A stretch of DNA of 64,000 nt from Salinibacterium sp. UTAS2018 (GTDB lineage: Bacteria > Actinomycetota > Actinomycetes > Actinomycetales > Microbacteriaceae): the NCBI RefSeq assembly GCF_004118935.1, contig NZ_CP035375.1, positions 2,914,001-2,978,000 on the forward strand, given 5' to 3'. The number at the start of each line of letters is the position of its first letter. Position 1 is the first letter of the stretch. Under the pieces are notes generated by a model, which searched no databases, had not been told where the DNA came from, and saw only the letters and a list, made by a program, of their open reading frames with translations. Positions 1 through 64,000 of the stretch are shown piece by piece. The translations under genes were made by a program, and so were the position numbers.

Positions 1-30
1 CACTCATCTTTAACGCGAACTCCTCTTAAC

Positions 31-73
31 CGCGAAGGGCCCCAACACCACCACAGTGTTGGGGCCCTTCGCG
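31..73. terminator. Perfect 18-bp inverted repeat, probable terminator of the permease gene
   Basis: Arms at 31-48 and 56-73 are exact reverse complements with a 7-nt loop. It lies 7 nt past the stop codon of the minus-strand permease. Neither strand has a clear U-tract after the stem, as is common in actinobacteria. Confidence 0.8.
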
Positions 74-80
74 TGGATCG

Positions 81-1577
81 TTAGGAGATAACGTCTTGCA
101 GCAGTTCTTCGTGGAGGTCCTTGCGAACCATCGACACAACGTAGCCGATCACCAGGGCGATGAAGGGCGACAGTACGAGGAACCAACCGAAGGCATTGAG
201 GCCGAAGGCGGTCACGGTCGGGTCGACTCCCTCAGCGAGCGTGAGGTCACCGGCGAGGAGGCCGAAGCGTGACATCAGCAGGTACTCGGCGAGCACGAGT
301 CCGATGAATGCCAAGACCGGCGCAATCATCGTCACGAAGATGTTTTCGGTGCCCTTGTTCTTGAGGAAGAAGCTGATGATCGCGACGCAGACGAGCGCTT
401 CGATCAGCACAATCGCCACTACGGCGAGACCACTGAACCAGAAGAACATGTTGCCGACGGGGTCGAGCTGGAATGCGGCGAACAGCACGATGACAACACC
501 GCTAATGATCGACACGATGATGGATGCGCGACCGGGGGCTCCGCGACCGTTCACGGTTCCCACCGAGCTCGCCAATACGCCACCGCGGCCAAGCGCGAAG
601 AGGTAGCGGCTTGCGGCGTTCTGGAAAGCGAGCAGTCCAGCAAACATGCTCGTGAGCACGAGGATGCTCATCAGCGTCGCAAGCCACGGGCCGACGTATT
701 CGCTCGCGAGCGTGAAGAGTACAGCGGCGGGGTCTTCGAGGCCGCCTGAACGTTCGAGCGTCTGGTCAATAACGTTCGAGGCGCCCATTCCCGTAACAAG
801 GGCGAAAGCGGTGAAGGCAAACAGCACAGTGATGAGGCCAACAGCGAGGTAGGTGGCGCGCGGTACGGCACGCTTCGGGTTGACACTTTCTTCGCCGTAG
901 ATAGCGGTTGCTTCGAAGCCGATGAAGGATGCAAACGCAAACGCGAAGGCGATACCGGCGGAACCGGCAAGACCACCGGCAAGGATGAGATCGGGCGAGA
1001 ACGATGCACCCCAGTTGAGTCCTTCTGGCCCACCGTCGGCGAGGATCGCAACAGCAGCGATCACAAGAACGATGAGTTCGGCGATCATCAGCACACCGAG
1101 CACCTTGGCGCCGATGTCGACGCGCAACAGCGAGAGTGCGGTGACGGCGATCCACGCGAGGAGAGTCCAGGCCCACCAAGGGAGGAGCCCGACTTGCCCG
1201 GCCATGACGCCGCCGAAGAATCCGTAGATGGCGAGCTGGATGGTGAGGTACGCGAGGATCGACACGAACGACGAGGCGATCCCGGCGTGGCGGCCGAGCC
1301 CACGACCGACGTAAGCGAAGAAGGCGCCGGTGTTGGTGACGCGTTGGCTCATCGCGGCGTAGCCGACGCTGAACAAGAGAAGCACGATGCCGGCGAAGAG
1401 GTAGGCGCCGGGGGCGGCGGCTCCGTTACCCAGAACGATAGCGACGGGAACGGCGCCGGTCATTCCGAGAAGTGGCGCGGCGGCGGCCACGACAAAGAAG
1501 ACGATTCCGATTACGCCGAGTCGCCCTTTGCGCAGGGTTCGATCGGGGCTTTCCTGGGATTTTTGGTCAAGCGCCAT
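81..1577 (-). CDS. APC superfamily amino acid/amine permease
   Basis: A 498-residue, almost entirely hydrophobic protein. After a hydrophilic N-terminus of about 25 residues come roughly a dozen membrane segments with the glycine-rich first helix and the GFE...E...R..P.A stretch in the middle that are typical of APC-family permeases. It should import an amino acid or amine by cation symport or exchange. The start chosen is the ATG at 1577, which has GAGGAG about 7 nt upstream; an in-frame ATG at 1640 lacks one. It is divergent from the acetoacetate-decarboxylase-like gene, and the 142-nt gap carries two copies of a palindromic site shared with the P450 and dehydrogenase promoters. The neighbouring gamma-glutamyl ligase and amidotransferase suggest an amine substrate (inference). 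Confidence 0.9.
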   Translation of the reverse strand: MALDQKSQESPDRTLRKGRLGVIGIVFFVVAAAAPLLGMTGAVPVAIVLGNGAAAPGAYLFAGIVLLLFSVGYAAMSQRVTNTGAFFAYVGRGLGRHAGIASSFVSILAYLTIQLAIYGFFGGVMAGQVGLLPWWAWTLLAWIAVTALSLLRVDIGAKVLGVLMIAELIVLVIAAVAILADGGPEGLNWGASFSPDLILAGGLAGSAGIAFAFAFASFIGFEATAIYGEESVNPKRAVPRATYLAVGLITVLFAFTAFALVTGMGASNVIDQTLERSGGLEDPAAVLFTLASEYVGPWLATLMSILVLTSMFAGLLAFQNAASRYLFALGRGGVLASSVGTVNGRGAPGRASIIVSIISGVVIVLFAAFQLDPVGNMFFWFSGLAVVAIVLIEALVCVAIISFFLKNKGTENIFVTMIAPVLAFIGLVLAEYLLMSRFGLLAGDLTLAEGVDPTVTAFGLNAFGWFLVLSPFIALVIGYVVSMVRKDLHEELLQDVIS

Positions 1578-1610
1578 AGTGAAACTCCTCATTGAGTTCT
1601 GAATCAAGTC

Positions 1611-1624
1611 GTCCGTATCCGAAC
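1611..1624 (-). promoter_or_regulatory. Putative operator copy A (permease promoter side)
   Basis: Read on the minus strand this is GTTCGGATACGGAC, a near-palindrome differing by one base from copy B at 1683-1696. It lies 34 nt upstream of the permease start. Part of a six-copy motif in this island. Confidence 0.55.
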
Positions 1625-1682
1625 GAGTTGCGTTCAACAATGGCGAAGACAGGGTGTCTTAGTCAAGCGTTTTCAGAAATTC

Positions 1683-1696
1683 ATTCGGATACGAAC
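1683..1696 (+). promoter_or_regulatory. Putative operator copy B overlapping the -35 of the decarboxylase-like gene
   Basis: ATTCGGATACGAAC contains the perfect palindrome TTCG-GATA-CGAA. It overlaps the likely -35 hexamer (1684-1689) of the next gene, the position expected for a repressor site. Confidence 0.6.
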
Positions 1697-1712
1697 CGTT
1701 TTGGGCTACACT
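1684..1712 (+). promoter_or_regulatory. Leaderless promoter of the acetoacetate-decarboxylase-like gene
   Basis: A -35-like TTCGGA (1684-1689) and a -10 TACACT (1707-1712) are separated by 17 nt. The -10 ends 7 nt before the ATG at 1720, and no Shine-Dalgarno sequence precedes the start. Confidence 0.55.
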
Positions 1713-1719
1713 CTGGCGC

Positions 1720-2529
1720 ATGACCGAACTCAATGGATTCCTTCCTCCCCTCACGCCGCGCGGGTCAAGTTCGCTCGTGCCGAAGATGCCCTGGTACTAC
1801 TCGGGAACGCTACTCACTGTCGAGTACTTGACCGATCCAGCCAACGTACGCGCGATCCTTCCTGACGATATTGACCTCGCTCCCGAACAACCTGGCGCCG
1901 TTGCCATTGTCTGGGCCGACTGGCAGTCCTGCAGCACGGGCGGCCTCGAACTGCTCGACCCCGTGCGCGCGCAGTACCTCGAAGCGTTCATGGTGGTGCG
2001 CTGCTCCCACAAGGGCATCGTCTATAGCCGCTGCGTCGCCATCTGGGTCAACAAAGACTTCGCTATCGGCCGCGGTTGGTTCCAGGGCTACCCCAAGAAG
2101 CTCGGCAACATTGCCGTTACGCGAGTCTTCAACAAGGGCAGGGCCACCCCCAAGCTCGAGAACGGCGGCCAGTTCGGAGCGTCGATCGCCGCCTACGACC
2201 ACCGCCTCGCTTCTGCCGTCGTCACGTTGCGCGAGCCCGCCGAAAGCAATGGCTTCGTCAATGGCCACAAGATGCTGCACAGCCGCTTCATGCCCTCCAT
2301 CAGCAAGGATGCGGGAATGTCGCTCGACCAGCTCATCACCATGGGCGGCACCGACGTCGAGATTGGCGAGACCTGGAAGGGCGATGCCGAACTTCACCTT
2401 GAAGACTCGCAGTGGGATGAGCTGCATTCAATCCTGCCCGTGCAAGAGATTCTCGGCGGCTACTACCGCGAGATCGGAGTCACCTTCAACGGTGGCGAAC
2501 TCGTAGAAGACCGCTCACAGGCGATCTAA
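1720..2529 (+). CDS. Acetoacetate decarboxylase family protein
   Basis: A 269-residue soluble protein with the ADC-family fold signature. The GYPKKLG segment at about residues 122-128 holds the lysine pair that in true acetoacetate decarboxylase forms the Schiff base, preceded by the conserved Y-x-E-A-F-M and V-x-S-R-C stretches. Family members decarboxylate beta-keto acids or act as hydratases and aldolase-like enzymes on related keto acids, so the substrate cannot be read from sequence. Its divergent partner is an APC permease, and its promoter overlaps an operator-like palindrome shared with the downstream catabolic genes. A role late in degradation of the imported compound is an inference. 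Confidence 0.85.
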   Translation: MTELNGFLPPLTPRGSSSLVPKMPWYYSGTLLTVEYLTDPANVRAILPDDIDLAPEQPGAVAIVWADWQSCSTGGLELLDPVRAQYLEAFMVVRCSHKGIVYSRCVAIWVNKDFAIGRGWFQGYPKKLGNIAVTRVFNKGRATPKLENGGQFGASIAAYDHRLASAVVTLREPAESNGFVNGHKMLHSRFMPSISKDAGMSLDQLITMGGTDVEIGETWKGDAELHLEDSQWDELHSILPVQEILGGYYREIGVTFNGGELVEDRSQAI

Positions 2530-2604
2530 GCGCCGACTGCGGCCGCGGCATCCGCTCGCTGCTGCAGTCGACACCGCCGCTCACAGTGGCTTACAGCGCG
2601 ACAC

Positions 2605-2641
2605 AGAAAAGCCCCGCCGATTCGCTCGGCGGGGCTTTTCT
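2605..2641. terminator. Bidirectional hairpin terminator between converging genes
   Basis: Perfect 16-bp arms at 2605-2620 and 2626-2641 with a 5-nt loop. The stem carries AAAA on one side and TTTT on the other, so it can act on both strands. It sits between the ADC-like gene and the converging glutamine-synthetase-family gene. Confidence 0.85.
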
Positions 2642-2662
2642 GGCGTCGTATTCGTTACCGGC

Positions 2663-4009
2663 TTAATAATCGGCGAAGTACTCGTCGATCTCCCACTGGC
2701 TCACGTCGCGCGTTGCCTTGTCTGAGACGGCATCTTCGTAGCGCATCACCTCGTCACGCTTGAGCACGCTGAAGACGTCGATGACGGTGCTGCCCATGGT
2801 GTCGCGCATCACCGTGTCGGCGTCGAGGGCGTCGAGCGCGGCAGTGAGGGTCATGGGCAAGATGTCAGCCGATTCGTCTTCGTAGGCCCAGCCTTCGACT
2901 GCTGTGGGGGCAGTCAGCTTGCGCTTGATCCCGTCGAGGCCAGCAGCGAGAGTGGATGCGATGAGCAGGTACGGGTTCGCTGCCGGGTCGCCGAGGCGAA
3001 CTTCGAGTCGCGTGCCTGCGCCGCGCTCCGGCGGTACCCGCAGCATGGCGCTGCGGTTGTCGTGGCCCCAGTTGGCGCGGTACGGAGCCAGAGTGTCGGG
3101 CCCAAGGCGCTTGTAGGCGTTTACGGTGGGGTTCGAGAGCGCTGCGAGTGAACCCGCGTGGGCGAGGATGCCGCCGATCATGTGGTTGGCCATCTCTGAG
3201 AGCCCAGAGCCGCCATCCGACATGATGTTGTTGCCGTCTTTGTCGACGACCGAGAAGTGCAGGTGGAAGCCGCTGCCACCCTCGTCGTCCCAGGGCTTGC
3301 CCACGAAGAGCGCGTGCTTGCCGGTGCGAGCGACGATGTCGCGAACCGCGGTCTTGAAGAGGAAAGTGCGGTCGGCGGCATCCAGAGCCTCGCTGTGCCA
3401 GAGGTTGATCTCATACTGTGCGGGGCTGAACTCGTGGTTGCCGGCGAAAACGCCAATGTCCATGCCGTCGAGCATGCGCATGAGGTTCAAAAACTGCCCG
3501 CCGGGGTCGACGTGCTCGCCGGTTGTGTAGACGCGACCGGTGCGGCTGAGGCTGCGGCTCCAGCCGTTCTCTTCGTCGTAGTTGGCGATGTAGAACTCAA
3601 GTTCGGGGCCCACAGTGGGGGTGAGGCCAAGGGCGGCGTATTCGGCGATGACCTTCTGTAGCACCGAGCGCGGTGCTACTTCGCTGACGCTGTGATCGGG
3701 GTTGAACGCGTCTCCGATAACGAGCGCCACTCCGGGTTCCCACGGCATCATCGTGAGGGTATCGGGGTCAATCTGTGTGAGAAGGTCGGGCAGCCCGGAT
3801 GACATGATGTCGTTTCCATCGAGCACGCCGCCGCCGGTCGTGGTTACCCAGACGCCTTGGCAGAACAGGGGAGACTTCGCGCGGTGCAATTGGCTGACGA
3901 GGAGATCTTTTGAACGGGTGATTCCCAGTACATCCGGGAAGATCAGGCGCAGAACATCGATCCCTTTTGCCTGCAGGTCTGTTTGGAGTGCTGCTATGTC
4001 GAGAGTCAT
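2663..4009 (-). CDS. Glutamine synthetase family protein (probable gamma-glutamyl-amine ligase)
   Basis: A 448-residue protein with the GS beta-grasp N-terminus and the catalytic C-terminal domain. The metal and glutamate-binding segments PELEFYI and FHLHFS and the later NPYLLIAS stretch are all visible. Its divergence from housekeeping GlnA, and its place beside an APC permease, a class I amidotransferase and an amine-forming PLP decarboxylase, point to the PuuA/GlnA3/GlnA4-type subgroup, which gamma-glutamylates polyamines or monoamines. That assignment is an inference from context. The start at 4009 has GGAGG 5-6 nt upstream; an in-frame ATG 30 nt earlier does not. It is divergent from the amidotransferase gene across a perfect 22-bp palindrome. 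Confidence 0.85.
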   Translation of the reverse strand: MTLDIAALQTDLQAKGIDVLRLIFPDVLGITRSKDLLVSQLHRAKSPLFCQGVWVTTTGGGVLDGNDIMSSGLPDLLTQIDPDTLTMMPWEPGVALVIGDAFNPDHSVSEVAPRSVLQKVIAEYAALGLTPTVGPELEFYIANYDEENGWSRSLSRTGRVYTTGEHVDPGGQFLNLMRMLDGMDIGVFAGNHEFSPAQYEINLWHSEALDAADRTFLFKTAVRDIVARTGKHALFVGKPWDDEGGSGFHLHFSVVDKDGNNIMSDGGSGLSEMANHMIGGILAHAGSLAALSNPTVNAYKRLGPDTLAPYRANWGHDNRSAMLRVPPERGAGTRLEVRLGDPAANPYLLIASTLAAGLDGIKRKLTAPTAVEGWAYEDESADILPMTLTAALDALDADTVMRDTMGSTVIDVFSVLKRDEVMRYEDAVSDKATRDVSQWEIDEYFADY

Positions 4010-4026
4010 TCTTCCTCCGAAAAATA

Positions 4027-4048
4027 AATCGTTCGGCACTGAACGATT
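4027..4048. promoter_or_regulatory. Perfect 8-6-8 palindrome (operator copy C)
   Basis: AATCGTTC and GAACGATT flank a 6-nt spacer in the gap between the divergent ligase and amidotransferase genes. The centre (4031-4044) reads GTTCGGCACTGAAC and matches the island's RTTYGG...AAY motif. Confidence 0.6.
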
Positions 4049-4118
4049 AGTGAGATACTAAGCCACAGAGCGGTGTGGCTGTCCACTCATCGCGAGAATT
4101 TACCGGAAAGGTACACAG

Positions 4119-4826
4119 ATGAGAGCCCTCTTGGTGCAACACGATCACGTCACCGCCAGCGGCCCAGTGGGCCACCGCCTCCGGGAGCGCGGCTTCGAAA
4201 TCGACGAGATCATGGTTGTCACCGAAGAGAATTTCGAGAACCCGAACGTTAATTTTGAATTTCCGGATGTCTCGGGCTACGACCTCGTCGTTCCCATGGG
4301 AGCCCCGTGGGGCGCGTGGGATGACGGCTGCATTGGCAAGTGGTTGACTCCGGAACTGGAGTGGGTGCGCTCCGCCATCGAGGCGGACATCCCGGTGCTG
4401 GGCATTTGTTTCGGTGGTCAGCTGATCGCACGGGCGCTCGGCGGCACGGTGGCTCGTGGCGCTCAATCAGAAATCGGTTGGAAAACGATTTACAGCGATG
4501 ACACCTCGCTGGTCTCCAACGGTCCCTGGTTTCAGTTTCACTACGACCAGTGGACGATGCCCGAAGGCGCCGTCGAAATCGCTCGCAACCCGATCGCACC
4601 TCAAGCATTCACCTACGGCCGCAGCTTGGCCGTGCAGTTTCATCCCGAACTCAATTCGGCAATTTTGGAAGGCTGGCTTGATCAGGGTGGTATCAACGAA
4701 GTGATCGCGAGCGGGCAGAATCCTGAGATCATGATCGCTCAAACCCGCGACGAAGAGGGCCGTGCCGCTGAACGCACGGCAGCCCTCGTGGATGCTTTCC
4801 TGGAGCGAATAGCCAAGCTCGTCTAG
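4119..4826 (+). CDS. Type 1 glutamine amidotransferase domain protein
   Basis: A stand-alone 235-residue class I GATase. The nucleophile Cys lies in GICFGGQ (about residue 90), and the catalytic His-x-Glu in VQFHPE (about residue 175). A GMP-synthase-like domain of this kind hydrolyses gamma-glutamyl amides, usually glutamine, releasing the amine or ammonia. No synthetase domain is fused. Next to a gamma-glutamyl ligase it could be the hydrolase that removes the glutamyl group after oxidation, as PuuD does in the putrescine pathway, although PuuD belongs to a different subfamily (inference). GGAAAGG lies about 9 nt before the ATG. It converges on the cupin gene with 24 nt between them. Confidence 0.85.
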   Translation: MRALLVQHDHVTASGPVGHRLRERGFEIDEIMVVTEENFENPNVNFEFPDVSGYDLVVPMGAPWGAWDDGCIGKWLTPELEWVRSAIEADIPVLGICFGGQLIARALGGTVARGAQSEIGWKTIYSDDTSLVSNGPWFQFHYDQWTMPEGAVEIARNPIAPQAFTYGRSLAVQFHPELNSAILEGWLDQGGINEVIASGQNPEIMIAQTRDEEGRAAERTAALVDAFLERIAKLV

Positions 4827-4850
4827 CGGCGGCGGGGGCGTCGCTGACCG

Positions 4851-5186
4851 CTACTGAGCTTTAATAACCGTGAGCAAAATCACGGAATCTTCGAGCGCAT
4901 CCACGGCATGGATCTCAGCGGGAATCGGCAGCAGATCGCCCGGCTTGCCTTCCCACGATTCGTCGGCGGACCGCAGTGCGATGTGTCCGACGAGTACCTG
5001 CAGTGTTGCTTCGCCGGGGCTGGAGTGCTCGGAGAGCCCTTCACCAGCCCGCATCGCCATCACCGTTTGTCTGAGCTGGGCATCGCGCCCGCCGCACACC
5101 GTCACGGCGCTGCGGCCGTTGTTCGAGGCGAGAGCGCTCGCCAATTCCTGAGAAGCAAGCTCGGTCAAAGAAACAGTGGTGTTCAT
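4851..5186 (-). CDS. Small single-domain cupin protein
   Basis: A 111-residue protein with one cupin barrel: the segments around ELRQTVMAMRAGEG, GEATLQVLVG and KPGDLLPIPAEIHAV correspond to the two cupin motifs. The metal-binding histidines are reduced; one sits in the second motif and one in the middle. Such small cupins may bind a small ligand or act as isomerases or stress proteins, and no reaction can be assigned. The start is the ATG at 5186 with AAAGG about 10 nt upstream; translation from 5219 would add 11 residues without support. It is the last gene of a minus-strand run with the PLP decarboxylase and the P450. Confidence 0.75.
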   Translation of the reverse strand: MNTTVSLTELASQELASALASNNGRSAVTVCGGRDAQLRQTVMAMRAGEGLSEHSSPGEATLQVLVGHIALRSADESWEGKPGDLLPIPAEIHAVDALEDSVILLTVIKAQ

Positions 5187-5273
5187 CTCGTCACGCCTTT
5201 CGTGCACGGTCGGCGTCATCGCCGTGGGGCAAAGCTACCGCAGTCGGTACTGGTGCTGCGCGAAGCGGGCCTG

Positions 5274-6644
5274 CTAGCGGAGCGTCTCCAGCGCCGCCAT
5301 GACCTTCGCAGCCTCGGTATCCGGGTTCACGAACGCGAGCCGCAACACCGTTTGACCACGCCATTTCGTCGGTACGCACAGGATGACGCCGTCGTGCGCC
5401 ACTTGCTTCGACCACGCCGAATACTGCTCCGCTGTCCACCCGCTCCGCACAAAGAGCAGCACTGAGAGCTCGGGCTCACGCACGAGTTCGAGGTAGTCGG
5501 TCGCGTCGATTGCGCGGGCGACTTCGCGAGCGGTCGACACCGAGGCTTCAACCGCATCCCGATACTTGTCGGTGCCGTGGGTGGCGAGGCTGAACCACAG
5601 TGGAAGGCCTCGCACGCGCCGCGAGAGGTGCAGGGCGAGCTCGCTGGGGTTCGACTCGTTGCGGTCAATGGCATCCAAATAGCTGGCGTGCTGAGAGTGC
5701 ACGGCCCGCGCCAGCTGGGGTTCGCGATAGATCAGCGCACAGCAGTCGTAGGGGGCGAAGAGCCACTTATGCGGGTCGACGATAAAGCTGTCTGCTCGTT
5801 CGATGCCGTCAAAGAGGGGGCGGATGCTCGGGGCGGCGAGCCCTGCGCCACCGTAGGCGCCGTCAACGTGCATCCAAACACCGAACTCTTCGCAGACGTC
5901 GGCGATATCGGCCAGGTCGTCGACAAGGCCCTCGTTAGTTGTTCCGGCCGATGCGACCACCGCAAACACGTTCGGGTTCTGTTCGAGAACGGCGCGCAGC
6001 GCTGCCCCGGTCATGTGCCCGCGATCATCGATCGGCACGTCAACCCGATCCACGTCGAGCGCTTTCGCGGCCGAATTGATCGACGAGTGAGCATTGGAGG
6101 TGTAGGCCAGTTGCCAGCCGCCAGCGGGGCGACCACCGCGTCGCGTTTTGGCGGTTTCGCGGGCAGTCATGAGCGCTGAGAGGTTGCCCGAGGTGCCGCC
6201 GGAGACGAAAGTGCCGCCGGCAGTATCGGGCCAATCGAGCAGTCCGATAATCCACTGCAGCGCTTGGTTCTCAGCGAAGATTGCGCCAGCACCCGACTCC
6301 CAGAGGCCGCCAAAAATGTTAGCGGAACTCGTGACGAGGTCGAAGGCTACTGCCGCCCGGGTAGGGGCGGCAGCGATATAAGCGAGGTTCAGCGGGTCAT
6401 CCTGAGCCCGCGTTGCAGGTTCAAGAATCTCATCGAAAATACGCAACGCTTCCGCGCCGCCGATGCCCTCCGGGCGGATCGCGTGACCAACCGCGGCTGC
6501 CAAATCGGCCGCTGGCCGCGCCGTCGAATACGGATCAGTCTCACGGACCATTCTCTTGGAGGTCCAGTCAATGGCGAGCTGAACTATTTCAGTCTCATCG
6601 CCCCAGACAGCGTGGGGTCTGCCCTGCGGCCGAACTTCGCTCAT
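5274..6644 (-). CDS. Group II PLP-dependent amino acid decarboxylase
   Basis: A 456-residue fold-type I PLP enzyme. The Schiff-base lysine is in DPHKWLF, the PLP-ring aspartate in HVDGAYGG, and the SGGTSGNL phosphate-binding turn is intact. This arrangement is that of aromatic-L-amino-acid, glutamate and diaminobutyrate decarboxylases. It should release CO2 from an amino acid to give an amine. An aromatic substrate (tyrosine or DOPA giving tyramine or dopamine) would connect it to the homoprotocatechuate enzymes encoded nearby, but that is an inference. The start codon is 21 nt from the P450 stop, suggesting co-transcription P450-decarboxylase-cupin. Confidence 0.85.
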   Translation of the reverse strand: MSEVRPQGRPHAVWGDETEIVQLAIDWTSKRMVRETDPYSTARPAADLAAAVGHAIRPEGIGGAEALRIFDEILEPATRAQDDPLNLAYIAAAPTRAAVAFDLVTSSANIFGGLWESGAGAIFAENQALQWIIGLLDWPDTAGGTFVSGGTSGNLSALMTARETAKTRRGGRPAGGWQLAYTSNAHSSINSAAKALDVDRVDVPIDDRGHMTGAALRAVLEQNPNVFAVVASAGTTNEGLVDDLADIADVCEEFGVWMHVDGAYGGAGLAAPSIRPLFDGIERADSFIVDPHKWLFAPYDCCALIYREPQLARAVHSQHASYLDAIDRNESNPSELALHLSRRVRGLPLWFSLATHGTDKYRDAVEASVSTAREVARAIDATDYLELVREPELSVLLFVRSGWTAEQYSAWSKQVAHDGVILCVPTKWRGQTVLRLAFVNPDTEAAKVMAALETLR

Positions 6645-6665
6645 GCAACTACCTCGCTCATGTGC

Positions 6666-7919
6666 CTACTTTGCTAGTTCGACGCGTACCGGGAGTCGTT
6701 TGATTCCGTTGACGAAATTGCTGCGCAGACGGTCAGGCTCACTGAGCTTCGTCATTCCCGAGATGCGGGGCAACAGGTTCTCGAACATAATACGGATCTC
6801 AAGGCGTGCCAGTGAGTTTCCGAGACACATGTGCGGGCCACCGCGACCGAACGCCATGTGCTCGTTCGGGTTGCGGGTGACATCCATCTTGTAAGGATCT
6901 TCAAAGATCTCGGGGTCGCGGTTGCCGGCAGCGAACCACGTGACAACTTTCTGGCCTTCCTTGATCGCTTGACCATTGATCTCGGTGTCCTTGGTCGCGG
7001 TGCGACGGAAGTGGTAAACCGGGCTGGCCATGCGCAAGAACTCTTCGACCGCCCACGGGATGAGTTCTGGTTTTTCTTGGAGTAGCTCAAGCTGGTCGGG
7101 GTTATCCATGAGGTAGTTCATGGAGTGCGTGATGGTGTGGCGTGTGGTCTCGTTGCCGGCGACGACGAGCAGCAGAAAGTAGCTATTGAAGTCGCGCTCG
7201 CTGAGCGCTTGGCCGTCCATCGGCGTCTGGTTGACGAGGCGCGACACGAGGTCGTTGCCGTCCTTGCCGCGACGCTGGTTGGCGAGGTCGTTGCCGTACT
7301 CGAAAACCTCCCGAGCTGCGGGGGAGCGGAAGGGCAGCAGTCGGAACTCTTCGCTCTCGGCGGAGCTTGCCAGTACGTCGGCGTGTTCCGGATCGTCGTT
7401 TCCGATCATCCGGTTGCCCCAGTCAATGAGCTTGTAAATGTCGGTGTCGGGCACATCGAGCATTTTGGCGAGAACCCGGATCGGGAAGTCGGCGGCCACC
7501 TGGTCGACGAATTCGAACTCGGGGTTCGCAAAGGCAGCATCAAGAGTGCTGGCAGTGAGGCCGCGAAGGAAAGTTTCGTAGCCGGCGACCGCACGGGGCG
7601 TGAACTCACCCTGCATGAGGCGGCGGAGCGCCCGGTGACGCACGCCATCCGTTTCGAGCATTGACTTGCGAGCTTCGATTTGGTCAGCGTCGAGCTCTTC
7701 GAGGTTGACGGTGCCGCGTTCGCTCGAGAACGTTTCGGTGTCGCGCAATACGGAAACGATGTCGTGGTAACGGGTGAGCGACCAGAAGCCGTGGTTGGGG
7801 GCTGGCTCTTCTGACCAGTGCACGGGGGCGTCAGTTCGAAGCTTGTCGAATACGTGCCAGGGTGTGCCGTTCTCGAACAGATCTAGGTCTGCCAGGGTGA
7901 CGTTCGCCATTGAAGTCAA
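6666..7919 (-). CDS. Cytochrome P450
   Basis: A soluble class I bacterial P450 of 417 residues. The I-helix oxygen-binding motif reads GNETTRH, the K-helix ExxR is EEFLRM, and the haem thiolate is the Cys in FGRGGPHMCLG (about residue 365). No membrane anchor is present. It needs a ferredoxin and reductase, which are encoded 4-6 kb away inside the hpa operon. The start is taken as TTG at 7919 because GGAGG lies exactly 6 nt upstream; the ATG at 7910 is 15 nt from that site and is the alternative (414 residues). It is divergent from marR, and a palindromic operator lies 17 nt upstream of the start. The substrate is unknown; hydroxylation of an aromatic intermediate would fit the context. Confidence 0.93.
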   Translation of the reverse strand: MTSMANVTLADLDLFENGTPWHVFDKLRTDAPVHWSEEPAPNHGFWSLTRYHDIVSVLRDTETFSSERGTVNLEELDADQIEARKSMLETDGVRHRALRRLMQGEFTPRAVAGYETFLRGLTASTLDAAFANPEFEFVDQVAADFPIRVLAKMLDVPDTDIYKLIDWGNRMIGNDDPEHADVLASSAESEEFRLLPFRSPAAREVFEYGNDLANQRRGKDGNDLVSRLVNQTPMDGQALSERDFNSYFLLLVVAGNETTRHTITHSMNYLMDNPDQLELLQEKPELIPWAVEEFLRMASPVYHFRRTATKDTEINGQAIKEGQKVVTWFAAGNRDPEIFEDPYKMDVTRNPNEHMAFGRGGPHMCLGNSLARLEIRIMFENLLPRISGMTKLSEPDRLRSNFVNGIKRLPVRVELAK

Positions 7920-7935
7920 CTCAATCCTCCGTGGG

Positions 7936-7953
7936 TTGTTTGGATACAAACAA
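7936..7953. promoter_or_regulatory. Perfect palindrome in the P450/marR gap (operator copy D)
   Basis: TTGTTTG-GATA-CAAACAA is an exact 7-4-7 inverted repeat. Its core GTTTGGATACAAAC shares GGATAC with the copies at 1611 and 1683. It is a likely site of the adjacent MarR regulator (inference). Confidence 0.65.
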
Positions 7954-8057
7954 TATGCCACATCGGCGCGTTTCTGTGAGCGATGTCCTCAAAAACTTTC
8001 TGAACGCCGGGGGTTAGATAGAGTAACCGCAGCTAAACGCGAGCAAGGGGACCCTCC

Positions 8058-8558
8058 GTGGCCGGACCACACACACTGACTGAGACTGAACGCCAAGTAC
8101 AAGCGAGAGTCGGCGGCCTTCCGCTGGACTACTCCGCAATGGCCGTAGCATCGAACCTTTTTCGGGCGGCAAACGCCGTGCGTAATCACTTCGAGCGCAC
8201 CGTGTTGTCGGAGCACAATCTCTCCTGGACAGCGTTTGTCGTTCTCTGGGTTACCTGGATCTGGGAGCCGATTGAAACTCGCCAGATCGCGCTTGAGGGA
8301 GGCTTCTCTAAAGCGACACTCACGGGAGTGCTCACGACTCTTGAGCGCCGTGGCTGGCTCACGCGCGAACGCAGCGAAACTGATGGTCGCCTCGTTGTGG
8401 TGAAGCTCACTGATCGTGGGCGCGAACTCATGACGGAACTCTTCCCTGCATTCAATCAGCAAGAGCAAGCGGTGGCGGGTCCGGTCGCGCCTGAGCGCCG
8501 CGAAGAGCTCGCCGACATGCTGCGCCTGATCACGGCGGGCGTCGAACCCAAGGGCTAA
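8058..8558 (+). CDS. MarR family transcriptional regulator
   Basis: A 166-residue winged-helix protein. Helix-turn-helix residues span roughly 75-100 (the GGFSKATLTGVLTTLERRGWL region), followed by the wing DGRLVVVKLTDRG, the hallmark MarR sequence. MarR proteins are usually ligand-released repressors of nearby catabolic genes. The start is GTG at 8058 with AAGGGG 8 nt before it. It is divergent from the P450 and directly upstream of hpaE, with palindromes in both flanking gaps. It is the natural candidate to bind the recurring RTTYGG-N5-AAY sites. Confidence 0.92.
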   Translation: MAGPHTLTETERQVQARVGGLPLDYSAMAVASNLFRAANAVRNHFERTVLSEHNLSWTAFVVLWVTWIWEPIETRQIALEGGFSKATLTGVLTTLERRGWLTRERSETDGRLVVVKLTDRGRELMTELFPAFNQQEQAVAGPVAPERREELADMLRLITAGVEPKG

Positions 8559-8588
8559 CGCTCACGCAATTTTTGGTGGTCGGATGCT

Positions 8589-8612
8589 CCAAACGCTTGT
8601 TTGGGCTCGAAT
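8589..8612. promoter_or_regulatory. Overlapping palindrome and operator copy E downstream of marR
   Basis: CCAAAC-GCTT-GTTTGG (8589-8604) is a perfect 6-4-6 inverted repeat. From 8599 the sequence GTTTGGGCTCGAAT also fits the island motif. Located 31 nt after the marR stop and 67 nt before hpaE. Confidence 0.5.
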
Positions 8613-8667
8613 CACTCGCTAAGGTAAGTCATTAGCATCCGAATGACTTAACGGCGAGCGATTCGAG
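8606..8667. promoter_or_regulatory. Nested double inverted repeat upstream of hpaE (includes operator copy F)
   Basis: Outer arms of 13 nt at 8606-8618 and 8655-8667 pair with one mismatch. An inner perfect 9-8-9 repeat (TAAGTCATT/AATGACTTA) occupies 8625-8650, offset by one base. The inner centre read on the minus strand gives ATTCGGATGCTAAT. The repeat ends 11 nt before the hpaE start. Confidence 0.6.
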
Positions 8668-8678
8668 ACGGGACAACT

Positions 8679-10142
8679 ATGACCAACGTTCAAGTAGCCG
8701 GAGTGACCGTCGATACGCGGCACTTCATCAACGGAGAGCGCGTCGAATCCGACGACACCTTCACCAACGTGTCGCCGATCGACGCCAGTGCACTCGGAGA
8801 AATCTCCCGCGGCGGTCAGCGCGAGGTCGACCTAGCCGTTGCTGCCGCTCGGGCAGCATTCCCCGGCTGGGCTGCCACCAGTCCCCAGGATCGTGCAGCC
8901 ATCATGCACAAGATCGCCGACCTCGTCGAAGAGCGCGTCAGCGACCTCGCCAACGTCGAGACGATGGACAACGGAGCACTCCTGCGCAGCCACCTGCGCG
9001 GTGTGATGCCGCGCGTGGCCCACAACTTCCGGTTCTTCGCTGACTACCTCGTGAACGACCTCGGACATCCGGACTTCGAAACTCGTGGCCACAACAACCA
9101 CGTCTCGTGGGATCCTTCCGGAGTCGCCGCCCTCATCACGCCGTGGAATGCACCGCTCATGCTTGCCACCTGGAAGATTGCTCCGGCGCTCGCCGCGGGT
9201 GACACCGTGGTGCTGAAGCCAGCCGAATGGACACCGCTCACGGCATCCCTCTTCGCTGACATCACCGCCGAAGCTGGGCTTCCCGCCGGCGTCTTCAACG
9301 TCGTGCAGGGTTACGGAAAAGAGGCGGGTGCCGCACTGGTCGCTCACCCCGATCTCAGCCGCATCTCCTTCACGGGCTCGGTGCCGACGGCCAAATCGAT
9401 CGCTCGCGCCGCCGCCGACAACCTCACCCCCTGCAGCTTCGAGCTCGGGGGCAAGAGCCCCTGCATCGTCATGGAAGACGCCGACCTCGAACTCGCTGCA
9501 ACGCTCGCGGTTGAGCAATACGACAACGCCGGCCAGGTCTGTCTCTCGGGCACGCGCATCCTCGTTCACGAGAACATTGCGGATGCCTTCGCCGAAGCGT
9601 TCAAAGCCAAGGTAGCGACCCTGCGCCAGGGTGACCCGCGTGACATCGAGACCGATATTGGTCCGCAGGTTCACCGCGTGCACTTCGAGCGGATCAAGGG
9701 ATTCGTTGATCGCGCGAAAGACGGCGGAGCAGACATTCTCTTCGGTGGCGGCCCGAACGCTGAACTCGGTGGCCTGTACTTTTCGCCGACGCTCGTCAAG
9801 AACCCCGAGGTTGGTAGCGAAATCGTCACGCAGGAGGTCTTCGGGCCGGTGCTGACGATGCAGACCTTTACGACGGATGACGAACTCGTCGCCATGGCGA
9901 ACGGCACCGAATTCGGTCTCGCCGCCATTCTCGTCTCCGGCAACCGCGAGCACGCCGACGTTATCGCCAAGCAGCTCGTTGCCGGCACAATCTGGGTTAA
10001 CTGCTTCTTCGTGCGCGACTTGCGGGCCCCCTTCGGCGGTTCCAAGAAGTCGGGTGTCGGTCGCGAGGGCGGCACCTGGTCATTTGATTTCTACGCAGAT
10101 GTTAAAAACACGGTGGTTTCACCGAACGGATGGAAGGAATAG
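8679..10142 (+). CDS. hpaE: Aldehyde dehydrogenase, HpaE-like (5-carboxymethyl-2-hydroxymuconate semialdehyde dehydrogenase type)
   Basis: A 487-residue NAD(P)-dependent aldehyde dehydrogenase. The catalytic Cys is in GQVCLSGTR (about residue 288), the general-base Glu in FELGGKSP (about residue 254), and the cofactor-binding FTGSVPTAK motif precedes them. The C-terminal signature FVRDLRAPFGGSKKSGVGREGG is that of the HpaE/HpcC and related hydroxymuconic semialdehyde dehydrogenases. With the HpaD-like dioxygenase 2 nt downstream, the likely reaction is oxidation of the semialdehyde ring-cleavage product to the dicarboxylate. It is the first gene of a five-gene operon. The nested palindrome just upstream suggests repression by MarR. 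Confidence 0.88.
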   Translation: MTNVQVAGVTVDTRHFINGERVESDDTFTNVSPIDASALGEISRGGQREVDLAVAAARAAFPGWAATSPQDRAAIMHKIADLVEERVSDLANVETMDNGALLRSHLRGVMPRVAHNFRFFADYLVNDLGHPDFETRGHNNHVSWDPSGVAALITPWNAPLMLATWKIAPALAAGDTVVLKPAEWTPLTASLFADITAEAGLPAGVFNVVQGYGKEAGAALVAHPDLSRISFTGSVPTAKSIARAAADNLTPCSFELGGKSPCIVMEDADLELAATLAVEQYDNAGQVCLSGTRILVHENIADAFAEAFKAKVATLRQGDPRDIETDIGPQVHRVHFERIKGFVDRAKDGGADILFGGGPNAELGGLYFSPTLVKNPEVGSEIVTQEVFGPVLTMQTFTTDDELVAMANGTEFGLAAILVSGNREHADVIAKQLVAGTIWVNCFFVRDLRAPFGGSKKSGVGREGGTWSFDFYADVKNTVVSPNGWKE

Positions 10143-10144
10143 TC

Positions 10145-11056
10145 ATGGGAGAAGTAGTTGGCGCTGGGCTGATCGCCCACGTACCTACGATCATGTTGCC
10201 CAAAGAGGTCCGTATGGAACTCAATGAGGGCAAGGATTCAACGCTCGTTGAAGGGCTCGAACGGCTCCGCAAGGACTACTTCGAGAATGACGATTACGAC
10301 ACTGTTGTTGTGCTCGACAGCCATTGGGCGACCACGGTTGAATTCGTTGTTACGGCGCACGAGCGTCGCCACGGTAAGTTCACGTCAGAAGAGTTGCCGC
10401 GCGGAATGAGCGGCGTGCCGTATGACTTCATCGGAGACCCCGAGCTCGCGAAGCTCATGGGGGAGCAGGCCGAAAAGAACGGCACCTGGATCACCCCGAT
10501 CGACGATGAATACCTGCCGATCATGTACGCCACGATCAACCTGTGGGAGTACCTCGGCAAGGGCCTTCCCGACAAAAAATGGGTGAGCGTCTCGATCTGC
10601 CAGACCGCGACCGACGAAGACTTCTTGCGTGCGGGTCGTGCCATTGGTGAAGCAATAGCCAAGAGTGACCGCCGCGTCATCCTGCTCGCATCGGGTGCGC
10701 TTTCGCACACCTTCTATAAGCTGCGCGATCTGCGCAAGCACGAGATGGCCGATCCGAGCCACATTTTCTCGGATGCCGCCCGTGCCGCGGACTACGAACG
10801 TCTCGACTGGTTCAAGGCTGGCGACCACGCTCAGGTGTTGGAAACCATGCCCGCGTTCCAGAAGGTGCGCCCCGAGGCCATGTTTGGCCACTGGCTCATG
10901 ACGGCGGGGGCAATTGGCGAAGAGGCGTGCACTGCTCCCGGCGTAATGTACAGCGAATACGAAAATTCCATCGGCACCGGTCAGGTGCACGTGTGGTTCC
11001 CGAAGCCAGAAGGTGGCTTCCCAGCAGCAAAGGATGTGGTTCTCTCTCGTGACTGA
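10145..11056 (+). CDS. hpaD: Class III extradiol dioxygenase, HpaD-like (3,4-dihydroxyphenylacetate 2,3-dioxygenase)
   Basis: A 303-residue LigB-superfamily protein. The metal-binding His of the AHVPT motif near the N-terminus, the SHW motif (about residue 60), the ELP segment, LASGALSH (about residue 185) and the C-terminal GTGQVHVWFP all follow the HpaD/HpcB pattern. It should use Fe(II) and O2 to cleave the homoprotocatechuate ring next to one hydroxyl, giving the semialdehyde used by the preceding gene product. The start is ATG at 10145, 2 nt after the hpaE stop, with GGAAGGA upstream. Related LigB enzymes act on other catechols, so the exact substrate is an inference. Confidence 0.85.
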   Translation: MGEVVGAGLIAHVPTIMLPKEVRMELNEGKDSTLVEGLERLRKDYFENDDYDTVVVLDSHWATTVEFVVTAHERRHGKFTSEELPRGMSGVPYDFIGDPELAKLMGEQAEKNGTWITPIDDEYLPIMYATINLWEYLGKGLPDKKWVSVSICQTATDEDFLRAGRAIGEAIAKSDRRVILLASGALSHTFYKLRDLRKHEMADPSHIFSDAARAADYERLDWFKAGDHAQVLETMPAFQKVRPEAMFGHWLMTAGAIGEEACTAPGVMYSEYENSIGTGQVHVWFPKPEGGFPAAKDVVLSRD

Positions 11057-11927
11057 ACTCCGCAGAATACTTCTTGATGGTTACCCGACACAGGTAACCC
11101 GCCACGGCGATGTTCTCGTCGCTGGAGACGGCCGCGAGGTTGGTGTCGACGAGGCAATTCACTTGCCGCCGACCGAGCCGAGCAAGATCATTGCCGTGCA
11201 CTTGAACTACGCCAGCCGCACTGAAGAGTTCATGACCAAGCTGCCCGCAGCTCCGACCTACTTTCAGAAGCCGGTCACCGCGCTCAACACTCACAAGGGT
11301 GATGTTGTGCGGCCCGAGGGCTGCAAGTGGTTGAACTTCGAGGGTGAGATCGTCATCGTGATCGGCCGTACGTGCCGCAATGTTTCGCCCGACCAGGCTA
11401 GCGACTACATCGCCGGCTACTCGATCGGTAACGACTACGGTCTGCATGATTTCCGCGACACGGATGCCGGTTCCATGCTTCGAGTGAAGGGTAGCGACAC
11501 GCTCGCTCCCGTTGGCCCGGGTCTCGTGACGGATTGGGATTTCCGTGGCAAGCAGTTGCGCACCATTGTGAACGGTGAGGTCAAGCAAGATGACAACACC
11601 GACAACATGGAGTGGGACATGAACTACCTCGTGGCCGACATTGCGCGCACGATCACGCTGAGCCCCGGCGACATGCTGTTCTCGGGAACGCCCGCATTCT
11701 CGCGTCCGGTGCAGCCCGGCGACGTTGTTGAGGTCGAAGTTGAAGGCCTGGGCAAGCTGACGAACCGTATCGTTACGGGCCCGACTGCGATCCGCACCGA
11801 CGTGGGAGCGCAGCCGACCGAGAGCGAAGAGGTAATGTCGACAGCAATGGGTGGCGACTGGGAGTTCCGCGGAATTCGGACCCCGTCGAAGGATCTCTAC
11901 CCGTCGAAGATTGAGGAAAAACGATGA
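11049..11927 (+). CDS. Fumarylacetoacetate hydrolase family protein (HpaG-type)
   Basis: A 292-residue protein with the FAH C-terminal barrel. The E-x-E metal site is in NFEGEIVIVIG (about residue 100), followed by GYSIGNDYG, VKGSDTLAPVGP and SPGDMLFSGTP, all conserved in the family. In the homoprotocatechuate pathway HpaG decarboxylates and isomerises the carboxymethyl-oxo-hexenedioate; other family members are acylpyruvate hydrolases. The GTG start at 11049 overlaps the hpaD stop by 8 nt, so translation is coupled. Only one FAH gene is present, whereas classical HpaG has two fused FAH domains; the second half and hpaF, hpaH and hpaI are not in this window. Confidence 0.85.
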   Translation: MTELRRILLDGYPTQVTRHGDVLVAGDGREVGVDEAIHLPPTEPSKIIAVHLNYASRTEEFMTKLPAAPTYFQKPVTALNTHKGDVVRPEGCKWLNFEGEIVIVIGRTCRNVSPDQASDYIAGYSIGNDYGLHDFRDTDAGSMLRVKGSDTLAPVGPGLVTDWDFRGKQLRTIVNGEVKQDDNTDNMEWDMNYLVADIARTITLSPGDMLFSGTPAFSRPVQPGDVVEVEVEGLGKLTNRIVTGPTAIRTDVGAQPTESEEVMSTAMGGDWEFRGIRTPSKDLYPSKIEEKR

Positions 11928-12115
11928 TCAAAATCGAAGTCGACATGAACCAGTGCCAGCACTATGGCCAGTGCGTGTTTGAGGCACCCGACAACTTCAA
12001 GCTCAACGATGACGACAAGCTCGAGTACGTGGCCGAAGCGCCCGACTCGGAGCGCGACAACATTGAAGCCGCTGTTGATGTATGCCCGATGCAGGCCATT
12101 CGAATCGTCGAATAG
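11924..12115 (+). CDS. Small [3Fe-4S]-type ferredoxin
   Basis: A 63-residue acidic protein with three cluster cysteines: C-x2-Y-x2-C at residues 11-17 (CQHYGQC) and C-P near residue 54 (VCPMQAI). The position that is Cys in 4Fe-4S ferredoxins is occupied by Tyr, so a [3Fe-4S] cluster is expected. This is the usual actinobacterial P450 ferredoxin. It overlaps the FAH stop codon (ATGA) and is followed by the reductase with a TAGTG junction. The P450 at 6666-7919 is the only obvious acceptor in the window; no Rieske oxygenase was seen. Confidence 0.9.
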   Translation: MIKIEVDMNQCQHYGQCVFEAPDNFKLNDDDKLEYVAEAPDSERDNIEAAVDVCPMQAIRIVE

Positions 12116-13341
12116 TGTCTGAGGCTAACCCCGCCGCACCGGTCGTTATTGTCGGTGCGGCGATGGGTGGGCTGCGCGCGGCGGAGTCTCTCCGTCGTTC
12201 GGGCTACACCGGTGCTATCCGCGTGGTTGGCGAAGAACTTCACGCTCCCTATAACCGTCCGCCTCTCTCCAAAGAGGTGTTGGCCACTGACGTGACCCAC
12301 GAAGCTGTCGCGTTTCCATCGCGCGCCGAGATGGGTGATGTGGAGTGGATGCTCGGGGTACGCGCCACCGCGGTCGATCTTGATGCGCACACTCTCACCA
12401 CCGACGATGGGTCTGTGCAGGAGTGGCGTGCCCTGGTTATCGCGACGGGCCTGCGCGCTCGCCGCTTGGACTTTGCTCCGATCGCCGGTCGTCACGTTGT
12501 CCGTTCGCTGGATGACGCGATGGCTCTGCGCGCCGAGCTCACCGAGGGTGCGCGCGTCGTTGTCGTCGGCTCGGGCTTCTTAGGCTGCGAACTGAGCGCC
12601 ACCGCTCGCAAGTTGGGCTGCTCGGTCACCATTGTGACGCCGAGTGCCGAGCCCATGATGCGTCCGCTTGGCGACCTCGTGGCGAAGGAAATGCGCCGTC
12701 GTCTCACCGACGAGGGCGTCGAAATTTTCTCTGGCGTGAACGTTGCTGCTATCCACGGCGAGACTGCTGTTGAGTCTGTTGAGCTGAGCGATGGCCGCGT
12801 GATCGAGGCCGATGTCGTGATCGAGTCTGTTGGCTCGCACTGCAACATCGAATGGCTTGAGGGAACGAACCTCGATGTCTCCGATGGAGTTCTCGCTGAC
12901 AACGCGATGCGCGCGGTCTCGACCGATGGTGTCTCCCTCGATGACGTTTACGTGGTGGGCGATATCGCTCGCTTCCCGAACCCCATGTTCGACGACGTTG
13001 CTCGCCGTATCGAGCACTGGAATATCCCGACCGACACCGGCAAGCGCGCGGGTGCCGTTCTCGCGGCACGCCTCGCCGACGACGGTTCCTTTGCCGACGT
13101 GGTGACTAAACCGTTCGCTCCGATGCCGTCATTCTGGTCGAACCAGTTCGAGATCAAGCTGCAGGCCTACGGTCTGTTGGGCTTGGTGTCGGATGACGAC
13201 ATCCGCGTGCTCGAGGGAGATCTCACCGACCAGGCTGCCGTGGGCTACTACCGCGACGACCGTCTCGTGGGCGTTCTCGGAATTGGCATGAAAGCCGCGC
13301 TGCTGCCGTATCGCAAGCAGATCGCGGAGGGTGGCGCGTAG
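12115..13341 (+). CDS. FAD-dependent NAD(P)H-ferredoxin reductase
   Basis: A 408-residue pyridine nucleotide-disulphide oxidoreductase of the ferredoxin/rubredoxin/putidaredoxin reductase type. An N-terminal FAD-binding Rossmann motif (VIVGAAMGG), a second NAD-binding motif (VVGSGFLGCE, about residue 150), the FAD-contacting VYVVGDIAR, and the FWSNQF start of the C-terminal reductase domain are visible. It passes electrons from NAD(P)H to the preceding ferredoxin. The GTG start shares its G with the ferredoxin stop (TAGTG), so the two are translationally coupled. It is the last gene of the hpa operon. Confidence 0.92.
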   Translation: MSEANPAAPVVIVGAAMGGLRAAESLRRSGYTGAIRVVGEELHAPYNRPPLSKEVLATDVTHEAVAFPSRAEMGDVEWMLGVRATAVDLDAHTLTTDDGSVQEWRALVIATGLRARRLDFAPIAGRHVVRSLDDAMALRAELTEGARVVVVGSGFLGCELSATARKLGCSVTIVTPSAEPMMRPLGDLVAKEMRRRLTDEGVEIFSGVNVAAIHGETAVESVELSDGRVIEADVVIESVGSHCNIEWLEGTNLDVSDGVLADNAMRAVSTDGVSLDDVYVVGDIARFPNPMFDDVARRIEHWNIPTDTGKRAGAVLAARLADDGSFADVVTKPFAPMPSFWSNQFEIKLQAYGLLGLVSDDDIRVLEGDLTDQAAVGYYRDDRLVGVLGIGMKAALLPYRKQIAEGGA

Positions 13342-13384
13342 CCGTTCTGCTTTTGCTGCCCTGTCCGTAGGCGAAGCGGGGTCG

Positions 13385-13390
13385 TAGGCT
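13385..13390 (+). promoter_or_regulatory. -10 element of a leaderless promoter (nitrilase gene)
   Basis: TAGGCT ends 6 nt before the ATG at 13397. No Shine-Dalgarno sequence is present. Confidence 0.5.
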
Positions 13391-13396
13391 GGGCTT

Positions 13397-14209
13397 ATGA
13401 CTCCCGCTTCGACTATCGCCGTTGCCCAGTTCGTTCCTGGCCATGATCGCGAGGAGAACATCGCGCAGATCACGGAACTTGCTGAGCGTGCCGTCGAGCG
13501 TGGCGCGAGCTTTGTGATCTTTCCGGAGTACTCGTCGTACTTCACCGCCACGATGGGCGAAGACTGGGTCACCGCCGCCGAGCCGCTCGACGGCCCTTTT
13601 GTGCAGGCCTTGACGTTGCTCGCGCAGCGGTTGCGGATTCATGTCGCTGCGGGAATGTTGCAGTCGAGTGATGAAGAGAACCGCTTCTGGAACACGCTTG
13701 TCGCAATTGCTCCTACGGGCGCCATCGTCGCGACCTACAGCAAACAGCATCTCTACGACGCGTTCGGTCAGCGTGAATCCGACTGGGTCATTCCCGGGTC
13801 GATCGCTGCGCCGCAGACCTTCGCGTGGGAGGGCTTCACCGTTGGTTTGCAGACCTGCTACGACATCCGTTTTCCGGAGGTATCACGCCGGTTGGTGGAT
13901 GCCGGCGCCGACCTCATTGTCGTGCCCGCCGAGTGGGTGCGCGGACCGCTCAAGGAATACCACTGGCGCACGCTGCTCACGGCGCGGGCCATCGAGAACA
14001 CGGTCTTCGTCGCGGCAGCCGATCATGCCCCGCCCATCGGCGTCGGCAACAGCATGGTCGTCGACCCGATGGGCGTGGAGCTCGTGACGATCGGGGAGCG
14101 CACGGATGTCGCTGTCGCCCACATCGAGCACGCTCGCCTCGACGAGGTGCGCGCCATCAACCCGGCGCTGTCGTTGCGCCGCTACGGAGTGCACCCGCTC
14201 GAAGGCTAG
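13397..14209 (+). CDS. Carbon-nitrogen hydrolase (nitrilase superfamily amidase)
   Basis: A 270-residue protein with the complete Glu-Lys-Cys triad: Glu in FPEYSS (about residue 44), Lys in YSKQHLYDAFG (about residue 115) and Cys in QTCYDIRFPE (about residue 154). It hydrolyses an amide or a carbamoyl group. The size and QTCYDIRFPE pattern resemble omega-amidase/Nit2 and small aliphatic amidases. Its tail-to-tail neighbour is a class I aminotransferase, the pairing seen in glutamine-transaminase/omega-amidase metabolism (inference). Its stop codon overlaps that neighbour's stop through a CTAG tetranucleotide. Expression is probably leaderless. Confidence 0.88.
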   Translation: MTPASTIAVAQFVPGHDREENIAQITELAERAVERGASFVIFPEYSSYFTATMGEDWVTAAEPLDGPFVQALTLLAQRLRIHVAAGMLQSSDEENRFWNTLVAIAPTGAIVATYSKQHLYDAFGQRESDWVIPGSIAAPQTFAWEGFTVGLQTCYDIRFPEVSRRLVDAGADLIVVPAEWVRGPLKEYHWRTLLTARAIENTVFVAAADHAPPIGVGNSMVVDPMGVELVTIGERTDVAVAHIEHARLDEVRAINPALSLRRYGVHPLEG

Positions 14210-15408
14210 TGGCGCAGTTTCATCCCGGAAAGTTGGGCTGCTGCCCGCTCGAGCACGTCTGGCTTCTTGCAATAGGCGAAGCGGATGAGCGTCTTGTAGT
14301 CGGCGTGGTTTTCCGGATGCACGAACGCGGTCACAGGGATGCCGACGACTCCGCTGATCTCGGGGAGGATGCGGCAGAAATCGGCGGCGTCCGTCACACC
14401 GAGGGGTGCGGCATCCGCAACGATGAAGTAACCGGCTTGGGGCGTGCTGACATCGAAGCCGGCGTTGCGCAGCCCGGCGCCCAGGGTGTCGCGCTTGCGG
14501 GCAAGGCCGCCGGCGAGATCGGTGAAGTAGCTGTTAGGCAGCCCGAGGCCGGTAGCGATGCCCACTTGCAGCGGTGCGCCGTTGACATAGGTGAGGTATT
14601 GCTTCACGGCCATGATCGCTTGGAGCAGCGGCTGCGGTGCGGTGATCCAGCCGATCTTCCAACCTGTGGTGTTGAACGTTTTACCGCCGCTGGAAATGCT
14701 GATGGTGCGTTCGAACGCGCCGGGCAGACTCGCGACAGGGATGTGTTCGTGGCCGAAGGTGATGTGTTCATAGACTTCGTCGGTCACGATGAGGGCGTCG
14801 TATTTGTGGGCGAGCTCGACGATCAGTTCGAGAGTTTCGCGGTCGAGCACAGCGCCGGTGGGGTTGTGCGGACTGTTCAGAATAATGAGCCGGGTGCGTC
14901 CGCTGAAGGCGGCCCGGATGTCGTCATGGTTGGGCTGAAAATCGGGGGAGCGCAGCGGCACTGTCACATGGGTGGCGCGCGCATAGTTGATCATTGCGCC
15001 GTACGCGTCGTAAAACGGCTCGAGCGTGATGACTTCGTCGCCCTCGCTCGTGAGGGCGAGAATCGTAGCGGCGAGTGCTTCGGTCGCTCCGGCAGTTGCC
15101 AGTACTTCGGTGTCGGGGTCAACGTCGATGCCGTAGAAACGCTGCTGATGCTCGGCGATCGCGTTGCGCAGTACAGGGAGCCCGTTGCCTGGCGGGTACT
15201 GGTTGGTGCCGTCGCTGATGGCCTTGCGGGCGGCATCCAACACTTCGATGGGGCCGTCCTCATCGGGGAAGCCCTGACCCAGATTGATCGCGCCGCTACT
15301 CACGGCGAGGGCAGACATTTCGGCGAAGATTGTTTGGCTCAGCTGCCCGTCGGCGCCGAGCAGCATGGCGCCAGTGGCGGCGCGTTCCCAAGATCCGGTG
15401 ACTGTCAT
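14206..15408 (-). CDS. Class I/II pyridoxal phosphate aminotransferase
   Basis: A 400-residue fold-type I aminotransferase. NLGQGFPDEDGP near residue 45 is typical of the kynurenine/glutamine/methionine aminotransferase group (YbdL and the actinobacterial DapC-like Rv0858c type). The Schiff-base Lys lies in SSGGKTFNTTGWKIGW (about residue 235), with NSPHNPTG (about residue 170) and the C-terminal Arg in the RFAY segment. The donor and acceptor cannot be fixed from sequence: succinyl-diaminopimelate formation and glutamine transamination are both possible. A TAGGCT hexamer lies 9 nt before the ATG. It converges on the nitrilase gene and shares the CTAG stop overlap. Confidence 0.88.
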   Translation of the reverse strand: MTVTGSWERAATGAMLLGADGQLSQTIFAEMSALAVSSGAINLGQGFPDEDGPIEVLDAARKAISDGTNQYPPGNGLPVLRNAIAEHQQRFYGIDVDPDTEVLATAGATEALAATILALTSEGDEVITLEPFYDAYGAMINYARATHVTVPLRSPDFQPNHDDIRAAFSGRTRLIILNSPHNPTGAVLDRETLELIVELAHKYDALIVTDEVYEHITFGHEHIPVASLPGAFERTISISSGGKTFNTTGWKIGWITAPQPLLQAIMAVKQYLTYVNGAPLQVGIATGLGLPNSYFTDLAGGLARKRDTLGAGLRNAGFDVSTPQAGYFIVADAAPLGVTDAADFCRILPEISGVVGIPVTAFVHPENHADYKTLIRFAYCKKPDVLERAAAQLSGMKLRH

Positions 15409-15623
15409 TGTGGGCCAAGCCTAACCACTTGCGGTCTCGGATGCCGCAGAAACCGGTTGCTCCACCCAACCTGAATGCGGCCCGACACAAAAACCGCACA
15501 AAGTCGGGAGTCGCGCGACAATCGCCGCTTTTCTTCAGGTCAAGCGCGCAGCCAGCCCACAGGCGAACTAAATAGAATGCACAGGTTCGCGGTGGAGGCT
15601 AGCACCGCTGAAAGGAGCACATC

Positions 15624-17231
15624 ATGACCGAGGTCCCCGAAGAACCCACCGCCCACAACCCCGCCGGCAGCACACCCGACAACAGCACTGCACCCGGCAC
15701 CCCCGAAGCATCCGCTGCCACACCTCCCGCAGCACACACGGCAGAAAACGCCGCCGGCGCCACCGAAGCGCCCCCACACGTTTCCCCTTCCGGCACCGCG
15801 CCAGAAAGCGCGCCGGCTGAGGCTGCACCAACCGCAGGCACTGCCATCACACCGACGACGCCCACTGTCCCGAGCGAAACACCCATCGCCGCCGCGGTCG
15901 CTCCGATTGATGCGAACGTCGCTGCGCCCACAGTTTCAACTACGGCTGCTCCCAGCGCACCGGGCGCGAGCTTCGGAGCCGCCGCAACCGCAGCACCTGC
16001 TGAACCAGCAGTCCCCGCCAAGAAGCCACGATTCACACTCGGACTCGTCGCCGGATTCGCCATCGTCGCGCTCCTCGGCGGTGCCTCCGGAGCAGGCGTT
16101 GCGCTCTGGGCCGTCGGCAACCAGGCCACCTCGGCCGTCAGCGGAACCGCGAGCCCCGCATCCATCACCGTCAACGACCCGGGAAACGCCACTCTCGTCA
16201 CTTCGGTAGTCGCCAAAGCAGCCCCCGCCATTGTCACGATCAACGTGACCGGCCAAAACTCCGGTGGTAGCGGCTCGGGCGTTATCATCAGCGAAGACGG
16301 CAACGTCATCACCAATGCCCACGTCGTCACGCTCGACGGCGAAGTTGCCGACCCCAAGGTCACGGTCACCACCGCCGATGGGCGACTGCTGTCGGCCACG
16401 GTCGTTGGTTTCGACCCGATCTCCGATATCGCCGTGATCCACATTGACTACGTCAGTGACATGCCTTACATCAACATTGCCGATTCCAGCGAGCTGAATG
16501 TCGGCGATAACACGGTCGCGATCGGAGCTCCGCTCGGTCTCTCCGGAACGGTCACCAGCGGCATCGTGAGCGCACTCAACCGCAGCATCACGATCGCGTC
16601 CTCTGCTCTGCCCGCCGACCCCGAAACAGAGAGCGACGCTCCTGAAGACAGCAACGCGCCTGATCTCTGGAACTTCGACCTCTTCGGCGAAAACGGTCAG
16701 GGCGGCGCGCAAAACTCCGCTAACCAGGCCACAGTCGCTCTTGCCGTTATCCAGACGGATGCCGCAATCAACCCGGGTAACTCCGGCGGTGCGCTGCTGA
16801 ACTCCGATGGTGAACTCATCGGAATCAACGTCGCTATTGCATCCTCCGGCGGCAACGAAGGCAGCATCGGCGTCGGGTTCGCAATCCCGTCGAACGTCGC
16901 TAGCCGCGTTGCTAACGAGATTCTCGAAACCGGAACCGCCACGCACGGCCTACTCGGAGCATCCGTCGCTGACGTCACCGACGATCCTGCCCAGAGCAGC
17001 GCTCAAGTTGTGGGAGCCAGCATCGTTGGCATCTCCGACGGCGGCGCCGCAGCGGATGCTGGTCTCAAGGTCGGCGACATCGTCACCGGCTTCGATGGCT
17101 TGCCCATCACCAACAAGACCGACCTCACCGCTCAGGTGCGGGCATACTCGGCCGGCGCAAGCGTTCCGTTGACTTATGTCCGCGATGGAAAGGGATACTC
17201 CGTCGACGTGACCCTCGGTTCACTCCAGTAA
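15624..17231 (+). CDS. HtrA/DegP-like trypsin-type serine protease with PDZ domain
   Basis: A 535-residue membrane-anchored protease. Residues 1-132 are a Pro/Ala/Thr-rich disordered cytoplasmic segment; a single membrane helix follows at about 138-160. The protease domain has the triad His233 (TNAHVV), Asp268 (SDIAVI) and Ser387 (GNSGGAL). A C-terminal PDZ domain occupies about residues 430-535. The active site is therefore outside the membrane, as in PepD/HtrA proteins that degrade misfolded envelope proteins. AAAGGAG lies 7 nt before the ATG, and a -10-like TAGAAT is at 15573-15578. An inserted acidic loop precedes the catalytic Ser. Confidence 0.93.
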   Translation: MTEVPEEPTAHNPAGSTPDNSTAPGTPEASAATPPAAHTAENAAGATEAPPHVSPSGTAPESAPAEAAPTAGTAITPTTPTVPSETPIAAAVAPIDANVAAPTVSTTAAPSAPGASFGAAATAAPAEPAVPAKKPRFTLGLVAGFAIVALLGGASGAGVALWAVGNQATSAVSGTASPASITVNDPGNATLVTSVVAKAAPAIVTINVTGQNSGGSGSGVIISEDGNVITNAHVVTLDGEVADPKVTVTTADGRLLSATVVGFDPISDIAVIHIDYVSDMPYINIADSSELNVGDNTVAIGAPLGLSGTVTSGIVSALNRSITIASSALPADPETESDAPEDSNAPDLWNFDLFGENGQGGAQNSANQATVALAVIQTDAAINPGNSGGALLNSDGELIGINVAIASSGGNEGSIGVGFAIPSNVASRVANEILETGTATHGLLGASVADVTDDPAQSSAQVVGASIVGISDGGAAADAGLKVGDIVTGFDGLPITNKTDLTAQVRAYSAGASVPLTYVRDGKGYSVDVTLGSLQ

Positions 17232-17244
17232 ACGAACCAATCAG

Positions 17245-17286
17245 GTATGCGGCGTCACTGGCCTTAGGGCCGGGGGCGCCGCATAC
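17245..17286. terminator. Hairpin terminator after the HtrA-like gene
   Basis: Perfect 10-bp arms at 17245-17254 and 17277-17286 enclose a smaller GGCC/GGCC hairpin. It starts 13 nt after the stop codon. No U-tract. Confidence 0.65.
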
Positions 17287-17357
17287 GTGTGTAACCGTCG
17301 AATTAGTACCCGACACGATAAGCTCTACCGACAACCCAGCCCGACGTATTGGAACCC

Positions 17358-18386
17358 ATGGCAAAGAAGGCTCAAGCCCTCACTGGCGTGTCGTACGTGA
17401 TGCCCGTACTCAACGAAGTTGAACACATCGAGGCAGCCGTCGACAGCCTCACAGCGCAGGATTACGAAGGACCCTTCGAGATCGTGCTCGCGCTGGGCCC
17501 CAGCGTTGACGGTACCAACGCCATTATCGACGAAATGGCGCGACTCGACCCGCGCATTCGTCATATCCCCAACGAACTTGGTTCCACTCCCGGTGGCCTC
17601 AACGCCGCTATTCGTGCTTCCACACATCCCATCGTCGTGCGAGTAGATGCCCACTCGGTGCTGCCCACCAACTACACGCGAGTCGCCGTCGAAACCCTCG
17701 AACGAAGTGGCGCAGACAACGTCGGCGGCATTATGAAAGCTGAGGGCCGAACGCCCTTCGAGCGCTCCGTCGCCCACGCCTACGGATCGCCAGAAGGGCT
17801 CGGCGGTACCCAACATCACACCGGTGGCAAAGAAGGCCCGGCTGATACCGCCTATCTTGGTGTCTTCCAGCGTGACCGCCTTGTCGAGGTAGGTCTGTTC
17901 GATGAAGACATCAAACGCGGCCAAGACTGGGAGCTTAATCGGCGACTGCGAGCGACCGGCGGCACCGTCTGGTTCACCCCCGAACTCGAAGTCGTCTACC
18001 GGCCGCGCTCCAGTCTCCGCACGCTGGTTCGCCAGTTCGTAGCCACCGGAATCTGGCGTGGAGAACTCGCACGCCGTTTCGGCACAGCCAACTCGTTGCG
18101 CTATTTCGTGCCGCCGCTCGCCGTGCTCGGCACGGTAGTGGGCCTCATCATTGGGCTCATTGGCAGCGTGACCGGGGTTGACTGGTTAGCGATCGCTTAT
18201 GCGGCTCCCGCCGTTTACGTGCTCTTCGTGGTGGCGGCGTCTGCCGTTGCTGGTGCCAAAGAGGGGCTACGATCAGGTCTTTGGTATCTGATCGTGCTGC
18301 CGTGCATCCACTTTGGATGGGGTAGCGGTTTCATCCTCGGATTCTTGAAGCTCACTAAGAACATCACTGCGCAAACGGGAAGGTAA
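17358..18386 (+). CDS. Family 2 glycosyltransferase with C-terminal membrane helices
   Basis: A 342-residue GT-A fold enzyme. SYVMPVLNEVEHIE begins the nucleotide-sugar binding domain; the metal-binding acidic motif is VRVDAHS (about residue 95), and EDIKRGQDWELNRRL (about residue 195) is the catalytic-base region. Two to three hydrophobic helices fill residues 255-335, placing it at the membrane. The ATG at 17358 is used; a TTG three codons earlier is an alternative. It forms a cluster with the CDP-alcohol phosphatidyltransferase (4 nt downstream) and a second GT2, suggesting assembly of a lipid- or phospho-linked glycan of the cell envelope. Confidence 0.88.
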   Translation: MAKKAQALTGVSYVMPVLNEVEHIEAAVDSLTAQDYEGPFEIVLALGPSVDGTNAIIDEMARLDPRIRHIPNELGSTPGGLNAAIRASTHPIVVRVDAHSVLPTNYTRVAVETLERSGADNVGGIMKAEGRTPFERSVAHAYGSPEGLGGTQHHTGGKEGPADTAYLGVFQRDRLVEVGLFDEDIKRGQDWELNRRLRATGGTVWFTPELEVVYRPRSSLRTLVRQFVATGIWRGELARRFGTANSLRYFVPPLAVLGTVVGLIIGLIGSVTGVDWLAIAYAAPAVYVLFVVAASAVAGAKEGLRSGLWYLIVLPCIHFGWGSGFILGFLKLTKNITAQTGR

Positions 18387-18390
18387 TGCC

Positions 18391-19209
18391 GTGTCCCCCC
18401 ACACACCCTCGCAGCCGACTGCGCGCCCCACCTCCATCGCCCAGCTTCGCGAAGTAACGCAGCCGCCAGAGGTGCGACTTCGCGCCAACGCCGAGCACTG
18501 GACCGCGTCGCTCTATCTTCGCGATCTCTCGCCTTATCTAACCTGGATGCTCCTTAAGACATCGATCAGTGCCAACGGTGTTACCGGGCTCATGATTCTC
18601 ACGGGATGGCTCACTGCCGCAGCACTGCTGATCCCCGGGTTCACCGGAGCGGCTCTGGCGCTGTTTCTTGGCCAAATGCAGATGCTCGTGGACTGCAGCG
18701 ATGGAGAAGTAGCTCGCTGGCGCAACACCCGTTCGCCCGCCGGTGTCTTTCTCGACAAGGTCGGGCACTACAGTACCGAAGCTCTTATCCCGATCGCTCT
18801 CGGCATCCGCGCCGCTGGTTGGCCTCTCGATTTCCCCGCAGATTTCGCGTGGACAACAGCCGGCTTTGCGCTCGCCCTCATCATCGTCCTGAACAAAGCG
18901 CTCAACGATATGGTGCACGTCGCGCGCGCCAATGCCGGGCTCGACAAGCTCAGCGATCGCAAGGGCGAGGCCGAACCAAGTCACAGCCTCGTCGCTACGC
19001 TGCGCCGGGCCGCACGATTCGTTCCGTTCCACCGGCTCTATCACTCGGTTGAACTCACCATGATCGCCTTCGCCACCGCCATCATCGCGCTCTTCGTCCC
19101 TGCGATGGCGGCAGAACGCACGGTGCTGCTCATTCTGCTTCCGCTGGCACTCCTCGCACTCGGCGGACACTTCGTGGCCATCATGGCCTCCAAACGCGTC
19201 CGCTCATGA
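18391..19209 (+). CDS. CDP-alcohol phosphatidyltransferase family membrane protein
   Basis: A 272-residue polytopic protein. The family motif begins at Asp101 and reads D-x2-D-G-x2-A-R-x8-G-x3-D-x3-H (Asp104, Ala108, Arg109, Gly118, Asp122, His126). The eighth invariant position, normally an Asp acting as the base, is His here. The enzyme should move a phospho-alcohol group from a CDP-alcohol to an acceptor hydroxyl in the membrane. About 60 N-terminal residues are soluble; membrane helices follow at about 60-95, 130-165 and 210-265. The start is GTG at 18391. It sits between two GT2 genes and overlaps the second by ATGA. Confidence 0.85.
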   Translation: MSPHTPSQPTARPTSIAQLREVTQPPEVRLRANAEHWTASLYLRDLSPYLTWMLLKTSISANGVTGLMILTGWLTAAALLIPGFTGAALALFLGQMQMLVDCSDGEVARWRNTRSPAGVFLDKVGHYSTEALIPIALGIRAAGWPLDFPADFAWTTAGFALALIIVLNKALNDMVHVARANAGLDKLSDRKGEAEPSHSLVATLRRAARFVPFHRLYHSVELTMIAFATAIIALFVPAMAAERTVLLILLPLALLALGGHFVAIMASKRVRS

Positions 19210-20072
19210 CCCACCGCGTCGGCATTGTTTCGCTCACTCAGGGCAAGCGCCCCGTCGATCTAGCCCGAGGGCTCGCCTCGCTCGATGCCCAAGAGGGTGT
19301 CGAGCTCGACGTGATCGTCGTCGGCAATGGCTGGCAGCCCAGCGGACTTCCGGATGACGTGCGAGGCCTCCACCTCGAAGTCAACCTGGGCATCCCCGCC
19401 GGCCGTAATCGCGGCGTCGAGCACGTTCAGGGTGACTGGATTTTCTTCCTCGACGACGACGCCAGCATCCCGTCGCCGACCTTTCTCAGCGACGCGATCG
19501 CGATAATGCAGGCTGATCCCAGTATCGGACTCGTGCAGCCGCGGGTCGAAGACGCCGAGGGCAAAGAGAACCCGCGACGGTGGATTCCGCGCATTCGCAA
19601 AGGCGACCCCGCACACTCCAGCGACGTTTTTTCAGCGTGGGAGGGTGCCGTGCTCATGCCCCGTGCGCTCTTCGACCAAATCGGTGGCTGGGGCGACCCG
19701 TACTTCTATGCCCACGAAGGCATAGAGCTCGCGTGGCGCGTCTGGGGAGCCGGCAAGCGGGCATGGTACGCCGGAAACCTTGTGGCGAATCATCCGGCCA
19801 TCGACCCGGCCCGTCACAGTTACTACTACCGCCTCAACGCTCGCAATCGCGTGTGGCTCGCTAAGCGCAACCTGCCCGTGTTGCTCGTTCCCGTCTATGT
19901 GGCCAGCTGGACTGCAGTTCAGTTGCTGCGCGCCGCAAGGAATCCCGTGGGCATGCGTGCCTGGTGGGGTGGCTGGATTGCTGGTTGGCGTGAAAACCCC
20001 GGTGGGCGCCGCAGTATGGGGTGGGCAACAGTGGGGCGGATGGCGCGTGCCGGTCGCCCTCCCGTGATCTAG
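19206..20072 (+). CDS. Family 2 glycosyltransferase
   Basis: A 288-residue GT2. GIVSLTQGKRPVDLARGL starts the Rossmann-like domain; the DxD-type motif is FFLDDDASIPS (about residue 82), and EGAVLMPRALFDQIGGW with FYAHEGIELAWRVW (about residues 145-180) supplies the acceptor and catalytic region. The HEGIELAWR motif resembles rhamnosyl- and galactofuranosyl-type GT2 enzymes. A short hydrophobic patch near residue 225 may contact the membrane. The ATGA overlap with the preceding gene couples translation. Confidence 0.87.
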   Translation: MTHRVGIVSLTQGKRPVDLARGLASLDAQEGVELDVIVVGNGWQPSGLPDDVRGLHLEVNLGIPAGRNRGVEHVQGDWIFFLDDDASIPSPTFLSDAIAIMQADPSIGLVQPRVEDAEGKENPRRWIPRIRKGDPAHSSDVFSAWEGAVLMPRALFDQIGGWGDPYFYAHEGIELAWRVWGAGKRAWYAGNLVANHPAIDPARHSYYYRLNARNRVWLAKRNLPVLLVPVYVASWTAVQLLRAARNPVGMRAWWGGWIAGWRENPGGRRSMGWATVGRMARAGRPPVI

Positions 20073-20097
20073 CCGCCGCCACTCGCCAACGCACAAA

Positions 20098-20127
20098 CGC
20101 GGCACTTCACCGAAGTGAAGCACCGCG
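20098..20127 (-). terminator. Hairpin terminator of the DEAD-box helicase gene
   Basis: Arms 20098-20110 and 20115-20127 with a 4-nt loop. On the minus strand the two non-Watson-Crick positions become G-U wobbles, giving a full 13-bp stem, so it probably serves the helicase gene ending at 20145. Confidence 0.7.
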
Positions 20128-20144
20128 CTTTGTTAGTTCAGGCT

Positions 20145-22055
20145 CTAGTAGCGAGGCTTGCGCTTGGGACGATCGTCGTAGCTGCCGCCGCTTTCGCGAC
20201 CGCCGCCGCTGCTGTCACTGTCTCGGTTGTTGTAACCGCGCGATGCTTCACGTTCGCGGTTGGCGCGGGCGCCACCTTCGAATGAGCGGTCACGGCTCGG
20301 GTACTTGTCGCCAGCGGAACGTGCTCCGCCGCCGTTGGCCTTGCGGTCCGGTGCGATCTCAATCAGCTTGCCGCTGATGCGAGTGTCACGCAGACGCTCG
20401 AGCACATCTTTCGACATGTCGGCAGGCAACTCGACGAGCGAGAAGTCCGGGCGAATCTGAATGTGGCCGAAGTCGTCACGGCTGAGTCCACCTTCGTTGG
20501 CTAGTGCGCCAACAATCTGGCGGGGCTCAACGCGCTGGCGCTTGCCAACCTCGATACGGTACGCGGCCATGGGCTTCGTGGAACGCGGGCGGCGCTCGGG
20601 GCGATCGCCACGCTCTCCGCCACGGTCGCCACTACGCTCGGGGCGATCGGTGCGTGCCTTGCGCTCATCACGCTCTGCGAAACGCTGGGCGCGTTCTTCT
20701 TCAGCCGAAAGCAACAGGGGAGTATCACCCTGAGCCACGACGGCAAGCGCCGCAGCAACATCCGCTTCAGGAATATCGTGGTGTTCAACGTAGTGAGCGA
20801 TGATCTCGCGGAACGCGGTGATGCGTGGCTGCTGGTTGAGCGCTTCGGTGATGGCGTCGTCGAAGCGCGTGAGACGCGTGGAGTTGACGTCTTCAACCGA
20901 AGGAAGCTGCATTTGCGTGAGCGGCTGGCGCGTGGCCTTCTCGATGGCGGTCAGCAGGCGACGCTCGCGAGGAGTGACAAAGCTGATAGCCGAACCGCTG
21001 CGACCGGCGCGACCCGTGCGACCGATGCGGTGCACGTACGACTCGGTGTCAACGGGGATGTCGAAGTTCACGACGTGGCTGATGCGGTCGACGTCGAGTC
21101 CACGAGCGGCAACGTCAGTTGCTACCAGGATGTCGAGCTTGCCCGACTTGAGCTGGTTGACGGTGCGCTCACGCTGAGCCTGAGCAACGTCACCGCTGAT
21201 CGCGGCCGCGGAGTAACCACGGGCGCGCAACTTCTCTGCGAGGTTCTCGGTTTCGCTCTTCGTGCGAACGAAAATGATCATGCCTTCGAAGTTTTCGACC
21301 TCGAGGATGCGGGTGAGAGCATCCACCTTTTGCGGGTAGGACACGATCAGGTAGCGCTGCGAGGTGTTGGCCGACGTAGTGGTCTTGGCCTTGACAGTGA
21401 TCTCTTCAGCGTTGTTGAGGTACTTCTTGGAGATGCGGCGGATCTGGGCCGGCATCGTCGCGGAGAAGAGTGCAACCTGCTTGTCATCCGGGGTGTCGGC
21501 GAGGATCGTCTCAACGTCTTCGGCGAAACCCATCTTGAGCATCTCGTCGGCCTCATCGAGAACGAGGTACTTGAGCTCAGAGAGGTCGAGGGTGCCCTTG
21601 GCGAGGTGGTCCATGATGCGGCCGGGAGTACCGACAACAACGTGAACGCCGCGGCGCAGCGCCGACAGCTGAACGCCATAGGCCTGTCCGCCATAGACGG
21701 GGAGCACGTGCACGCCACGCATGTGGGTGGCGTACTTCTCGAATGCCTCACACACCTGCAACGCGAGTTCGCGGGTGGGGGAGAGCACGAGCGCTTGAGG
21801 CTTGCTCTGGGATACATCGAGGCGCGAGAGAATCGGCAGCGCGAAAGCTGCGGTCTTTCCCGTGCCGGTCTGGGCCAGGCCGACTACGTCGCGCCCTTCC
21901 AGAAGAGTAGGGATAGTGGCTGCTTGGATAGCCGACGGCGTCTCGTAGCCAATGTCGCGGACCGCTTTCAATACCGCATCGCTGAGAGCGAGGTCGGAGA
22001 AAGTGATCGCGGTCTCGGTGGTTTCAGACGGTGCGGTTGAATCAGAATCGGTCAT
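20145..22055 (-). CDS. deaD: DEAD-box ATP-dependent RNA helicase (DeaD/CsdA type)
   Basis: A 636-residue helicase. The Q motif near residue 40, AQTGTGKT (motif I), DEAD (motif II), SAT (motif III) and the HRIGRTGR motif VI are intact. A DbpA-type RNA-binding domain follows at about residues 480-555. The last 80 residues are Arg/Gly/Ser-rich, as in proteins that bind structured RNA. Such helicases help ribosome assembly and mRNA turnover, often in the cold. A -10-like TACTGT ends 7 nt before the ATG, with no Shine-Dalgarno, so translation may be leaderless. It interrupts the surrounding envelope genes on the opposite strand. Confidence 0.95.
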   Translation of the reverse strand: MTDSDSTAPSETTETAITFSDLALSDAVLKAVRDIGYETPSAIQAATIPTLLEGRDVVGLAQTGTGKTAAFALPILSRLDVSQSKPQALVLSPTRELALQVCEAFEKYATHMRGVHVLPVYGGQAYGVQLSALRRGVHVVVGTPGRIMDHLAKGTLDLSELKYLVLDEADEMLKMGFAEDVETILADTPDDKQVALFSATMPAQIRRISKKYLNNAEEITVKAKTTTSANTSQRYLIVSYPQKVDALTRILEVENFEGMIIFVRTKSETENLAEKLRARGYSAAAISGDVAQAQRERTVNQLKSGKLDILVATDVAARGLDVDRISHVVNFDIPVDTESYVHRIGRTGRAGRSGSAISFVTPRERRLLTAIEKATRQPLTQMQLPSVEDVNSTRLTRFDDAITEALNQQPRITAFREIIAHYVEHHDIPEADVAAALAVVAQGDTPLLLSAEEERAQRFAERDERKARTDRPERSGDRGGERGDRPERRPRSTKPMAAYRIEVGKRQRVEPRQIVGALANEGGLSRDDFGHIQIRPDFSLVELPADMSKDVLERLRDTRISGKLIEIAPDRKANGGGARSAGDKYPSRDRSFEGGARANREREASRGYNNRDSDSSGGGRESGGSYDDRPKRKPRY

Positions 22056-22062
22056 TGTGTCA

Positions 22063-22068
22063 ACAGTA
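22063..22068 (-). promoter_or_regulatory. -10 element of a leaderless promoter (deaD)
   Basis: TACTGT on the minus strand, 7 nt before the ATG at 22055. Confidence 0.45.
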
Positions 22069-22246
22069 CCTGCTTAACCCCTAGTAACATGCGGTTTTAA
22101 GGGCGCTTACCCAGTATTCTGCCCGGAATCGTGCCCGAGTACTATCGAAACTGCGGCTAAGCCTCGCGCCGACGGATCAGCATCGGCTCTGTAACGGTCT
22201 GGCGAGTGTGCCGTCGCGGCAAAATTCCGATGATTTGATTGTGACC

Positions 22247-23539
22247 ATGGCTTTACTGAAGGACTTCAAGACCGCACGCAAGGTGGTGCGCACGATGCTG
22301 CGCTCGCGCCGCAATCGGCGAAGCGTTGCCGGGCTGCTGGATGAGCATCCACTGCCCGTTCCTGGCTCAGTGAGTATTGCCGTTTACTTCGCCGATACGA
22401 AGGTGAATCTGTACCAGATGCGGCAGTGGTACGCGCCCCTCGAAGAGCTTTCGAAGCGTTTTCCCGTGGCCATCATTGCGCGTTCACCGAGCGCAGTACT
22501 CGCGCTGTGGAATGAAGCTCCTGTGCCCACGGTCTATTTGCGTCGTGTGTCAGAGCTGGAGCAGTTCGTAGCCGAGCAGCCGTTGAAGATCATTTTCTAC
22601 GTCAACCAGAACGCCAAGAACTTTCAAATGTTCCGCTACGGCCGCATGTGGCACGTTTTCATCAACCACGGTGAGAGCGACAAAATGTACATGACGACCA
22701 ACCAGTTCAAGGCTTATGACTTCAGCTTCGTTGCCGGGGATGCCGCGCTCGATCGCCTGAGCTACAAACTCTGGGACTTCGACATCAAGAAAAAGGCGAT
22801 TCCTATCGGGCGCCCGCAGGCCGATCATTTTGCCGGCGATCTTCCGTACACTCCCGACGACCGAACAGTCATTCTGTACGCTCCCACCTGGGAGGGCGAC
22901 CGTGATGCTGCCGCCTACGGCTCGATCGAAAGCCACGGTGTCGCCCTCGCCAAGGCAGTAATCGCCAGCGATAAGCATCGTCTGATCTATCGCCCGCACC
23001 CACGTAGCGGAGTGGTGAACGATGCCTACAAGCGTGCCAATGTCGACATCATCGCGGCCATTGCCGAAGCGAATGAGTCAGACCCGTCGGTGCAGCACGT
23101 GTACGACGATGGCAAAGAAATGGGCTGGCAGCTTGTCGCAGCGGATGTCGCGATCACCGATGTCTCGGCGATGGTCTATGACCGTCTCGCCACGGGCAAA
23201 CCTCTCATCGTTACTCGCCCTCTCTCGGAGCATGCCGAAATCGATGAGGGCGGCTACCTCGGCTCCTGCGAGTGGCTGCGCGCCGACCAGGCGGGCGACA
23301 TTCTGGCCATTGCTGAGCGAGTGCAGTTCGACACTGAGGCGAAAGAGCGCTTGGGGTATTGGGCCGAGCGCCATTTCGGCGACACCACTCCCGGTGCAGC
23401 AACCGCCCGTTTTCATGACGCAGTCGAGTCGTTGGTGGCGTTGTGGCACCGTCACGCGCAGATCCACATCGGTGATCGTCTGGTCACCGAAGCTGACCCC
23501 TTCGAAGACGACGAGGATGAATCGCCCGACGCTGAATAG
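22247..23539 (+). CDS. CDP-glycerol glycerophosphotransferase family protein
   Basis: A 430-residue protein of the TagB/TagF family. The N-terminal Arg/Lys-rich amphipathic stretch (residues 1-35) can bind the membrane. The conserved histidines lie in FINHGESDKMYM (about residue 145) and YRPHPRSG (about residue 250), with DRTVILYAPTWEGD between them. It transfers glycerol- (or ribitol-) phosphate from the CDP form onto a teichoic-acid-type chain. The ATG at 22247 is used; GTG codons at 22208 and 22241 are in frame, and none has a good ribosome site. With the CDP-alcohol transferase, GT2 genes and TagGH-like exporter it supports a polyol-phosphate wall polymer. Confidence 0.87.
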   Translation: MALLKDFKTARKVVRTMLRSRRNRRSVAGLLDEHPLPVPGSVSIAVYFADTKVNLYQMRQWYAPLEELSKRFPVAIIARSPSAVLALWNEAPVPTVYLRRVSELEQFVAEQPLKIIFYVNQNAKNFQMFRYGRMWHVFINHGESDKMYMTTNQFKAYDFSFVAGDAALDRLSYKLWDFDIKKKAIPIGRPQADHFAGDLPYTPDDRTVILYAPTWEGDRDAAAYGSIESHGVALAKAVIASDKHRLIYRPHPRSGVVNDAYKRANVDIIAAIAEANESDPSVQHVYDDGKEMGWQLVAADVAITDVSAMVYDRLATGKPLIVTRPLSEHAEIDEGGYLGSCEWLRADQAGDILAIAERVQFDTEAKERLGYWAERHFGDTTPGAATARFHDAVESLVALWHRHAQIHIGDRLVTEADPFEDDEDESPDAE

Positions 23540-23551
23540 TCAGCGCGAAGG

Positions 23552-24511
23552 TTAGCGCCCAGAGTCGTGCTCGGGCGCGTGCGCGTGTCCGGGCGCGTGC
23601 TCGGGGTGAGGGGCCGACTCGAGGCCACTATCGCTGCTCGCCTCGATTGCGGGTAATTGATCGCTGTCGAGGTGGTTTTCCAGATCGGCGAGGGTCTCTA
23701 GCTCCACCCAACCACGACGTTTTCGGCGCAGAGGTAAGGCTGGCAGCGAAGGCAGTCGTGAGCGTGTGCCGCGGACCTTGGGCGTTTTAGCCGCTTTCGG
23801 GAGCGCGATTACCGGCTCGAGCCATGCAGGCAACGTTGCTGGTGCCGGACCAAACCCTTGACGAGCGGTGCGTACGATTTGGCGGCCCAAAATGTTGTTA
23901 CCGCCGCCGCCAATAACAGCACCGATACCGAACGGCATAAGGCGGCCGACAACATTCGTGCCTTGAGCGGCTGCGTAGCGTTTGAGGAAGGTTTTTTTGA
24001 GGCGGTCGGCGATAGGCCCCACTAGGGTGCTGGGCAGATTCTTAGCGAGGGTCTCGCCCCAGAACGCTGAACGAACGGCACCGGCACCGGTCGCTTGGGC
24101 CGCGAGCTGTTTCACGAGGTCGCTGCCAGCACCGCCCAGCACCATCGTCATCACGAGGGCGCGCGCACGGTCAGGGTCGTCGACAACGATTCCGTGGACT
24201 TCGGTGACCGACTGAGCAAAAAGGGCGCTGGCTTCGAGAAAGCCCGCTGTCTCGACGCCCGACAGCGCGAGCGATGCTCCAGTGCCGACGGCGGGGATCG
24301 CCGCGCTCGCTCCCACGAGCGCGCCACCGGTTGTCACGGCAGCCAGATAGCGGCGTTCGAGAACGGTGATGATCTCATCCGGAGTGGCGTGAGGTTTGCT
24401 GCGACGGATGCTGCGGATGTGTGCGAGCACAACCGGACGCTGCACCGTGAGCACGCGGTCGATGCCGCGCACCACCATCGGGTGAGAGCTGCTGATATCG
24501 CTGTTTGCCAT
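23552..24511 (-). CDS. Conserved hypothetical protein with glycine-rich hydrophobic core
   Basis: A 319-residue protein not assigned to a known function. Residues 45-75 form a hydrophobic, Gly/Ala-rich segment (TTGGALVGASAAIPAVGTGA), and a glycine-zipper-like GIGAVIGGGG lies near residue 205. The last 90 residues are basic, then His/Pro-rich with repeated PEHAPGHAHAPEH-like text. The spacing of the hydrophobic segment and a HGIVVDDPDRARAL stretch is reminiscent of EcsC-like proteins, but this is weak. The start at 24511 has only a poor ribosome site; 24544 would add 11 residues. It converges on the CDP-glycerol transferase gene with 12 nt between them. Confidence 0.65.
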   Translation of the reverse strand: MANSDISSSHPMVVRGIDRVLTVQRPVVLAHIRSIRRSKPHATPDEIITVLERRYLAAVTTGGALVGASAAIPAVGTGASLALSGVETAGFLEASALFAQSVTEVHGIVVDDPDRARALVMTMVLGGAGSDLVKQLAAQATGAGAVRSAFWGETLAKNLPSTLVGPIADRLKKTFLKRYAAAQGTNVVGRLMPFGIGAVIGGGGNNILGRQIVRTARQGFGPAPATLPAWLEPVIALPKAAKTPKVRGTRSRLPSLPALPLRRKRRGWVELETLADLENHLDSDQLPAIEASSDSGLESAPHPEHAPGHAHAPEHDSGR

Positions 24512-24613
24512 GCGTTTCAGCGTACCGGAGGCGTCTGACGGCATCCCGGGAGTGAGGCTGCCGTTGGCTAACTGTGACGTTCGTGAGCGACGGATGTCGG
24601 AGCATCGCCCACA

Positions 24614-24677
24614 CCGCTAGAGGCCAATACCGCCAGAGGCCAACACCGCCAGACGCCAATACCGAGAGACGCCACAC
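24614..24677. repeat. Four tandem copies of a 16-bp repeat
   Basis: Units at 24614, 24630, 24646 and 24662 follow the consensus CCGCCAGAGGCCAAYA; the third unit has one change and the first and last are more diverged. It lies between the exporter ATPase and the hypothetical gene, and 16 bp is not a multiple of three, so it is not coding. Confidence 0.8.
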
Positions 24678-24689
24678 CGAGTGGGAGAG

Positions 24690-25430
24690 TTACGCGGGGT
24701 AGTCCTTGTTGTAGAGCGCGAGCACATCGTTGATGGGGCCGTCGAGCACGAGATCGCCTTTGTCGAGGTAGAGCCCGCGGGAGCAGAATCGGCGGAGGTC
24801 TCGCTCGTTGTGAGAGACGAAGAAGAGAGTGCGACCGCCCTCTAAGAGTTCTTCAATGCGGCGGTAGCACTTTTCACGGAAGGCCTTATCGCCGACAGCG
24901 AGCACTTCATCCACCAGGATGATCGGTTCCTCGAGGCGTGAGATCACAGCGAAAGCAATGCGCACGCGCATCCCGCTCGACAGGTGCTTGTACGGGGTGT
25001 CAATAAAGCGCTTAATCTCGGCAAAATCGATGATCTCATCGAAGCGATCGTTGATTTCGCTCTTCGTCATGCCATGGAGGCCCGCCGTGAGGTAAACGTT
25101 GTCGCGAACGCTGAGGTCGTCGACAAATCCACCCGTGATTTCGATCAGCGGGGCAACGCCTTTGTCAACGTGCACACTGCCCTCATCGGCCAGCATCACT
25201 TCGGCTACGAGCTTGAGCAGAGTCGATTTTCCTTGGCCGTTACGACCAACGACGCCGATTGCTTCACCGGCGTTGACGTCGAAACTTACGTTGCGCAGCG
25301 CCCAGAACTCGTCGGCTCGTGCTCGCCGTTTGCGGCCGGCGAAGAGGTCTTTGAAGCTGCGGCGCGATCGACGATTGAGGCGGAAGCGGATGCCCGCATC
25401 CTCTACTCGAATAACGCTGTTGTCGGTCAT
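24690..25430 (-). CDS. ABC transporter ATP-binding protein, polysaccharide/teichoic acid export (TagH/Wzt-like)
   Basis: A 246-residue ATPase. Walker A is GRNGQGKST (about residue 65), the signature LSSGMRVR (about residue 150), Walker B IILVDEVLAVGD (about residue 170), and the H-loop FVSHNERDL. The VDEVLAVGD form of Walker B and the N-terminal FWALRNVSFDV extension are characteristic of exporters of teichoic acids and O-antigens. There is no C-terminal carbohydrate-binding domain, unlike some Wzt proteins. The ATG at 25430 has AAGGA 7 nt upstream and shares one base with the permease stop codon (TAATG). Confidence 0.92.
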   Translation of the reverse strand: MTDNSVIRVEDAGIRFRLNRRSRRSFKDLFAGRKRRARADEFWALRNVSFDVNAGEAIGVVGRNGQGKSTLLKLVAEVMLADEGSVHVDKGVAPLIEITGGFVDDLSVRDNVYLTAGLHGMTKSEINDRFDEIIDFAEIKRFIDTPYKHLSSGMRVRIAFAVISRLEEPIILVDEVLAVGDKAFREKCYRRIEELLEGGRTLFFVSHNERDLRRFCSRGLYLDKGDLVLDGPINDVLALYNKDYPA

Positions 25431-26230
25431 TAGATTTCCTTCAGCACGGCGCGTTCGGTGCGAGCGAAGACAAGGATTCCTACAGCGAGCAGGATCACGC
25501 TCATGAGCGCCGCTATCAGTACGGCCGACCAATTGAGCTGGTCGGGAAAGAACGCCGCTCGGTAGAGCGAGAAGATTCCAGCGAGCGGATTGAACGCCGC
25601 GAGGGTCTCAAGCCCCAACTTGCCGAGATCGGATAGCCCATAAATGATGGGGGAGGCGTAGAACAAAAACCGCAGCGCCAGTTTCACTGCGCGCTCGAGG
25701 TCGCGGAAGAACACTACGAGCGGGGCGACGATGAGACCAACGCCCATCGTGAGAATCGCCTGAAGGATGATTCCCAGCACAAAATAGACTGCTTCCCAGT
25801 GCAGCACGGCTCCGTTGAAGACGGCGAATAGAGCGAGAACGGGAAGGCTAGCGATGAACTCGATCCCCTTTGAGAGCACGAGTCGTGCTACCCAGATGGT
25901 GCGGGGGATTTTGGTCGATCTGATCAGTTTAGATTCGCGAAGGTATGCCCGAGTGGCGTCGGAAACTGCGCCGTTGAACCACATCCAGGGCAGCAGGGCC
26001 GCGAGCAAGAACACGATGTAGGGCTGTTCTCCGACCGTACGCTCGAAGACGCGAGTGAAGACAAACCAGTAGATGCCCGCCATGACGAGGGGATCGAGGA
26101 TGCTCCACACATAGCCGAGAGCAGACGTGGAGTATCGCACGCGGAGGTCGCGCACCGTGAGTAACCACAGTGTGCGGCGGTATCGGGTGAGGGGAGACCA
26201 TGCTGATCGACCCAGTGCTGTGTGTGCCAC
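25430..26230 (-). CDS. ABC-2 type transporter permease, polysaccharide export (TagG/Wzm-like)
   Basis: A 266-residue membrane protein with about six helices. The N-terminal LTVRDLRVRYSTSALGYVWSILDPL segment is the amphipathic region typical of TagG/Wzm proteins. It forms the exporter with the overlapping ATPase gene downstream. The start is taken as GTG at 26230 because a TACTAT hexamer ends exactly 6 nt before it, as in other leaderless genes here; a TTG at 26251 would lie upstream of that promoter. Neighbouring glycerophosphotransferase and GT2 genes suggest the exported substrate is a wall polymer. Confidence 0.9.
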   Translation of the reverse strand: MAHTALGRSAWSPLTRYRRTLWLLTVRDLRVRYSTSALGYVWSILDPLVMAGIYWFVFTRVFERTVGEQPYIVFLLAALLPWMWFNGAVSDATRAYLRESKLIRSTKIPRTIWVARLVLSKGIEFIASLPVLALFAVFNGAVLHWEAVYFVLGIILQAILTMGVGLIVAPLVVFFRDLERAVKLALRFLFYASPIIYGLSDLGKLGLETLAAFNPLAGIFSLYRAAFFPDQLNWSAVLIAALMSVILLAVGILVFARTERAVLKEI

Positions 26231-26236
26231 GCCCCT

Positions 26237-26242
26237 ATAGTA
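26237..26242 (-). promoter_or_regulatory. -10 element of a leaderless promoter (exporter permease)
   Basis: TACTAT on the minus strand, 6 nt before the GTG at 26230. Confidence 0.5.
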
Positions 26243-26375
26243 AACGGGCAAATCGACAGTCAGCCGCGCTCACGTGCATCTGCGTGAGTTATTCTTCGCT
26301 TTAACGAGCGACGTCCGCCCCACACTGAGTGCGAGACGGACGCTGCTGCGAGGCTCGGTGAGCCCCCGACAGTAC

Positions 26376-27068
26376 TTATACGAAGAGGTTTGCGCGCTCG
26401 AGATCTTCAGCGAAATCGACCTCGATGGCGTAGAGGTCTGAGATGTCTACGGGCTCAATGAGCAGGTTGTCTTCTTCGATGGCGAGCTCGATGCCGCGTT
26501 CGAAGTAGTCCTGGTCGCCGACCTTCTTGAGGTGGCGCAGCAGCGTGGACTTAGCGTCGCGTGAAATGTAGTTGATGCCGACAGCCTCGCCTAGCCCGCC
26601 CTTGACGGTCTTGGAAAGCTCCTTGATGAAGCCCTCAGCGTCGGTCGTGTACTTGACCTCTTCGTCAGATACCTTCGCGGTGTTGACGCTGACGAATGAC
26701 TGATCGCGCGCAACCATGGCTGCGGCACGTTCAAGAGCGGTGGGGTCGAAGACAACGTCGCCGTTCATCCAGAGCACTCCACCAGGAGTGGACGCCTGAA
26801 GCGCACGCATGAGGCTCTTCGACGTGTTGGTCTGGTCGTACTGCTCGTTGTAAACGAACGATGCCTCGGGAAATGCTTCGATGATGTGCTCGAGCTTGTA
26901 GCCGACGACGATTGTGACCTTGACGTTGTTGCCGAAGGCGTGGTGGATGTTGTCGAACTGCTGCTTCATGATGGTGCGGCCATCGCTGAGCTCAGTCAGT
27001 GGCTTCGGAAGCGAGCGGCCCAAACGGCTGCCCATGCCGGCAGCTAAAATAACGACCTGTGTAGTCAT
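26376..27068 (-). CDS. Sugar-/choline-phosphate nucleotidyltransferase family protein
   Basis: A 230-residue NTP transferase. The start VVILAAGMGSRLGRSLPKPL is the signature nucleotide-binding loop, with the acidic metal site in WMNGDVVFD (about residue 103) and a second in AIEVDFAEDL near the C-terminus. Size and motif order match LicC-like and glucose-1-phosphate-type cytidylyl/thymidylyltransferases. It would activate a phosphorylated alcohol or sugar to its CDP or NDP form, possibly supplying the nearby CDP-alcohol-using enzymes (inference). The ATG at 27068 has GAGGAG 6-7 nt upstream. The 201-nt leader holds an 8-bp inverted repeat, CTCGGGTT (27094-27101) with AACCCGAG (27127-27134). Confidence 0.85.
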   Translation of the reverse strand: MTTQVVILAAGMGSRLGRSLPKPLTELSDGRTIMKQQFDNIHHAFGNNVKVTIVVGYKLEHIIEAFPEASFVYNEQYDQTNTSKSLMRALQASTPGGVLWMNGDVVFDPTALERAAAMVARDQSFVSVNTAKVSDEEVKYTTDAEGFIKELSKTVKGGLGEAVGINYISRDAKSTLLRHLKKVGDQDYFERGIELAIEEDNLLIEPVDISDLYAIEVDFAEDLERANLFV

Positions 27069-27257
27069 GGTGGTCTCCTCAGTAGTTCTGGGGCTCGGGT
27101 TCAAGGTTGATGATTTACCTACTGTTAACCCGAGATTGAAAAATACGACACACCTTTGTGCGATAGTCAGGCTAACTGTGTAGGCCGAGAACTCCATAGA
27201 TTTTTGAGGGTTGTTGCCTATTTGTGATGCAGGCTCATTCTTGAGGCATCTGATTGG

Positions 27258-27263
27258 TAGGTT
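27258..27263 (+). promoter_or_regulatory. -10 element of a leaderless promoter (long ABC ATPase gene)
   Basis: TAGGTT ends 6 nt before the GTG at 27270. No Shine-Dalgarno sequence. Confidence 0.5.
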
Positions 27264-27269
27264 TGGACA

Positions 27270-29488
<2,219 letters not shown>

Positions 29489-29513
<25 letters not shown>

Positions 29514-31060
29514 AACTCACCCTTCTCGCGAATGCGTTTCGTCGGGGACCGCTCGTAGCATCCGCCATGGGATTGGTGCTGATCTACAGCGCCGTGCTTT
29601 TCGTGATCGCCATTACCGCCGTGGCGGACCTGCGTACCACCACGGCAGAAGTCGCCGGAGCAACCTTGGTGGTCTTCGGCTCCGCTGTGCTCGTCGGGTT
29701 CTTGGTGATGCCGCTGGGCTGGAATGCGGATGACGCGCTCGACCCACGCAGATTCGCCTACCTGCCACTCAGTCGCCTGACACTCGCTGCCCTCCTTCTC
29801 CTCGTCGGTGCGATCAGCATCCCCACGGTGATGCTTGTCGGGCTCACGATCGCGCAAATCGTCGCGTGGTCTGGCACCCTAGCCTCCGCGCTAGTCTCTG
29901 TGCTTTCAGGGCTGATTGTGATTGGCACGGCGGTCGTGGGAGCTCGCCTCGCGAGTCTCGTCGCGGCCCGCTATCTCAGCACCCGTCGTTTGCGGGAGAG
30001 CTTCGGCATTGTCGCGGTCACTCTCGTTGTGGCATCGCTGCCGATCGCCGTTATGCTCGCGCTCGCCGACTACCAGTCCCAAGTGTTGCCCGTGATCCGT
30101 CGCCTCGCAGCCGCGCTGGAATGGACGCCGCTCGGCGCAGCCTTCAGTGCCCCGGCGTCAGCGGCAGCGGGGGACACCGGCGATGTTGTCGGCAAACTCG
30201 CCATTGCTCTCGGCTTCCTCGCCGTTCTCGCAGCCTGCTGGTACTTCCTCTTAGGCTTCGTCCTCTCGCGGCCCGAACGCAGCGCTGTCGAAACCTATCG
30301 CTCCGGACTGGGATGGTTTCGTCTTATGCCCGCGACTCCGCTGGGGGCGGTTGCGGCCCGCAGCCTGAGCTACTGGGCTCGGGATGCGCGCTACTTCGTT
30401 GCTCTTGCGGCAATCCCCATCATCCCGATCGGAATGGTGGCGGCGCTGCTCGTCGGCGGCATTGGCGCCGACGTGATCGCCTGGATCCCCGTTCCTGTCA
30501 TGTGTCTGTTTCTCGGTTGGAGCGCTCACAACGATGTCGCCCACGACAACACGGCACTCTGGACTCATGTCTCGGCGCACACGCGCGGCTCGGATGACCG
30601 TTGGGGGCGCATCGTGCCCAACCTTCTCGTCGGCATTCCCCTGGCGGTTATGGGAAGCATCCTCACCGTGGTCATTGTGGGTAATGGCGAGGCGCTTCCC
30701 GGTCTGATCGGGCTCAGCCTCTGCGTTCTCTTTGCGGGTCTCGGCGTCTCCAGCGTGAGTTCGGCGGCCTTCCCCTACGCAGCACCGCTTCCCGGGCATG
30801 GGGCCTTCATTCAACCGCAAGCTCTCGTGTCGAACGCGGCCACTGTGCAGTCCTTCACCTTCGCGCTCTCGACCCTGTTCGCCGTGCCGGTGCTCGCGAT
30901 CGTGCTGTTCAATCCCTTCACGACCCTTCAGCCGAACTGGGCTGCATTCATCGTGGGTGTGCCGCTGGGGCTGCTCGTGCTCGTCATTGGCGTGTACTGG
31001 GGCGGCCGCATCATGGTGCGCCGCGGCCCAGAGCTCTTGGCTCTCTCCTCACAAAACTGA
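29489..31060 (+). CDS. ABC-2 type multispan permease
   Basis: A 523-residue membrane protein with about 12 hydrophobic segments and few charged loops. It starts with a short basic amphipathic helix (VKQFLRLKLTLLANAFRRGP), as in fused or duplicated ABC-2 exporters. GTG at 29489 with GGGGGAGGG upstream overlaps the ATPase gene by 25 nt, so the two proteins almost certainly form one transporter. The substrate is unknown. No catalytic motif is seen. A downstream terminator was not found, and DUF3039 is separately promoted. Confidence 0.85.
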
Positions 31061-31118
31061 CCAACCCCATCCGAGCCGGGTCAGCAGAATCACAGACACC
31101 AGCTCACCGCGACGGAAG

Positions 31119-31124
31119 TAGAAT
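31119..31124 (+). promoter_or_regulatory. -10 element of a leaderless promoter (DUF3039 gene)
   Basis: TAGAAT ends 6 nt before the ATG at 31131. Confidence 0.55.
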
Positions 31125-31130
31125 TGGCCC

Positions 31131-31391
31131 ATGGCTGACACCGACATCACAGGCGGCGGAACCGACACTCTCGACCGCGAACTCGAAGAACTGCTCAACC
31201 AAGAGCAGGTTGAAGAGGGCGACCACGAGCGCTTCTCGCACTACGCGCCCAAAAACAAGATTATGGAATCGGCGCTTTCGGGCAAGCCGATTCGCGCCCT
31301 CTGCGGCAAGCTCTGGACGCCGGGTCGCGACCCGGAAAAGTTTCCGGTCTGCCCCACCTGCAAAGAGGTTTACGAAAAGATGAAGGCCTAG
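31131..31391 (+). CDS. DUF3039 domain protein (small zinc-ribbon-like)
   Basis: An 86-residue protein conserved in actinobacteria. The acidic N-terminus (TLDRELEELLNQEQVEEGDHERF) is followed by HYAPKNKIMESALSGKPIRALCGKLW and VCPTCKEVYEKMK. The Cys in ALCGK and the C-P-T-C pair, perhaps with a His, could bind zinc. No function is established. Its stop codon overlaps the stop of the converging pncB gene through CTAG. Confidence 0.9.
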   Translation: MADTDITGGGTDTLDRELEELLNQEQVEEGDHERFSHYAPKNKIMESALSGKPIRALCGKLWTPGRDPEKFPVCPTCKEVYEKMKA

Positions 31392-32680
31392 CGATAGACC
31401 GTGGGCAACACGGGCTCACCGCGGGAAAGCCGAAAGGCTGTCTGCGGTAGCTCGGCCATCGCTTGCTCGCGGTGGTCTCGGGCGGCTGTCGTTCCGCTGG
31501 CACCGAGCCACTGAGCATCCGCCGCTCCCGCCGTCATGAGCGGAACGTTCAGTTCGCGGCCCTCGACCTCGGGCCGAGCATCCTGAGTTTGAAAAATCAG
31601 CTCGGATGTCGCAACACCGTTCTGCATCGTACGAATCGCCGCCTTGTGGCCGCCTACCGTCGCCTTGGCAGCGGACTTTTTGGCGACCGAAACCCACTCG
31701 CCCGCGTCGTTGTGATGGGCAACGAGCTTGTAGACCATGCCGGCGGCCGGGTGGCCGGAACCGGTGACGACCGAGGTTCCGACGCCGAAGGAATCAACGG
31801 GAGCGGCGCGTAACGCAGCGATCGCGTGCTCATCGAGATCGTTCGTGACGGTGATGCGAGTCTTAGTGGCGCCGAGCGAATCGAGCTGAGCGCGAACCGA
31901 CGCGACCTGGGTGGCCAAGTCGCCGGAGTCGATGCGCACGGCGCCGAGCTCGGTGCCGGCAACCTTGACGGCAAGCGCGACGGCGTTCTCAACGTCGTAG
32001 GTGTCGACGAGCAGCGTTGTCGAGGGGCCGAGAGCAGCGACCTGCGCCTGGAACGCTTCTTCTTCGGTGTCGTGGAGCAGCGTGAACGAGTGTGCGGCGG
32101 TGCCCATCGTCGGCACGCCCCAACTGCGGCCCGCCTCGAGGTTGCTGGTGGCGCTGAAGCCTGCGATGTACGCGGCGCGAGCGGATGCCACGGCCGAGCG
32201 TTCGCCCGTGCGGCGTGATCCCATCTCAGCGAGGGGTCGCGCGTCGGCGGCAGACACCATGCGGGCAGCGGCGGAGGCCACAGCCGAGTCGTAATTCAGC
32301 ACACTGAGGGCCACAGTCTCGAGCAAGACAGCCTCGGCAAACGATCCCTCGACGGTGAGCAGAGGGGAGCCGGGGAAGTACGCGTCGCCTTCGCGATACC
32401 CACTGATGTCGCCCGTGAAGCGATAGTTGGCGAGCCATTCGATTGTCGCGGGACTCACGATCGCGTTGCGCGAGAGGAAGCTCAGTTCGTCGTCGCCAAA
32501 GCGGAACTCTGCAATCAGCTCGAGCAGGCGCCCCGTGCCGGCGACAATGCCGTAACGGCGGCTGTCGGGCAGGCGACGGGCGAACACTTCGAACACGCAC
32601 TGGCGTTCGTGGCGGCCACTGCCGATAGCGGCGTCGAGCATCGTCAGCTCGTATTGGTCTGTTAGTAGAGCGGTACTCAC
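31388..32680 (-). CDS. pncB: Nicotinate phosphoribosyltransferase
   Basis: A 430-residue enzyme of the Preiss-Handler NAD salvage route that joins nicotinate to [14 protein letters not shown] at the N-terminus, [16 protein letters not shown], the [20 protein letters not shown] segment that carries the catalytic region, and RIDSGDL with GVGTSVVTG for phosphate binding are all conserved. The start is GTG at 32680; a TACGCT hexamer ends 6 nt before it, so the transcript is probably leaderless. It is divergent from murI across a 72-nt gap. Confidence 0.95.
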
Positions 32681-32686
32681 CTGACC

Positions 32687-32692
32687 AGCGTA
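32687..32692 (-). promoter_or_regulatory. -10 element of a leaderless promoter (pncB)
   Basis: TACGCT on the minus strand, 6 nt before the GTG at 32680. Confidence 0.5.
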
Positions 32693-32739
32693 CGCGACCG
32701 TCGCTCAATGCTGGCGGGGAGTGTTCGGGCATCCACCAC

Positions 32740-32745
32740 TACGAT
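32740..32745 (+). promoter_or_regulatory. -10 element of a likely leaderless promoter (murI)
   Basis: TACGAT ends 7 nt before the GTG at 32753. GAAGG lies in the 7-nt gap, so a very short leader is also possible. Confidence 0.45.
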
Positions 32746-32752
32746 TGAAGGC

Positions 32753-33589
32753 GTGACTGATGCACCCATTGGCGTTTTCGATTCCGGAGTCGGCGGCCTC
32801 ACCGTTGCCCGCGCCATCATCGACCAGTTGCCGCACGAATCCATCACCTATGTGGGCGACACTCTTCACTCGCCCTACGGTCCTAAGCCCATCGCGGATG
32901 TACGTCGCTATGCGCTCGAAGTGATGGACCGCCTCGTTGACGATGGCGTGAAGCTGCTCGTGATCGCGTGCAACACGGCCTCGGCTGCGATGCTGCGGGA
33001 TGCTCGTGAGCGCTACACCGAGGCGTACGGCATCGAGGTGGTCGAAGTTATCCAGCCCGCTACGAGGGCGGCAGTTAGCCAGACCCGCAATCGTCGCGTC
33101 GGAGTGATCGGTACGACCGGCACCGTCAAATCGCGAGCCTACGAAGATGCCTTCGCTGCGGCATCCGACATTCAATTGTTCACGCAGGCCTGTCCGCGTT
33201 TTGTCGAATTTGTTGAAGCCGGTATCACTACCGGCCCCGAAGTTTTGGCGGTCGCCGAGGAGTATCTGGCGCCGCTCAAAGCCGCTGATGTCGATACTCT
33301 CGTGCTCGGCTGCACTCACTACCCGCACATCTCTGCGGCGATTCAGTACGTGATGGGTCGCGAAGTGACGCTCGTGTCGAGTGCTGAGGAGACCGCGTAC
33401 GACGTGTACAGCACGCTTGTGGCCCACAACCTGCTGCGCGATTCGACTGAACCCGCTCGCCATACCTTTGAGGCCACCGGGCCAGACAAGCTCGGTTTCA
33501 CTCGCCTCGCTTCACGTTTTATGGGGCCCAATATTGTGCGCGTCGAGACCTTCGACACCGGCGTAATTAACCTCCCCATTCTCGATTAG
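32753..33589 (+). CDS. murI: Glutamate racemase
   Basis: A 278-residue racemase that makes D-glutamate for peptidoglycan. Both catalytic cysteines are present, in ACNTASA (about residue 74) and LGCTHYP (about residue 185), with [13 protein letters not shown] at the N-terminus. Start GTG at 32753; translation from 32708 would run through the promoter. First of a cluster murI-rph-rdgB, the usual actinobacterial order. Confidence 0.97.
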
Positions 33590-33677
33590 CGATGCGGATG
33601 CTCCACCGCCCCGGTGGCAAGCAACCCGTGATCGCGCCCACCCCACACCCCAGATTTCACCGATAGAGAGAAGACAG

Positions 33678-34433
33678 ATGTCACGTCACGACGGCCGCGA
33701 AAACAACGAACTGCGCAAGGTCACGATCGAGCGCGGGTGGAGCGACCAAGCTGAAGGTTCCGCCCTGATCTCGTTCGGTAAGACCAAGGTGCTGTGCACG
33801 GCATCCTTCACGAACGGCGTTCCACGCTGGATGGCAGGCAAGGGCAAGGGCTGGGTTACAGCCGAGTACTCGATGCTTCCCCGCAGCACGAACAGCCGCA
33901 TGGACCGCGAAGCCGTCAAGGGCAAGGTCGGCGGCCGTACACACGAGATCTCCCGCCTCATCGGTCGCAGCCTGCGCGCTGTCGTCGACATGAAGGCGCT
34001 GGGCGAGAACACGATCGTGATCGACTGTGACGTTCTCCAGGCTGACGGCGGAACCCGCACGGCTGCGATCACGGGCGCTTACGTTGCTCTGGCCGACGCC
34101 ATCGAGTGGGGCCGCGAGAAGAAGTTCATCGGCAAGAACTCGAAGGCTCTCTTCGACTCGCTCGCTGCCGTGAGCGTCGGAATCATCGACGGCGAGCCTA
34201 TGCTCGACCTCGCCTACGTTGAAGATGTTCGCGCCGAGACCGACATGAACGTTGTCGTCACCGGCCGCGGTCTCTTCGTGGAGGTTCAGGGCACCGCGGA
34301 AGGTGCCCCCTTCGACCGCCGCGAACTTGACTCCCTGCTCGACCTTGCCCTCGGCGGGGCAGTAGACCTCACCGCGCTTCAGGTCGCCTCGCTCGCTGAA
34401 GGCGCTCCGGGCTCCGCGGCAGCAGCCAACTAG
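33678..34433 (+). CDS. rph: Ribonuclease PH
   Basis: A 251-residue phosphorolytic 3'-5' exoribonuclease that trims tRNA 3' ends. Conserved FTNGVPRW, the RxxR-containing [19 protein letters not shown] stretch and [14 protein letters not shown] phosphate/metal site are all visible. Typical length. It is followed 4 nt later by rdgB, so the two are co-transcribed. Confidence 0.97.
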
Positions 34434-34437
34434 CCTC

Positions 34438-35034
34438 ATGCGCATCGTTCTCGCCACCCACAACGCTCACAAAGTCGCCGAGCTGCGCCGGATTCTCGGC
34501 CCGGCTCTCGATGGACTTGAGCTCGTTGCCTACGACGGGCCCGAGCCCGTCGAAGACGGCGACACGTTCCAGGCCAACGCGCTCATCAAAGCGCGGGCTG
34601 CCGCCGCCCACACTGGGTTGCCCGCGCTGGCAGACGACTCCGGAATCTGCGTTGATGCGCTGGGCGGTGCCCCCGGCATCCACTCGGCTCGGTATGCGGG
34701 AACGCGAAATGACACAGACAACCTCCAGCTGCTGCTGTCGAACATGGAAGGTGTGGATGACCGCGCCGCCCAGTTCGCGTGCGCTGCCGCGTTTGTGATT
34801 CCTGGCGATCAGTCGCGCGAGTTCGTGGAACTCGCGCTCTGGCCGGGAACCGTGGCGCGCGAACGCAGCGGCTCCGAAGGCTTTGGCTACGACCCCATTT
34901 TCTGCCCCGACGGTCAACCCGGAACCTCCGCAGATCTCACTTCAGACCAGAAGGATGCCCTTAGCCACCGAGCGCAAGCTTTCGCGGCGATCATGCCGGT
35001 AGTGCGTGATCAACTGCTCGGCGACGAGCAGTAA
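34438..35034 (+). CDS. rdgB: RdgB/HAM1 non-canonical purine NTP pyrophosphatase
   Basis: A 198-residue house-cleaning enzyme hydrolysing ITP, dITP and XTP to monophosphates. The N-terminal LATHNAHKVAEL, the DDSGICVDALGGAPGIHSARYAG metal-binding region (about residue 67) and the SEGFGYDPIF motif are diagnostic. It lies 4 nt after rph. Confidence 0.97.
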   Translation: MRIVLATHNAHKVAELRRILGPALDGLELVAYDGPEPVEDGDTFQANALIKARAAAAHTGLPALADDSGICVDALGGAPGIHSARYAGTRNDTDNLQLLLSNMEGVDDRAAQFACAAAFVIPGDQSREFVELALWPGTVARERSGSEGFGYDPIFCPDGQPGTSADLTSDQKDALSHRAQAFAAIMPVVRDQLLGDEQ

Positions 35035-35068
35035 CAGGTCAACGGTCGAGCGAAGCAGCGCAACAACG

Positions 35069-35074
35069 TAGGGT
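35069..35074 (+). promoter_or_regulatory. -10 element of a leaderless promoter (HEAT-repeat gene)
   Basis: TAGGGT ends 6 nt before the GTG at 35081. Confidence 0.45.
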
Positions 35075-35080
35075 TGAGGC

Positions 35081-35626
35081 GTGTCTGAACATGATGATCC
35101 CCACGCCGTTGACCTTGCTCTTCCTATCGCAGCCCGCATCGCGGCTGCCAGCGAGCGGCACGGCGAAGACACCGTAGTCGAGCGCGCCGTCTCTCTCATC
35201 GAGGGCAACAACGAGGGCAAAGAGTTCTTGCTCGTCGTCGGTGGCGAGCACGCTCAGGGCATCCTCGATGGTGCTCCGGTGCTGTACTGGCCCGAACTAT
35301 GGGGAACCCGTGCGCTCTTGCACGCCTGGAACGACAAAGCTGCGGATGCCGTACGCGCCGCTCTCAGCAACCAAGCGTGGCGTGTGCGCGAGATGGCAAC
35401 GCGAGTCGTTGCTACTCGTCGCGTTGACGCTCACGACGAACTTGCGGCGCTCCTGGAGGACGACACCGCTCGTGTTCGCGCCTCCGCGGCTCGCGCGCTT
35501 GGCACCGTCGGATCCCTCGACGACGTCGAGGCGATTTCGGCCCTCGTCAAGGATGAAGACATTGAGGTGCGTCGAGCTGCTCAGCAGGCCGTCGCCGCTA
35601 TTCGCAAGCGTTCGCCGAAGCAGTAA
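35081..35626 (+). CDS. HEAT-repeat domain protein
   Basis: A 181-residue soluble protein. The C-terminal half (about residues 85-175) holds two to three HEAT/PBS-lyase-type helical repeats, recognisable as WRVREMATRVVATRR, VRASAARALGTVG and VRRAAQQAVAAIRK. These build a scaffold for protein contacts. The N-terminal 80 residues have no recognised domain. No function can be assigned. GTG start, probably leaderless. Confidence 0.8.
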   Translation: MSEHDDPHAVDLALPIAARIAAASERHGEDTVVERAVSLIEGNNEGKEFLLVVGGEHAQGILDGAPVLYWPELWGTRALLHAWNDKAADAVRAALSNQAWRVREMATRVVATRRVDAHDELAALLEDDTARVRASAARALGTVGSLDDVEAISALVKDEDIEVRRAAQQAVAAIRKRSPKQ

Positions 35627-35670
35627 CCCGCGCCTACGCCGTAGCGAACGCCGACCATCCGACCTCGTCG

Positions 35671-36408
35671 TTAGTCGTCGAGATTCTGGTCGAAGTCTTT
35701 GGGGTGCAGGGCGAGAGCCTCGGCCTCATCATCGTCGAGTGTGTCTGGCTGGCCAGCTTCGCGTGCCTTTTTTGCTTTGTGCGATGAGCGGAAGTAGTGG
35801 AATGCTGTCGGCAACACCGTGAGGGTTACGGCGGCGAGCAAAATGAGGTCGATGTATTCGACGATGAAGTCGCTGAGCCACGGGATATAGCCCAACAGGT
35901 ACCCGCCAAAGGTGAGCCCGGAACCCCACGTGAGAGCGCCGATCGCGTTATAGAGCGAGTACTTGCGGTAGTCCATGTGGCCGACACCCGCGGCGACTGG
36001 GGCGAACGTTCGTACGATCGGAACAAAGCGAGCCAGAATGACGGCGGCGCCACCGAAGCGGGCGAAGAAGGCGTTGGTGCGTCGCACATTCTCGACGCTG
36101 AAGAGCCCGGTCTCTTTGCGTTCGAATACTTTGGGGCCCAGCTTGTGCCCAATGAGATAGCCGACTTCTCCACCGAGGAAAGCGGCAAGACTGATGGCCA
36201 AACAGACCCACCAGATGTCGAACTCGATCACGCCGGCGAAGGTGAGCACGCCGGTGATGAGCAGCAGGGTGTCACCGGGCAAAAAGAAGCCGACCAGTAA
36301 TCCGGTCTCGGAGAAGACGATGAGGGCAACGCCCAGCAGCGCGAACGCCCCGAAACCGTTGATGAGGTTTTGGGGATCGAGCCACGGGATGAGGGCTGTG
36401 CCTACCAA
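35671..36408 (-). CDS. DedA family membrane protein
   Basis: A 245-residue DedA/SNARE-associated (VTT domain) protein. The F-x-E-x-G-L-x-x-P-x-P-G-D-like segment here reads FSETGLLVGFFLPGDTLL (about residue 33), and the second hallmark is RFVPIVRTFAPVAAGVGHM (about residue 125). DedA proteins are flippase-like proteins linked to phospholipid or undecaprenyl-phosphate recycling. About five membrane segments; the C-terminal 35 residues are acidic. The start is a TTG at 36408 with GGAG 8 nt upstream; no in-frame ATG is nearby. Confidence 0.9.
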   Translation of the reverse strand: MVGTALIPWLDPQNLINGFGAFALLGVALIVFSETGLLVGFFLPGDTLLLITGVLTFAGVIEFDIWWVCLAISLAAFLGGEVGYLIGHKLGPKVFERKETGLFSVENVRRTNAFFARFGGAAVILARFVPIVRTFAPVAAGVGHMDYRKYSLYNAIGALTWGSGLTFGGYLLGYIPWLSDFIVEYIDLILLAAVTLTVLPTAFHYFRSSHKAKKAREAGQPDTLDDDEAEALALHPKDFDQNLDD

Positions 36409-36575
36409 GGGTTGTCTCCAGAATCGTCGGCTAGGTGCGCGTAGTCGGCGACAGTAGCTATGTACCTCACAGAGTAACGGGTGCTGAGGGGGCTTCGCTG
36501 TGGGGGATACCCCCGGTTCTGGCCGAAATCGTGACGGGTTGCTATCGTTGGGGAAGCAACTATCGAAAGGGCGCT

Positions 36576-36965
36576 ATGAATCTCGATCAGAGCCATGAAC
36601 ACGATCACATTCATGTCGGGAATGTTTTTTCGGCCACCTGCCCGTGCCGCGATCTGCTGGATGTCGTTGCCAGCAAATGGTCGGCGCTTGCTATCGGCGC
36701 GCTGCTGGGCGGCCGGATGCGCTTCGGGGAGCTGCAGCGCCATCTGGATGGCATCTCACCCAAGGTGCTCACGAGCACTCTTCGCCGGCTTGAAGACTAC
36801 GGAATCGTCGATCGTGAAGTGTTTGCCGAGGTTCCCTTGCGTGTGGAGTACACCTTGACGGCGCTCGGGCGAGATGCGGGAGTTCCGCTGGAAGCCCTGC
36901 GGGTATGGGCCGAGTCTCAACTCGAGCATGCCCAACGCACTGAGGCCGCCCGCGCTCTCGCCTAG
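36576..36965 (+). CDS. HxlR family transcriptional regulator
   Basis: A 129-residue winged helix protein. CPCRDLLDVVASKWSALAIGAL and RFGELQRHLDGISPKVLTSTLRRLEDYG are the HxlR signature. Two cysteines at residues 22 and 24 lie where YodB/HypR-type members carry their redox-sensing Cys. The N-terminus has the metal-like HEHDHIH cluster. The start is ATG at 36576 with GAAAGG 8 nt upstream. A quinone-oxidoreductase-like gene follows on the same strand after a gap with paired GGTAAG/CTTACC half-sites, the usual regulator-target layout. Confidence 0.92.
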   Translation: MNLDQSHEHDHIHVGNVFSATCPCRDLLDVVASKWSALAIGALLGGRMRFGELQRHLDGISPKVLTSTLRRLEDYGIVDREVFAEVPLRVEYTLTALGRDAGVPLEALRVWAESQLEHAQRTEAARALA

Positions 36966-36992
36966 CGGGCCCCTGCGGCGCAATCTTCCGGG

Positions 36993-37027
36993 GGTAAGGT
37001 GCCGCAGGTCGCTTACCTCGGGGTAAG
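36993..37027. promoter_or_regulatory. Putative HxlR operator with three half-sites
   Basis: GGTAAG at 36993-36998, CTTACC at 37012-37017 and GGTAAG at 37022-37027. The last two form a perfect 6-4-6 palindrome with spacer TCGG. It lies 77 nt before the oxidoreductase start. Confidence 0.6.
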
Positions 37028-37103
37028 TTGCCTCCCTTGCGGGTCACCAGTGGGGCGGGTTTAGCGTGAAGTTCGCACGTTAGCGATCACGCAAAGGACC
37101 CCA

Positions 37104-38165
37104 GTGAACACCCCAGCTCCCTCCCGCTTCAGCATTGGATCAGCAGCGCCCGCCGTCGTCACTCGCGGTGGCGGATCGATTGAGGCCGAGGGAAGCCTGG
37201 TCGACACCGAACTGACCATTGACGCTACAGCCGGTCACGACATCCTCGTCGAAGTAGTTGCCGTTTCGGTCAACCCCGTCGACGTGAAGGTGCGCGCTGG
37301 CGGAGAGATCGCTGATCGAGTTATCGGATGGGACGCGTCGGGTGTCGTAGCCGCTGTCGGCCCTGAGGTCACTCTCTTTCAGCCGGGCGACGAGGTCTGG
37401 TACGCCGGAGATATCACTCGCCCCGGCACCTACTCGCGCCTGCACCATGTCGATGAGCGCATCGTGGGTCGCAAGCCGTCGAGCTTGACGCATGCCGAGG
37501 CTGCAGCGATGCCGCTCACGACCATCACGGCCTACGAGGCGCTCTTTCACAAGCTCAAGCTCAGTAAGGACAGCTCGGGGACCCTGTTGGTTCTGGGAGC
37601 TGCTGGGGGAGTGGGTTCGGTGCTCATTCAGCTCGCCAAGAAGCTCACGGGCGTTCGGGTAATCGCCACCGCGTCACGCGACGAAACCAGCGCGTGGGTG
37701 ACTGGGCTGGGCGCGGATGCGGTTGTCGACCACCGCGGCGACCTTGCGGCCAACGTCGCAGCTGTCGCCCCCGAAGGCGTGGACTGGGTGTTCACCTCGC
37801 AGACCGGCACGAACCTGCCCGCGATAGTCGAGCTCATCAAGCCGTTCGGCGAGATCGTTGCCATTGACGACGAGGCGGGGCTCGACCTGCTCTCGCTCAA
37901 AGGCAAGGCGCTCAGCTGGCACTGGGAACTCATGTTCACTCGCTCCGCTCAGCACACCGCCGACATGGTGCTGCAGCATGAGCTTCTGAACGAGGTGGCT
38001 GACCTCGTGGATGCCGGCGAAATTCGTACGACTCTCACCCGCACTTTCAGCCCGCTGAATGCTGAACAGCTGCGGGCCGCCCATGCGCTCGTGGAAACGG
38101 GGAGCGCCATCGGCAAGACCGTGGTGACGTCAGAAGTCACGGCAGAAGTGGCACCAGCTAACTAG
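37104..38165 (+). CDS. Zinc-type alcohol dehydrogenase/quinone oxidoreductase family protein
   Basis: A 353-residue medium-chain dehydrogenase. The N-terminal GroES-like domain has AVSVNPVDVKVR and IGWDASGVV; the Rossmann motif is LVLGAAGGVGSVL (about residue 160). Structural zinc cysteines are absent, as in NADPH:quinone oxidoreductases and the ZADH/YogA-like group. It probably reduces quinones or reactive alkenals and is under control of the HxlR protein upstream. GTG start with AAGGA about 9 nt before it. Confidence 0.88.
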   Translation: MNTPAPSRFSIGSAAPAVVTRGGGSIEAEGSLVDTELTIDATAGHDILVEVVAVSVNPVDVKVRAGGEIADRVIGWDASGVVAAVGPEVTLFQPGDEVWYAGDITRPGTYSRLHHVDERIVGRKPSSLTHAEAAAMPLTTITAYEALFHKLKLSKDSSGTLLVLGAAGGVGSVLIQLAKKLTGVRVIATASRDETSAWVTGLGADAVVDHRGDLAANVAAVAPEGVDWVFTSQTGTNLPAIVELIKPFGEIVAIDDEAGLDLLSLKGKALSWHWELMFTRSAQHTADMVLQHELLNEVADLVDAGEIRTTLTRTFSPLNAEQLRAAHALVETGSAIGKTVVTSEVTAEVAPAN

Positions 38166-38185
38166 ACCGGGATCAGGCCTGGAGC

Positions 38186-38222
38186 AGGCGCACGGGGAGC
38201 GAAAGCTCGTCGTGCGCCTTTG
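38186..38222 (+). terminator. Hairpin terminator after the oxidoreductase gene
   Basis: AGGCGCACG (38186-38194) pairs with CGTGCGCCT (38211-38219), enclosing GAGC-GAAA-GCTC with a GNRA loop. A short TTT follows. Confidence 0.8.
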
Positions 38223-38282
38223 TCGTTGCAGCTCAAGCTGCGGGCTGGTGCTAGTGCGCTTTGTGTTGAAGGCAACGTGTTG

Positions 38283-38364
38283 TGCGGAAGGCGGGACTTG
38301 AACCCGCACGCTCGAAAGCACAGGAACCTAAATCCTGCGTGTATACCAATTTCACCACTCCCGC
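38283..38364 (-). tRNA. tRNA-Leu (anticodon UAG)
   Basis: The minus strand folds as a class II tRNA. The acceptor stem GCGGGAG pairs with CTTCCGC (one G-U), the anticodon loop TTTAGGT is closed by CAGGA/TCCTG, and there is a long variable arm and the T-arm GCGGGTTCAAGTCCCGC. The discriminator is A, as expected for leucine. CCA is not encoded. Confidence 0.93.
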
Positions 38365-38587
38365 TGGCCGGTCAATCTTAGCGCGAGATTGGGCAACCGC
38401 GAATCACCTATGACGTAGCTTCATTTTTGCTGTGCACGGCCCCGCCGACCCCGCAATCCTCGTGTTTTAGGGGGCGGAGGGTGTAATTTATGAAGTGTCT
38501 TCCCTATGGAGACAACGTCCGCGACTGCGCCTTCCCAGGGCCACCAAGAGCAACAGCTTGCGCAGCGCACGAAGCAAGGAGAGCGAC
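38365..38587. other. Upstream region of the Fe/2OG oxygenase gene
   Basis: No convincing gene. A -10-like TAATTT lies at 38484-38489, and AAGGAG at 38576-38581 precedes the next gene. Translation from a GTG at 38495 would give an Arg-rich stretch that looks non-coding. Confidence 0.5.
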
Positions 38588-39574
38588 ATTACCGTTCACG
38601 AGCTCCAATCGAGCCTTTTCACTGTCGACGCAGCTATGGCTGCTGAGATTCGTACCGCCGCTGAGCGCATTACTGCGCACCCTAACGAGAACCCGGATGA
38701 CTTCGGTCGCCAGGCTCTCGCTGCGGCTTTCAGCCTGCCTGAAGAGGTCCGTGCCGCTGTTCTGAATTTTGCTGAGGTTGGCTCTGAAGCCGGCATCATG
38801 GTTGTGCGTGGCCTGTACGTCGATGAAGACCTCACAGATACCCCGCTGAACAACAAGAGCGGCCTCGGCGCCGGCACCGTTTTTGCGAAAGAAATGGGAA
38901 TGCTTGCCCACCTCCTCGGAAGCATGGTTGCTTATGAGGCAGAGGGCAACGGCCACCTCATCCAAGACATGGTCCCCAACCCTAAGCTTGCGGTAACTCA
39001 GCAGTCGCAGGGCTCGAAGGTGGAGCTCGAAGCTCACACCGAGCAGTGCTTTTCTGACTTCAAGCCCGACTACGTCATCCTCGGATCGCTTCGCGGCGAC
39101 GAGAATGCCAAGACCTACGCGTTCTCGGGTCGCAAGCTGGTGGCGAACATGACTCCCGAAGAGGTTGCCAAGCTGCGCCAGCCGCTGTGGGCCACCACCA
39201 TCGACGAGTCGTTCCAGCCTTACATCCCCAACCCGGATGACGTACGCGGCCCGTTCCCGATCTTGCGTGGGCCAGAAGATGACCCGTACATTCTGGTCGA
39301 CCAGGACCTCATGCACGGCATCACGGCGGAAGCCCAGCGACTGCTCGCCAAGGTTGTGGAAACCTACATCGAGCACCGCGATGCTCACGTGCTTCAGCCG
39401 GGCGACCTGCTCATGCTCGACAACCTGCGCGCCATGCACGGTCGTTCGATGTACGAGCCCCGCTTTGACGGCAAGGACCGCTTCATCGCTCGTGGCTTCG
39501 TTGTGCGCGACCGCCGCAAGCTCTGGCCTCAGCTGCTCGAAGACCGCCGCACGCTCGCAGCGGTTCACAGCTAA
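38588..39574 (+). CDS. Fe(II)/2-oxoglutarate oxygenase, VioC/AsnO (clavaminate synthase-like) type
   Basis: A TauD-superfamily oxygenase. The facial triad is the H-x-E in EAHTEQCFSDF, and the distal His in RAMHGRSMYEPRFDGKDRF, followed by the 2OG-binding Arg in FIARGF. The HTE-x-x-F and NLRAMHGR pattern is that of L-arginine/L-asparagine beta-hydroxylases. It would hydroxylate an unactivated C-H of an amino acid or peptide. The start is uncertain. AAGGAG lies 6 nt before an ATT at 38588, giving 328 residues, the family length. The ATG at 38636 removes helix residues alignable to VioC, and GTG 38495 adds an odd Arg-rich tail. No peptide-synthetase genes are nearby. Confidence 0.82.
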   Translation: MTVHELQSSLFTVDAAMAAEIRTAAERITAHPNENPDDFGRQALAAAFSLPEEVRAAVLNFAEVGSEAGIMVVRGLYVDEDLTDTPLNNKSGLGAGTVFAKEMGMLAHLLGSMVAYEAEGNGHLIQDMVPNPKLAVTQQSQGSKVELEAHTEQCFSDFKPDYVILGSLRGDENAKTYAFSGRKLVANMTPEEVAKLRQPLWATTIDESFQPYIPNPDDVRGPFPILRGPEDDPYILVDQDLMHGITAEAQRLLAKVVETYIEHRDAHVLQPGDLLMLDNLRAMHGRSMYEPRFDGKDRFIARGFVVRDRRKLWPQLLEDRRTLAAVHS

Positions 39575-39593
39575 GAAGCTCAGCGAGAGCTAG

Positions 39594-40439
39594 CTAGTTC
39601 GTTGCGACGCGGGTCGTCTGCTCCGGCAGGCGGCCCGCGTTTGTGCGTCGCGGGGCGATGGCAAGGAAGAGCGCGGCCACCGCAAGGAGCTGCCCGACTA
39701 TATTCAGCAGCAGTCCGGGGCTCGCGGCATCTCCGCCGCTGACATAAAAGGTGTCGGCGAGTCCCATGCCCATGGAGAATCCCGCGAGCCAGTGGAGTCC
39801 GATCGCGACGCTGAGCAGCGCGAATCCTGCCGCGAGTGTGCCTCGCACGGTGATCACGTTCGCTAGCGATGACGAGGCGAGAAGCAGCGCGAATACGACT
39901 GCTGTCAGCGGCCAGAAAACAGCCCAGACCCACGCGAACGGGTCGAACTGCAATTCGCCTGCCGCGTTCATCGCGGCGTAGATCTCATCGAGAGTCAGCC
40001 CGGGGGCTTTCTGCAGAGGGTTCCAGACGTAAATGTTCACTACTCCGATTGCGATGACTGCGAGCATCGCGGCAACGAACCCCGCGCCCATAACGAGTCG
40101 AATCCGCCGGGAGACGGGCTCGTCACGTGGCGGATCAAGCTGATACCGGATGTCGGTAGGTTCCTCAGCGGCGATAGCTCGAGAGGACGCTGATCGAGCT
40201 ATCCAACGAGCCCGGATTGAGAATCCCGTCAACGCCACCGCGAGTATCAACAGCAGAACTGCTAAAAGGCCGACTGCTGCACCGGCGATCGGCACCACAG
40301 CGGGTAGGTCTGTCGGACCATTGCCGAAGGCGCCAAAGCTGCCAAAAAGAAACTGGTTGGCTCCGAGGAGGACGGAGCTCAGAAAGGCAGCGATGGCCCA
40401 GCGCGCGAACTGGGAAGAGGTCGACGGTAACGCAATCAT
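39594..40439 (-). CDS. Polytopic membrane protein of unknown function
   Basis: A 281-residue protein with about six hydrophobic segments (for example residues 7-25, 50-75, 110-135, 170-195, 200-225 and 245-265). No catalytic motif is recognised. A cytoplasmic loop of about 40 residues near 75-110 is charged. The ATG at 40439 is chosen because a TACGCT hexamer ends exactly 6 nt before it, with TTGATT 16 nt further upstream. It converges on the oxygenase gene with 19 nt between them. Confidence 0.75.
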   Translation of the reverse strand: MIALPSTSSQFARWAIAAFLSSVLLGANQFLFGSFGAFGNGPTDLPAVVPIAGAAVGLLAVLLLILAVALTGFSIRARWIARSASSRAIAAEEPTDIRYQLDPPRDEPVSRRIRLVMGAGFVAAMLAVIAIGVVNIYVWNPLQKAPGLTLDEIYAAMNAAGELQFDPFAWVWAVFWPLTAVVFALLLASSSLANVITVRGTLAAGFALLSVAIGLHWLAGFSMGMGLADTFYVSGGDAASPGLLLNIVGQLLAVAALFLAIAPRRTNAGRLPEQTTRVATN

Positions 40440-40445
40440 GTGCAC

Positions 40446-40451
40446 AGCGTA
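40446..40451 (-). promoter_or_regulatory. -10 element of a leaderless promoter (membrane protein gene)
   Basis: TACGCT on the minus strand, 6 nt before the ATG at 40439; a -35-like TTGATT lies 16 nt upstream. Confidence 0.5.
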
Positions 40452-40547
40452 AGCGCACAGCATCCACAATCAAGGATTATTCAGCCGAGAGGGCGAGTCG
40501 GGTAACTCACCCACCCGCTCGGCTGGAAACAGCGACGAAAGTGCGAA

Positions 40548-41507
40548 CTACTTCTTATGACGGCCGCGCAGGCGAGCGAAGAAACCGCGCGGGGCGGGTG
40601 CCGGTGCGGGAGCGCCCATTTCGTCGCTGGTGGCGCCGGGAAGCACGCGCAGGATGTTCATGAGGCTGAGCGCGGCGAGCAGCGAGTTCGCGGCGACCTG
40701 CTCGGTCTCGGCAATGGCGGAGAGTTCCTTCGCCGACAGCGGGGCGTGGCTGAGGATAGAGGTCATCCGCAGCTGGTCTGCGTCGTGCGGCAGGCTCGTC
40801 ATGTTGGGCCAGCGACGCAGACGGTAACGAGCACCGTCGGTGAGCCACGGGGCTTCAGCGTGAGCATAGCCGGTGGTGCCGATCATCCACAGCAGCGGGT
40901 TGAGGTCGAAGCCAGCGCCCGTGGGCATGATGACTTCTTCGCGAACGTGGCTGCGAATGCTGATGTCTGTGGGGAACATGGGGAAGTCGGCAATTTCTGC
41001 TTTCCACCAGTACGCACGCTCAGATACATCGATGACCAGCATCGGAAAGCTGGGCGACGTGATCGCGAGAACAGTGGGCTGAGCACTGCTCGCCGCGATC
41101 TTGATGGCTTCGGCAACCTGGGCCCACTCAGACGTGATTGCCGTGAAGTCGGAGTCGTCGTCGCTGTCGCTGCTGTCGCGGGCGCTCACGGTCGGGTCGC
41201 CTGCGGCCTCTGAATCGACGGCAGTCTCTGCACGGGGAGCTTCGAGCTGTCGCAAGGTGTTCGCGAGAGTCGGCTTGGGCGTGGTCTCGTGAGCGGTCGG
41301 CGCAGATGCGGCAACGCGCTGGGGTTCATCGTCGAATTCGACCTCGGTCGGGTCGGCAAAGGCGACATCGACGAGTTGGTGCACGAGGGGAGCGCGTGCT
41401 CCCGAAATCTCGTCGGTCCACGTGTGGTTGTCCCACCAGCGCAACTGGGGGAGGCCAAGCGGGTCGGGGTACCAGCCGGCGGGGATATTAGTTGTGTAAG
41501 TAGTCAT
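40548..41507 (-). CDS. DUF2510 protein with C-terminal winged-helix-like domain
   Basis: A 319-residue protein. Residues 8-35 (PAGWYPDPLGLPQLRWWDNHTWT) are a DUF2510 motif. Residues 45-130 are acidic and disordered. Residues 130-235 form a globular region, and about 240-300 (DADQLRMTSILSHAPLSAKELSAIAE and following) resemble the helix-turn-helix of DUF742/DUF4388 proteins. It is the third gene after a MglA-like GTPase and a roadblock protein, in the place where conservons encode the DUF742 protein. AGGAGG 7 nt before the ATG at 41507. A link to GTPase signalling is an inference. Confidence 0.75.
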   Translation of the reverse strand: MTTYTTNIPAGWYPDPLGLPQLRWWDNHTWTDEISGARAPLVHQLVDVAFADPTEVEFDDEPQRVAASAPTAHETTPKPTLANTLRQLEAPRAETAVDSEAAGDPTVSARDSSDSDDDSDFTAITSEWAQVAEAIKIAASSAQPTVLAITSPSFPMLVIDVSERAYWWKAEIADFPMFPTDISIRSHVREEVIMPTGAGFDLNPLLWMIGTTGYAHAEAPWLTDGARYRLRRWPNMTSLPHDADQLRMTSILSHAPLSAKELSAIAETEQVAANSLLAALSLMNILRVLPGATSDEMGAPAPAPAPRGFFARLRGRHKK

Positions 41508-41646
41508 CTTCACGCCTCCTGCGTGAATTCCGATGCAGTGCCGAGGGTGCACTGCGGTCAAGCTTTGTCGGGTAAAAATCCTCGATTCAGGAAGTGATCG
41601 GCGGGTTAGACGGTGATCACACCTGTTCGTAGTTCCTGGTCCTACT

Positions 41647-41713
41647 GCGGGTTATTCGGGTGTTGCTTGCTCTGGTTTTGCGGGTTATTCGGGTAGTTAC
41701 TTGCTCTAGTTGT
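41647..41713. repeat. Tandem duplication of a 33/34-bp unit
   Basis: Units 41647-41679 and 41680-41713 both begin GCGGGTTATTCGGGT and continue with TTGCTCT-like text. A diverged partial copy follows to about 41750. It fills the gap between the roadblock and DUF2510 genes. Confidence 0.75.
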
Positions 41714-41741
41714 TCGGGTCACGCGGGTGTTTGGTTTGGTG

Positions 41742-42143
41742 TTACTTGGCCATCAACAGTGTGTTGAGCCGTCGCGCAGTGCGTCGCGCGGCGGTCAGCG
41801 ACCTGCCGATGGTGTCCTTATCAGTGAACAAGGCTGCGAGCACCAACGGGTGATCCTCGACTCGCACCTGCACGACATGGCCTTGCTCGGCCGCGACGAT
41901 CACAAACTCGTTGTCTCCGAGTCGTAATTCTCGAGCGACAGCATCGGCGAGAGCCTGCGTTGAGCTGGCCATGCTCGCAAAACGATCGCTGTCGAATTCT
42001 TGACCTTCAACGTTCGCGACGCTGAAACCGTCTTCCGTGAGGAGGGAGGCATAGCGAAGCGACGGGGCGAGACTGCGGAGTCCGCCGAGAGCGAGTTCGC
42101 CTCGGGAGATGTACTTGGGGTCATGGTGGGTGACGATGCTCAT
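41742..42143 (-). CDS. Roadblock/LC7 domain protein (MglB/CvnB-like)
   Basis: A 133-residue protein with the roadblock fold. SLAPSLRYASLLTEDGFSVANVEG opens the domain, SMASSTQALADAVARELRLG forms the long helix, and NEFVIVAAEQGHVVQVRVEDHPLVLAALF the final strands. Such proteins are partners or GAPs of Ras-like GTPases. It overlaps the GTPase gene by 4 nt (ATGA), so the two are co-translated and probably interact. Confidence 0.88.
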   Translation of the reverse strand: MSIVTHHDPKYISRGELALGGLRSLAPSLRYASLLTEDGFSVANVEGQEFDSDRFASMASSTQALADAVARELRLGDNEFVIVAAEQGHVVQVRVEDHPLVLAALFTDKDTIGRSLTAARRTARRLNTLLMAK

Positions 42144-42709
42144 CGTGCCCTCCTAGAAAGTGCTGGCGCGATCTCCTGCTTGAGCTCCACGTTGGCTACG
42201 AGCGTCATCAGCAACACGGTCATGTCGGCGTTAGAGCGGCCATCCACAGTGAACACGGGGATCATGACATCGGGCATTTCGTCCGCGAGGGCGTTCGCGT
42301 ATTCCTCAATGAGGGCGTTGGGCACGAGATCGGCGCGAGTGAAACCAATGACGATTCCGCCGCGCTCGTACAGGGCGAAGAATTCTTTGACGTACTCGAT
42401 CGCAGTCTCGACCGGGTTGTCGGCATCCGCATTGACCAGCAGGATGACACCCTCGGCGCGCTCGGCCAGAATCTTCCACATGAAGTCGAAGCGCTTTTGA
42501 CCGGGAACGCCGTAGAGGCGAACCTTTTCTGCGTCGTTGACGCTGATCTCGCCGTAGTCGAGAGCGACAGTCGTCGTGGCTTTGGCCGATGCCGCCTGGT
42601 CGCTGTTGGCTGCCTCGGTGCTCACGACCTCAATCTCACTGAGGGCACGGATGGCAGTTGTCTTTCCGGCACCCATGGGGCCGGCAAATAGTATGACGTG
42701 TTCTGACAT
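42140..42709 (-). CDS. MglA/CvnD-like small GTPase
   Basis: A 189-residue P-loop GTPase. G1 is GPMGAGKTT (about residue 10), G3 is GVPGQKRFDFMW (about residue 70), and G4 is GFTRADL. The G3 Asp is replaced, as it is in Streptomyces conservon GTPases, which have FGTPGQ-like text. It is co-translated with the roadblock protein. The ATG at 42709 has GGAGG 6 nt upstream; translation from 42763 is unsupported. No sensor kinase gene is beside it. Confidence 0.88.
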   Translation of the reverse strand: MSEHVILFAGPMGAGKTTAIRALSEIEVVSTEAANSDQAASAKATTTVALDYGEISVNDAEKVRLYGVPGQKRFDFMWKILAERAEGVILLVNADADNPVETAIEYVKEFFALYERGGIVIGFTRADLVPNALIEEYANALADEMPDVMIPVFTVDGRSNADMTVLLMTLVANVELKQEIAPALSRRAR

Positions 42710-42902
42710 CTGATCCTCCCCCCAGGAGCTAGTTTTTCGGTTCTTGCTTACTGAAGCATGCAAGCCTCAGAAGCGGGGCAGTAGACCCCCATTTGGGTGT
42801 CGTTCGAAATAGTCCGCATAAATGCTGACCAGAACGTTCTGTCTGTCCCCTCAAAACGTGCCGTGTTTTCGCGGGTTTCGGGCGTTTTGCGAGACCAATT
42901 TG
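42710..42902. other. Non-coding gap upstream of the GTPase gene
   Basis: No gene supported. It must contain the promoter of the GTPase-roadblock operon; no clear hexamers were identified. An open frame on the plus strand from 42797 lacks a ribosome site and overlaps the transporter remnant. Confidence 0.4.
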
Positions 42903-43115
42903 TCATTGGTCTCGAGCGTCACGACGGTCGGTGGCGGGTGCTAGAGAGTGCTTTCGCGGCGGGATTTGTGCCCCGACTATGGCGGCGAGTGCGAGGGCGA
43001 ATCCGAGCAGTTGCAGCAGGCTGAAACGCTCGCCTTGAAGGAGGGCGCCGAGCAGTGCGGCGGTTAATGCGGTGCTACTCGGCGGCTTGCTCAGCGTGCA
43101 CGAGGGTGATGCTGG
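42903..43115 (-). pseudogene. 3' remnant of an EamA/DMT-family transporter
   Basis: Directly after the xylB TAG stop, and in the same frame, the minus strand encodes about 70 residues. These include TALTAALLGALLQGERF and LLQLLGFALALAAIVGAQ, the typical last two helices of an EamA permease (A-x-L-G-x-x-x-x-G-E then Q-x-x-G). No start codon or N-terminal part exists. The frame ends at TGA (42903-42905). It is a truncated gene joined to the end of the xyl operon. Confidence 0.75.
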
Positions 43116-44519
43116 CTAGACCGCGTAGCGTGCGTATTGTTCGCGGATGACGGGACAATAATCGGATGCGGGCTCCGCGACCGTAGCGATCGTCCAGTCA
43201 GGGCGTGTGCCGTCGAGCACCCACGCCGCCTGCGCTGCGGCGCCAAGGGCCACATACTCTCCGGGCTCGGGAACGACGACAGGCACGGCGAAAACTTGAG
43301 ACGCGATCGACGAGACCGCAGTGTTTTGAGCCGCGCCGCCGATGAGCAGGATGCGCTCGGCGACAACTCCCTGACGTACAAGTGCGTCGAGGCCATCAGC
43401 GAGGCCGCAGAGCAGTCCCTCGATAGCGGCGCGCGCGAGCGACGGCCGAGTCGTGGAAGCAAGCGTCATGCCGAACAGGGTTGCCGTGGCATCCGGCAAG
43501 TTAGGTGTTCGTTCGCCTTCGAAGTAGGGCTGAAGAACGAGGCCGTCAGCGCCGGGTGCGGCGTCGAGGGCGAGCGTGCCGAGTTCGTCGTAGTTCACGC
43601 CGAGAAGGGCGGCGGTGCTGTCGAGCACCCGCGCTGCGTTCATGGTGGCGACGAGGGGGAGAAAGTTTCCGCTGGCATCAGCAAACCCAGCGACGGTACC
43701 AGTGGCGTCGGGGATCTGCGAGGTCGCGACGGCAAAGACGGTGCCGCTCGTACCAATCGACACGACAACGTCGCCAGCGCGGGCCCCGAGACCTAGTGCG
43801 GCTCCCGCGTTATCGCCAGCACCGCACGCTACCGAGATCATCGCGTTCGCCGCAACGGAGGTGGCGACTGTTCCCGCGGATTCGCCGGGCGCGACAATGC
43901 GGGGGAGTGTGATCGCCGAGGCATCACGACCCAGCGCGGCGCCCAGGACGTCGAGGTCGTACTTGTTGGTCACCGAGTTGAAGTAGCCCGTGCCGCTGGC
44001 ATCAGACCGGTCGGTGATTAACTCTGAAAGTTCAGGATTCTCTGGCCCGAAGCCGCGCAATCGCCACGTCAGCCAATCGTGCGGCAGGCACACGGCGGCA
44101 ACGAGGGCGGCGTTCTCGGGCTCGGCGTCGCGCAACCAGCGCAGCTTCGTCGATGTGAACGAGGCGACCGGCTTCGAGCCGGTGCGCTCCGCGAGGTCAG
44201 GAAACTCTGCGCTGAGGGCATCGGCCGCGGCGGCAGAGCGGGTGTCATTCCACAGCAGGGCTGGGCGGATGACCCGGCCGGCGGCATCCAACACGACCAT
44301 GCCGTGTTGTTGGCCGCCGACCGAGATCGCGGAGACGTCATCCAATCCGCCCGCCTCGGTGATGGCCTCGTTGAGGGCCACCCACCAGGCGTTCGGATCA
44401 ACCTCGGTGCCGGTCGGATGGGAGGCGCGGCCGGTGCGCACGAGCGCACCGGTTGCGGCATCCACGATCACGATTTTGCAGGACTGGGTTGAGGAGTCGA
44501 TCCCCGCGACGAGGGTCAT
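43116..44519 (-). CDS. xylB: Xylulokinase
   Basis: A 467-residue FGGY-family kinase converting D-xylulose to xylulose 5-phosphate. Conserved [13 protein letters not shown] (phosphate 1), [12 protein letters not shown] with the catalytic base Asp in LLWNDTRS, and [10 protein letters not shown], with GGAAQNTA for adenosine. The length is typical. The ATG directly follows the xylA stop (TAAATG), so the genes are coupled. The C-terminus abuts a transporter remnant in the same frame. Confidence 0.96.
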
Positions 44520-45710
44520 TTAGCGGGCGCCCATGAGGTGCTCGCCAGCAAGCTGCTGGAGGCGTACGAAGCCGAAGCCCTTGCCGTTGAAGTAGGCCTC
44601 GTGATCGAAGTCTTCGTACGAGGCGCGGTCAGCCAGCAGATCGTCATAGCTTTCATTCTCGCCGAGAGTGTTCTCCGAGAGTTCGAGGACGCGCGCTTCG
44701 ACGAGAGCTTCTTGCACCTCAGGGTCGGCGCGGAAGGCGGCAGCGCGCTCCTTGAGTAGCAGGTAGTTGCGCATGTTGGCGGCAGCGGAAACCCACACTC
44801 CGTTTTCGTCTTCGGTGCGGCTGGGCTTGTAGTCGAAGTGACGCGGGCCCGTGTAGGTCTGGCCACCATCGGGGCCGCCATTTTCGAGCAGGTCGACGAG
44901 CGAGAAGGCGTTGTGCAGGTCGCCGTGACCGAAAACGAGGTCTTGGTCATACTTGATTCCGCGCTGACCGTTGAGGTCGATGTGGAACAGCTTGTCCTGG
45001 TACAGCGCCTGAGCAATGCCCGAGGTGAAGTTGAGTCCGGCCATCTGTTCGTGACCCGTCTCGGGGTTCACGCCGAACAGCTCGGGGCGTTCGAGGGTTT
45101 CGATGAACGCCATGGCGTGACCGACGGTTGGCAGCAAGATGTCGCCGCGGGGCTCGTTGGGCTTGGGCTCAATAGCGAAGCGGATGTCGTAGCCCTTTTC
45201 GGTGACATAGTCGCCAAACAGGTTGAGCGATTCGCGGTAGCGCTCGAGTGCTGCGCGTACGTTCTTGGCGGAGTCGTACTCGGCGCCTTCACGGCCGCCC
45301 CACATGACGAAGGTCTTGGCGCCCAGTTCTACGCCGAGTTCGAGTTGACGCATTGCCTTGCGCATGGCGAAGCGGCGAACGCTGCGGTCGTTCGACGTGA
45401 ATCCACCGTCCTTGAAGACGGGAGCGCTGAAGAGGTTAGTGGTGACCATGGGCACGATGAGGCCGGTGTCGCTGAGCACTTGCTTCAGGCGGTCGATCTG
45501 CTTCTGGCGTTCGGCATCCGTTGATCCGAAGGCGAAGAGGTCGTCGTCATGGAAGGTAATACCGTAAGCGCCCAGCTCGGCGAGCTTTTCGACGCCGTGA
45601 ACGATATCGAGGGGCGCGCGAGTTGCTCCACCGAACGGGTCAACTCCCTCCCAGCCGATTGTCCAGAGGCCGAAGGAAAATTTATCGGCGGGGGTGGGTT
45701 GCAAAGACAT
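44520..45710 (-). CDS. xylA: Xylose isomerase
   Basis: A 396-residue actinobacterial-type (class I) xylose isomerase that converts D-xylose to D-xylulose. The catalytic His lies in GITFHDDDL (about residue 54); metal ligands are in [13 protein letters not shown] (about residue 180), [11 protein letters not shown] and [16 protein letters not shown]. The start is ATG at 45710 with GGAG 8 nt upstream. Its promoter region has the palindrome CAATAA-G-TTATTG, probably the ROK-repressor site. Confidence 0.97.
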
Positions 45711-46079
45711 TGTGGTTCTCCGTTGGCAGCAGTGGCAATAAGTTATTGAGAACAACATACTTCGGTATCTCCGCTGAGTCAATCGCGTGGGAACAGGGCA
45801 ATTCCAGCCCGAAGTCCCGTGTTATCTGATCGCAACTACCGATTTGATGAAAGTTTTCGAAAGTTGTTGCATTCAACGTATGAACCAATATAAGTTCGCT
45901 CTATCAACAAAACGGGGCGCTTACCGCTGCCCCTCGCGATACAACGAAGTAGCGCTCCACGGCGCTTTTACCCGGGCCGTGCACTTCGTTTCTCGTGAGG
46001 ACTGCAGCCCTGCCCTGGCCGGTCATACCCCGTGTAACTGGCTTGATGTCCAGCAATCACATTTGAAAGGGACAACACG
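45711..46079. promoter_or_regulatory. Divergent control region of the xylAB and ChvE-type transporter operons
   Basis: 369 nt without a gene. The palindrome at 45736-45748 lies near xylA. On the transporter side are several short inverted repeats (GTTG/CAAC around 45863-45880, GAAC/GTTC around 45884-45900). AAAGGGA precedes the lipoprotein start. Catabolite and xylose control probably act here. Confidence 0.55.
45736..45748. promoter_or_regulatory. Perfect palindrome upstream of xylA (putative ROK/XylR operator)
   Basis: CAATAA-G-TTATTG. The minus strand contains TTATTGCCA (45733-45741), a 9-mer that recurs directly upstream of the ROK gene at 50025-50033. Confidence 0.6.
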
Positions 46080-47186
46080 ATGTCAATGAAGAAAATTATT
46101 GCGGTCGCAGCAGCAGCCGTAATGACCCTCGGGCTCGCAGCCTGCAGCAGTGGCGATAGCGGCTCCGGCGGAGGCGACAGCCTCGGCAGCGTCGGAATCT
46201 CGATGCCTACACGCAACCTCGAACGCTGGATCAACGACGGCGAAGGCCTCAAGGCTCAGCTCGAAGAAGCCGGCTACTCGGCTGACCTGCAGTATGCGGA
46301 TGACAAGGCCGACACCCAGATCAGCCAGATTCAGAACCAAATCGCTTCGGGCGTCGATGTTCTCGTCATCGCAGCAATCGACGGAGAGCTTCTTGCGCCC
46401 GTTCTCGCCGACGCGAAGGCCCAAGACGTCACGGTCATTTCGTACGACCGCCTGATCAATGGAACGCCCGACGTCGACTACTACGCAACGTTCGACAACT
46501 ACAAGGTTGGCCAGCTTCAGGGCCAGTTCATTGAAGAACAGCTCGGACTCGCCGATGGTGCAGGCCCGTTCAACCTCGAGCCTTTCGCCGGTAGCCCCGA
46601 CGACAACAACGCCAAGTTCTTCTTCTCCGGCGCATGGGATGTTCTGCTTCCTTACGTAGAGAAGGGCCAGCTTGTCGTTCCTTCGGGCAAGTCGCCCGCC
46701 AGCAATGACGACTGGGCGAGCATCGGTATCCTCGGCTGGAAGTCCGACTCGGCTCAGTCTGAACTCGACAACCGCATCGGATCGTTCTACACCGGTGGCG
46801 AGAAGATCGACGTCGTTCTTTCTCCCAACGACAGCCTTGCCCAGGGTATTGCCGCATCGCTTCGCAGCGCTGGCTACACCGCCGGAACCGACTGGCCTCT
46901 CTTGACCGGTCAGGATGCCGACAAGGCTAGCGTCGTCAACATCCTCGCTGGCGAGCAGTCGATGACCGTCTGGAAGGACACCCGCGAGCTGGGCAACGTA
47001 GTCTTCGGCTTCGTCGAGGCGATCATGAACGGTGACGAGCCTGAGATCAACGACACCGAGACCTACGACAATGGTGAAAAGGTTGTTCCCGCATTCCTGA
47101 TCGCGCCAGAGGTTGTTGTGAAGGATGACGTGCAGTCGAAGCTCATCGACTCCGGCTTCATCAAGGCCTCAGACGTAGGTCTCTAG
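46080..47186 (+). CDS. chvE: ChvE-type multiple-monosaccharide ABC transporter substrate-binding lipoprotein
   Basis: A 368-residue exported lipoprotein. The signal peptide ends in the lipobox LGLAAC (Cys about residue 22). GISMPTRNLERW, LQYADDKADTQISQIQNQIASGVDVLVIAAIDG, YDRLI, DYYATFDNYKVGQLQG and GSPDDNNAKFF follow the ChvE family closely. ChvE proteins bind xylose, arabinose, glucose and galactose; xylose uptake fits the adjacent xylAB. AAAGGGA lies 8-9 nt before the ATG. A strong hairpin separates it from the ATPase gene, which could keep this gene's expression higher than the rest. Confidence 0.93.
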   Translation: MSMKKIIAVAAAAVMTLGLAACSSGDSGSGGGDSLGSVGISMPTRNLERWINDGEGLKAQLEEAGYSADLQYADDKADTQISQIQNQIASGVDVLVIAAIDGELLAPVLADAKAQDVTVISYDRLINGTPDVDYYATFDNYKVGQLQGQFIEEQLGLADGAGPFNLEPFAGSPDDNNAKFFFSGAWDVLLPYVEKGQLVVPSGKSPASNDDWASIGILGWKSDSAQSELDNRIGSFYTGGEKIDVVLSPNDSLAQGIAASLRSAGYTAGTDWPLLTGQDADKASVVNILAGEQSMTVWKDTRELGNVVFGFVEAIMNGDEPEINDTETYDNGEKVVPAFLIAPEVVVKDDVQSKLIDSGFIKASDVGL

Positions 47187-47220
47187 CCCCGGCTAGAACT
47201 CAGTAATACGATTCGACGAT

Positions 47221-47248
47221 CGGGGGACGGCACAGTAGCCGTCCCCCG
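47221..47248 (+). terminator. Intra-operon hairpin between the binding protein and ATPase genes
   Basis: Perfect 11-bp stem (47221-47231 with 47238-47248) and a 6-nt loop, no U-tract. It lies 27 nt upstream of the ATPase start. It may act as a partial terminator or a 3' stabiliser. Confidence 0.7.
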
Positions 47249-47274
47249 AAAGTCACTGCGAGCGGAGCACACTC

Positions 47275-48804
47275 ATGACTGCCATCCTCAGCATGAACCA
47301 AATAACCAAAGACTTTAGCGGCGGCGTTCGCGCCCTCGATGGCGTAAGCCTTGAGGTAGAACGCGGCCATGTCCACGCTATTTGCGGCGAAAACGGCGCC
47401 GGCAAATCTACCCTCATGAAGGTATTGAGCGGGGTCTATCCCGTCGGTAGCTATGGCGGCAGCATCACCTTCGAAAATCATGAGACCGCCTACAAGTCGA
47501 TAAACGACTCTGAGGCTGATGGCATCGTGATCATTCACCAGGAGCTTGCGTTGAGCCCCTACCTCTCTATCGCCGAGAACATCTTCCTCGGCAACGAGAT
47601 CGCCACGCGTGGTGTTGTCGACTGGCCCAAGACCAACCGTGAAGCGACGATGTTGCTCGCGCGGGTTGGCCTCGACGAGCTACCGAGCACGCCCGTGATC
47701 GAACTCGGCGTCGGTAAGCAACAGCTTGTCGAAATCGCCAAGGCTCTATCCAAGAAAGTGAAGCTGCTGATTCTCGATGAGCCCACGGCCGCCCTGAACG
47801 ATGAGGACTCCGCACATTTGCTCGACCTCATCAATAGCCTTCGCGGCCAGGGCATCACGTGCATCATTATTTCGCACAAGCTCAAAGAGATTCGCCGTAT
47901 TGCAGACACCGTCACGATCATCCGCGACGGCCAGACCATCGAGACCTTCCAGATGAAGGAAGCGGATGCCACTGAGGCTCGCATCATCAAAGCGATGGTG
48001 GGGCGCGACCTCGACAGCATGTTCCCGCCGCACACGCCAGACATTGGCGAGGAGCTGTTCCGGGTAGAGAACTGGACGGTGCATCATCCGGTCGACACCA
48101 CTCGCAAGGTCGTCGACGATGCCTCGTTCTCGGTGCGGGCAGGAGAGATTGTCGGGTTCGCCGGGCTGATGGGCGCGGGGCGTACCGAACTGGCGATGAG
48201 CATCTTCGGTCGCTCGTATGGCAGCCGCATCAGCGGCACGGCCTTCAAAGAGGGCAAGGAAATTTCGGTCAAGAGCGTCAGCGAGGCGATCGGCCACGGC
48301 ATCGCCTACGCCACCGAAGACCGCAAACACTTTGGGCTCAACCTCATCGGCAGTATCGCTGTCAATATCTCAGCGGCCGCACTCTCAAAGCTCTCGCGTT
48401 TTGGCATCGTCGACCGCTTTGCAGAGAATAAGGTCGCGGAGGACTACCGCGGCCAAATGAACATCAAGACTCAGAACGTTTCTGTGCTCGCGGGCAATCT
48501 CTCGGGAGGCAACCAGCAAAAGGTTGTCTTGAGCAAATGGATGTTCTCTGGCCCCGACATCCTGATTCTCGACGAACCAACCCGTGGCATCGATGTCGGT
48601 GCCAAATACGAAATCTATGGAATCATCAACGACCTCGCCCGCCAGGGCAAAGCGGTTGTGGTGATTTCTTCAGAACTACCGGAGCTTCTCGGACTCTGTG
48701 ACCGCATCTATGCGATCTCCGAAGGCACCATCACCGGCGAGATTGATCGCGCCGACGCTACCCAAGAACGACTCATGCACTTGATGACCGCGGGAAAGGA
48801 CTAA
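47275..48804 (+). CDS. mmsA: Multiple-monosaccharide ABC transporter ATP-binding protein (MmsA/GguA type, two ABC domains)
   Basis: A 509-residue ATPase made of two ABC modules. The first has [24 protein letters not shown] and [11 protein letters not shown] (residues 1-245). The second has a degenerate Walker A (GLMGAGRTE) and [14 protein letters not shown] with [13 protein letters not shown]. This asymmetry is normal for sugar transporters of the RbsA/XylG/GguA type. GAGCGGAG lies upstream. The permease gene follows 4 nt after the stop. Confidence 0.94.
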
Positions 48805-48808
48805 CCCG

Positions 48809-50008
48809 ATGAGCACCACCACACCCACTAGCAAACTGCCCAAAATGCGGGTCGATCTGCGTCAGTACGGCATCCTGGCCGCGCTTGCCGTCATCGTCAT
48901 CCTGTTCCAAATATTGACGGATGGCCGACTGCTGCTGCCCGGAAACCTCAATAACCTCATCCAGCAGAATGCCTACGTGCTTATTCTCGCGGTGGGCATG
49001 GTTATCGTGATTATCGCGGGACACATCGACCTCTCGGTCGGCTCCGTCGTGGCGATGGTCGGTGCTGTTGCCGCGATATCGATGAGCCAATGGGGGTTGC
49101 CGTGGTGGGCCGCCGTCATCATCTCGCTTCTGCTCGGCGCGGCGGTTGGAGCGTGGCAGGGATTCTGGGTGGCCTTCGTCGGCATCCCGGCCTTCATCGT
49201 CACGCTCGCGGGCATGCTGTTGTTCCGCGGTCTCACCCTCGTGTTCCTTACGGGCGGCACGATCAATGCTCTTCCCGGTGAATTCAACGCAATCGGCGGC
49301 GGATGGCTGCCCGAGGCGCTCGGCACGATCGGCGAAGGTCGTGGCAGCCGCGACATCCTCACGATTGTCTTGGGCGTTCTGGCGGTAGCAATGCTGATCA
49401 CTCAGCAGGCACGCAGTCGTGCCAAGCAGCGCAAGCTTGACCTCCCGGTGGAGCGCAGTGCCTCGTTCTGGATCAAGAACGGTGTCGCGGCAGTTGTCAT
49501 CTTGGCGCTCACCTTCCAGCTTTCTGCCTACCGCGGAACTCCGATCATTCTGATCATCCTGGCCGTGCTGATTCTGCTGTTCACGTTCGTGCTGAACCAG
49601 ACCGTCTTCGGCCGCCACGTTTACGCCATCGGTGGCAACCTCTTCGCTGCGCAGATGAGTGGTGTGAAGACGTCGTGGATTAACTTCTTCGTCTTCGTCA
49701 ACATGGGTGTGCTGGCGGGGCTCGCCGGTGTCGTCACGACGGCGCGCGCTGGTGGTGCCGTCGCATCCGCCGGTCAAAGCTTCGAGCTGGATGCCATTGC
49801 CGCCGTCTTCATCGGTGGTGCTGCTGTCACCGGTGGTGTCGGAACGGTCATCGGTGCCGTGATCGGTGCGCTCATTATGGGTGTGCTCAACATGGGCCTG
49901 TCGATCCTGTCGGTGGATGCCGCCTGGCAACAAACGATCAAGGGGCTTGTGCTGTTGCTCGCCGTGGCGTTCGACGTCATGAGCAAGCGCCGCGCTGGAC
50001 GTCGCTAG
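48809..50008 (+). CDS. mmsB: Multiple-monosaccharide ABC transporter permease (MmsB/GguB type)
   Basis: A 399-residue membrane protein of the RbsC/XylH family with about ten helices. The sugar-permease motif AGHIDLSVGSVVAMVGAVAA (about residue 70) and the later GGAAVTGGVGTVIGAVIGAL are diagnostic. It forms the channel with the preceding ATPase and is the last gene of the transporter operon. Confidence 0.94.
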   Translation: MSTTTPTSKLPKMRVDLRQYGILAALAVIVILFQILTDGRLLLPGNLNNLIQQNAYVLILAVGMVIVIIAGHIDLSVGSVVAMVGAVAAISMSQWGLPWWAAVIISLLLGAAVGAWQGFWVAFVGIPAFIVTLAGMLLFRGLTLVFLTGGTINALPGEFNAIGGGWLPEALGTIGEGRGSRDILTIVLGVLAVAMLITQQARSRAKQRKLDLPVERSASFWIKNGVAAVVILALTFQLSAYRGTPIILIILAVLILLFTFVLNQTVFGRHVYAIGGNLFAAQMSGVKTSWINFFVFVNMGVLAGLAGVVTTARAGGAVASAGQSFELDAIAAVFIGGAAVTGGVGTVIGAVIGALIMGVLNMGLSILSVDAAWQQTIKGLVLLLAVAFDVMSKRRAGRR

Positions 50009-50024
50009 TCTTAGCATCACCGTT

Positions 50025-50033
50025 TTATTGCCA
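50025..50033 (+). promoter_or_regulatory. TTATTGCCA half-site upstream of the ROK gene
   Basis: Identical to the half-site in the xylA palindrome. It lies 17 nt before the GTG at 50051 and suggests autoregulation. Confidence 0.45.
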
Positions 50034-50050
50034 ATCGAGTGGAACCGCCC

Positions 50051-51274
50051 GTGAACCAGAACACCCCGCCATCACCGTCGCTGCCGTCATCGCTGACGTC
50101 GCCGACTGGCGCGGGCAGCACGGGTGGGCGCGGCGATCGCACTCGGCGGCACAATCTGTCGCGCGTGCTGACCCTGCTTCATCGCGGGGCTCAGCGCCGC
50201 TCACAGTTAACCGCGCACACGGGGCTTAACCGCTCGACGATTGCGGCGCTTGTAGCGGAGCTCACCGAGTTGGGGTTGGCCTATGAGAGCGAGCCCGATC
50301 CTACTCGGCAAGTAGGTCGCCCGTCGCCCATGGTGAACGCGGATGCTCGCACGGTTGCGATTGCGATCAACCCCGAGATCGACGCCATCACGGTTGCGGT
50401 CGTGGGCCTCGACGGTTCGCTCTTGAAGCGCATCCGCTACGAGACGGATGAGCCGCCCACGGTCGCTGAATTTGTAAAGATTTCGAGCGTCATCATTGAG
50501 AGCCTGCGTGGTGGGTACGAAGCCAACGGGCGCATCGTCGGCATCGGCGTTGCGGCCCCCGGTCTTGTGCGCGTCGAGGACGGCCTGGTGCGGTGGGCTC
50601 CTCACCTTCACTGGCGGGATGAACCCGTGAGCGAGTTGCTCGCGGTGGCCACTGGCTACCCGGTCTCCACCGCAAATGATGCAAGTCTTGGTGCGCTCGG
50701 CGAGCACATCTACGGCGCTGGCCGCGACGTCGACGACCTGATTTATCTCAACGGTGGTGCCAGCGGTATTGGTGGGGGAATCATTGCCGGTGGGCGGCCC
50801 CTGACCGGCCGTGCCGGCTATGCGGGCGAGTTCGGCCACGTTCGGGTGGAGAACGGTGCTGCCGAGAAGGGCACGCGCGAAGAGGGCAGCCTTGAGACCG
50901 AAGTGAATCGTGCTGACCTGCTGCGGGCCCTGGGGCTCACCAACGTTGATTCCGAAACTCTAGATGCTGCACTGCGCGGATCCACGGATCCCGAGGTGGG
51001 TGCGCTCGTGCACCGACAGTTGCTCTCCCTCGGCACCTCGCTGCGCAACGCCGTGAATGTCCTGAATCCTGAAGTAATTGTGCTTGGTGGCTTCTTGGCG
51101 TCAATCTTCGCGTTCGACCCCGAATTCTTGATTGAGCGGGTTCGCAGCCAGTCTCTCGAAGCGTCATTCGAGGAGGTACAGATCGTGCCCGCTCAGCTCG
51201 GCGCAGATCTGCTCATGATCGGTGCGGCTGAGCTCGCTTTTGCAGCCCTCCTGGAAGACCCGGCGGCACTCTAG
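50051..51274 (+). CDS. ROK family transcriptional repressor (XylR-like) lacking the zinc cysteines
   Basis: A 407-residue protein. After a Pro/Ser-rich N-terminus, a winged helix occupies about residues 30-90 (LTAHTGLNRSTIAALVAELTELGL). The ROK ATPase-like fold follows, with GIGVAAPGLV, ANDASLGALGEHIYGAG and GRAGYAGEFGHVRVENG. The family's CxCGxxGCxE zinc motif is replaced by AEKGTREEGSLE, with no cysteines. GTG at 50051 has GGAA about 8 nt upstream; GTG 50039 is an alternative. Beside the ChvE/xyl genes it is the likely xylose repressor. Confidence 0.87.
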   Translation: MNQNTPPSPSLPSSLTSPTGAGSTGGRGDRTRRHNLSRVLTLLHRGAQRRSQLTAHTGLNRSTIAALVAELTELGLAYESEPDPTRQVGRPSPMVNADARTVAIAINPEIDAITVAVVGLDGSLLKRIRYETDEPPTVAEFVKISSVIIESLRGGYEANGRIVGIGVAAPGLVRVEDGLVRWAPHLHWRDEPVSELLAVATGYPVSTANDASLGALGEHIYGAGRDVDDLIYLNGGASGIGGGIIAGGRPLTGRAGYAGEFGHVRVENGAAEKGTREEGSLETEVNRADLLRALGLTNVDSETLDAALRGSTDPEVGALVHRQLLSLGTSLRNAVNVLNPEVIVLGGFLASIFAFDPEFLIERVRSQSLEASFEEVQIVPAQLGADLLMIGAAELAFAALLEDPAAL

Positions 51275-51326
51275 CCGCACGGCTGATTGACCGGTTAACT
51301 GTGCGTCGCCGTAACCTCGGGATAGT

Positions 51327-51341
51327 TTCGGCCAAACCGAA
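51327..51341. promoter_or_regulatory. Palindrome in the GH1 promoter
   Basis: TTCGG-CCAAA-CCGAA, perfect 5-5-5 inverted repeat, 12 nt upstream of the -10 element. Possible operator. Confidence 0.4.
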
Positions 51342-51352
51342 GCTCCCGGTCT

Positions 51353-51358
51353 TAGGCT
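51353..51358 (+). promoter_or_regulatory. -10 element of a leaderless promoter (GH1 gene)
   Basis: TAGGCT ends 6 nt before the ATG at 51365. Confidence 0.5.
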
Positions 51359-51364
51359 TGTGAG

Positions 51365-52774
51365 ATGAACTCTGATTACCGCGATTCTGGTCTCGTTTTT
51401 CCGCCGAATTTCATCGTCGGCTCCGCGACGGCGGCCTATCAAGTAGAGGGCGCTGCGCGCGATGGTGGCCGCACCGAATCAATCTGGGATACCTTCAGCC
51501 ACACCCCGGGCAAGACCTGGAATGGTGACACCGGCGATGTTGCCGACGATCACTACTACCGTTTCGAATCTGACCTCGATCTCATGGCGGAGCTCGGGCT
51601 TGACGCCTACCGCTTCTCCATTTCGTGGCCGCGATTTCAGCCGGGTGGGCAGGGTCCGATCAACCCCGAGGGAGTGTCGTTCTACTCGCGACTGGTCGAC
51701 GGACTGCTGAGCCGCGGCATCCGCCCAATCGCCACTCTGTATCACTGGGACTTGCCGCAAGAACTCGAGGATGAGGGCGGCTGGCCTGAGCGCGACACCG
51801 CCATGTGGTTCGCCGAATACGCCGAGCTCGCCGCCATTGCCCTGGGCGATCGCGTGCACACGTGGACAACCCTCAACGAGCCCTGGTGTTCGGCGTATCT
51901 GGGCTACGGTTCGGCCTCGCACGCCCCTGGACGCACGAGCGATGCCGATGCGTTGGCCGCCGTGCACCACCTCAATCTGGCTCACGGGCTCGCCGTGCCC
52001 CGCATCCGTGCCGCTGCCACGAATTCGCCCGAGGTGTCGGCGACGCTGAACTTCCACGTGATTCGCGGCGAGGATTCCGAAGCCAAGCGTCGCATCGATG
52101 CGCTCGCGAACCGTGCGTTCACGAGCCCGATGCTGCTCGGTCGCTACGACGATGACTTCATCGCCGATACGAGCGAGGTCAGCGACTGGTCGTTCGTTCA
52201 TGCGGGCGATCTGGCGACCATCCACCAGCCGCTCGATTTCTTGGGCGTCAACTATTACTCCACCGTCACGGTGAAGATGTGGGATGGCGTGAGCGAGCGC
52301 GTGATGAACGACGGTCACAAAAACATGGGTGGCTCCGCGTGGCCGGGCAGCCGCACCGTCGAGTTCTTGCCGCAGGACGGCCCGTATACGGACATGGGCT
52401 GGAACATCGCGCCCGATGGCCTCGAAGAGCTGTTGGTCGATCTGAGTGAGCGGTTCCCCGACCTGCCGTTGATGATCACCGAGAACGGTGCCGCGTTTGA
52501 TGACGAAGTCACGGATGGTCGGGTGCACGATGCCGACCGAGTCGATTACCTCAACCGGCACTTCACAGCCGCGCACCGAGCGATGCAGCGCGGGGTGAAC
52601 CTGCAGGGGTACCTCGTGTGGTCGCTGCTCGACAACTTCGAGTGGGGTTATGGCTACTCGAAGCGTTTCGGCATCGTGCGCGTCGACTACGACACTCAAG
52701 AACGCATCGTGAAAGACAGCGGACTGTGGGTTTCAGAGGTTGCTAAGAACAAGGTGACGCCGGCGCTGAGCTAG
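51365..52774 (+). CDS. Family 1 glycoside hydrolase (beta-glucosidase)
   Basis: A 469-residue cytoplasmic retaining beta-glycosidase. The acid/base Glu is in TLNEPWC (about residue 173) and the nucleophile in MITENGAAFDD (about residue 373). FIVGSATAAYQVEGA at the N-terminus and YGYSKRFGIVRVDYDTQ at the end complete the family pattern. No signal peptide, so it acts on imported cello- or related disaccharides. Its own promoter separates it from the ROK gene. Confidence 0.95.
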   Translation: MNSDYRDSGLVFPPNFIVGSATAAYQVEGAARDGGRTESIWDTFSHTPGKTWNGDTGDVADDHYYRFESDLDLMAELGLDAYRFSISWPRFQPGGQGPINPEGVSFYSRLVDGLLSRGIRPIATLYHWDLPQELEDEGGWPERDTAMWFAEYAELAAIALGDRVHTWTTLNEPWCSAYLGYGSASHAPGRTSDADALAAVHHLNLAHGLAVPRIRAAATNSPEVSATLNFHVIRGEDSEAKRRIDALANRAFTSPMLLGRYDDDFIADTSEVSDWSFVHAGDLATIHQPLDFLGVNYYSTVTVKMWDGVSERVMNDGHKNMGGSAWPGSRTVEFLPQDGPYTDMGWNIAPDGLEELLVDLSERFPDLPLMITENGAAFDDEVTDGRVHDADRVDYLNRHFTAAHRAMQRGVNLQGYLVWSLLDNFEWGYGYSKRFGIVRVDYDTQERIVKDSGLWVSEVAKNKVTPALS

Positions 52775-52819
52775 TGGCCGCGCTGGTTGACGAGTGAGCA
52801 GGCTTGCGGGCGAGCGAGA

Positions 52820-52845
52820 CGCTGAGCTAGCGGGCTAGTTCAGCG
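52820..52845. terminator. Hairpin overlapping the SulP stop codon
   Basis: CGCTGAGCTAG (52820-52830) pairs with CTAGTTCAGCG (52835-52845) with one mismatch and a CGGG loop. It lies between the converging GH1 and SulP genes. Confidence 0.55.
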
Positions 52846-54461
52846 CGCCTGATGTGTGAGCGAGCGTGTTCAATTGCGGGCTCGAGTTCGGCGAACAGAT
52901 GGTTGGGGTGGCGTAGCGAGCTGATCACTCCGAGGCGCTTCAGTACATCCCGATGTTCGGGGCGGATGCCCTTGATGATCACGGTGACGCCGCGTCGTTC
53001 GAGCGCGGTGATGAGCTCGGTGAGGGTGTGGGCGCCGGTGGCATCGATGAGGTGCAGTTGCGACAGCCGCACGATCACGACTTCGAGACCTTCGTGTTCG
53101 TTGATGCGGTCGATAAGGCGCTCGGCTGCTCCGAAGAAGAGTGAGCCATCGATGCGGAACAGCGCGATACGTTCGTCGCCCGGTTCGGGGGAGCCGGGGA
53201 GTTCTTCGCGGTGAACGCCGCTGGCTTTGCTCATGGTGCGCAGCGCGAAGAAGGCGGCGGCAGCGATACCGATTCCCACGGCGATGATGAGGTCGAAGCT
53301 CACCGTGATGATGCCGGTGATGACGAACACGGCAGCTTCAGATCTGCCGGTGTGCAGCATCGTCTTGATCAGGGTCGGGGACATCATGCGGGCGGCGGTG
53401 GCCATGAGAACGCCCGAGAGCGCTGCCAGCGGGATGACTGCGACGACCTGTGCCGCGAGGTACACGACGGTGAGCAGGGCGAGAGCATGCACGACCGCGG
53501 AGACGCGGGTGCGACCGCCCGACCGTACGTTGACGGCGGTGCGGGCGATGGCGCCGGTGGCTGGCATCCCGCCAAAGAAGCTGGAGGCGACGGATGCCAA
53601 CCCCTGGCCGACAAGTTCGCGGTCGGCGTTGTAGGGCCCGGTGTCTGCCATACCGGCGGCGACGCGGGCAGAAAGCAGGGATTCGATGGCGGCGAGGGCG
53701 GCGACGGCGAAGGCCGGACCAATCAGCGTGGTGAGGTCGAAATCGAACGAGGGCACGGCGGGGGCCGGCAGCGAGGCGGGCAGTTCGCCGATGGTGGCGA
53801 GCGGCAAGTTGAGGGCTTGAGCTGCGATCGTGACGACGACGATGGCGATGAAGGAGGCGGGGAGGCGGCCGCTGATGCGGGTGAGCAGCAGCATGATCGC
53901 GATCACGGCCGCGGTGACGCCGAGGGGGAGTAGAGCAGCGGGCCACTGGGCGGCAGCGATAAAGGCCCCTGCCGCGAGCACGGAGTTGGTGGGGTGTTCA
54001 GTTCCTTCCGTGCCGAGCGCCGAGGGCACTTGCTGCAGGAAGATAATGATGCCGATGCCGACGGTAAAGCCTTCGATGACGGGCCAGGGGATGTAGCTGA
54101 CGGTGCGGCCGAGGCGCAGCACTCCCGCGACGACGACGATGATGCCCGCGAGCAGGGTGACGATCGCGACGGCTTCGACGCCGTGACTGACGACGATGGG
54201 AGCGAGCACCACGACCATCGCGCCGGTGGGGCCGGAGACCTGCACGTTGGAGCCGCCAAAGACTGCCGCGACGATGCCTGCGACGATGGCGGTGATGAGC
54301 CCAGCTTCGGCGCCGACTCCGGAACTAACGCCAAAGGCGAGAGCGAGGGGCAGGGCGACAATGCCGACGGTCACGCCGGCGATCAGATCTCCGCGCCAGC
54401 TGGTGCGGAGGAGGCGGTAGTCCTTGACGCTCGGCAGGAGCGCCTTCCAGGAACGTTTCAT
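52827..54461 (-). CDS. SulP/SLC26 family inorganic anion transporter with STAS domain
   Basis: A 544-residue membrane protein. Ten to fourteen helices occupy residues 25-400; VGIVALPLALAFGVSSGVG (about residue 33) and GSNVQVSGPTGAMVVVLAPIV form the SLC26 substrate-binding region. A cytoplasmic STAS domain follows at about 430-535 (LFRIDGSLFFGAAERLID, VVIVRLSQLHLIDATGA). Substrates in the family include sulphate, bicarbonate and dicarboxylates. It overlaps the upstream arsR-type gene by ATGA, so its expression is tied to that regulator. Confidence 0.93.
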   Translation of the reverse strand: MKRSWKALLPSVKDYRLLRTSWRGDLIAGVTVGIVALPLALAFGVSSGVGAEAGLITAIVAGIVAAVFGGSNVQVSGPTGAMVVVLAPIVVSHGVEAVAIVTLLAGIIVVVAGVLRLGRTVSYIPWPVIEGFTVGIGIIIFLQQVPSALGTEGTEHPTNSVLAAGAFIAAAQWPAALLPLGVTAAVIAIMLLLTRISGRLPASFIAIVVVTIAAQALNLPLATIGELPASLPAPAVPSFDFDLTTLIGPAFAVAALAAIESLLSARVAAGMADTGPYNADRELVGQGLASVASSFFGGMPATGAIARTAVNVRSGGRTRVSAVVHALALLTVVYLAAQVVAVIPLAALSGVLMATAARMMSPTLIKTMLHTGRSEAAVFVITGIITVSFDLIIAVGIGIAAAAFFALRTMSKASGVHREELPGSPEPGDERIALFRIDGSLFFGAAERLIDRINEHEGLEVVIVRLSQLHLIDATGAHTLTELITALERRGVTVIIKGIRPEHRDVLKRLGVISSLRHPNHLFAELEPAIEHARSHIRRAELAR

Positions 54462-54823
54462 CGGGCATCCGGAATCTCGGGCAGGCTGTTCACAAGCTCG
54501 CGCTGGCTGTCGGCATCGGTCAGAATTTCGCCGAGCAGCACGCGGGCTGCCCGCAGCAGTTCAGCGATCTGGGGGAGGGCGAGGCGGTAGTAGACGACGC
54601 TCGCGCGGCGGTCGGAAACGACGAGGCCGTAGCGGCGCAGCACCGAAAGATGTTGCGAAAGGTGGGATGCTTCGAGCCCAGTCTCAGCGAGCATGTCAGC
54701 CACGGATGCCTCGTCGGCGGCCGACAGCATCTCGAGCACACGGATGCGGTACGGATGCGCGAGCCCCTTGAACAGGTTCGCCTTGATTTCGTAGAGCGGC
54801 CTGCGCTCATCGAGAACGGCCAT
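54458..54823 (-). CDS. ArsR family helix-turn-helix regulator without cysteines
   Basis: A 121-residue winged helix protein. LAHPYRIRVLEMLSAADEASVADMLAETGLEASHLSQHLSVLRRYGLV is the ArsR fold. It contains no cysteine, so it is not a classical thiolate metal sensor. AGGAG lies about 8 nt before the ATG. Translational overlap with the SulP transporter suggests it controls that transporter in response to the anion or redox state (inference). Confidence 0.9.
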   Translation of the reverse strand: MAVLDERRPLYEIKANLFKGLAHPYRIRVLEMLSAADEASVADMLAETGLEASHLSQHLSVLRRYGLVVSDRRASVVYYRLALPQIAELLRAARVLLGEILTDADSQRELVNSLPEIPDAR

Positions 54824-54959
54824 TGCTGTGCTCCTGATCGGTGCGGTTGTAGCAACGAGTATTCGCCCGCTTGCTGAATTGATGGAATCATCATATCAGG
54901 GATGTGAACAGGACGGCTGTGGACAACAACCGCAGCGTTGGGCGCCCACTCCGCACACT

Positions 54960-56198
54960 ATGAGCATGTCTAACGCTTTGACCACCATCGCTGACCAGGT
55001 TCGCCAACGGGTTCGCCGCGACGGGGTTGATCTGTCGCGCGATAGCGAGTTGGCGTCGCGGTATGTGCGCGATGAGGTGCGCCGCTATAGCGAGCGGGCG
55101 CTGGGTGGTTCGGTTCCGCTTCTCACCGATGAAGCTCAGGCCGCCCGCGAGGTGGTGGCGGCTCTGACCGGGTACGGCCCGCTCCAGCCTTTCTTCGATG
55201 ACGACACTGTCGAAGAGCTCTGGATCAACGGGCCCGAGCACGTCTTCGTCGCCCGCAACGGCGTGCCTGAGTTCACGGGCATCCGTCTCACTGATGGTCA
55301 GGTTCGCGATCTGGTGGAGCGGATGCTGCAAACCTCGGGTCGTCGCGTCGACCTGAGTTCTCCCTTCGTTGACGCGTCCCTGCCAGATGGTTCGCGACTG
55401 CACGTCGTGATTCCGGATGTCACGCGGCGCCACTGGGCGATCAACGTGCGCAAATTCAGCCAGCGCATCCGCGACCTCGATCGTTTAGTCGAGTTGGGAA
55501 GCTTGCCGCAGCACGCCGCCGACTATCTGCGGCTGTGCGTGCTCTCGGGCCAAAACATTGTGGTGTCGGGAGCGACCCAGAGTGGCAAGACCACGATGCT
55601 GAACGCGCTGCTCGCGGCGGGCAAACCGACCGAGCGCGTCGTCACCGTCGAGGAGACATTTGAGCTGAGCGTCGCCGGCCACGACCACGTCGGTATGCAG
55701 TGCCGTCAACCTAGCCTCGAGGGCACCGGCGAGATCAGCCTGCGCCGGCTCATCAAAGAGGCACTGCGGATGCGCCCCGACCGTCTCGTGGTCGGCGAAG
55801 TGCGCGATGCCGAGTCGCTCGACCTCCTTATTGCGCTCAACTCTGGACTGCCGGGAATGTCTAGCATCCACGCCAACAGCGCCCGCGAAGCGCTCGTGAA
55901 ACTGTGCACTCTGCCGCTACTCGCCGGTCGCAACATCGACTCCAGCTTTGTCGTGCCGACCGTGGCCAGTTCAGTGGATGTCGTCGTCCACTGCGAACTG
56001 ACGGCGAACGGCACGAGACGCGTGGTCGAGATTCTGTCGCTCACCGGGGAGGTGAGCGACGGGGTTATCGACAGCAGTATTCTCTTCCGGTTGTCGGAGG
56101 GCACGCTCCTCCACACCGGCGCGGTGCCCGCACGTCTCGCCAAGTTTCACGCGGCGGGAATCGACCCGGTCGCGCACCTCCTCAAGGCCGTCGCGTGA
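54960..56198 (+). CDS. tadA: TadA/CpaF family pilus-assembly ATPase
   Basis: A 412-residue secretion ATPase. The N-terminal helical domain (about 1-110) precedes the RecA-like core with Walker A GATQSGKTT (about residue 208), the Asp-box VVTVEETFEL, Walker B MRPDRLVVGEVRDAES and HANSAREAL His box. It powers assembly of Flp-type pili. ATG 54960 or 54966 are both possible, and neither has a clear ribosome site. It overlaps tadB by GTGA. Confidence 0.92.
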   Translation: MSMSNALTTIADQVRQRVRRDGVDLSRDSELASRYVRDEVRRYSERALGGSVPLLTDEAQAAREVVAALTGYGPLQPFFDDDTVEELWINGPEHVFVARNGVPEFTGIRLTDGQVRDLVERMLQTSGRRVDLSSPFVDASLPDGSRLHVVIPDVTRRHWAINVRKFSQRIRDLDRLVELGSLPQHAADYLRLCVLSGQNIVVSGATQSGKTTMLNALLAAGKPTERVVTVEETFELSVAGHDHVGMQCRQPSLEGTGEISLRRLIKEALRMRPDRLVVGEVRDAESLDLLIALNSGLPGMSSIHANSAREALVKLCTLPLLAGRNIDSSFVVPTVASSVDVVVHCELTANGTRRVVEILSLTGEVSDGVIDSSILFRLSEGTLLHTGAVPARLAKFHAAGIDPVAHLLKAVA

Positions 56199-57061
56199 GC
56201 CTGATTCTGGGCATCATCCTCGCGGTGGGCGTCACGCTCGTGGCCGCCCCCTTCCTCTGGCCGGCACCCGGCGAGCGTCGCGTTCGAGCGCGCTCGGCCT
56301 GGTCGCTGCGGATGCGTGAACGCCTCGTTCAGGCGGGGCTCCCCACCACCAGCCCGGCCATCGTTGTGATTGTGTCGCTTGTCTTCGCGATTGCGGTCGC
56401 CGCCATCACGTTCGTCGTCACCTCGGTGATTGCTGTCGTCGTGTGTGCTGCTGCGGCTGCCCTCGTACTCCCGACTCTCGCGATCAGCTGGCGGGCCCGC
56501 GCTCGCCGCAAAGCAACGCAGGTCGTCTGGCCCGATATCGTCGACCAATTGGTGTCCGCCGTGCGGTCAGGGCTTGCGCTTCCCGACAGCCTCATGACGC
56601 TCGCGCACACCGGCCCCCTCGTGACGCGTAGCGCTTTTGCCGCGTTCGCTGCGCGGTATCGGGCCACGGGCAACTTCTCCATCGCCGTCGACGAACTCAA
56701 GGTCGCGCTCGCCGATCCCGTTGCTGACCGCATCCTTGAAACCCTGCGGATGTCGCGCGAAGTCGGCGGAAGCGAACTCACGAACGTACTTCGCAGCCTC
56801 AGCATCTACCTGCGCCAGGAGGCAGCGATCCGGTCGGAGGTCGAAGTTCGCCAAGGGTGGGTGATGAACGCTGCCCGCCTCGGCTTAGCGGCACCGTGGG
56901 TTGTGTTGTTCTTGCTCACGACCCGCCCCGAGGCGGCACTCGCGTATAACTCGGCGGGTGGCGTTGCGCTCATCGTCGCGGGGCTGGTTCTCTCCGTTGT
57001 TGCGTACAGAATTATGGCGGGCATCGGTCGCCTCCCCGAGCAGCCGAGGTGGTTCGCATGA
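56195..57061 (+). CDS. tadB: TadB-like type II secretion F domain membrane protein
   Basis: A 288-residue inner-membrane platform protein. Two N-terminal helices lie at residues 1-20 and 48-85, the T2SSF cytoplasmic domain at about 100-225 (WPDIVDQLVSAVRSGLALPDSL), and C-terminal helices at about 225-275. GTG start overlapping the tadA stop. Confidence 0.9.
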   Translation: MSLILGIILAVGVTLVAAPFLWPAPGERRVRARSAWSLRMRERLVQAGLPTTSPAIVVIVSLVFAIAVAAITFVVTSVIAVVVCAAAAALVLPTLAISWRARARRKATQVVWPDIVDQLVSAVRSGLALPDSLMTLAHTGPLVTRSAFAAFAARYRATGNFSIAVDELKVALADPVADRILETLRMSREVGGSELTNVLRSLSIYLRQEAAIRSEVEVRQGWVMNAARLGLAAPWVVLFLLTTRPEAALAYNSAGGVALIVAGLVLSVVAYRIMAGIGRLPEQPRWFA

Positions 57062-57996
57062 GTGACGCGCTCGCGCTCGCGCTTGTCGCCGGTATCGCTG
57101 GCGGTCTCGGGCTCTGGTCGATTCTGAGCCTCATTCCGCGCCTCAGCCGCCCGACGCTGGCGACGCGTGTAGCCCCGTACGTGATCGACGTCTCCTCGGG
57201 CGCGCGCGAACATCTTGCCCCACGGTCCATCGGACCGCTTCCCGTGCTCGGGGTGCTGCTGGTGCCTGCCGTGCGGTGGTTGCGCGAGACCCTCGCGTCG
57301 GTGGTTGGCGGGGGAGACCTAATCGCGCGTCGGCTGCGGCAGGCGGGCTCCGAGCTCACCATCGAGGCGTATCGTTCGCAACAGCTGCTGGCCGTCTTGG
57401 CCGGAGCGATGCTCGGTGTCGTTTTCGATATCGCTGTCGCCAATCAACAACAAGTGCCGCTGATCGCGCAGGCCGTACTCGTGGTCGTCGGCGGGGTCGT
57501 GGGAATCACTGCCCGCGACTACCTGCTGCAGCGCGCAGCCAAGGCCCGCATCCGTCGGCTCACTGCCGAGCTGCCCGTTGTTCTGGAGTTCTTAGCACTC
57601 AGCCTCTCCGCGGGCGAAGGAATCTTGGATGCCGTACGCCGAGTCTCGCAGGTCAGTGGCGGTGAGCTTTCCCGCGAGCTCGCTCGTGTCGTCTCCTCGG
57701 TCAACACGGGGCTGCCGTTCGGCGAGACGCTAGGCGTGCTCGCCCGCGAACTGGAATTGGCCCCGTTCACACGTTGCGTCGACCAGATTCTCGGTGCGCT
57801 CGATCGCGGAACCCCACTCTCGGAGGTGCTGCAAGCCCAGGCTCAGGATGCGCGCGAAGAGTCCAAGCGCGAACTGCTCGAGGTCGCCGGCAAGAAGGAG
57901 GTCGCGATGCTCTTTCCGCTCGTGTTCCTCATCCTGCCCATCACTATCGCGTTCGCGATTTTCCCTGGCATCTTCGTGCTGCAGGTCGGGTTCTAG
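57058..57996 (+). CDS. tadC: TadC-like type II secretion F domain membrane protein
   Basis: A 312-residue partner of TadB. Membrane helices lie at about 5-25 and 105-145, the T2SSF domain at about 165-280 (LPVVLEFLALSLSAGEGILDAVRRV), and a final helix at about 285-310. ATG at 57058 overlaps the tadB stop. No pilin (flp), prepilin peptidase or tadE/F gene follows; the next gene is a CWB2 surface protein. Confidence 0.9.
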   Translation: MSDALALALVAGIAGGLGLWSILSLIPRLSRPTLATRVAPYVIDVSSGAREHLAPRSIGPLPVLGVLLVPAVRWLRETLASVVGGGDLIARRLRQAGSELTIEAYRSQQLLAVLAGAMLGVVFDIAVANQQQVPLIAQAVLVVVGGVVGITARDYLLQRAAKARIRRLTAELPVVLEFLALSLSAGEGILDAVRRVSQVSGGELSRELARVVSSVNTGLPFGETLGVLARELELAPFTRCVDQILGALDRGTPLSEVLQAQAQDAREESKRELLEVAGKKEVAMLFPLVFLILPITIAFAIFPGIFVLQVGF

Positions 57997-58050
57997 GAGC
58001 GCACGAGACCCTTGCCCATTTGCCCCGTTTGGGGGCTCATACCGGACCCA

Positions 58051-58095
58051 TCCTCACGGCTAAGTTAAAACTTATCTGTACTTTTACCGTGAGGA
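58051..58095 (+). promoter_or_regulatory. Long inverted repeat whose 3' arm covers the ribosome binding site
   Basis: TCCTCACGG (58051-58059) and CCGTGAGGA (58087-58095) are perfect reverse complements. The second contains the GAGGA just before the ATG at 58100. Within the loop, TAAGTT-AA-AACTTA (58061-58074) is a second perfect palindrome. Confidence 0.6.
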
Positions 58096-58099
58096 CGCT

Positions 58100-59329
58100 A
58101 TGAAAGCGCTCGTATCAACCGCAGCTGTCGCTGCTCTTTTGCTCGCCCTGACCAGCGGCCTTCCCGCTGAAGCAGCGACACCGCTGCCGAGCGGTGGCAC
58201 GGGGCTCTCATCAAGCTCGAAGTCGGCGGTGAAATTTCAATCAGCAGCACCATCAATCAGTCGACTGTCGGGTGGCGATCGATACGAGACGGCGGTGGCC
58301 ATTTCGCGCCAGTTCCCCGCCGGCGTCCCCGTGGTTTATATCGCCACGGGAGCGGGCTATGCCGATGCACTCTCCGCGGCTCCCGCGGCGGCGGCTCAAG
58401 GTGGCCCGCTGCTCACTACTGCGCGAAATGTACTACCTCAAGCAGTTGCCGCTGAGATCAAACGGCTTAAGCCCCAGAAGATCGTGGTTGCGGGTGGTGC
58501 AGGCGCGGTCTCCGGCAGCGTACTCACGGCGCTGAAGAAACTTGCTCCTTCAGTGCAGCGCTTGGGTGGTAGCGACCGCTACGAAACGAGCCGTCTCCTC
58601 ATCGATTACGCCTTTGACAGTGCACCAATCGCCTACCTCGCAACCGGCCGAAACTTTCCCGATGCGCTTTCTGCCTCTGCCGCTGCGGGCAGCATTGGGG
58701 CGCCCGTCATTTTGGTCGACGGCAAACAACGCAAGGTCGACAAATCGACGACCGCGCTGATTCGCGACCTGGGCGTTTCGCGCATCAACATTGCTGGGGG
58801 AACCGGCGTGATTTCATCGGGGATCGAGTCCACGCTCAAAAACACGATGTCGGTGAAGCGCCTCTCCGGCTCTGACCGATACTCCACTTCTGCGGCAATC
58901 AACCGCTATGCGTTCTCCTCAGCATCCACGGCCTATTTCGCGGTGGGCACAGGTTTTGCAGACGCCTTGGCGGGCGCAGCACTGGCAGGAAAAAGTGGTT
59001 CTCCGTTGTACGTTGTCGCGAGAACATGCGTCTCGTCTGCAGTCAAGGATGACGTCAACGCGTTGGGCCTCGAGCGACGAGTGATGCTGGGGGGAAGCGC
59101 GGTCCTCACCAGCGCGGTCGGCAAGCTCACCGTGTGTGCAAAACCTGCTCCTAAGCCTGCAGCGCCGTCGAATCCAGGCGATTCGAAGAACTGTAGCGAC
59201 TTTTCTACTTACGCCTCCGCTCAGGCCTGGTACAAAAAGTACTTCCCCAAGTATGGGGATATCGCTCGTCTGGATTACGACAACGATGGCTACGCTTGCG
59301 AGACACTTCCCGGCGGACCGGCCAGCTAG
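58100..59329 (+). CDS. Secreted CWB2 cell-wall-binding repeat protein with excalibur domain
   Basis: A 409-residue exported protein. The signal peptide covers residues 1-25 (cut after LPAEA). Three CWB2 repeats follow at about 55-145, 150-240 and 245-335, each starting with a R-L-x-G-x-D-R-Y-x-T-S/A motif. A linker leads to a C-terminal excalibur domain (about 360-405) with the calcium-binding DYDNDGYACE. It should bind anionic wall polymers. It lacks any catalytic domain, so it is probably structural or adhesive. Translation may be controlled by the hairpin over its ribosome site. Confidence 0.92.
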   Translation: MKALVSTAAVAALLLALTSGLPAEAATPLPSGGTGLSSSSKSAVKFQSAAPSISRLSGGDRYETAVAISRQFPAGVPVVYIATGAGYADALSAAPAAAAQGGPLLTTARNVLPQAVAAEIKRLKPQKIVVAGGAGAVSGSVLTALKKLAPSVQRLGGSDRYETSRLLIDYAFDSAPIAYLATGRNFPDALSASAAAGSIGAPVILVDGKQRKVDKSTTALIRDLGVSRINIAGGTGVISSGIESTLKNTMSVKRLSGSDRYSTSAAINRYAFSSASTAYFAVGTGFADALAGAALAGKSGSPLYVVARTCVSSAVKDDVNALGLERRVMLGGSAVLTSAVGKLTVCAKPAPKPAAPSNPGDSKNCSDFSTYASAQAWYKKYFPKYGDIARLDYDNDGYACETLPGGPAS

Positions 59330-59419
59330 TTCCGCCCGAGTTACTTGCCTCGAGCCGCTGACTTCATTCTCGCTGCGGTTCGGGGCTAGTAGGCCCGAGT
59401 GGCTCGTGGCGCTCGGGGT

Positions 59420-61024
59420 CTAGCGCCGTGCGATCTGCAGCGCGGCTGACACAGCCCGCGCCTGCTCGAGCGCCGTCGCGACGGGAGTCACGACATCCCG
59501 CTGCACGACCTCGTCGACCGCAGCGAGGAGACGGCGGCGGGTGCGACGCCGACGACCGCCCGCAGCGACAGCGCTGAGCGCCGCGGACAACAACCCCAGC
59601 ACGATTCCGACGAGTACCGCCGCAATCAGCAGCAGCGTCGGTATCGCCCAGCCGGTGAGCGGGCCTTCCTCCACAGCGGGGAGCGGGAACGCCGGCAGTC
59701 CAAACGTCGGCAGCAGCGCGGTGCCTACCAACCAGAGAGCTCCGCCTAATCCGGCGATCGTCGCAATCCACTGCACGATGCCCACGAGCACCCACCACCA
59801 CGAACCCTTCGCGGGCAGAGGTGTGCGGGCAATAGCAAGATCGAGAGTGGCGGGCAGACTGTCGAGGGCGTGCTCCGCGGTGGTGCGCGCGGCGGCTCGC
59901 CACGGGGCAGAAACTCCGGCACCGGCGTCGTCGGTGAACGTGCGAACGGCCATCGACATCCGGGCCTGCGCGCCAGCGCTCAAGAGCGGCATGCTCGTCC
60001 GGTGAACATCGGGGTCATCGCCCCGACGCTTCGGGCCAAGACCCAAGCGAGTGAGCGGGTCAGCGCGCAAACGACCAATCCACGACACGAGCGGCCACCC
60101 GGTGGCCTGCCCAGATCGCTTGCGATACGAACGAGCAACAGCGGATGCCACGATGTCGACGCCCGCAGCGGTCCCGACTTCATCGCGCAGCCGGGCGGCG
60201 CTCTTCGCGCTCACCTTCTGCGGCGAACCCGGATCGTCGATGCGGGCGGCAAGGGTCTGCACGTCAGCGCTGAGCCGCGCATCCCGTACTGCCTTCGACG
60301 CCGCAAGATCGCCAATCGCCTTGCGCAACGCGTCGATACCGTCGCCCGTGAGGGCACTCACCGGCAGCACTCGGGCGCGAGGAATGCCATCACGTTCAAC
60401 GATCGCCTGGAGCGACTTCACGACCGCGGCACGATCATCGGCGCTCAGTAGATCAACCTGATTGAGCACCACCAGAGTCACAGCGGCGTGCTTGGCGTGC
60501 GGGGCGATGAACTGCGCGTGCAACACATCGTCGGCATACTTTTGCGGGTCAACGACCCAGATCAGAGCATCCACTTGCCCGGCAAGACGCTCGGCAACAG
60601 CACGATTGCTGGCCTCCACAGAATCGACGTCGGGCAGATCGACGAGAACGAGTTTGCTGGCACGAGCGTCGAAGGGGGTCGACCTCTCGACCCGTTCGCG
60701 AACCTCAAGCCAGTCGAGCAATTCGCTCGCGCCGGCCGCCTCCCACGTCACCGCGAGAGCTTCAGACGTGGTGGGGCGGCGCACGTGCGCGACCGCCACC
60801 TCGTCACCCACGAGGGCATTCACGAGACTCGACTTGCCCGATCCGGTAGCGCCAAAGACGCCAACGACCGTGTGCTCGGGGGAGCGAGAACGCCGCGCCT
60901 CGGTCTGTGCGAGCAGCGCGCGGGCGTTGTCGAGTACGTCGGCGGGAATACGTCCGGCGCCCGCCTCAGTGACCGTGCGCAACGCGACAATTCGCTCGTC
61001 GAGGCTGGGCTTGGCGGCGCTCAC
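59420..61024 (-). CDS. Dynamin-like GTPase with C-terminal membrane helices (second of pair)
   Basis: A 534-residue P-loop GTPase. G1 is GATGSGKSSL (about residue 58), G3 LVDLPDVDSV (about residue 123), G4 LNQVDL (about residue 180). Hydrophobic hairpins lie at about residues 395-430 and 450-480. The layout, GTPase head then helical region then membrane paddle, is that of bacterial dynamin-like proteins. ATGA overlap with the preceding GTPase gene shows co-translation. It may remodel membranes, for example at division (inference from DynA/DynB of Streptomyces). Confidence 0.82.
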   Translation of the reverse strand: MSAAKPSLDERIVALRTVTEAGAGRIPADVLDNARALLAQTEARRSRSPEHTVVGVFGATGSGKSSLVNALVGDEVAVAHVRRPTTSEALAVTWEAAGASELLDWLEVRERVERSTPFDARASKLVLVDLPDVDSVEASNRAVAERLAGQVDALIWVVDPQKYADDVLHAQFIAPHAKHAAVTLVVLNQVDLLSADDRAAVVKSLQAIVERDGIPRARVLPVSALTGDGIDALRKAIGDLAASKAVRDARLSADVQTLAARIDDPGSPQKVSAKSAARLRDEVGTAAGVDIVASAVARSYRKRSGQATGWPLVSWIGRLRADPLTRLGLGPKRRGDDPDVHRTSMPLLSAGAQARMSMAVRTFTDDAGAGVSAPWRAAARTTAEHALDSLPATLDLAIARTPLPAKGSWWWVLVGIVQWIATIAGLGGALWLVGTALLPTFGLPAFPLPAVEEGPLTGWAIPTLLLIAAVLVGIVLGLLSAALSAVAAGGRRRRTRRRLLAAVDEVVQRDVVTPVATALEQARAVSAALQIARR

Positions 61025-62781
61025 GAGGTGCCCTTCGCAGCACGCGCAACGTCATCGAGCAGCGCCTGCGATTCGCGCCGCAGTGAATCGGGAGTTGCGC
61101 CGAACCGAAGCGGCTCCAACGCCACACTCAAGCGCGCGAGCTCCGCGTCGAACAGAACACGAACCCGCGCGTGCAGATCCTCGCGGGCTTCGCTCGCCAA
61201 CTGACGCACGGCATCCTCACCAAAGATCGTCTCGAGCAGTTTCTGGCCGAGCACCGCTGACCCGCCCGCAATCGCAATCTCGCCACCGGTGAGCCCACCG
61301 GTCGAAGCGAAAACGACGACCATGAGGGCCACCGTTACAACGTTCAAACCAAGCGACAGAATGCGGGCCCGGATGCGCTTGTCTCCCGCATTGTCGTGAA
61401 TGAGCTGCATGAGCGCGCCCTGCCACTCGCGAATCATCGCGGTCGTGGCCTGAGGCAGTTCTGGGCTTTCGCTGGCCAGTTCTGGATGCCGTTCAGCGAT
61501 GGCCTTGCCGGCCGCGCTTCGTTCGAGCCCGGCCCACGCTGCCGCAGCAGCGCGCCCCGCTTGATCAACGATCACGGTCTGCAGTCCGGTTTCGATCTGG
61601 GTTTCGACTTCGACCACGGGGTTCGGTTTGCCGGTGATCCACGCTGTCGCTCGGTCGCGTGCCGCGGAGAACCAGGAGTCAACTTTTCTGAAGAAGTCGG
61701 ACGTACCGACGAAGTCTTGCCAGCGGGCCAGCACTTCGCCCCGCATGAGGGCGCCGTTCTGTGTGGCGGCGTCCACCGCGTCGAGCGCGGCGTCGTACTG
61801 CGCAGCGGCGGCGACGTGCGCGGCGTCGAGCCAGTCGAGTTGCTGCTGCCGAGCATCCGCAATCACGAGAACCTGGCGGTCGAGTTCGCTAATCGCGCCG
61901 CTGAGCGTGCGGGCGGCGATGCGCGAACGTTCGGCCCGGTCGCCCGCGATGCCGGAGAGCCACTCGCGCGGCTGTTCGACGGCGCTGGCGGGCAGCATGC
62001 CCAGGTCGTCAAGACGCTGTTCTTCGATGGAGAAGACGGGAGCGTCGCTGAGGCCGCGCTCCGAAAGCATCGACTGAAGGTCGGGAAGGATCTCATCGAG
62101 AGCGCCCGGCGGCACTCGGTTGAGCACGATGCCGACGGTGATGGAGCGGGCGGCTGCGCTTTCGAGAAGGCGCCACGGCACGGCATCCGCATAGCGATTC
62201 GCGGTCGTGACGAACAGCCAGAGATCGGCGGCGGCCAGTAACTGGGTGGCAAGCGCCCGGTTTTCGTCGGCGACCGAGTCAATATCTGGGGCATCAATGA
62301 TCGCGAGCGAACGCGGAACGCTGTCGTGCTCGAGAAGCATGAGTTCACCGATGCGGGACTCTTCAGGGGTATCGCCGGCGTTCGACGCGGGCGTTCCGGG
62401 GGCGCTGATGCGGCCGCGCACACGCGCCAGCCCGGGAAGGATGCGGTCGCTCGCGAACCATCCCGCATCCACGGGAGCGTGCACCAGAATCGGCTGCCGG
62501 GTCGTGGGGCGTATAACGCCGGCACGAGTAGTCGCGACACCGAGCAGCGCATTCACAATCGTTGATTTGCCCGAGCCGGTAGATCCACCCACCACCGCGA
62601 GGAGCGGTGCATCAAGGTCGGCCAAGCGGGGGCGGATGTAGTCGTCGATCTGGCGAACGGCGGCTGCGGCAGCCTCGCGCTGCGTCACAACTCCGTCGAG
62701 GTCGAGGGTCAACCCAGCATCCGCCAGAGACGCCCGCAGGCGCTCAAGCGAGAGGATCGCGGGCGCACTGTTATCGGTCAC
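61021..62781 (-). CDS. Dynamin-like GTPase (first of pair)
   Basis: A 586-residue protein with G1 GGSTGSGKST (about residue 68), G2 RPTTRQP, G3 IIDAPDIDSV (about residue 165) and G4-like LNRV. Residues 290-480 are helical, and a glycine-rich hydrophobic segment at about 483-520 (VVTVALMVVVFASTGG) is the likely membrane-insertion hairpin. GTG start at 62781. Co-translated with the second GTPase, so a heteromeric pair is likely. Confidence 0.82.
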   Translation of the reverse strand: MTDNSAPAILSLERLRASLADAGLTLDLDGVVTQREAAAAAVRQIDDYIRPRLADLDAPLLAVVGGSTGSGKSTIVNALLGVATTRAGVIRPTTRQPILVHAPVDAGWFASDRILPGLARVRGRISAPGTPASNAGDTPEESRIGELMLLEHDSVPRSLAIIDAPDIDSVADENRALATQLLAAADLWLFVTTANRYADAVPWRLLESAAARSITVGIVLNRVPPGALDEILPDLQSMLSERGLSDAPVFSIEEQRLDDLGMLPASAVEQPREWLSGIAGDRAERSRIAARTLSGAISELDRQVLVIADARQQQLDWLDAAHVAAAAQYDAALDAVDAATQNGALMRGEVLARWQDFVGTSDFFRKVDSWFSAARDRATAWITGKPNPVVEVETQIETGLQTVIVDQAGRAAAAAWAGLERSAAGKAIAERHPELASESPELPQATTAMIREWQGALMQLIHDNAGDKRIRARILSLGLNVVTVALMVVVFASTGGLTGGEIAIAGGSAVLGQKLLETIFGEDAVRQLASEAREDLHARVRVLFDAELARLSVALEPLRFGATPDSLRRESQALLDDVARAAKGTS

Positions 62782-62865
62782 TGCTTAAGCATGCCGGGTG
62801 TGCGGCCAGTTCGCTAACTTTTGTTGCTCCGGGGCGGAGCTAATGACTCGGGTGACACCGTGCTC

Positions 62866-62901
62866 GCGGATCCTCAGAGTGGTATCACTCTGAGGATCCG
62901 C
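62866..62901. terminator. Perfect 16-bp hairpin terminator
   Basis: Arms 62866-62881 and 62886-62901 with a GTAT loop. It lies 31 nt past the stop of the minus-strand esterase gene. No U-tract. Confidence 0.8.
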
Positions 62902-62931
62902 AGCGTCAGCACGCTGTTCGGCGATGATTCG

Positions 62932-64000
62932 TTAGCCGCAGCTCGACTTCTTGGCCCAACTCGTTGCGGAGACCTGCGAGAGGCTCGTGATCGTCGCGTC
63001 ACCCTGGCCGAGGTAGCTCAGTGATCCCTTCGCGTAGTAAGGGTTGTAGGGGTTAAACCCGTACGCGAACGCGCGCCCGGCGGCGGCATGCTGTGCGTTG
63101 GTGGCAGTGAAGCAGGTCACAGGATCTGGCGTTGGCGTTGGCGTTGGCGTGGACGTCGGCGTCGGTGTTGGCGTGGGCGTCGGGTCCGGATCTGGCGTAC
63201 CAGTCCGGTCAACGCGGCGGTTGTTGTCGAAGAAGAACTCGGTCACGTACGCCGGGTAGTCAAGGCTATTCGCGTTGATGTACGTTCCTCCGGTTCCCGC
63301 TCCCGCTGGCCAGTTGTGGCCGAGATTCGAGTTCTGAATCACCGAAACCCGCGGCCCCGTGGCATCCGAATAAAGAATGCCCGAGCCAGCAGTGTTGTTG
63401 CCCGCCAAGCCGCTCAAGCTAAACGTTGAGGTGCTGGATGCCCCGTAAATGCCGGCCATGATTTGGCCGTTGAGGGTGTTGTATCCCGTCGATACGGTGC
63501 TGTCGTTGCTTCCATAAATGACCGAGGTGAGCTGGGTCGAAAAGGCCGCAGAGTTCGCACTACCGAAGCCGGAGCAAGTGTTCATACCCTGCGTCTTCGA
63601 TACGGCGACACTCGAGATTTGGCCAGAAGTGGTGCCCACCGTGGGGCCGGCATTGATGCCCATTCCCGCAAAGACATCGGGCGCGAGGCATCCCATCACC
63701 ATGGTTTCTCCACCGCCGGATGACAACCCGGAGATATAGACCTGATCGGCGTCGATTCCCAGACTGGTGCGCGCGGTCAGGGTCGTGGCGAGGTTCAGCA
63801 GGTTGTCGTCGTGCCGGGCCGGGTTGCTGCGGGAGTGATTGGAGTCGTAGTAATCCCAGCATCCGAACACGACGCCGCCGTTGGGCGCATCCGGCAGGGC
63901 GACGATCATTCCGTAATCTTCGGCGGCGGCCACCCAGTTGGCGTTCGCTTGGAAGTCGCTCGCTTTCTGGGCGCAGCCGTGGAGGCTGATCATGAGGGCG
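62932..64000 (-). CDS. Extracellular PHB-depolymerase-like esterase (3' part, 5' end outside the window)
   Basis: At least 356 residues are visible; the signal peptide and first strand are cut off by the window edge. MISLHGCAQKA is the oxyanion-hole strand, GLSSGGG (about visible residue 91) the lipase box with the catalytic Ser, and SNLGHNWP the catalytic His. A Thr/Pro repeat linker (about 268-293) leads to a Cys-bracketed C-terminal module of about 65 residues (CFTATNAQHAAAGRA...KKSSCG) like that of secreted depolymerases. It probably hydrolyses polyester or ester-linked polysaccharide side groups outside the cell. Confidence 0.85.
   Translation of the reverse strand, partial: ALMISLHGCAQKASDFQANANWVAAAEDYGMIVALPDAPNGGVVFGCWDYYDSNHSRSNPARHDDNLLNLATTLTARTSLGIDADQVYISGLSSGGGETMVMGCLAPDVFAGMGINAGPTVGTTSGQISSVAVSKTQGMNTCSGFGSANSAAFSTQLTSVIYGSNDSTVSTGYNTLNGQIMAGIYGASSTSTFSLSGLAGNNTAGSGILYSDATGPRVSVIQNSNLGHNWPAGAGTGGTYINANSLDYPAYVTEFFFDNNRRVDRTGTPDPDPTPTPTPTPTSTPTPTPTPDPVTCFTATNAQHAAAGRAFAYGFNPYNPYYAKGSLSYLGQGDATITSLSQVSATSWAKKSSCG

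Follow-up and report, generated by a model that had tools for sequence, protein, structure and literature searches.

Five palindromic operator-like sites very likely define a co-regulated set of genes around a MarR-family gene in a catabolic island of Salinibacterium sp. UTAS2018

In E. coli W and Yersinia pseudotuberculosis, HpaR, a member of the MarR family, represses the homoprotocatechuate (hpa-meta) operon. The regulator encoded in the catabolic island studied here also belongs to the MarR family, its gene adjoins hpaE/hpaD-like genes, and TIGR02337 is its top NCBIfam match. However, it scored 57.0 bits against a TIGR02337 cut-off of 121.2, too low for an equivalog assignment. One Yersinia HpaR site overlaps a -10 element, which is a further likeness, whereas the Yersinia operator is TTAA-N4-TTAA (PMC7180172) and that of the island is ATCGTTCGGATCCGAACGAT. 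Moreover, the island regulon adds permease, GS-like ligase, amidotransferase, ADC-like, and P450 genes. The island MarR is HpaR-like in its presumed role, though it fails the cut-off of the HpaR model.

Two other systems bear comparison. Gamma-glutamylation routes for aromatic amines are represented by NpaA1 (1-naphthylamine) and AtdA1 (aniline), where a GS-like ligase works alongside an oxygenase and enzymes of ring cleavage (PMC11335346). The likeness of the island lies in its genes; it differs in having a P450 as its candidate oxygenase and a LigB-type ring cleaver. As a gamma-glutamyl organic amine synthase (GoaS, such as NpaA1 and AtdA1), the GS-like ligase would join glutamate to an amine instead of ammonia; it belongs to PF00120 and stays below cut-off in the GS models. 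AesR, a MarR-family regulator of Corynebacterium glutamicum, is likewise actinobacterial and has palindromic operators at promoters. In contrast, its operator is ACTATG-N3-CATAGT with a second repeat, and its targets are its own operon and a divergent one (PMC13413800). Among the matches listed in literature searches, there was no published account of the present operator or regulon.

The window is the whole 64-kb stretch of DNA that was analysed. The island includes an APC-type amino acid permease gene (81..1577, minus strand; PF00324 and PF13520 above cut-off) and an acetoacetate decarboxylase-like (ADC, MppR-like) gene (1720..2529, plus; PF06314, 202.8 bits; NCBIfam MppR, 175.9 bits with a cut-off of 380). 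These are followed by the GS-like (gamma-glutamyl) ligase gene (2663..4009, minus; PF00120, 315.1 bits, all NCBIfam GS models being below cut-off) and a gene for a class I glutamine amidotransferase-like protein (4119..4826, plus; PF00117 above cut-off). The cytochrome P450 gene (6666..7910, minus; PF00067) has a PLP-dependent decarboxylase gene downstream (5274..6644, minus; PF00282). The MarR-family regulator, which is the proposed binder, is encoded at 8058..8558 (plus; PF01047, 48.5 bits against a cut-off of 24.6). Beyond it lie genes for an HpaE-like aldehyde dehydrogenase (8679..10142, plus; TIGR02299, 513.1 bits, cut-off 638.35), a LigB-type ring-cleavage dioxygenase (HpaD-like; 10145..11056, plus; PF02900, 81.6 bits; TIGR02298, HpaD_Fe, 127.3 bits, cut-off 315.95), a fumarylacetoacetate hydrolase-family protein (11013..11927, plus; PF01557), and an FAD-dependent reductase (12082..13341, plus; PF07992, PF14759) that may be on the electron donor side of the P450. 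When scored with models of the homoprotocatechuate pathway, the HpaE-like and HpaD-like proteins both stayed under the equivalog cut-offs (TIGR02299, TIGR02298), and hpaE and similar gene names used in the preliminary description are accordingly tentative. The gene cluster probably breaks down an aromatic amine. Among 14 island proteins scanned, MarR was the only DNA-binding family detected.

The preliminary description had reported a 14-bp motif, RTTYGG-N5-AAY, at 1611 (minus), 1683, 4031, 7938, 8599, and 8631 (minus). All six matches are present, with the acknowledged mismatch at 1611, and GGATAC does occur in three of them (1611 minus, 1683, and 7938). The four intergenic regions, put at about 510 bp, measure 142, 109, 147, and 120 bp (the last being 8559-8678), 518 bp in sum. 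The 14-bp form, though, is a wrong description of the consensus: the real element is ATCGTTCGGATCCGAACGAT, a palindrome of 20 bp, according to a matrix from distant relatives. The motif itself is real, and five of the six sites look like operators; 8599 was lost from the shared set. Several sites had been described as exact palindromes; those at 4031, 7938, and 8631 have exact arms of 7-8 bp around a mismatched centre (8/10 pairs match), and pairing is 7/10 at 1611 and only 5/10 at 1683.

Two matrices were used for scoring. The first was built from 33 distinct sites out of 76, after removal of 8599-type matches and of sites with <16/20 consensus positions; it still included two matches (L071, L074) that do not lie at the main promoters. 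The second, the distant-relative matrix, contained 171 sites from L153-L215, none named Salinibacterium, initially picked by the first. In the following, scores are given in that order. Operator 1 (1608..1627, minus; 1611 above) lies at the permease promoter and scored 22.6 and 15.3 bits. Operator 2 (1680..1699, plus; 1683) lies at the promoter of the ADC-like gene (22.0 and 19.5 bits), and operator 3 (4028..4047, plus; 4031) in the interval between the GS-like ligase and amidotransferase genes (19.4 and 21.5 bits). Operator 4 (7935..7954, plus; 7938), in the P450/marR interval, is the top site of the window with 24.8 and 24.0 bits. Operator 5 (8628..8647, minus; 8631) covers the expected transcription start of the hpaE-like gene (24.2 and 22.3 bits). 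The second matrix ranked these five sites first to fifth in the 64 kb, operator 1 being the fifth; its score is below the highest reached in 30 shuffled windows (16.4 bits; the shuffles keep base composition only).

Promoters were predicted by a simple consensus count. The ADC-like gene has a predicted -10 TACACT (1707..1712, plus), and its -35 TTCGGA (1684-1689) is inside operator 2. For the permease gene, the predicted -10 is CATTGT (1637..1642, minus) and the -35 TTGACT (1661-1666). Operator 4 overlaps the predicted -10 of the P450 gene, and operators 1, 4, and 5 stand at or after the predicted -10. Judged by these predictions, the operators are placed where a repressor would block transcription. 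That the marR promoter is itself a target is not clear in the window: its predicted -10 TAGAGT (8019..8024, plus) is free of operator overlap, and some 65 bp separate it from the nearest operator. In related loci, however, a site occurs within 91 bp upstream of marR in 38 of 80 (among the matches listed, of 469).

Site 8599 was ruled out as an operator; what is conserved there is the -35 element of the hpaE-like promoter. The latter consists of the -35 hexamer TTGTTT (8597..8602, plus) and the -10 hexamer TAAGGT (8620..8625, plus), and the pattern TTGTNN-N17-TANNNT, two bases ahead of operator 5, was kept in 15/15 aligned sequences. Palindrome pairing at 8599 is 5/10. The site scored 9.4 bits with the first matrix, against 19.4-24.8 for the five operators on which that matrix was partly trained, and 10.6 bits with the distant-relative matrix, against 15.3-24.0. 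Its equivalents in the 15 aligned sequences (window included) ranged from 9.4 down to -24.2.

The expected frequency of the 14-bp pattern had been given as once per 33 kb, which is correct under equal base use, and the matches had been called far above chance. There are indeed 10 exact matches in the window against 2.14 expected, and none of 100 shuffled windows reached 10, the largest count being 8; the pattern is nevertheless weak. The island promoters hold 5 of the 10, and genome-wide there are 130 exact matches in 2,995,446 bp, the reversed control giving 63. The scatter over the genome that the preliminary description had named as evidence against itself was thus found for the 14-bp pattern taken by itself, and this unspecific consensus was ruled out as a genome-wide search tool. 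Longer forms of the motif were designed only after the sites had been seen. TTYGGATRCNAAY has 3 exact genome matches, all within the island; since about 3 would be expected genome-wide under equal base use, it is their location that counts and not their number. The 18-mer TYRTTYGGATRCRAAYRA with up to 2 mismatches occurs at 5 distinct genome places, 4 in the island (4031 being missed); at 3 mismatches it gave 48 rows in the same genome against 13 for the control. TYRTTYGG-N5-AAYRA has 5 exact genome matches, 3 of them in the island. Elsewhere in this genome, the matches at 1824873 and 297230 are within long open frames (putative genes), and that at 2681389 is intergenic.

Relatives of the MarR were found at 469 loci, of which 80, some of them near-duplicates, were analysed among the matches listed; these are called the 80 listed loci below. 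The MarR of one relative, Salinibacterium amurskyense DSM 16400, is 96% identical to that of the island. Gene presence was scored there by tblastn at ≥38% identity, and the decarboxylase gene was found in 17/80. In the closest loci (L061-L074), operators 1, 3, 4, and 5 were kept in 14/14 and operator 2 in 13/14, being absent in L071. At 14 bits, the 80 listed loci gave 380 matches, whereas 20 control matrices, in which the columns were kept and their order permuted, averaged 4.85 and reached 12 at most. Of 396 matches at 12 bits in the 80 listed loci, 371 were ≤250 bp upstream of cluster genes and 21 did not adjoin any query gene. Ten of these loci (L136-L142, L147, L151, L152) were training contigs of the first matrix, and without them the figure for the listed loci was 322/344. 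Sites were found upstream of the ligase (70/70), P450 (76/76), permease (51/51), hpaE-like (76/77), ADC-like (60/62), and amidotransferase (67/70) genes in the 80 listed loci. In the same listed loci, no upstream sites were found for the inner genes FAH (0/68), HPCD (0/72), FDR (0/60), DDC (0/17), NIT (0/13), AT (0/8), and CUP (0/6).

In a set of 20 longer loci, of which 17 came out of a class-wide search (L277 is a repeat of L197; L076-L078 come from the earlier set), there were 52 matches at 13 bits with a control maximum of 4. Despite differing gene order, 44 of the 52 were upstream of homologues, some of these assignments resting on weak homologues since presence was accepted at E ≤1e-15 and any identity. 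A 13-bit site was missing in 6 of 28 short class-wide loci (L247, L250, L254, L257-L259); without L233, L234, and L235, which were already in the named set, it was present in 19/25. The longer loci L263, L266, and L267 also had no 13-bit site, though the cluster is present in L267; weaker sites appeared there with the second matrix, e.g., 15.7 bits upstream of the L267 ligase gene. Among the matches listed, the 14 genomes of the genus with the MarR had 4-12 rows for the 18-mer and the 13 without it 0-3 (palindromic sites may count on both strands). Outside the genus, genomes without this MarR had 12 (G079), 6 (G046), and 5 rows (G050 and G095, each) among the matches listed.

Many related actinobacteria have very similar sites at the corresponding genes, next to the gene for this regulator, and it is therefore very likely that the sites belong to a single co-regulated gene set. 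MarR is a probable binder because the sites accompany it in different families and under different gene orders; it belongs to the family by PF01047, above the curated cut-off, and the sites at its predicted target promoters are palindromic. Residues K85, T87, L88, G90, V91, T94, and L95, which probably belong to the recognition helix, do not vary among 20 MarR proteins with identities down to 45%.

Our reading, to which we give a probability of roughly 0.85, is that five 20-bp palindromic operators serve the promoters of six transcription units in one catabolic island. A MarR dimer from the mid-island gene would bind each operator and repress by masking the -35, -10, or transcription start. 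A pathway compound would bind MarR and release it from the operators, and the genes for uptake, glutamylation, oxygenation, and ring cleavage would then be turned on together. The preliminary description had proposed such a regulon, with one operator, amine-handling and ring-cleavage genes, and MarR as the binder. The comparison strongly supports the regulon; site 8599 and the 14-bp form drop out, and the binder is what we infer.

It is unlikely that a regulator encoded elsewhere binds the island operators, in which case MarR would have other targets or none. Such a third factor would be compatible with the constant co-occurrence of cluster and MarR: the MarR was present in 17/17 dioxygenase-bearing genomes among 99 searched (a close MarR being defined by E below 1e-40, a threshold of our choosing), and since the two are always together, absence cannot separate MarR from another binder. 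The MarR was seen with no dioxygenase in G038, a genome that is 82% complete. The operator-free predicted marR promoter of the window also fits a third factor, as does L077, a locus of G091 that has a second MarR copy but lacks the cluster, and where no nearby site was found. However, the sites track MarR in several families and where the gene order is rearranged, they lie close to marR in nearly half of the 80 listed loci, and marR is the sole regulator gene of the island scan.

If MarR is the binder, it could mainly activate or loop instead of plainly blocking, which we regard as very improbable. Operator 2 overlaps a predicted -35, an operator may also be located ahead of a weak promoter, and Yersinia HpaR is reported to activate one target (PMC7180172). 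The positions of operators 1, 4, and 5 speak against this, and the 2-bp gap between operator 5 and the hpaE-like -10, kept in 15/15, suits blocking. Least credible is that the repeats are chance or genome background. The abundance of the 14-bp pattern, picked after seeing the sites, agrees with this explanation, and it holds for 8599, a promoter hexamer; for the other five it is contradicted by their recovery with the distant-relative matrix. Moreover, permuted matrices stayed far below the observed matches, and in the 80 listed loci the sites are nearly always at heads of transcription units and never at inner genes. Operator-mediated repression by MarR remains our preferred reading.

That an aromatic pathway should be under MarR control is unsurprising in itself. 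What has changed is that a loose 14-bp observation has become a defined operator with wide comparative support and sharp regulon borders, which provides a starting point for finding the substrate of an uncharacterised aromatic route present in many actinobacteria. We suggest tentatively, at somewhat less than even odds, that the operator defines an undescribed catabolic regulon that is common among aquatic actinobacteria and extends to other families and orders of the class, in which an aromatic amine is gamma-glutamylated, oxidised by the P450, and cleaved by the LigB-type enzyme. If true, the operator could be used to find missing pathway genes. Genes for a PuuC-like dehydrogenase, an aspartate-ammonia-lyase-like protein, and a second GS-like protein, which are candidates for the missing ones, carry the operator in some lineages.

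The preliminary description had placed six matches to RTTYGG-N5-AAY in four intergenic regions of the catabolic island and had proposed the centrally encoded MarR as their binder. All six are present in the 64-kb window, which contains 10 exact matches against 2.14 expected. As a specific motif, the 14-bp pattern did not hold, since the 2,995,446-bp genome contains 130 matches, compared with 63 for the reversed control. TTYGGATRCNAAY had three exact genome matches, all inside the island; TYRTTYGGATRCRAAYRA, at up to two mismatches, occurred at five distinct places, four of them in the island and none of them the 4031 site; TYRTTYGG-N5-AAYRA had five exact matches, three of them in the island. 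As these longer patterns were derived from the sites themselves, the comparative tests carry more weight.

Counting the genome of the window itself, a close relative (E below 1e-40) of the island MarR, which is encoded at 8058..8558 (+), was found in 18 of 99 genomes. The other 17 supplied 18 loci surrounding the gene, G091 contributing two. Gene order was mostly preserved in the 14 closest loci. The sites at 1611, 4031, 7938 and 8631 were each conserved in 14/14, and that at 1683 in 13/14, being missing in L071. All are portions of a longer palindrome, and are referred to here as the 20-bp operators 1 (1608..1627, −), 2 (1680..1699, +), 3 (4028..4047, +), 4 (7935..7954, +) and 5 (8628..8647, −).

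A first matrix, built on 33 distinct sites, was applied to 80 named loci among 469 found (Salinibacterium, Rhodoglobus, Frigoribacterium, Lacisediminihabitans, Microcella, Rhodoluna, Aurantimicrobium and many MAGs). At 14 bits, it gave 380 matches in 1,262,009 bases, whereas 20 permuted matrices averaged 4.85 and never exceeded 12. At 12 bits, 371 of 396 matches preceded a cluster gene by no more than 250 bp, 4 fell within cluster genes and 21 lay elsewhere; when the 10 loci that were training contigs were excluded, 322 of 344 were upstream of cluster genes. At this threshold, a site preceded the GS-like ligase (70/70), P450 (76/76), permease (51/51), HPAE (76/77), ADC (60/62), amidotransferase (67/70) and MARR (78/80, often one site common to P450). 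None was found upstream of FAH (0/68), HPCD (0/72), FDR (0/60), DDC (0/17), NIT (0/13), AT (0/8) or CUP (0/6). The PLP decarboxylase (window 5274-6644), found in 17/80 loci, is thus an optional island part.

Across the class, the MarR was present in 32 of the 394 genomes searched. A 13-bit site was present in 22/28 short loci (19/25 without three contigs already in the set) and absent from L247, L250, L254 and L257-L259. Twenty longer loci gave 52 matches at 13 bits (control maximum, 4), 44 of them upstream of same-gene homologues despite differing gene order. Several loci of the large-genome family f37 carry only altered, weaker sites, and no 13-bit site was found in L263, L266 and L267. L077, which has a second copy of the MarR but lacks the cluster, has none either. 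All 17 dioxygenase-bearing genomes (of 99) have the MarR. Within the genus, the 18-mer TYRTTYGGATRCRAAYRA gave 4-12 rows in 14 genomes with this MarR and 0-3 in 13 without; four distant genomes lacking this MarR (G079, G046, G050, G095) gave 5-12, such counts possibly including palindromic sites on both strands.

A second matrix, trained solely on 171 distinct sites from L153-L215, had the palindromic consensus ATCGTTCGGATCCGAACGAT. It ranked operators 4 (24.0 bits), 5 (22.3), 3 (21.5), 2 (19.5) and 1 (15.3) as the best five in the window, followed by 8596 (10.6) and 21259 (9.6). In 30 base-composition shuffles, the maxima averaged 9.8 and reached 16.4 bits; the score alone is therefore insufficient for operator 1, which is upheld as a putative operator by its conservation in the closest loci.

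Of the six operators proposed, sequence comparison across loci confirms five as a deeply conserved set of predicted operators, and strongly supports their marking one regulon of island genes. The sixth, site 8599, was rejected as an operator: its equivalents in 15 sequences scored from 9.4 down to -24.2 bits. What is preserved there, in 15/15, is TTGTNN-N17-TANNNT, which ends 2 bases ahead of operator 5; this element is the predicted promoter of the hpaE-like gene (8679..10142, +).

Operator 1 lies directly downstream of the predicted permease -10, operator 2 on the predicted ADC -35, and operator 4 on the predicted P450 -10. Operator 3 covers the predicted amidotransferase -35 and is directly past the predicted ligase -10, while operator 5 covers the expected hpaE transcription start. 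Such placement at predicted promoters suits a repressor. The island MarR is the probable binder; it would occupy the operators, repress the genes and be released by a ligand. The predicted -10 of marR itself, at 8019, is about 65 bp from operator 4. In 38/80 related loci (in the range L153-L213), marR is preceded by a site no more than 91 bp away; 30 of the 38 have an additional, farther site, so marR autoregulation may differ among lineages. In the ADC-like gene, the ATG follows the predicted -10 by seven bases (window 1707-1720), a spacing that points to a leaderless transcript.

No paper on this operator or regulon was among the literature search results listed. The operator of Yersinia HpaR is TTAA-N4-TTAA (PMC7180172), unlike the island consensus; AesR of Corynebacterium also has a different repeat (PMC13413800). 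The label 'homoprotocatechuate' is tentative, because every score for the HpaE, HpaD and HpaR models was under cut-off and the names rest on homology. The GS-like ligase, amidotransferase and P450 are reminiscent of gamma-glutamylation routes (PMC11335346).

Other genes also carry sites. In other lineages, one precedes a PuuC-like aldehyde dehydrogenase (L142 988, best NCBIfam match PuuC, 533 bits against a cut-off of 850; L152 2294, identified by eye). Operator-like sites stand directly before aspartate-ammonia-lyase family genes (L157 2648, L165 3926, L208 3824, and L180 993, the last from translation only), which adjoin the cluster in several freshwater lineages; three of the proteins scored 702-724 bits (subfamily cut-off, 510). 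A second GS-like gene follows a site in L192 (2038) and L203 (2034), the L192 protein scoring under cut-off. Finally, an intergenic palindrome-like site (L279 ~1500-1519, genome 2681389-2681406), is present in 2/27 genus genomes (the window's own and G026); about 120 bp downstream of it is a gene resembling, by eye, an amino-acid-binding transport protein.
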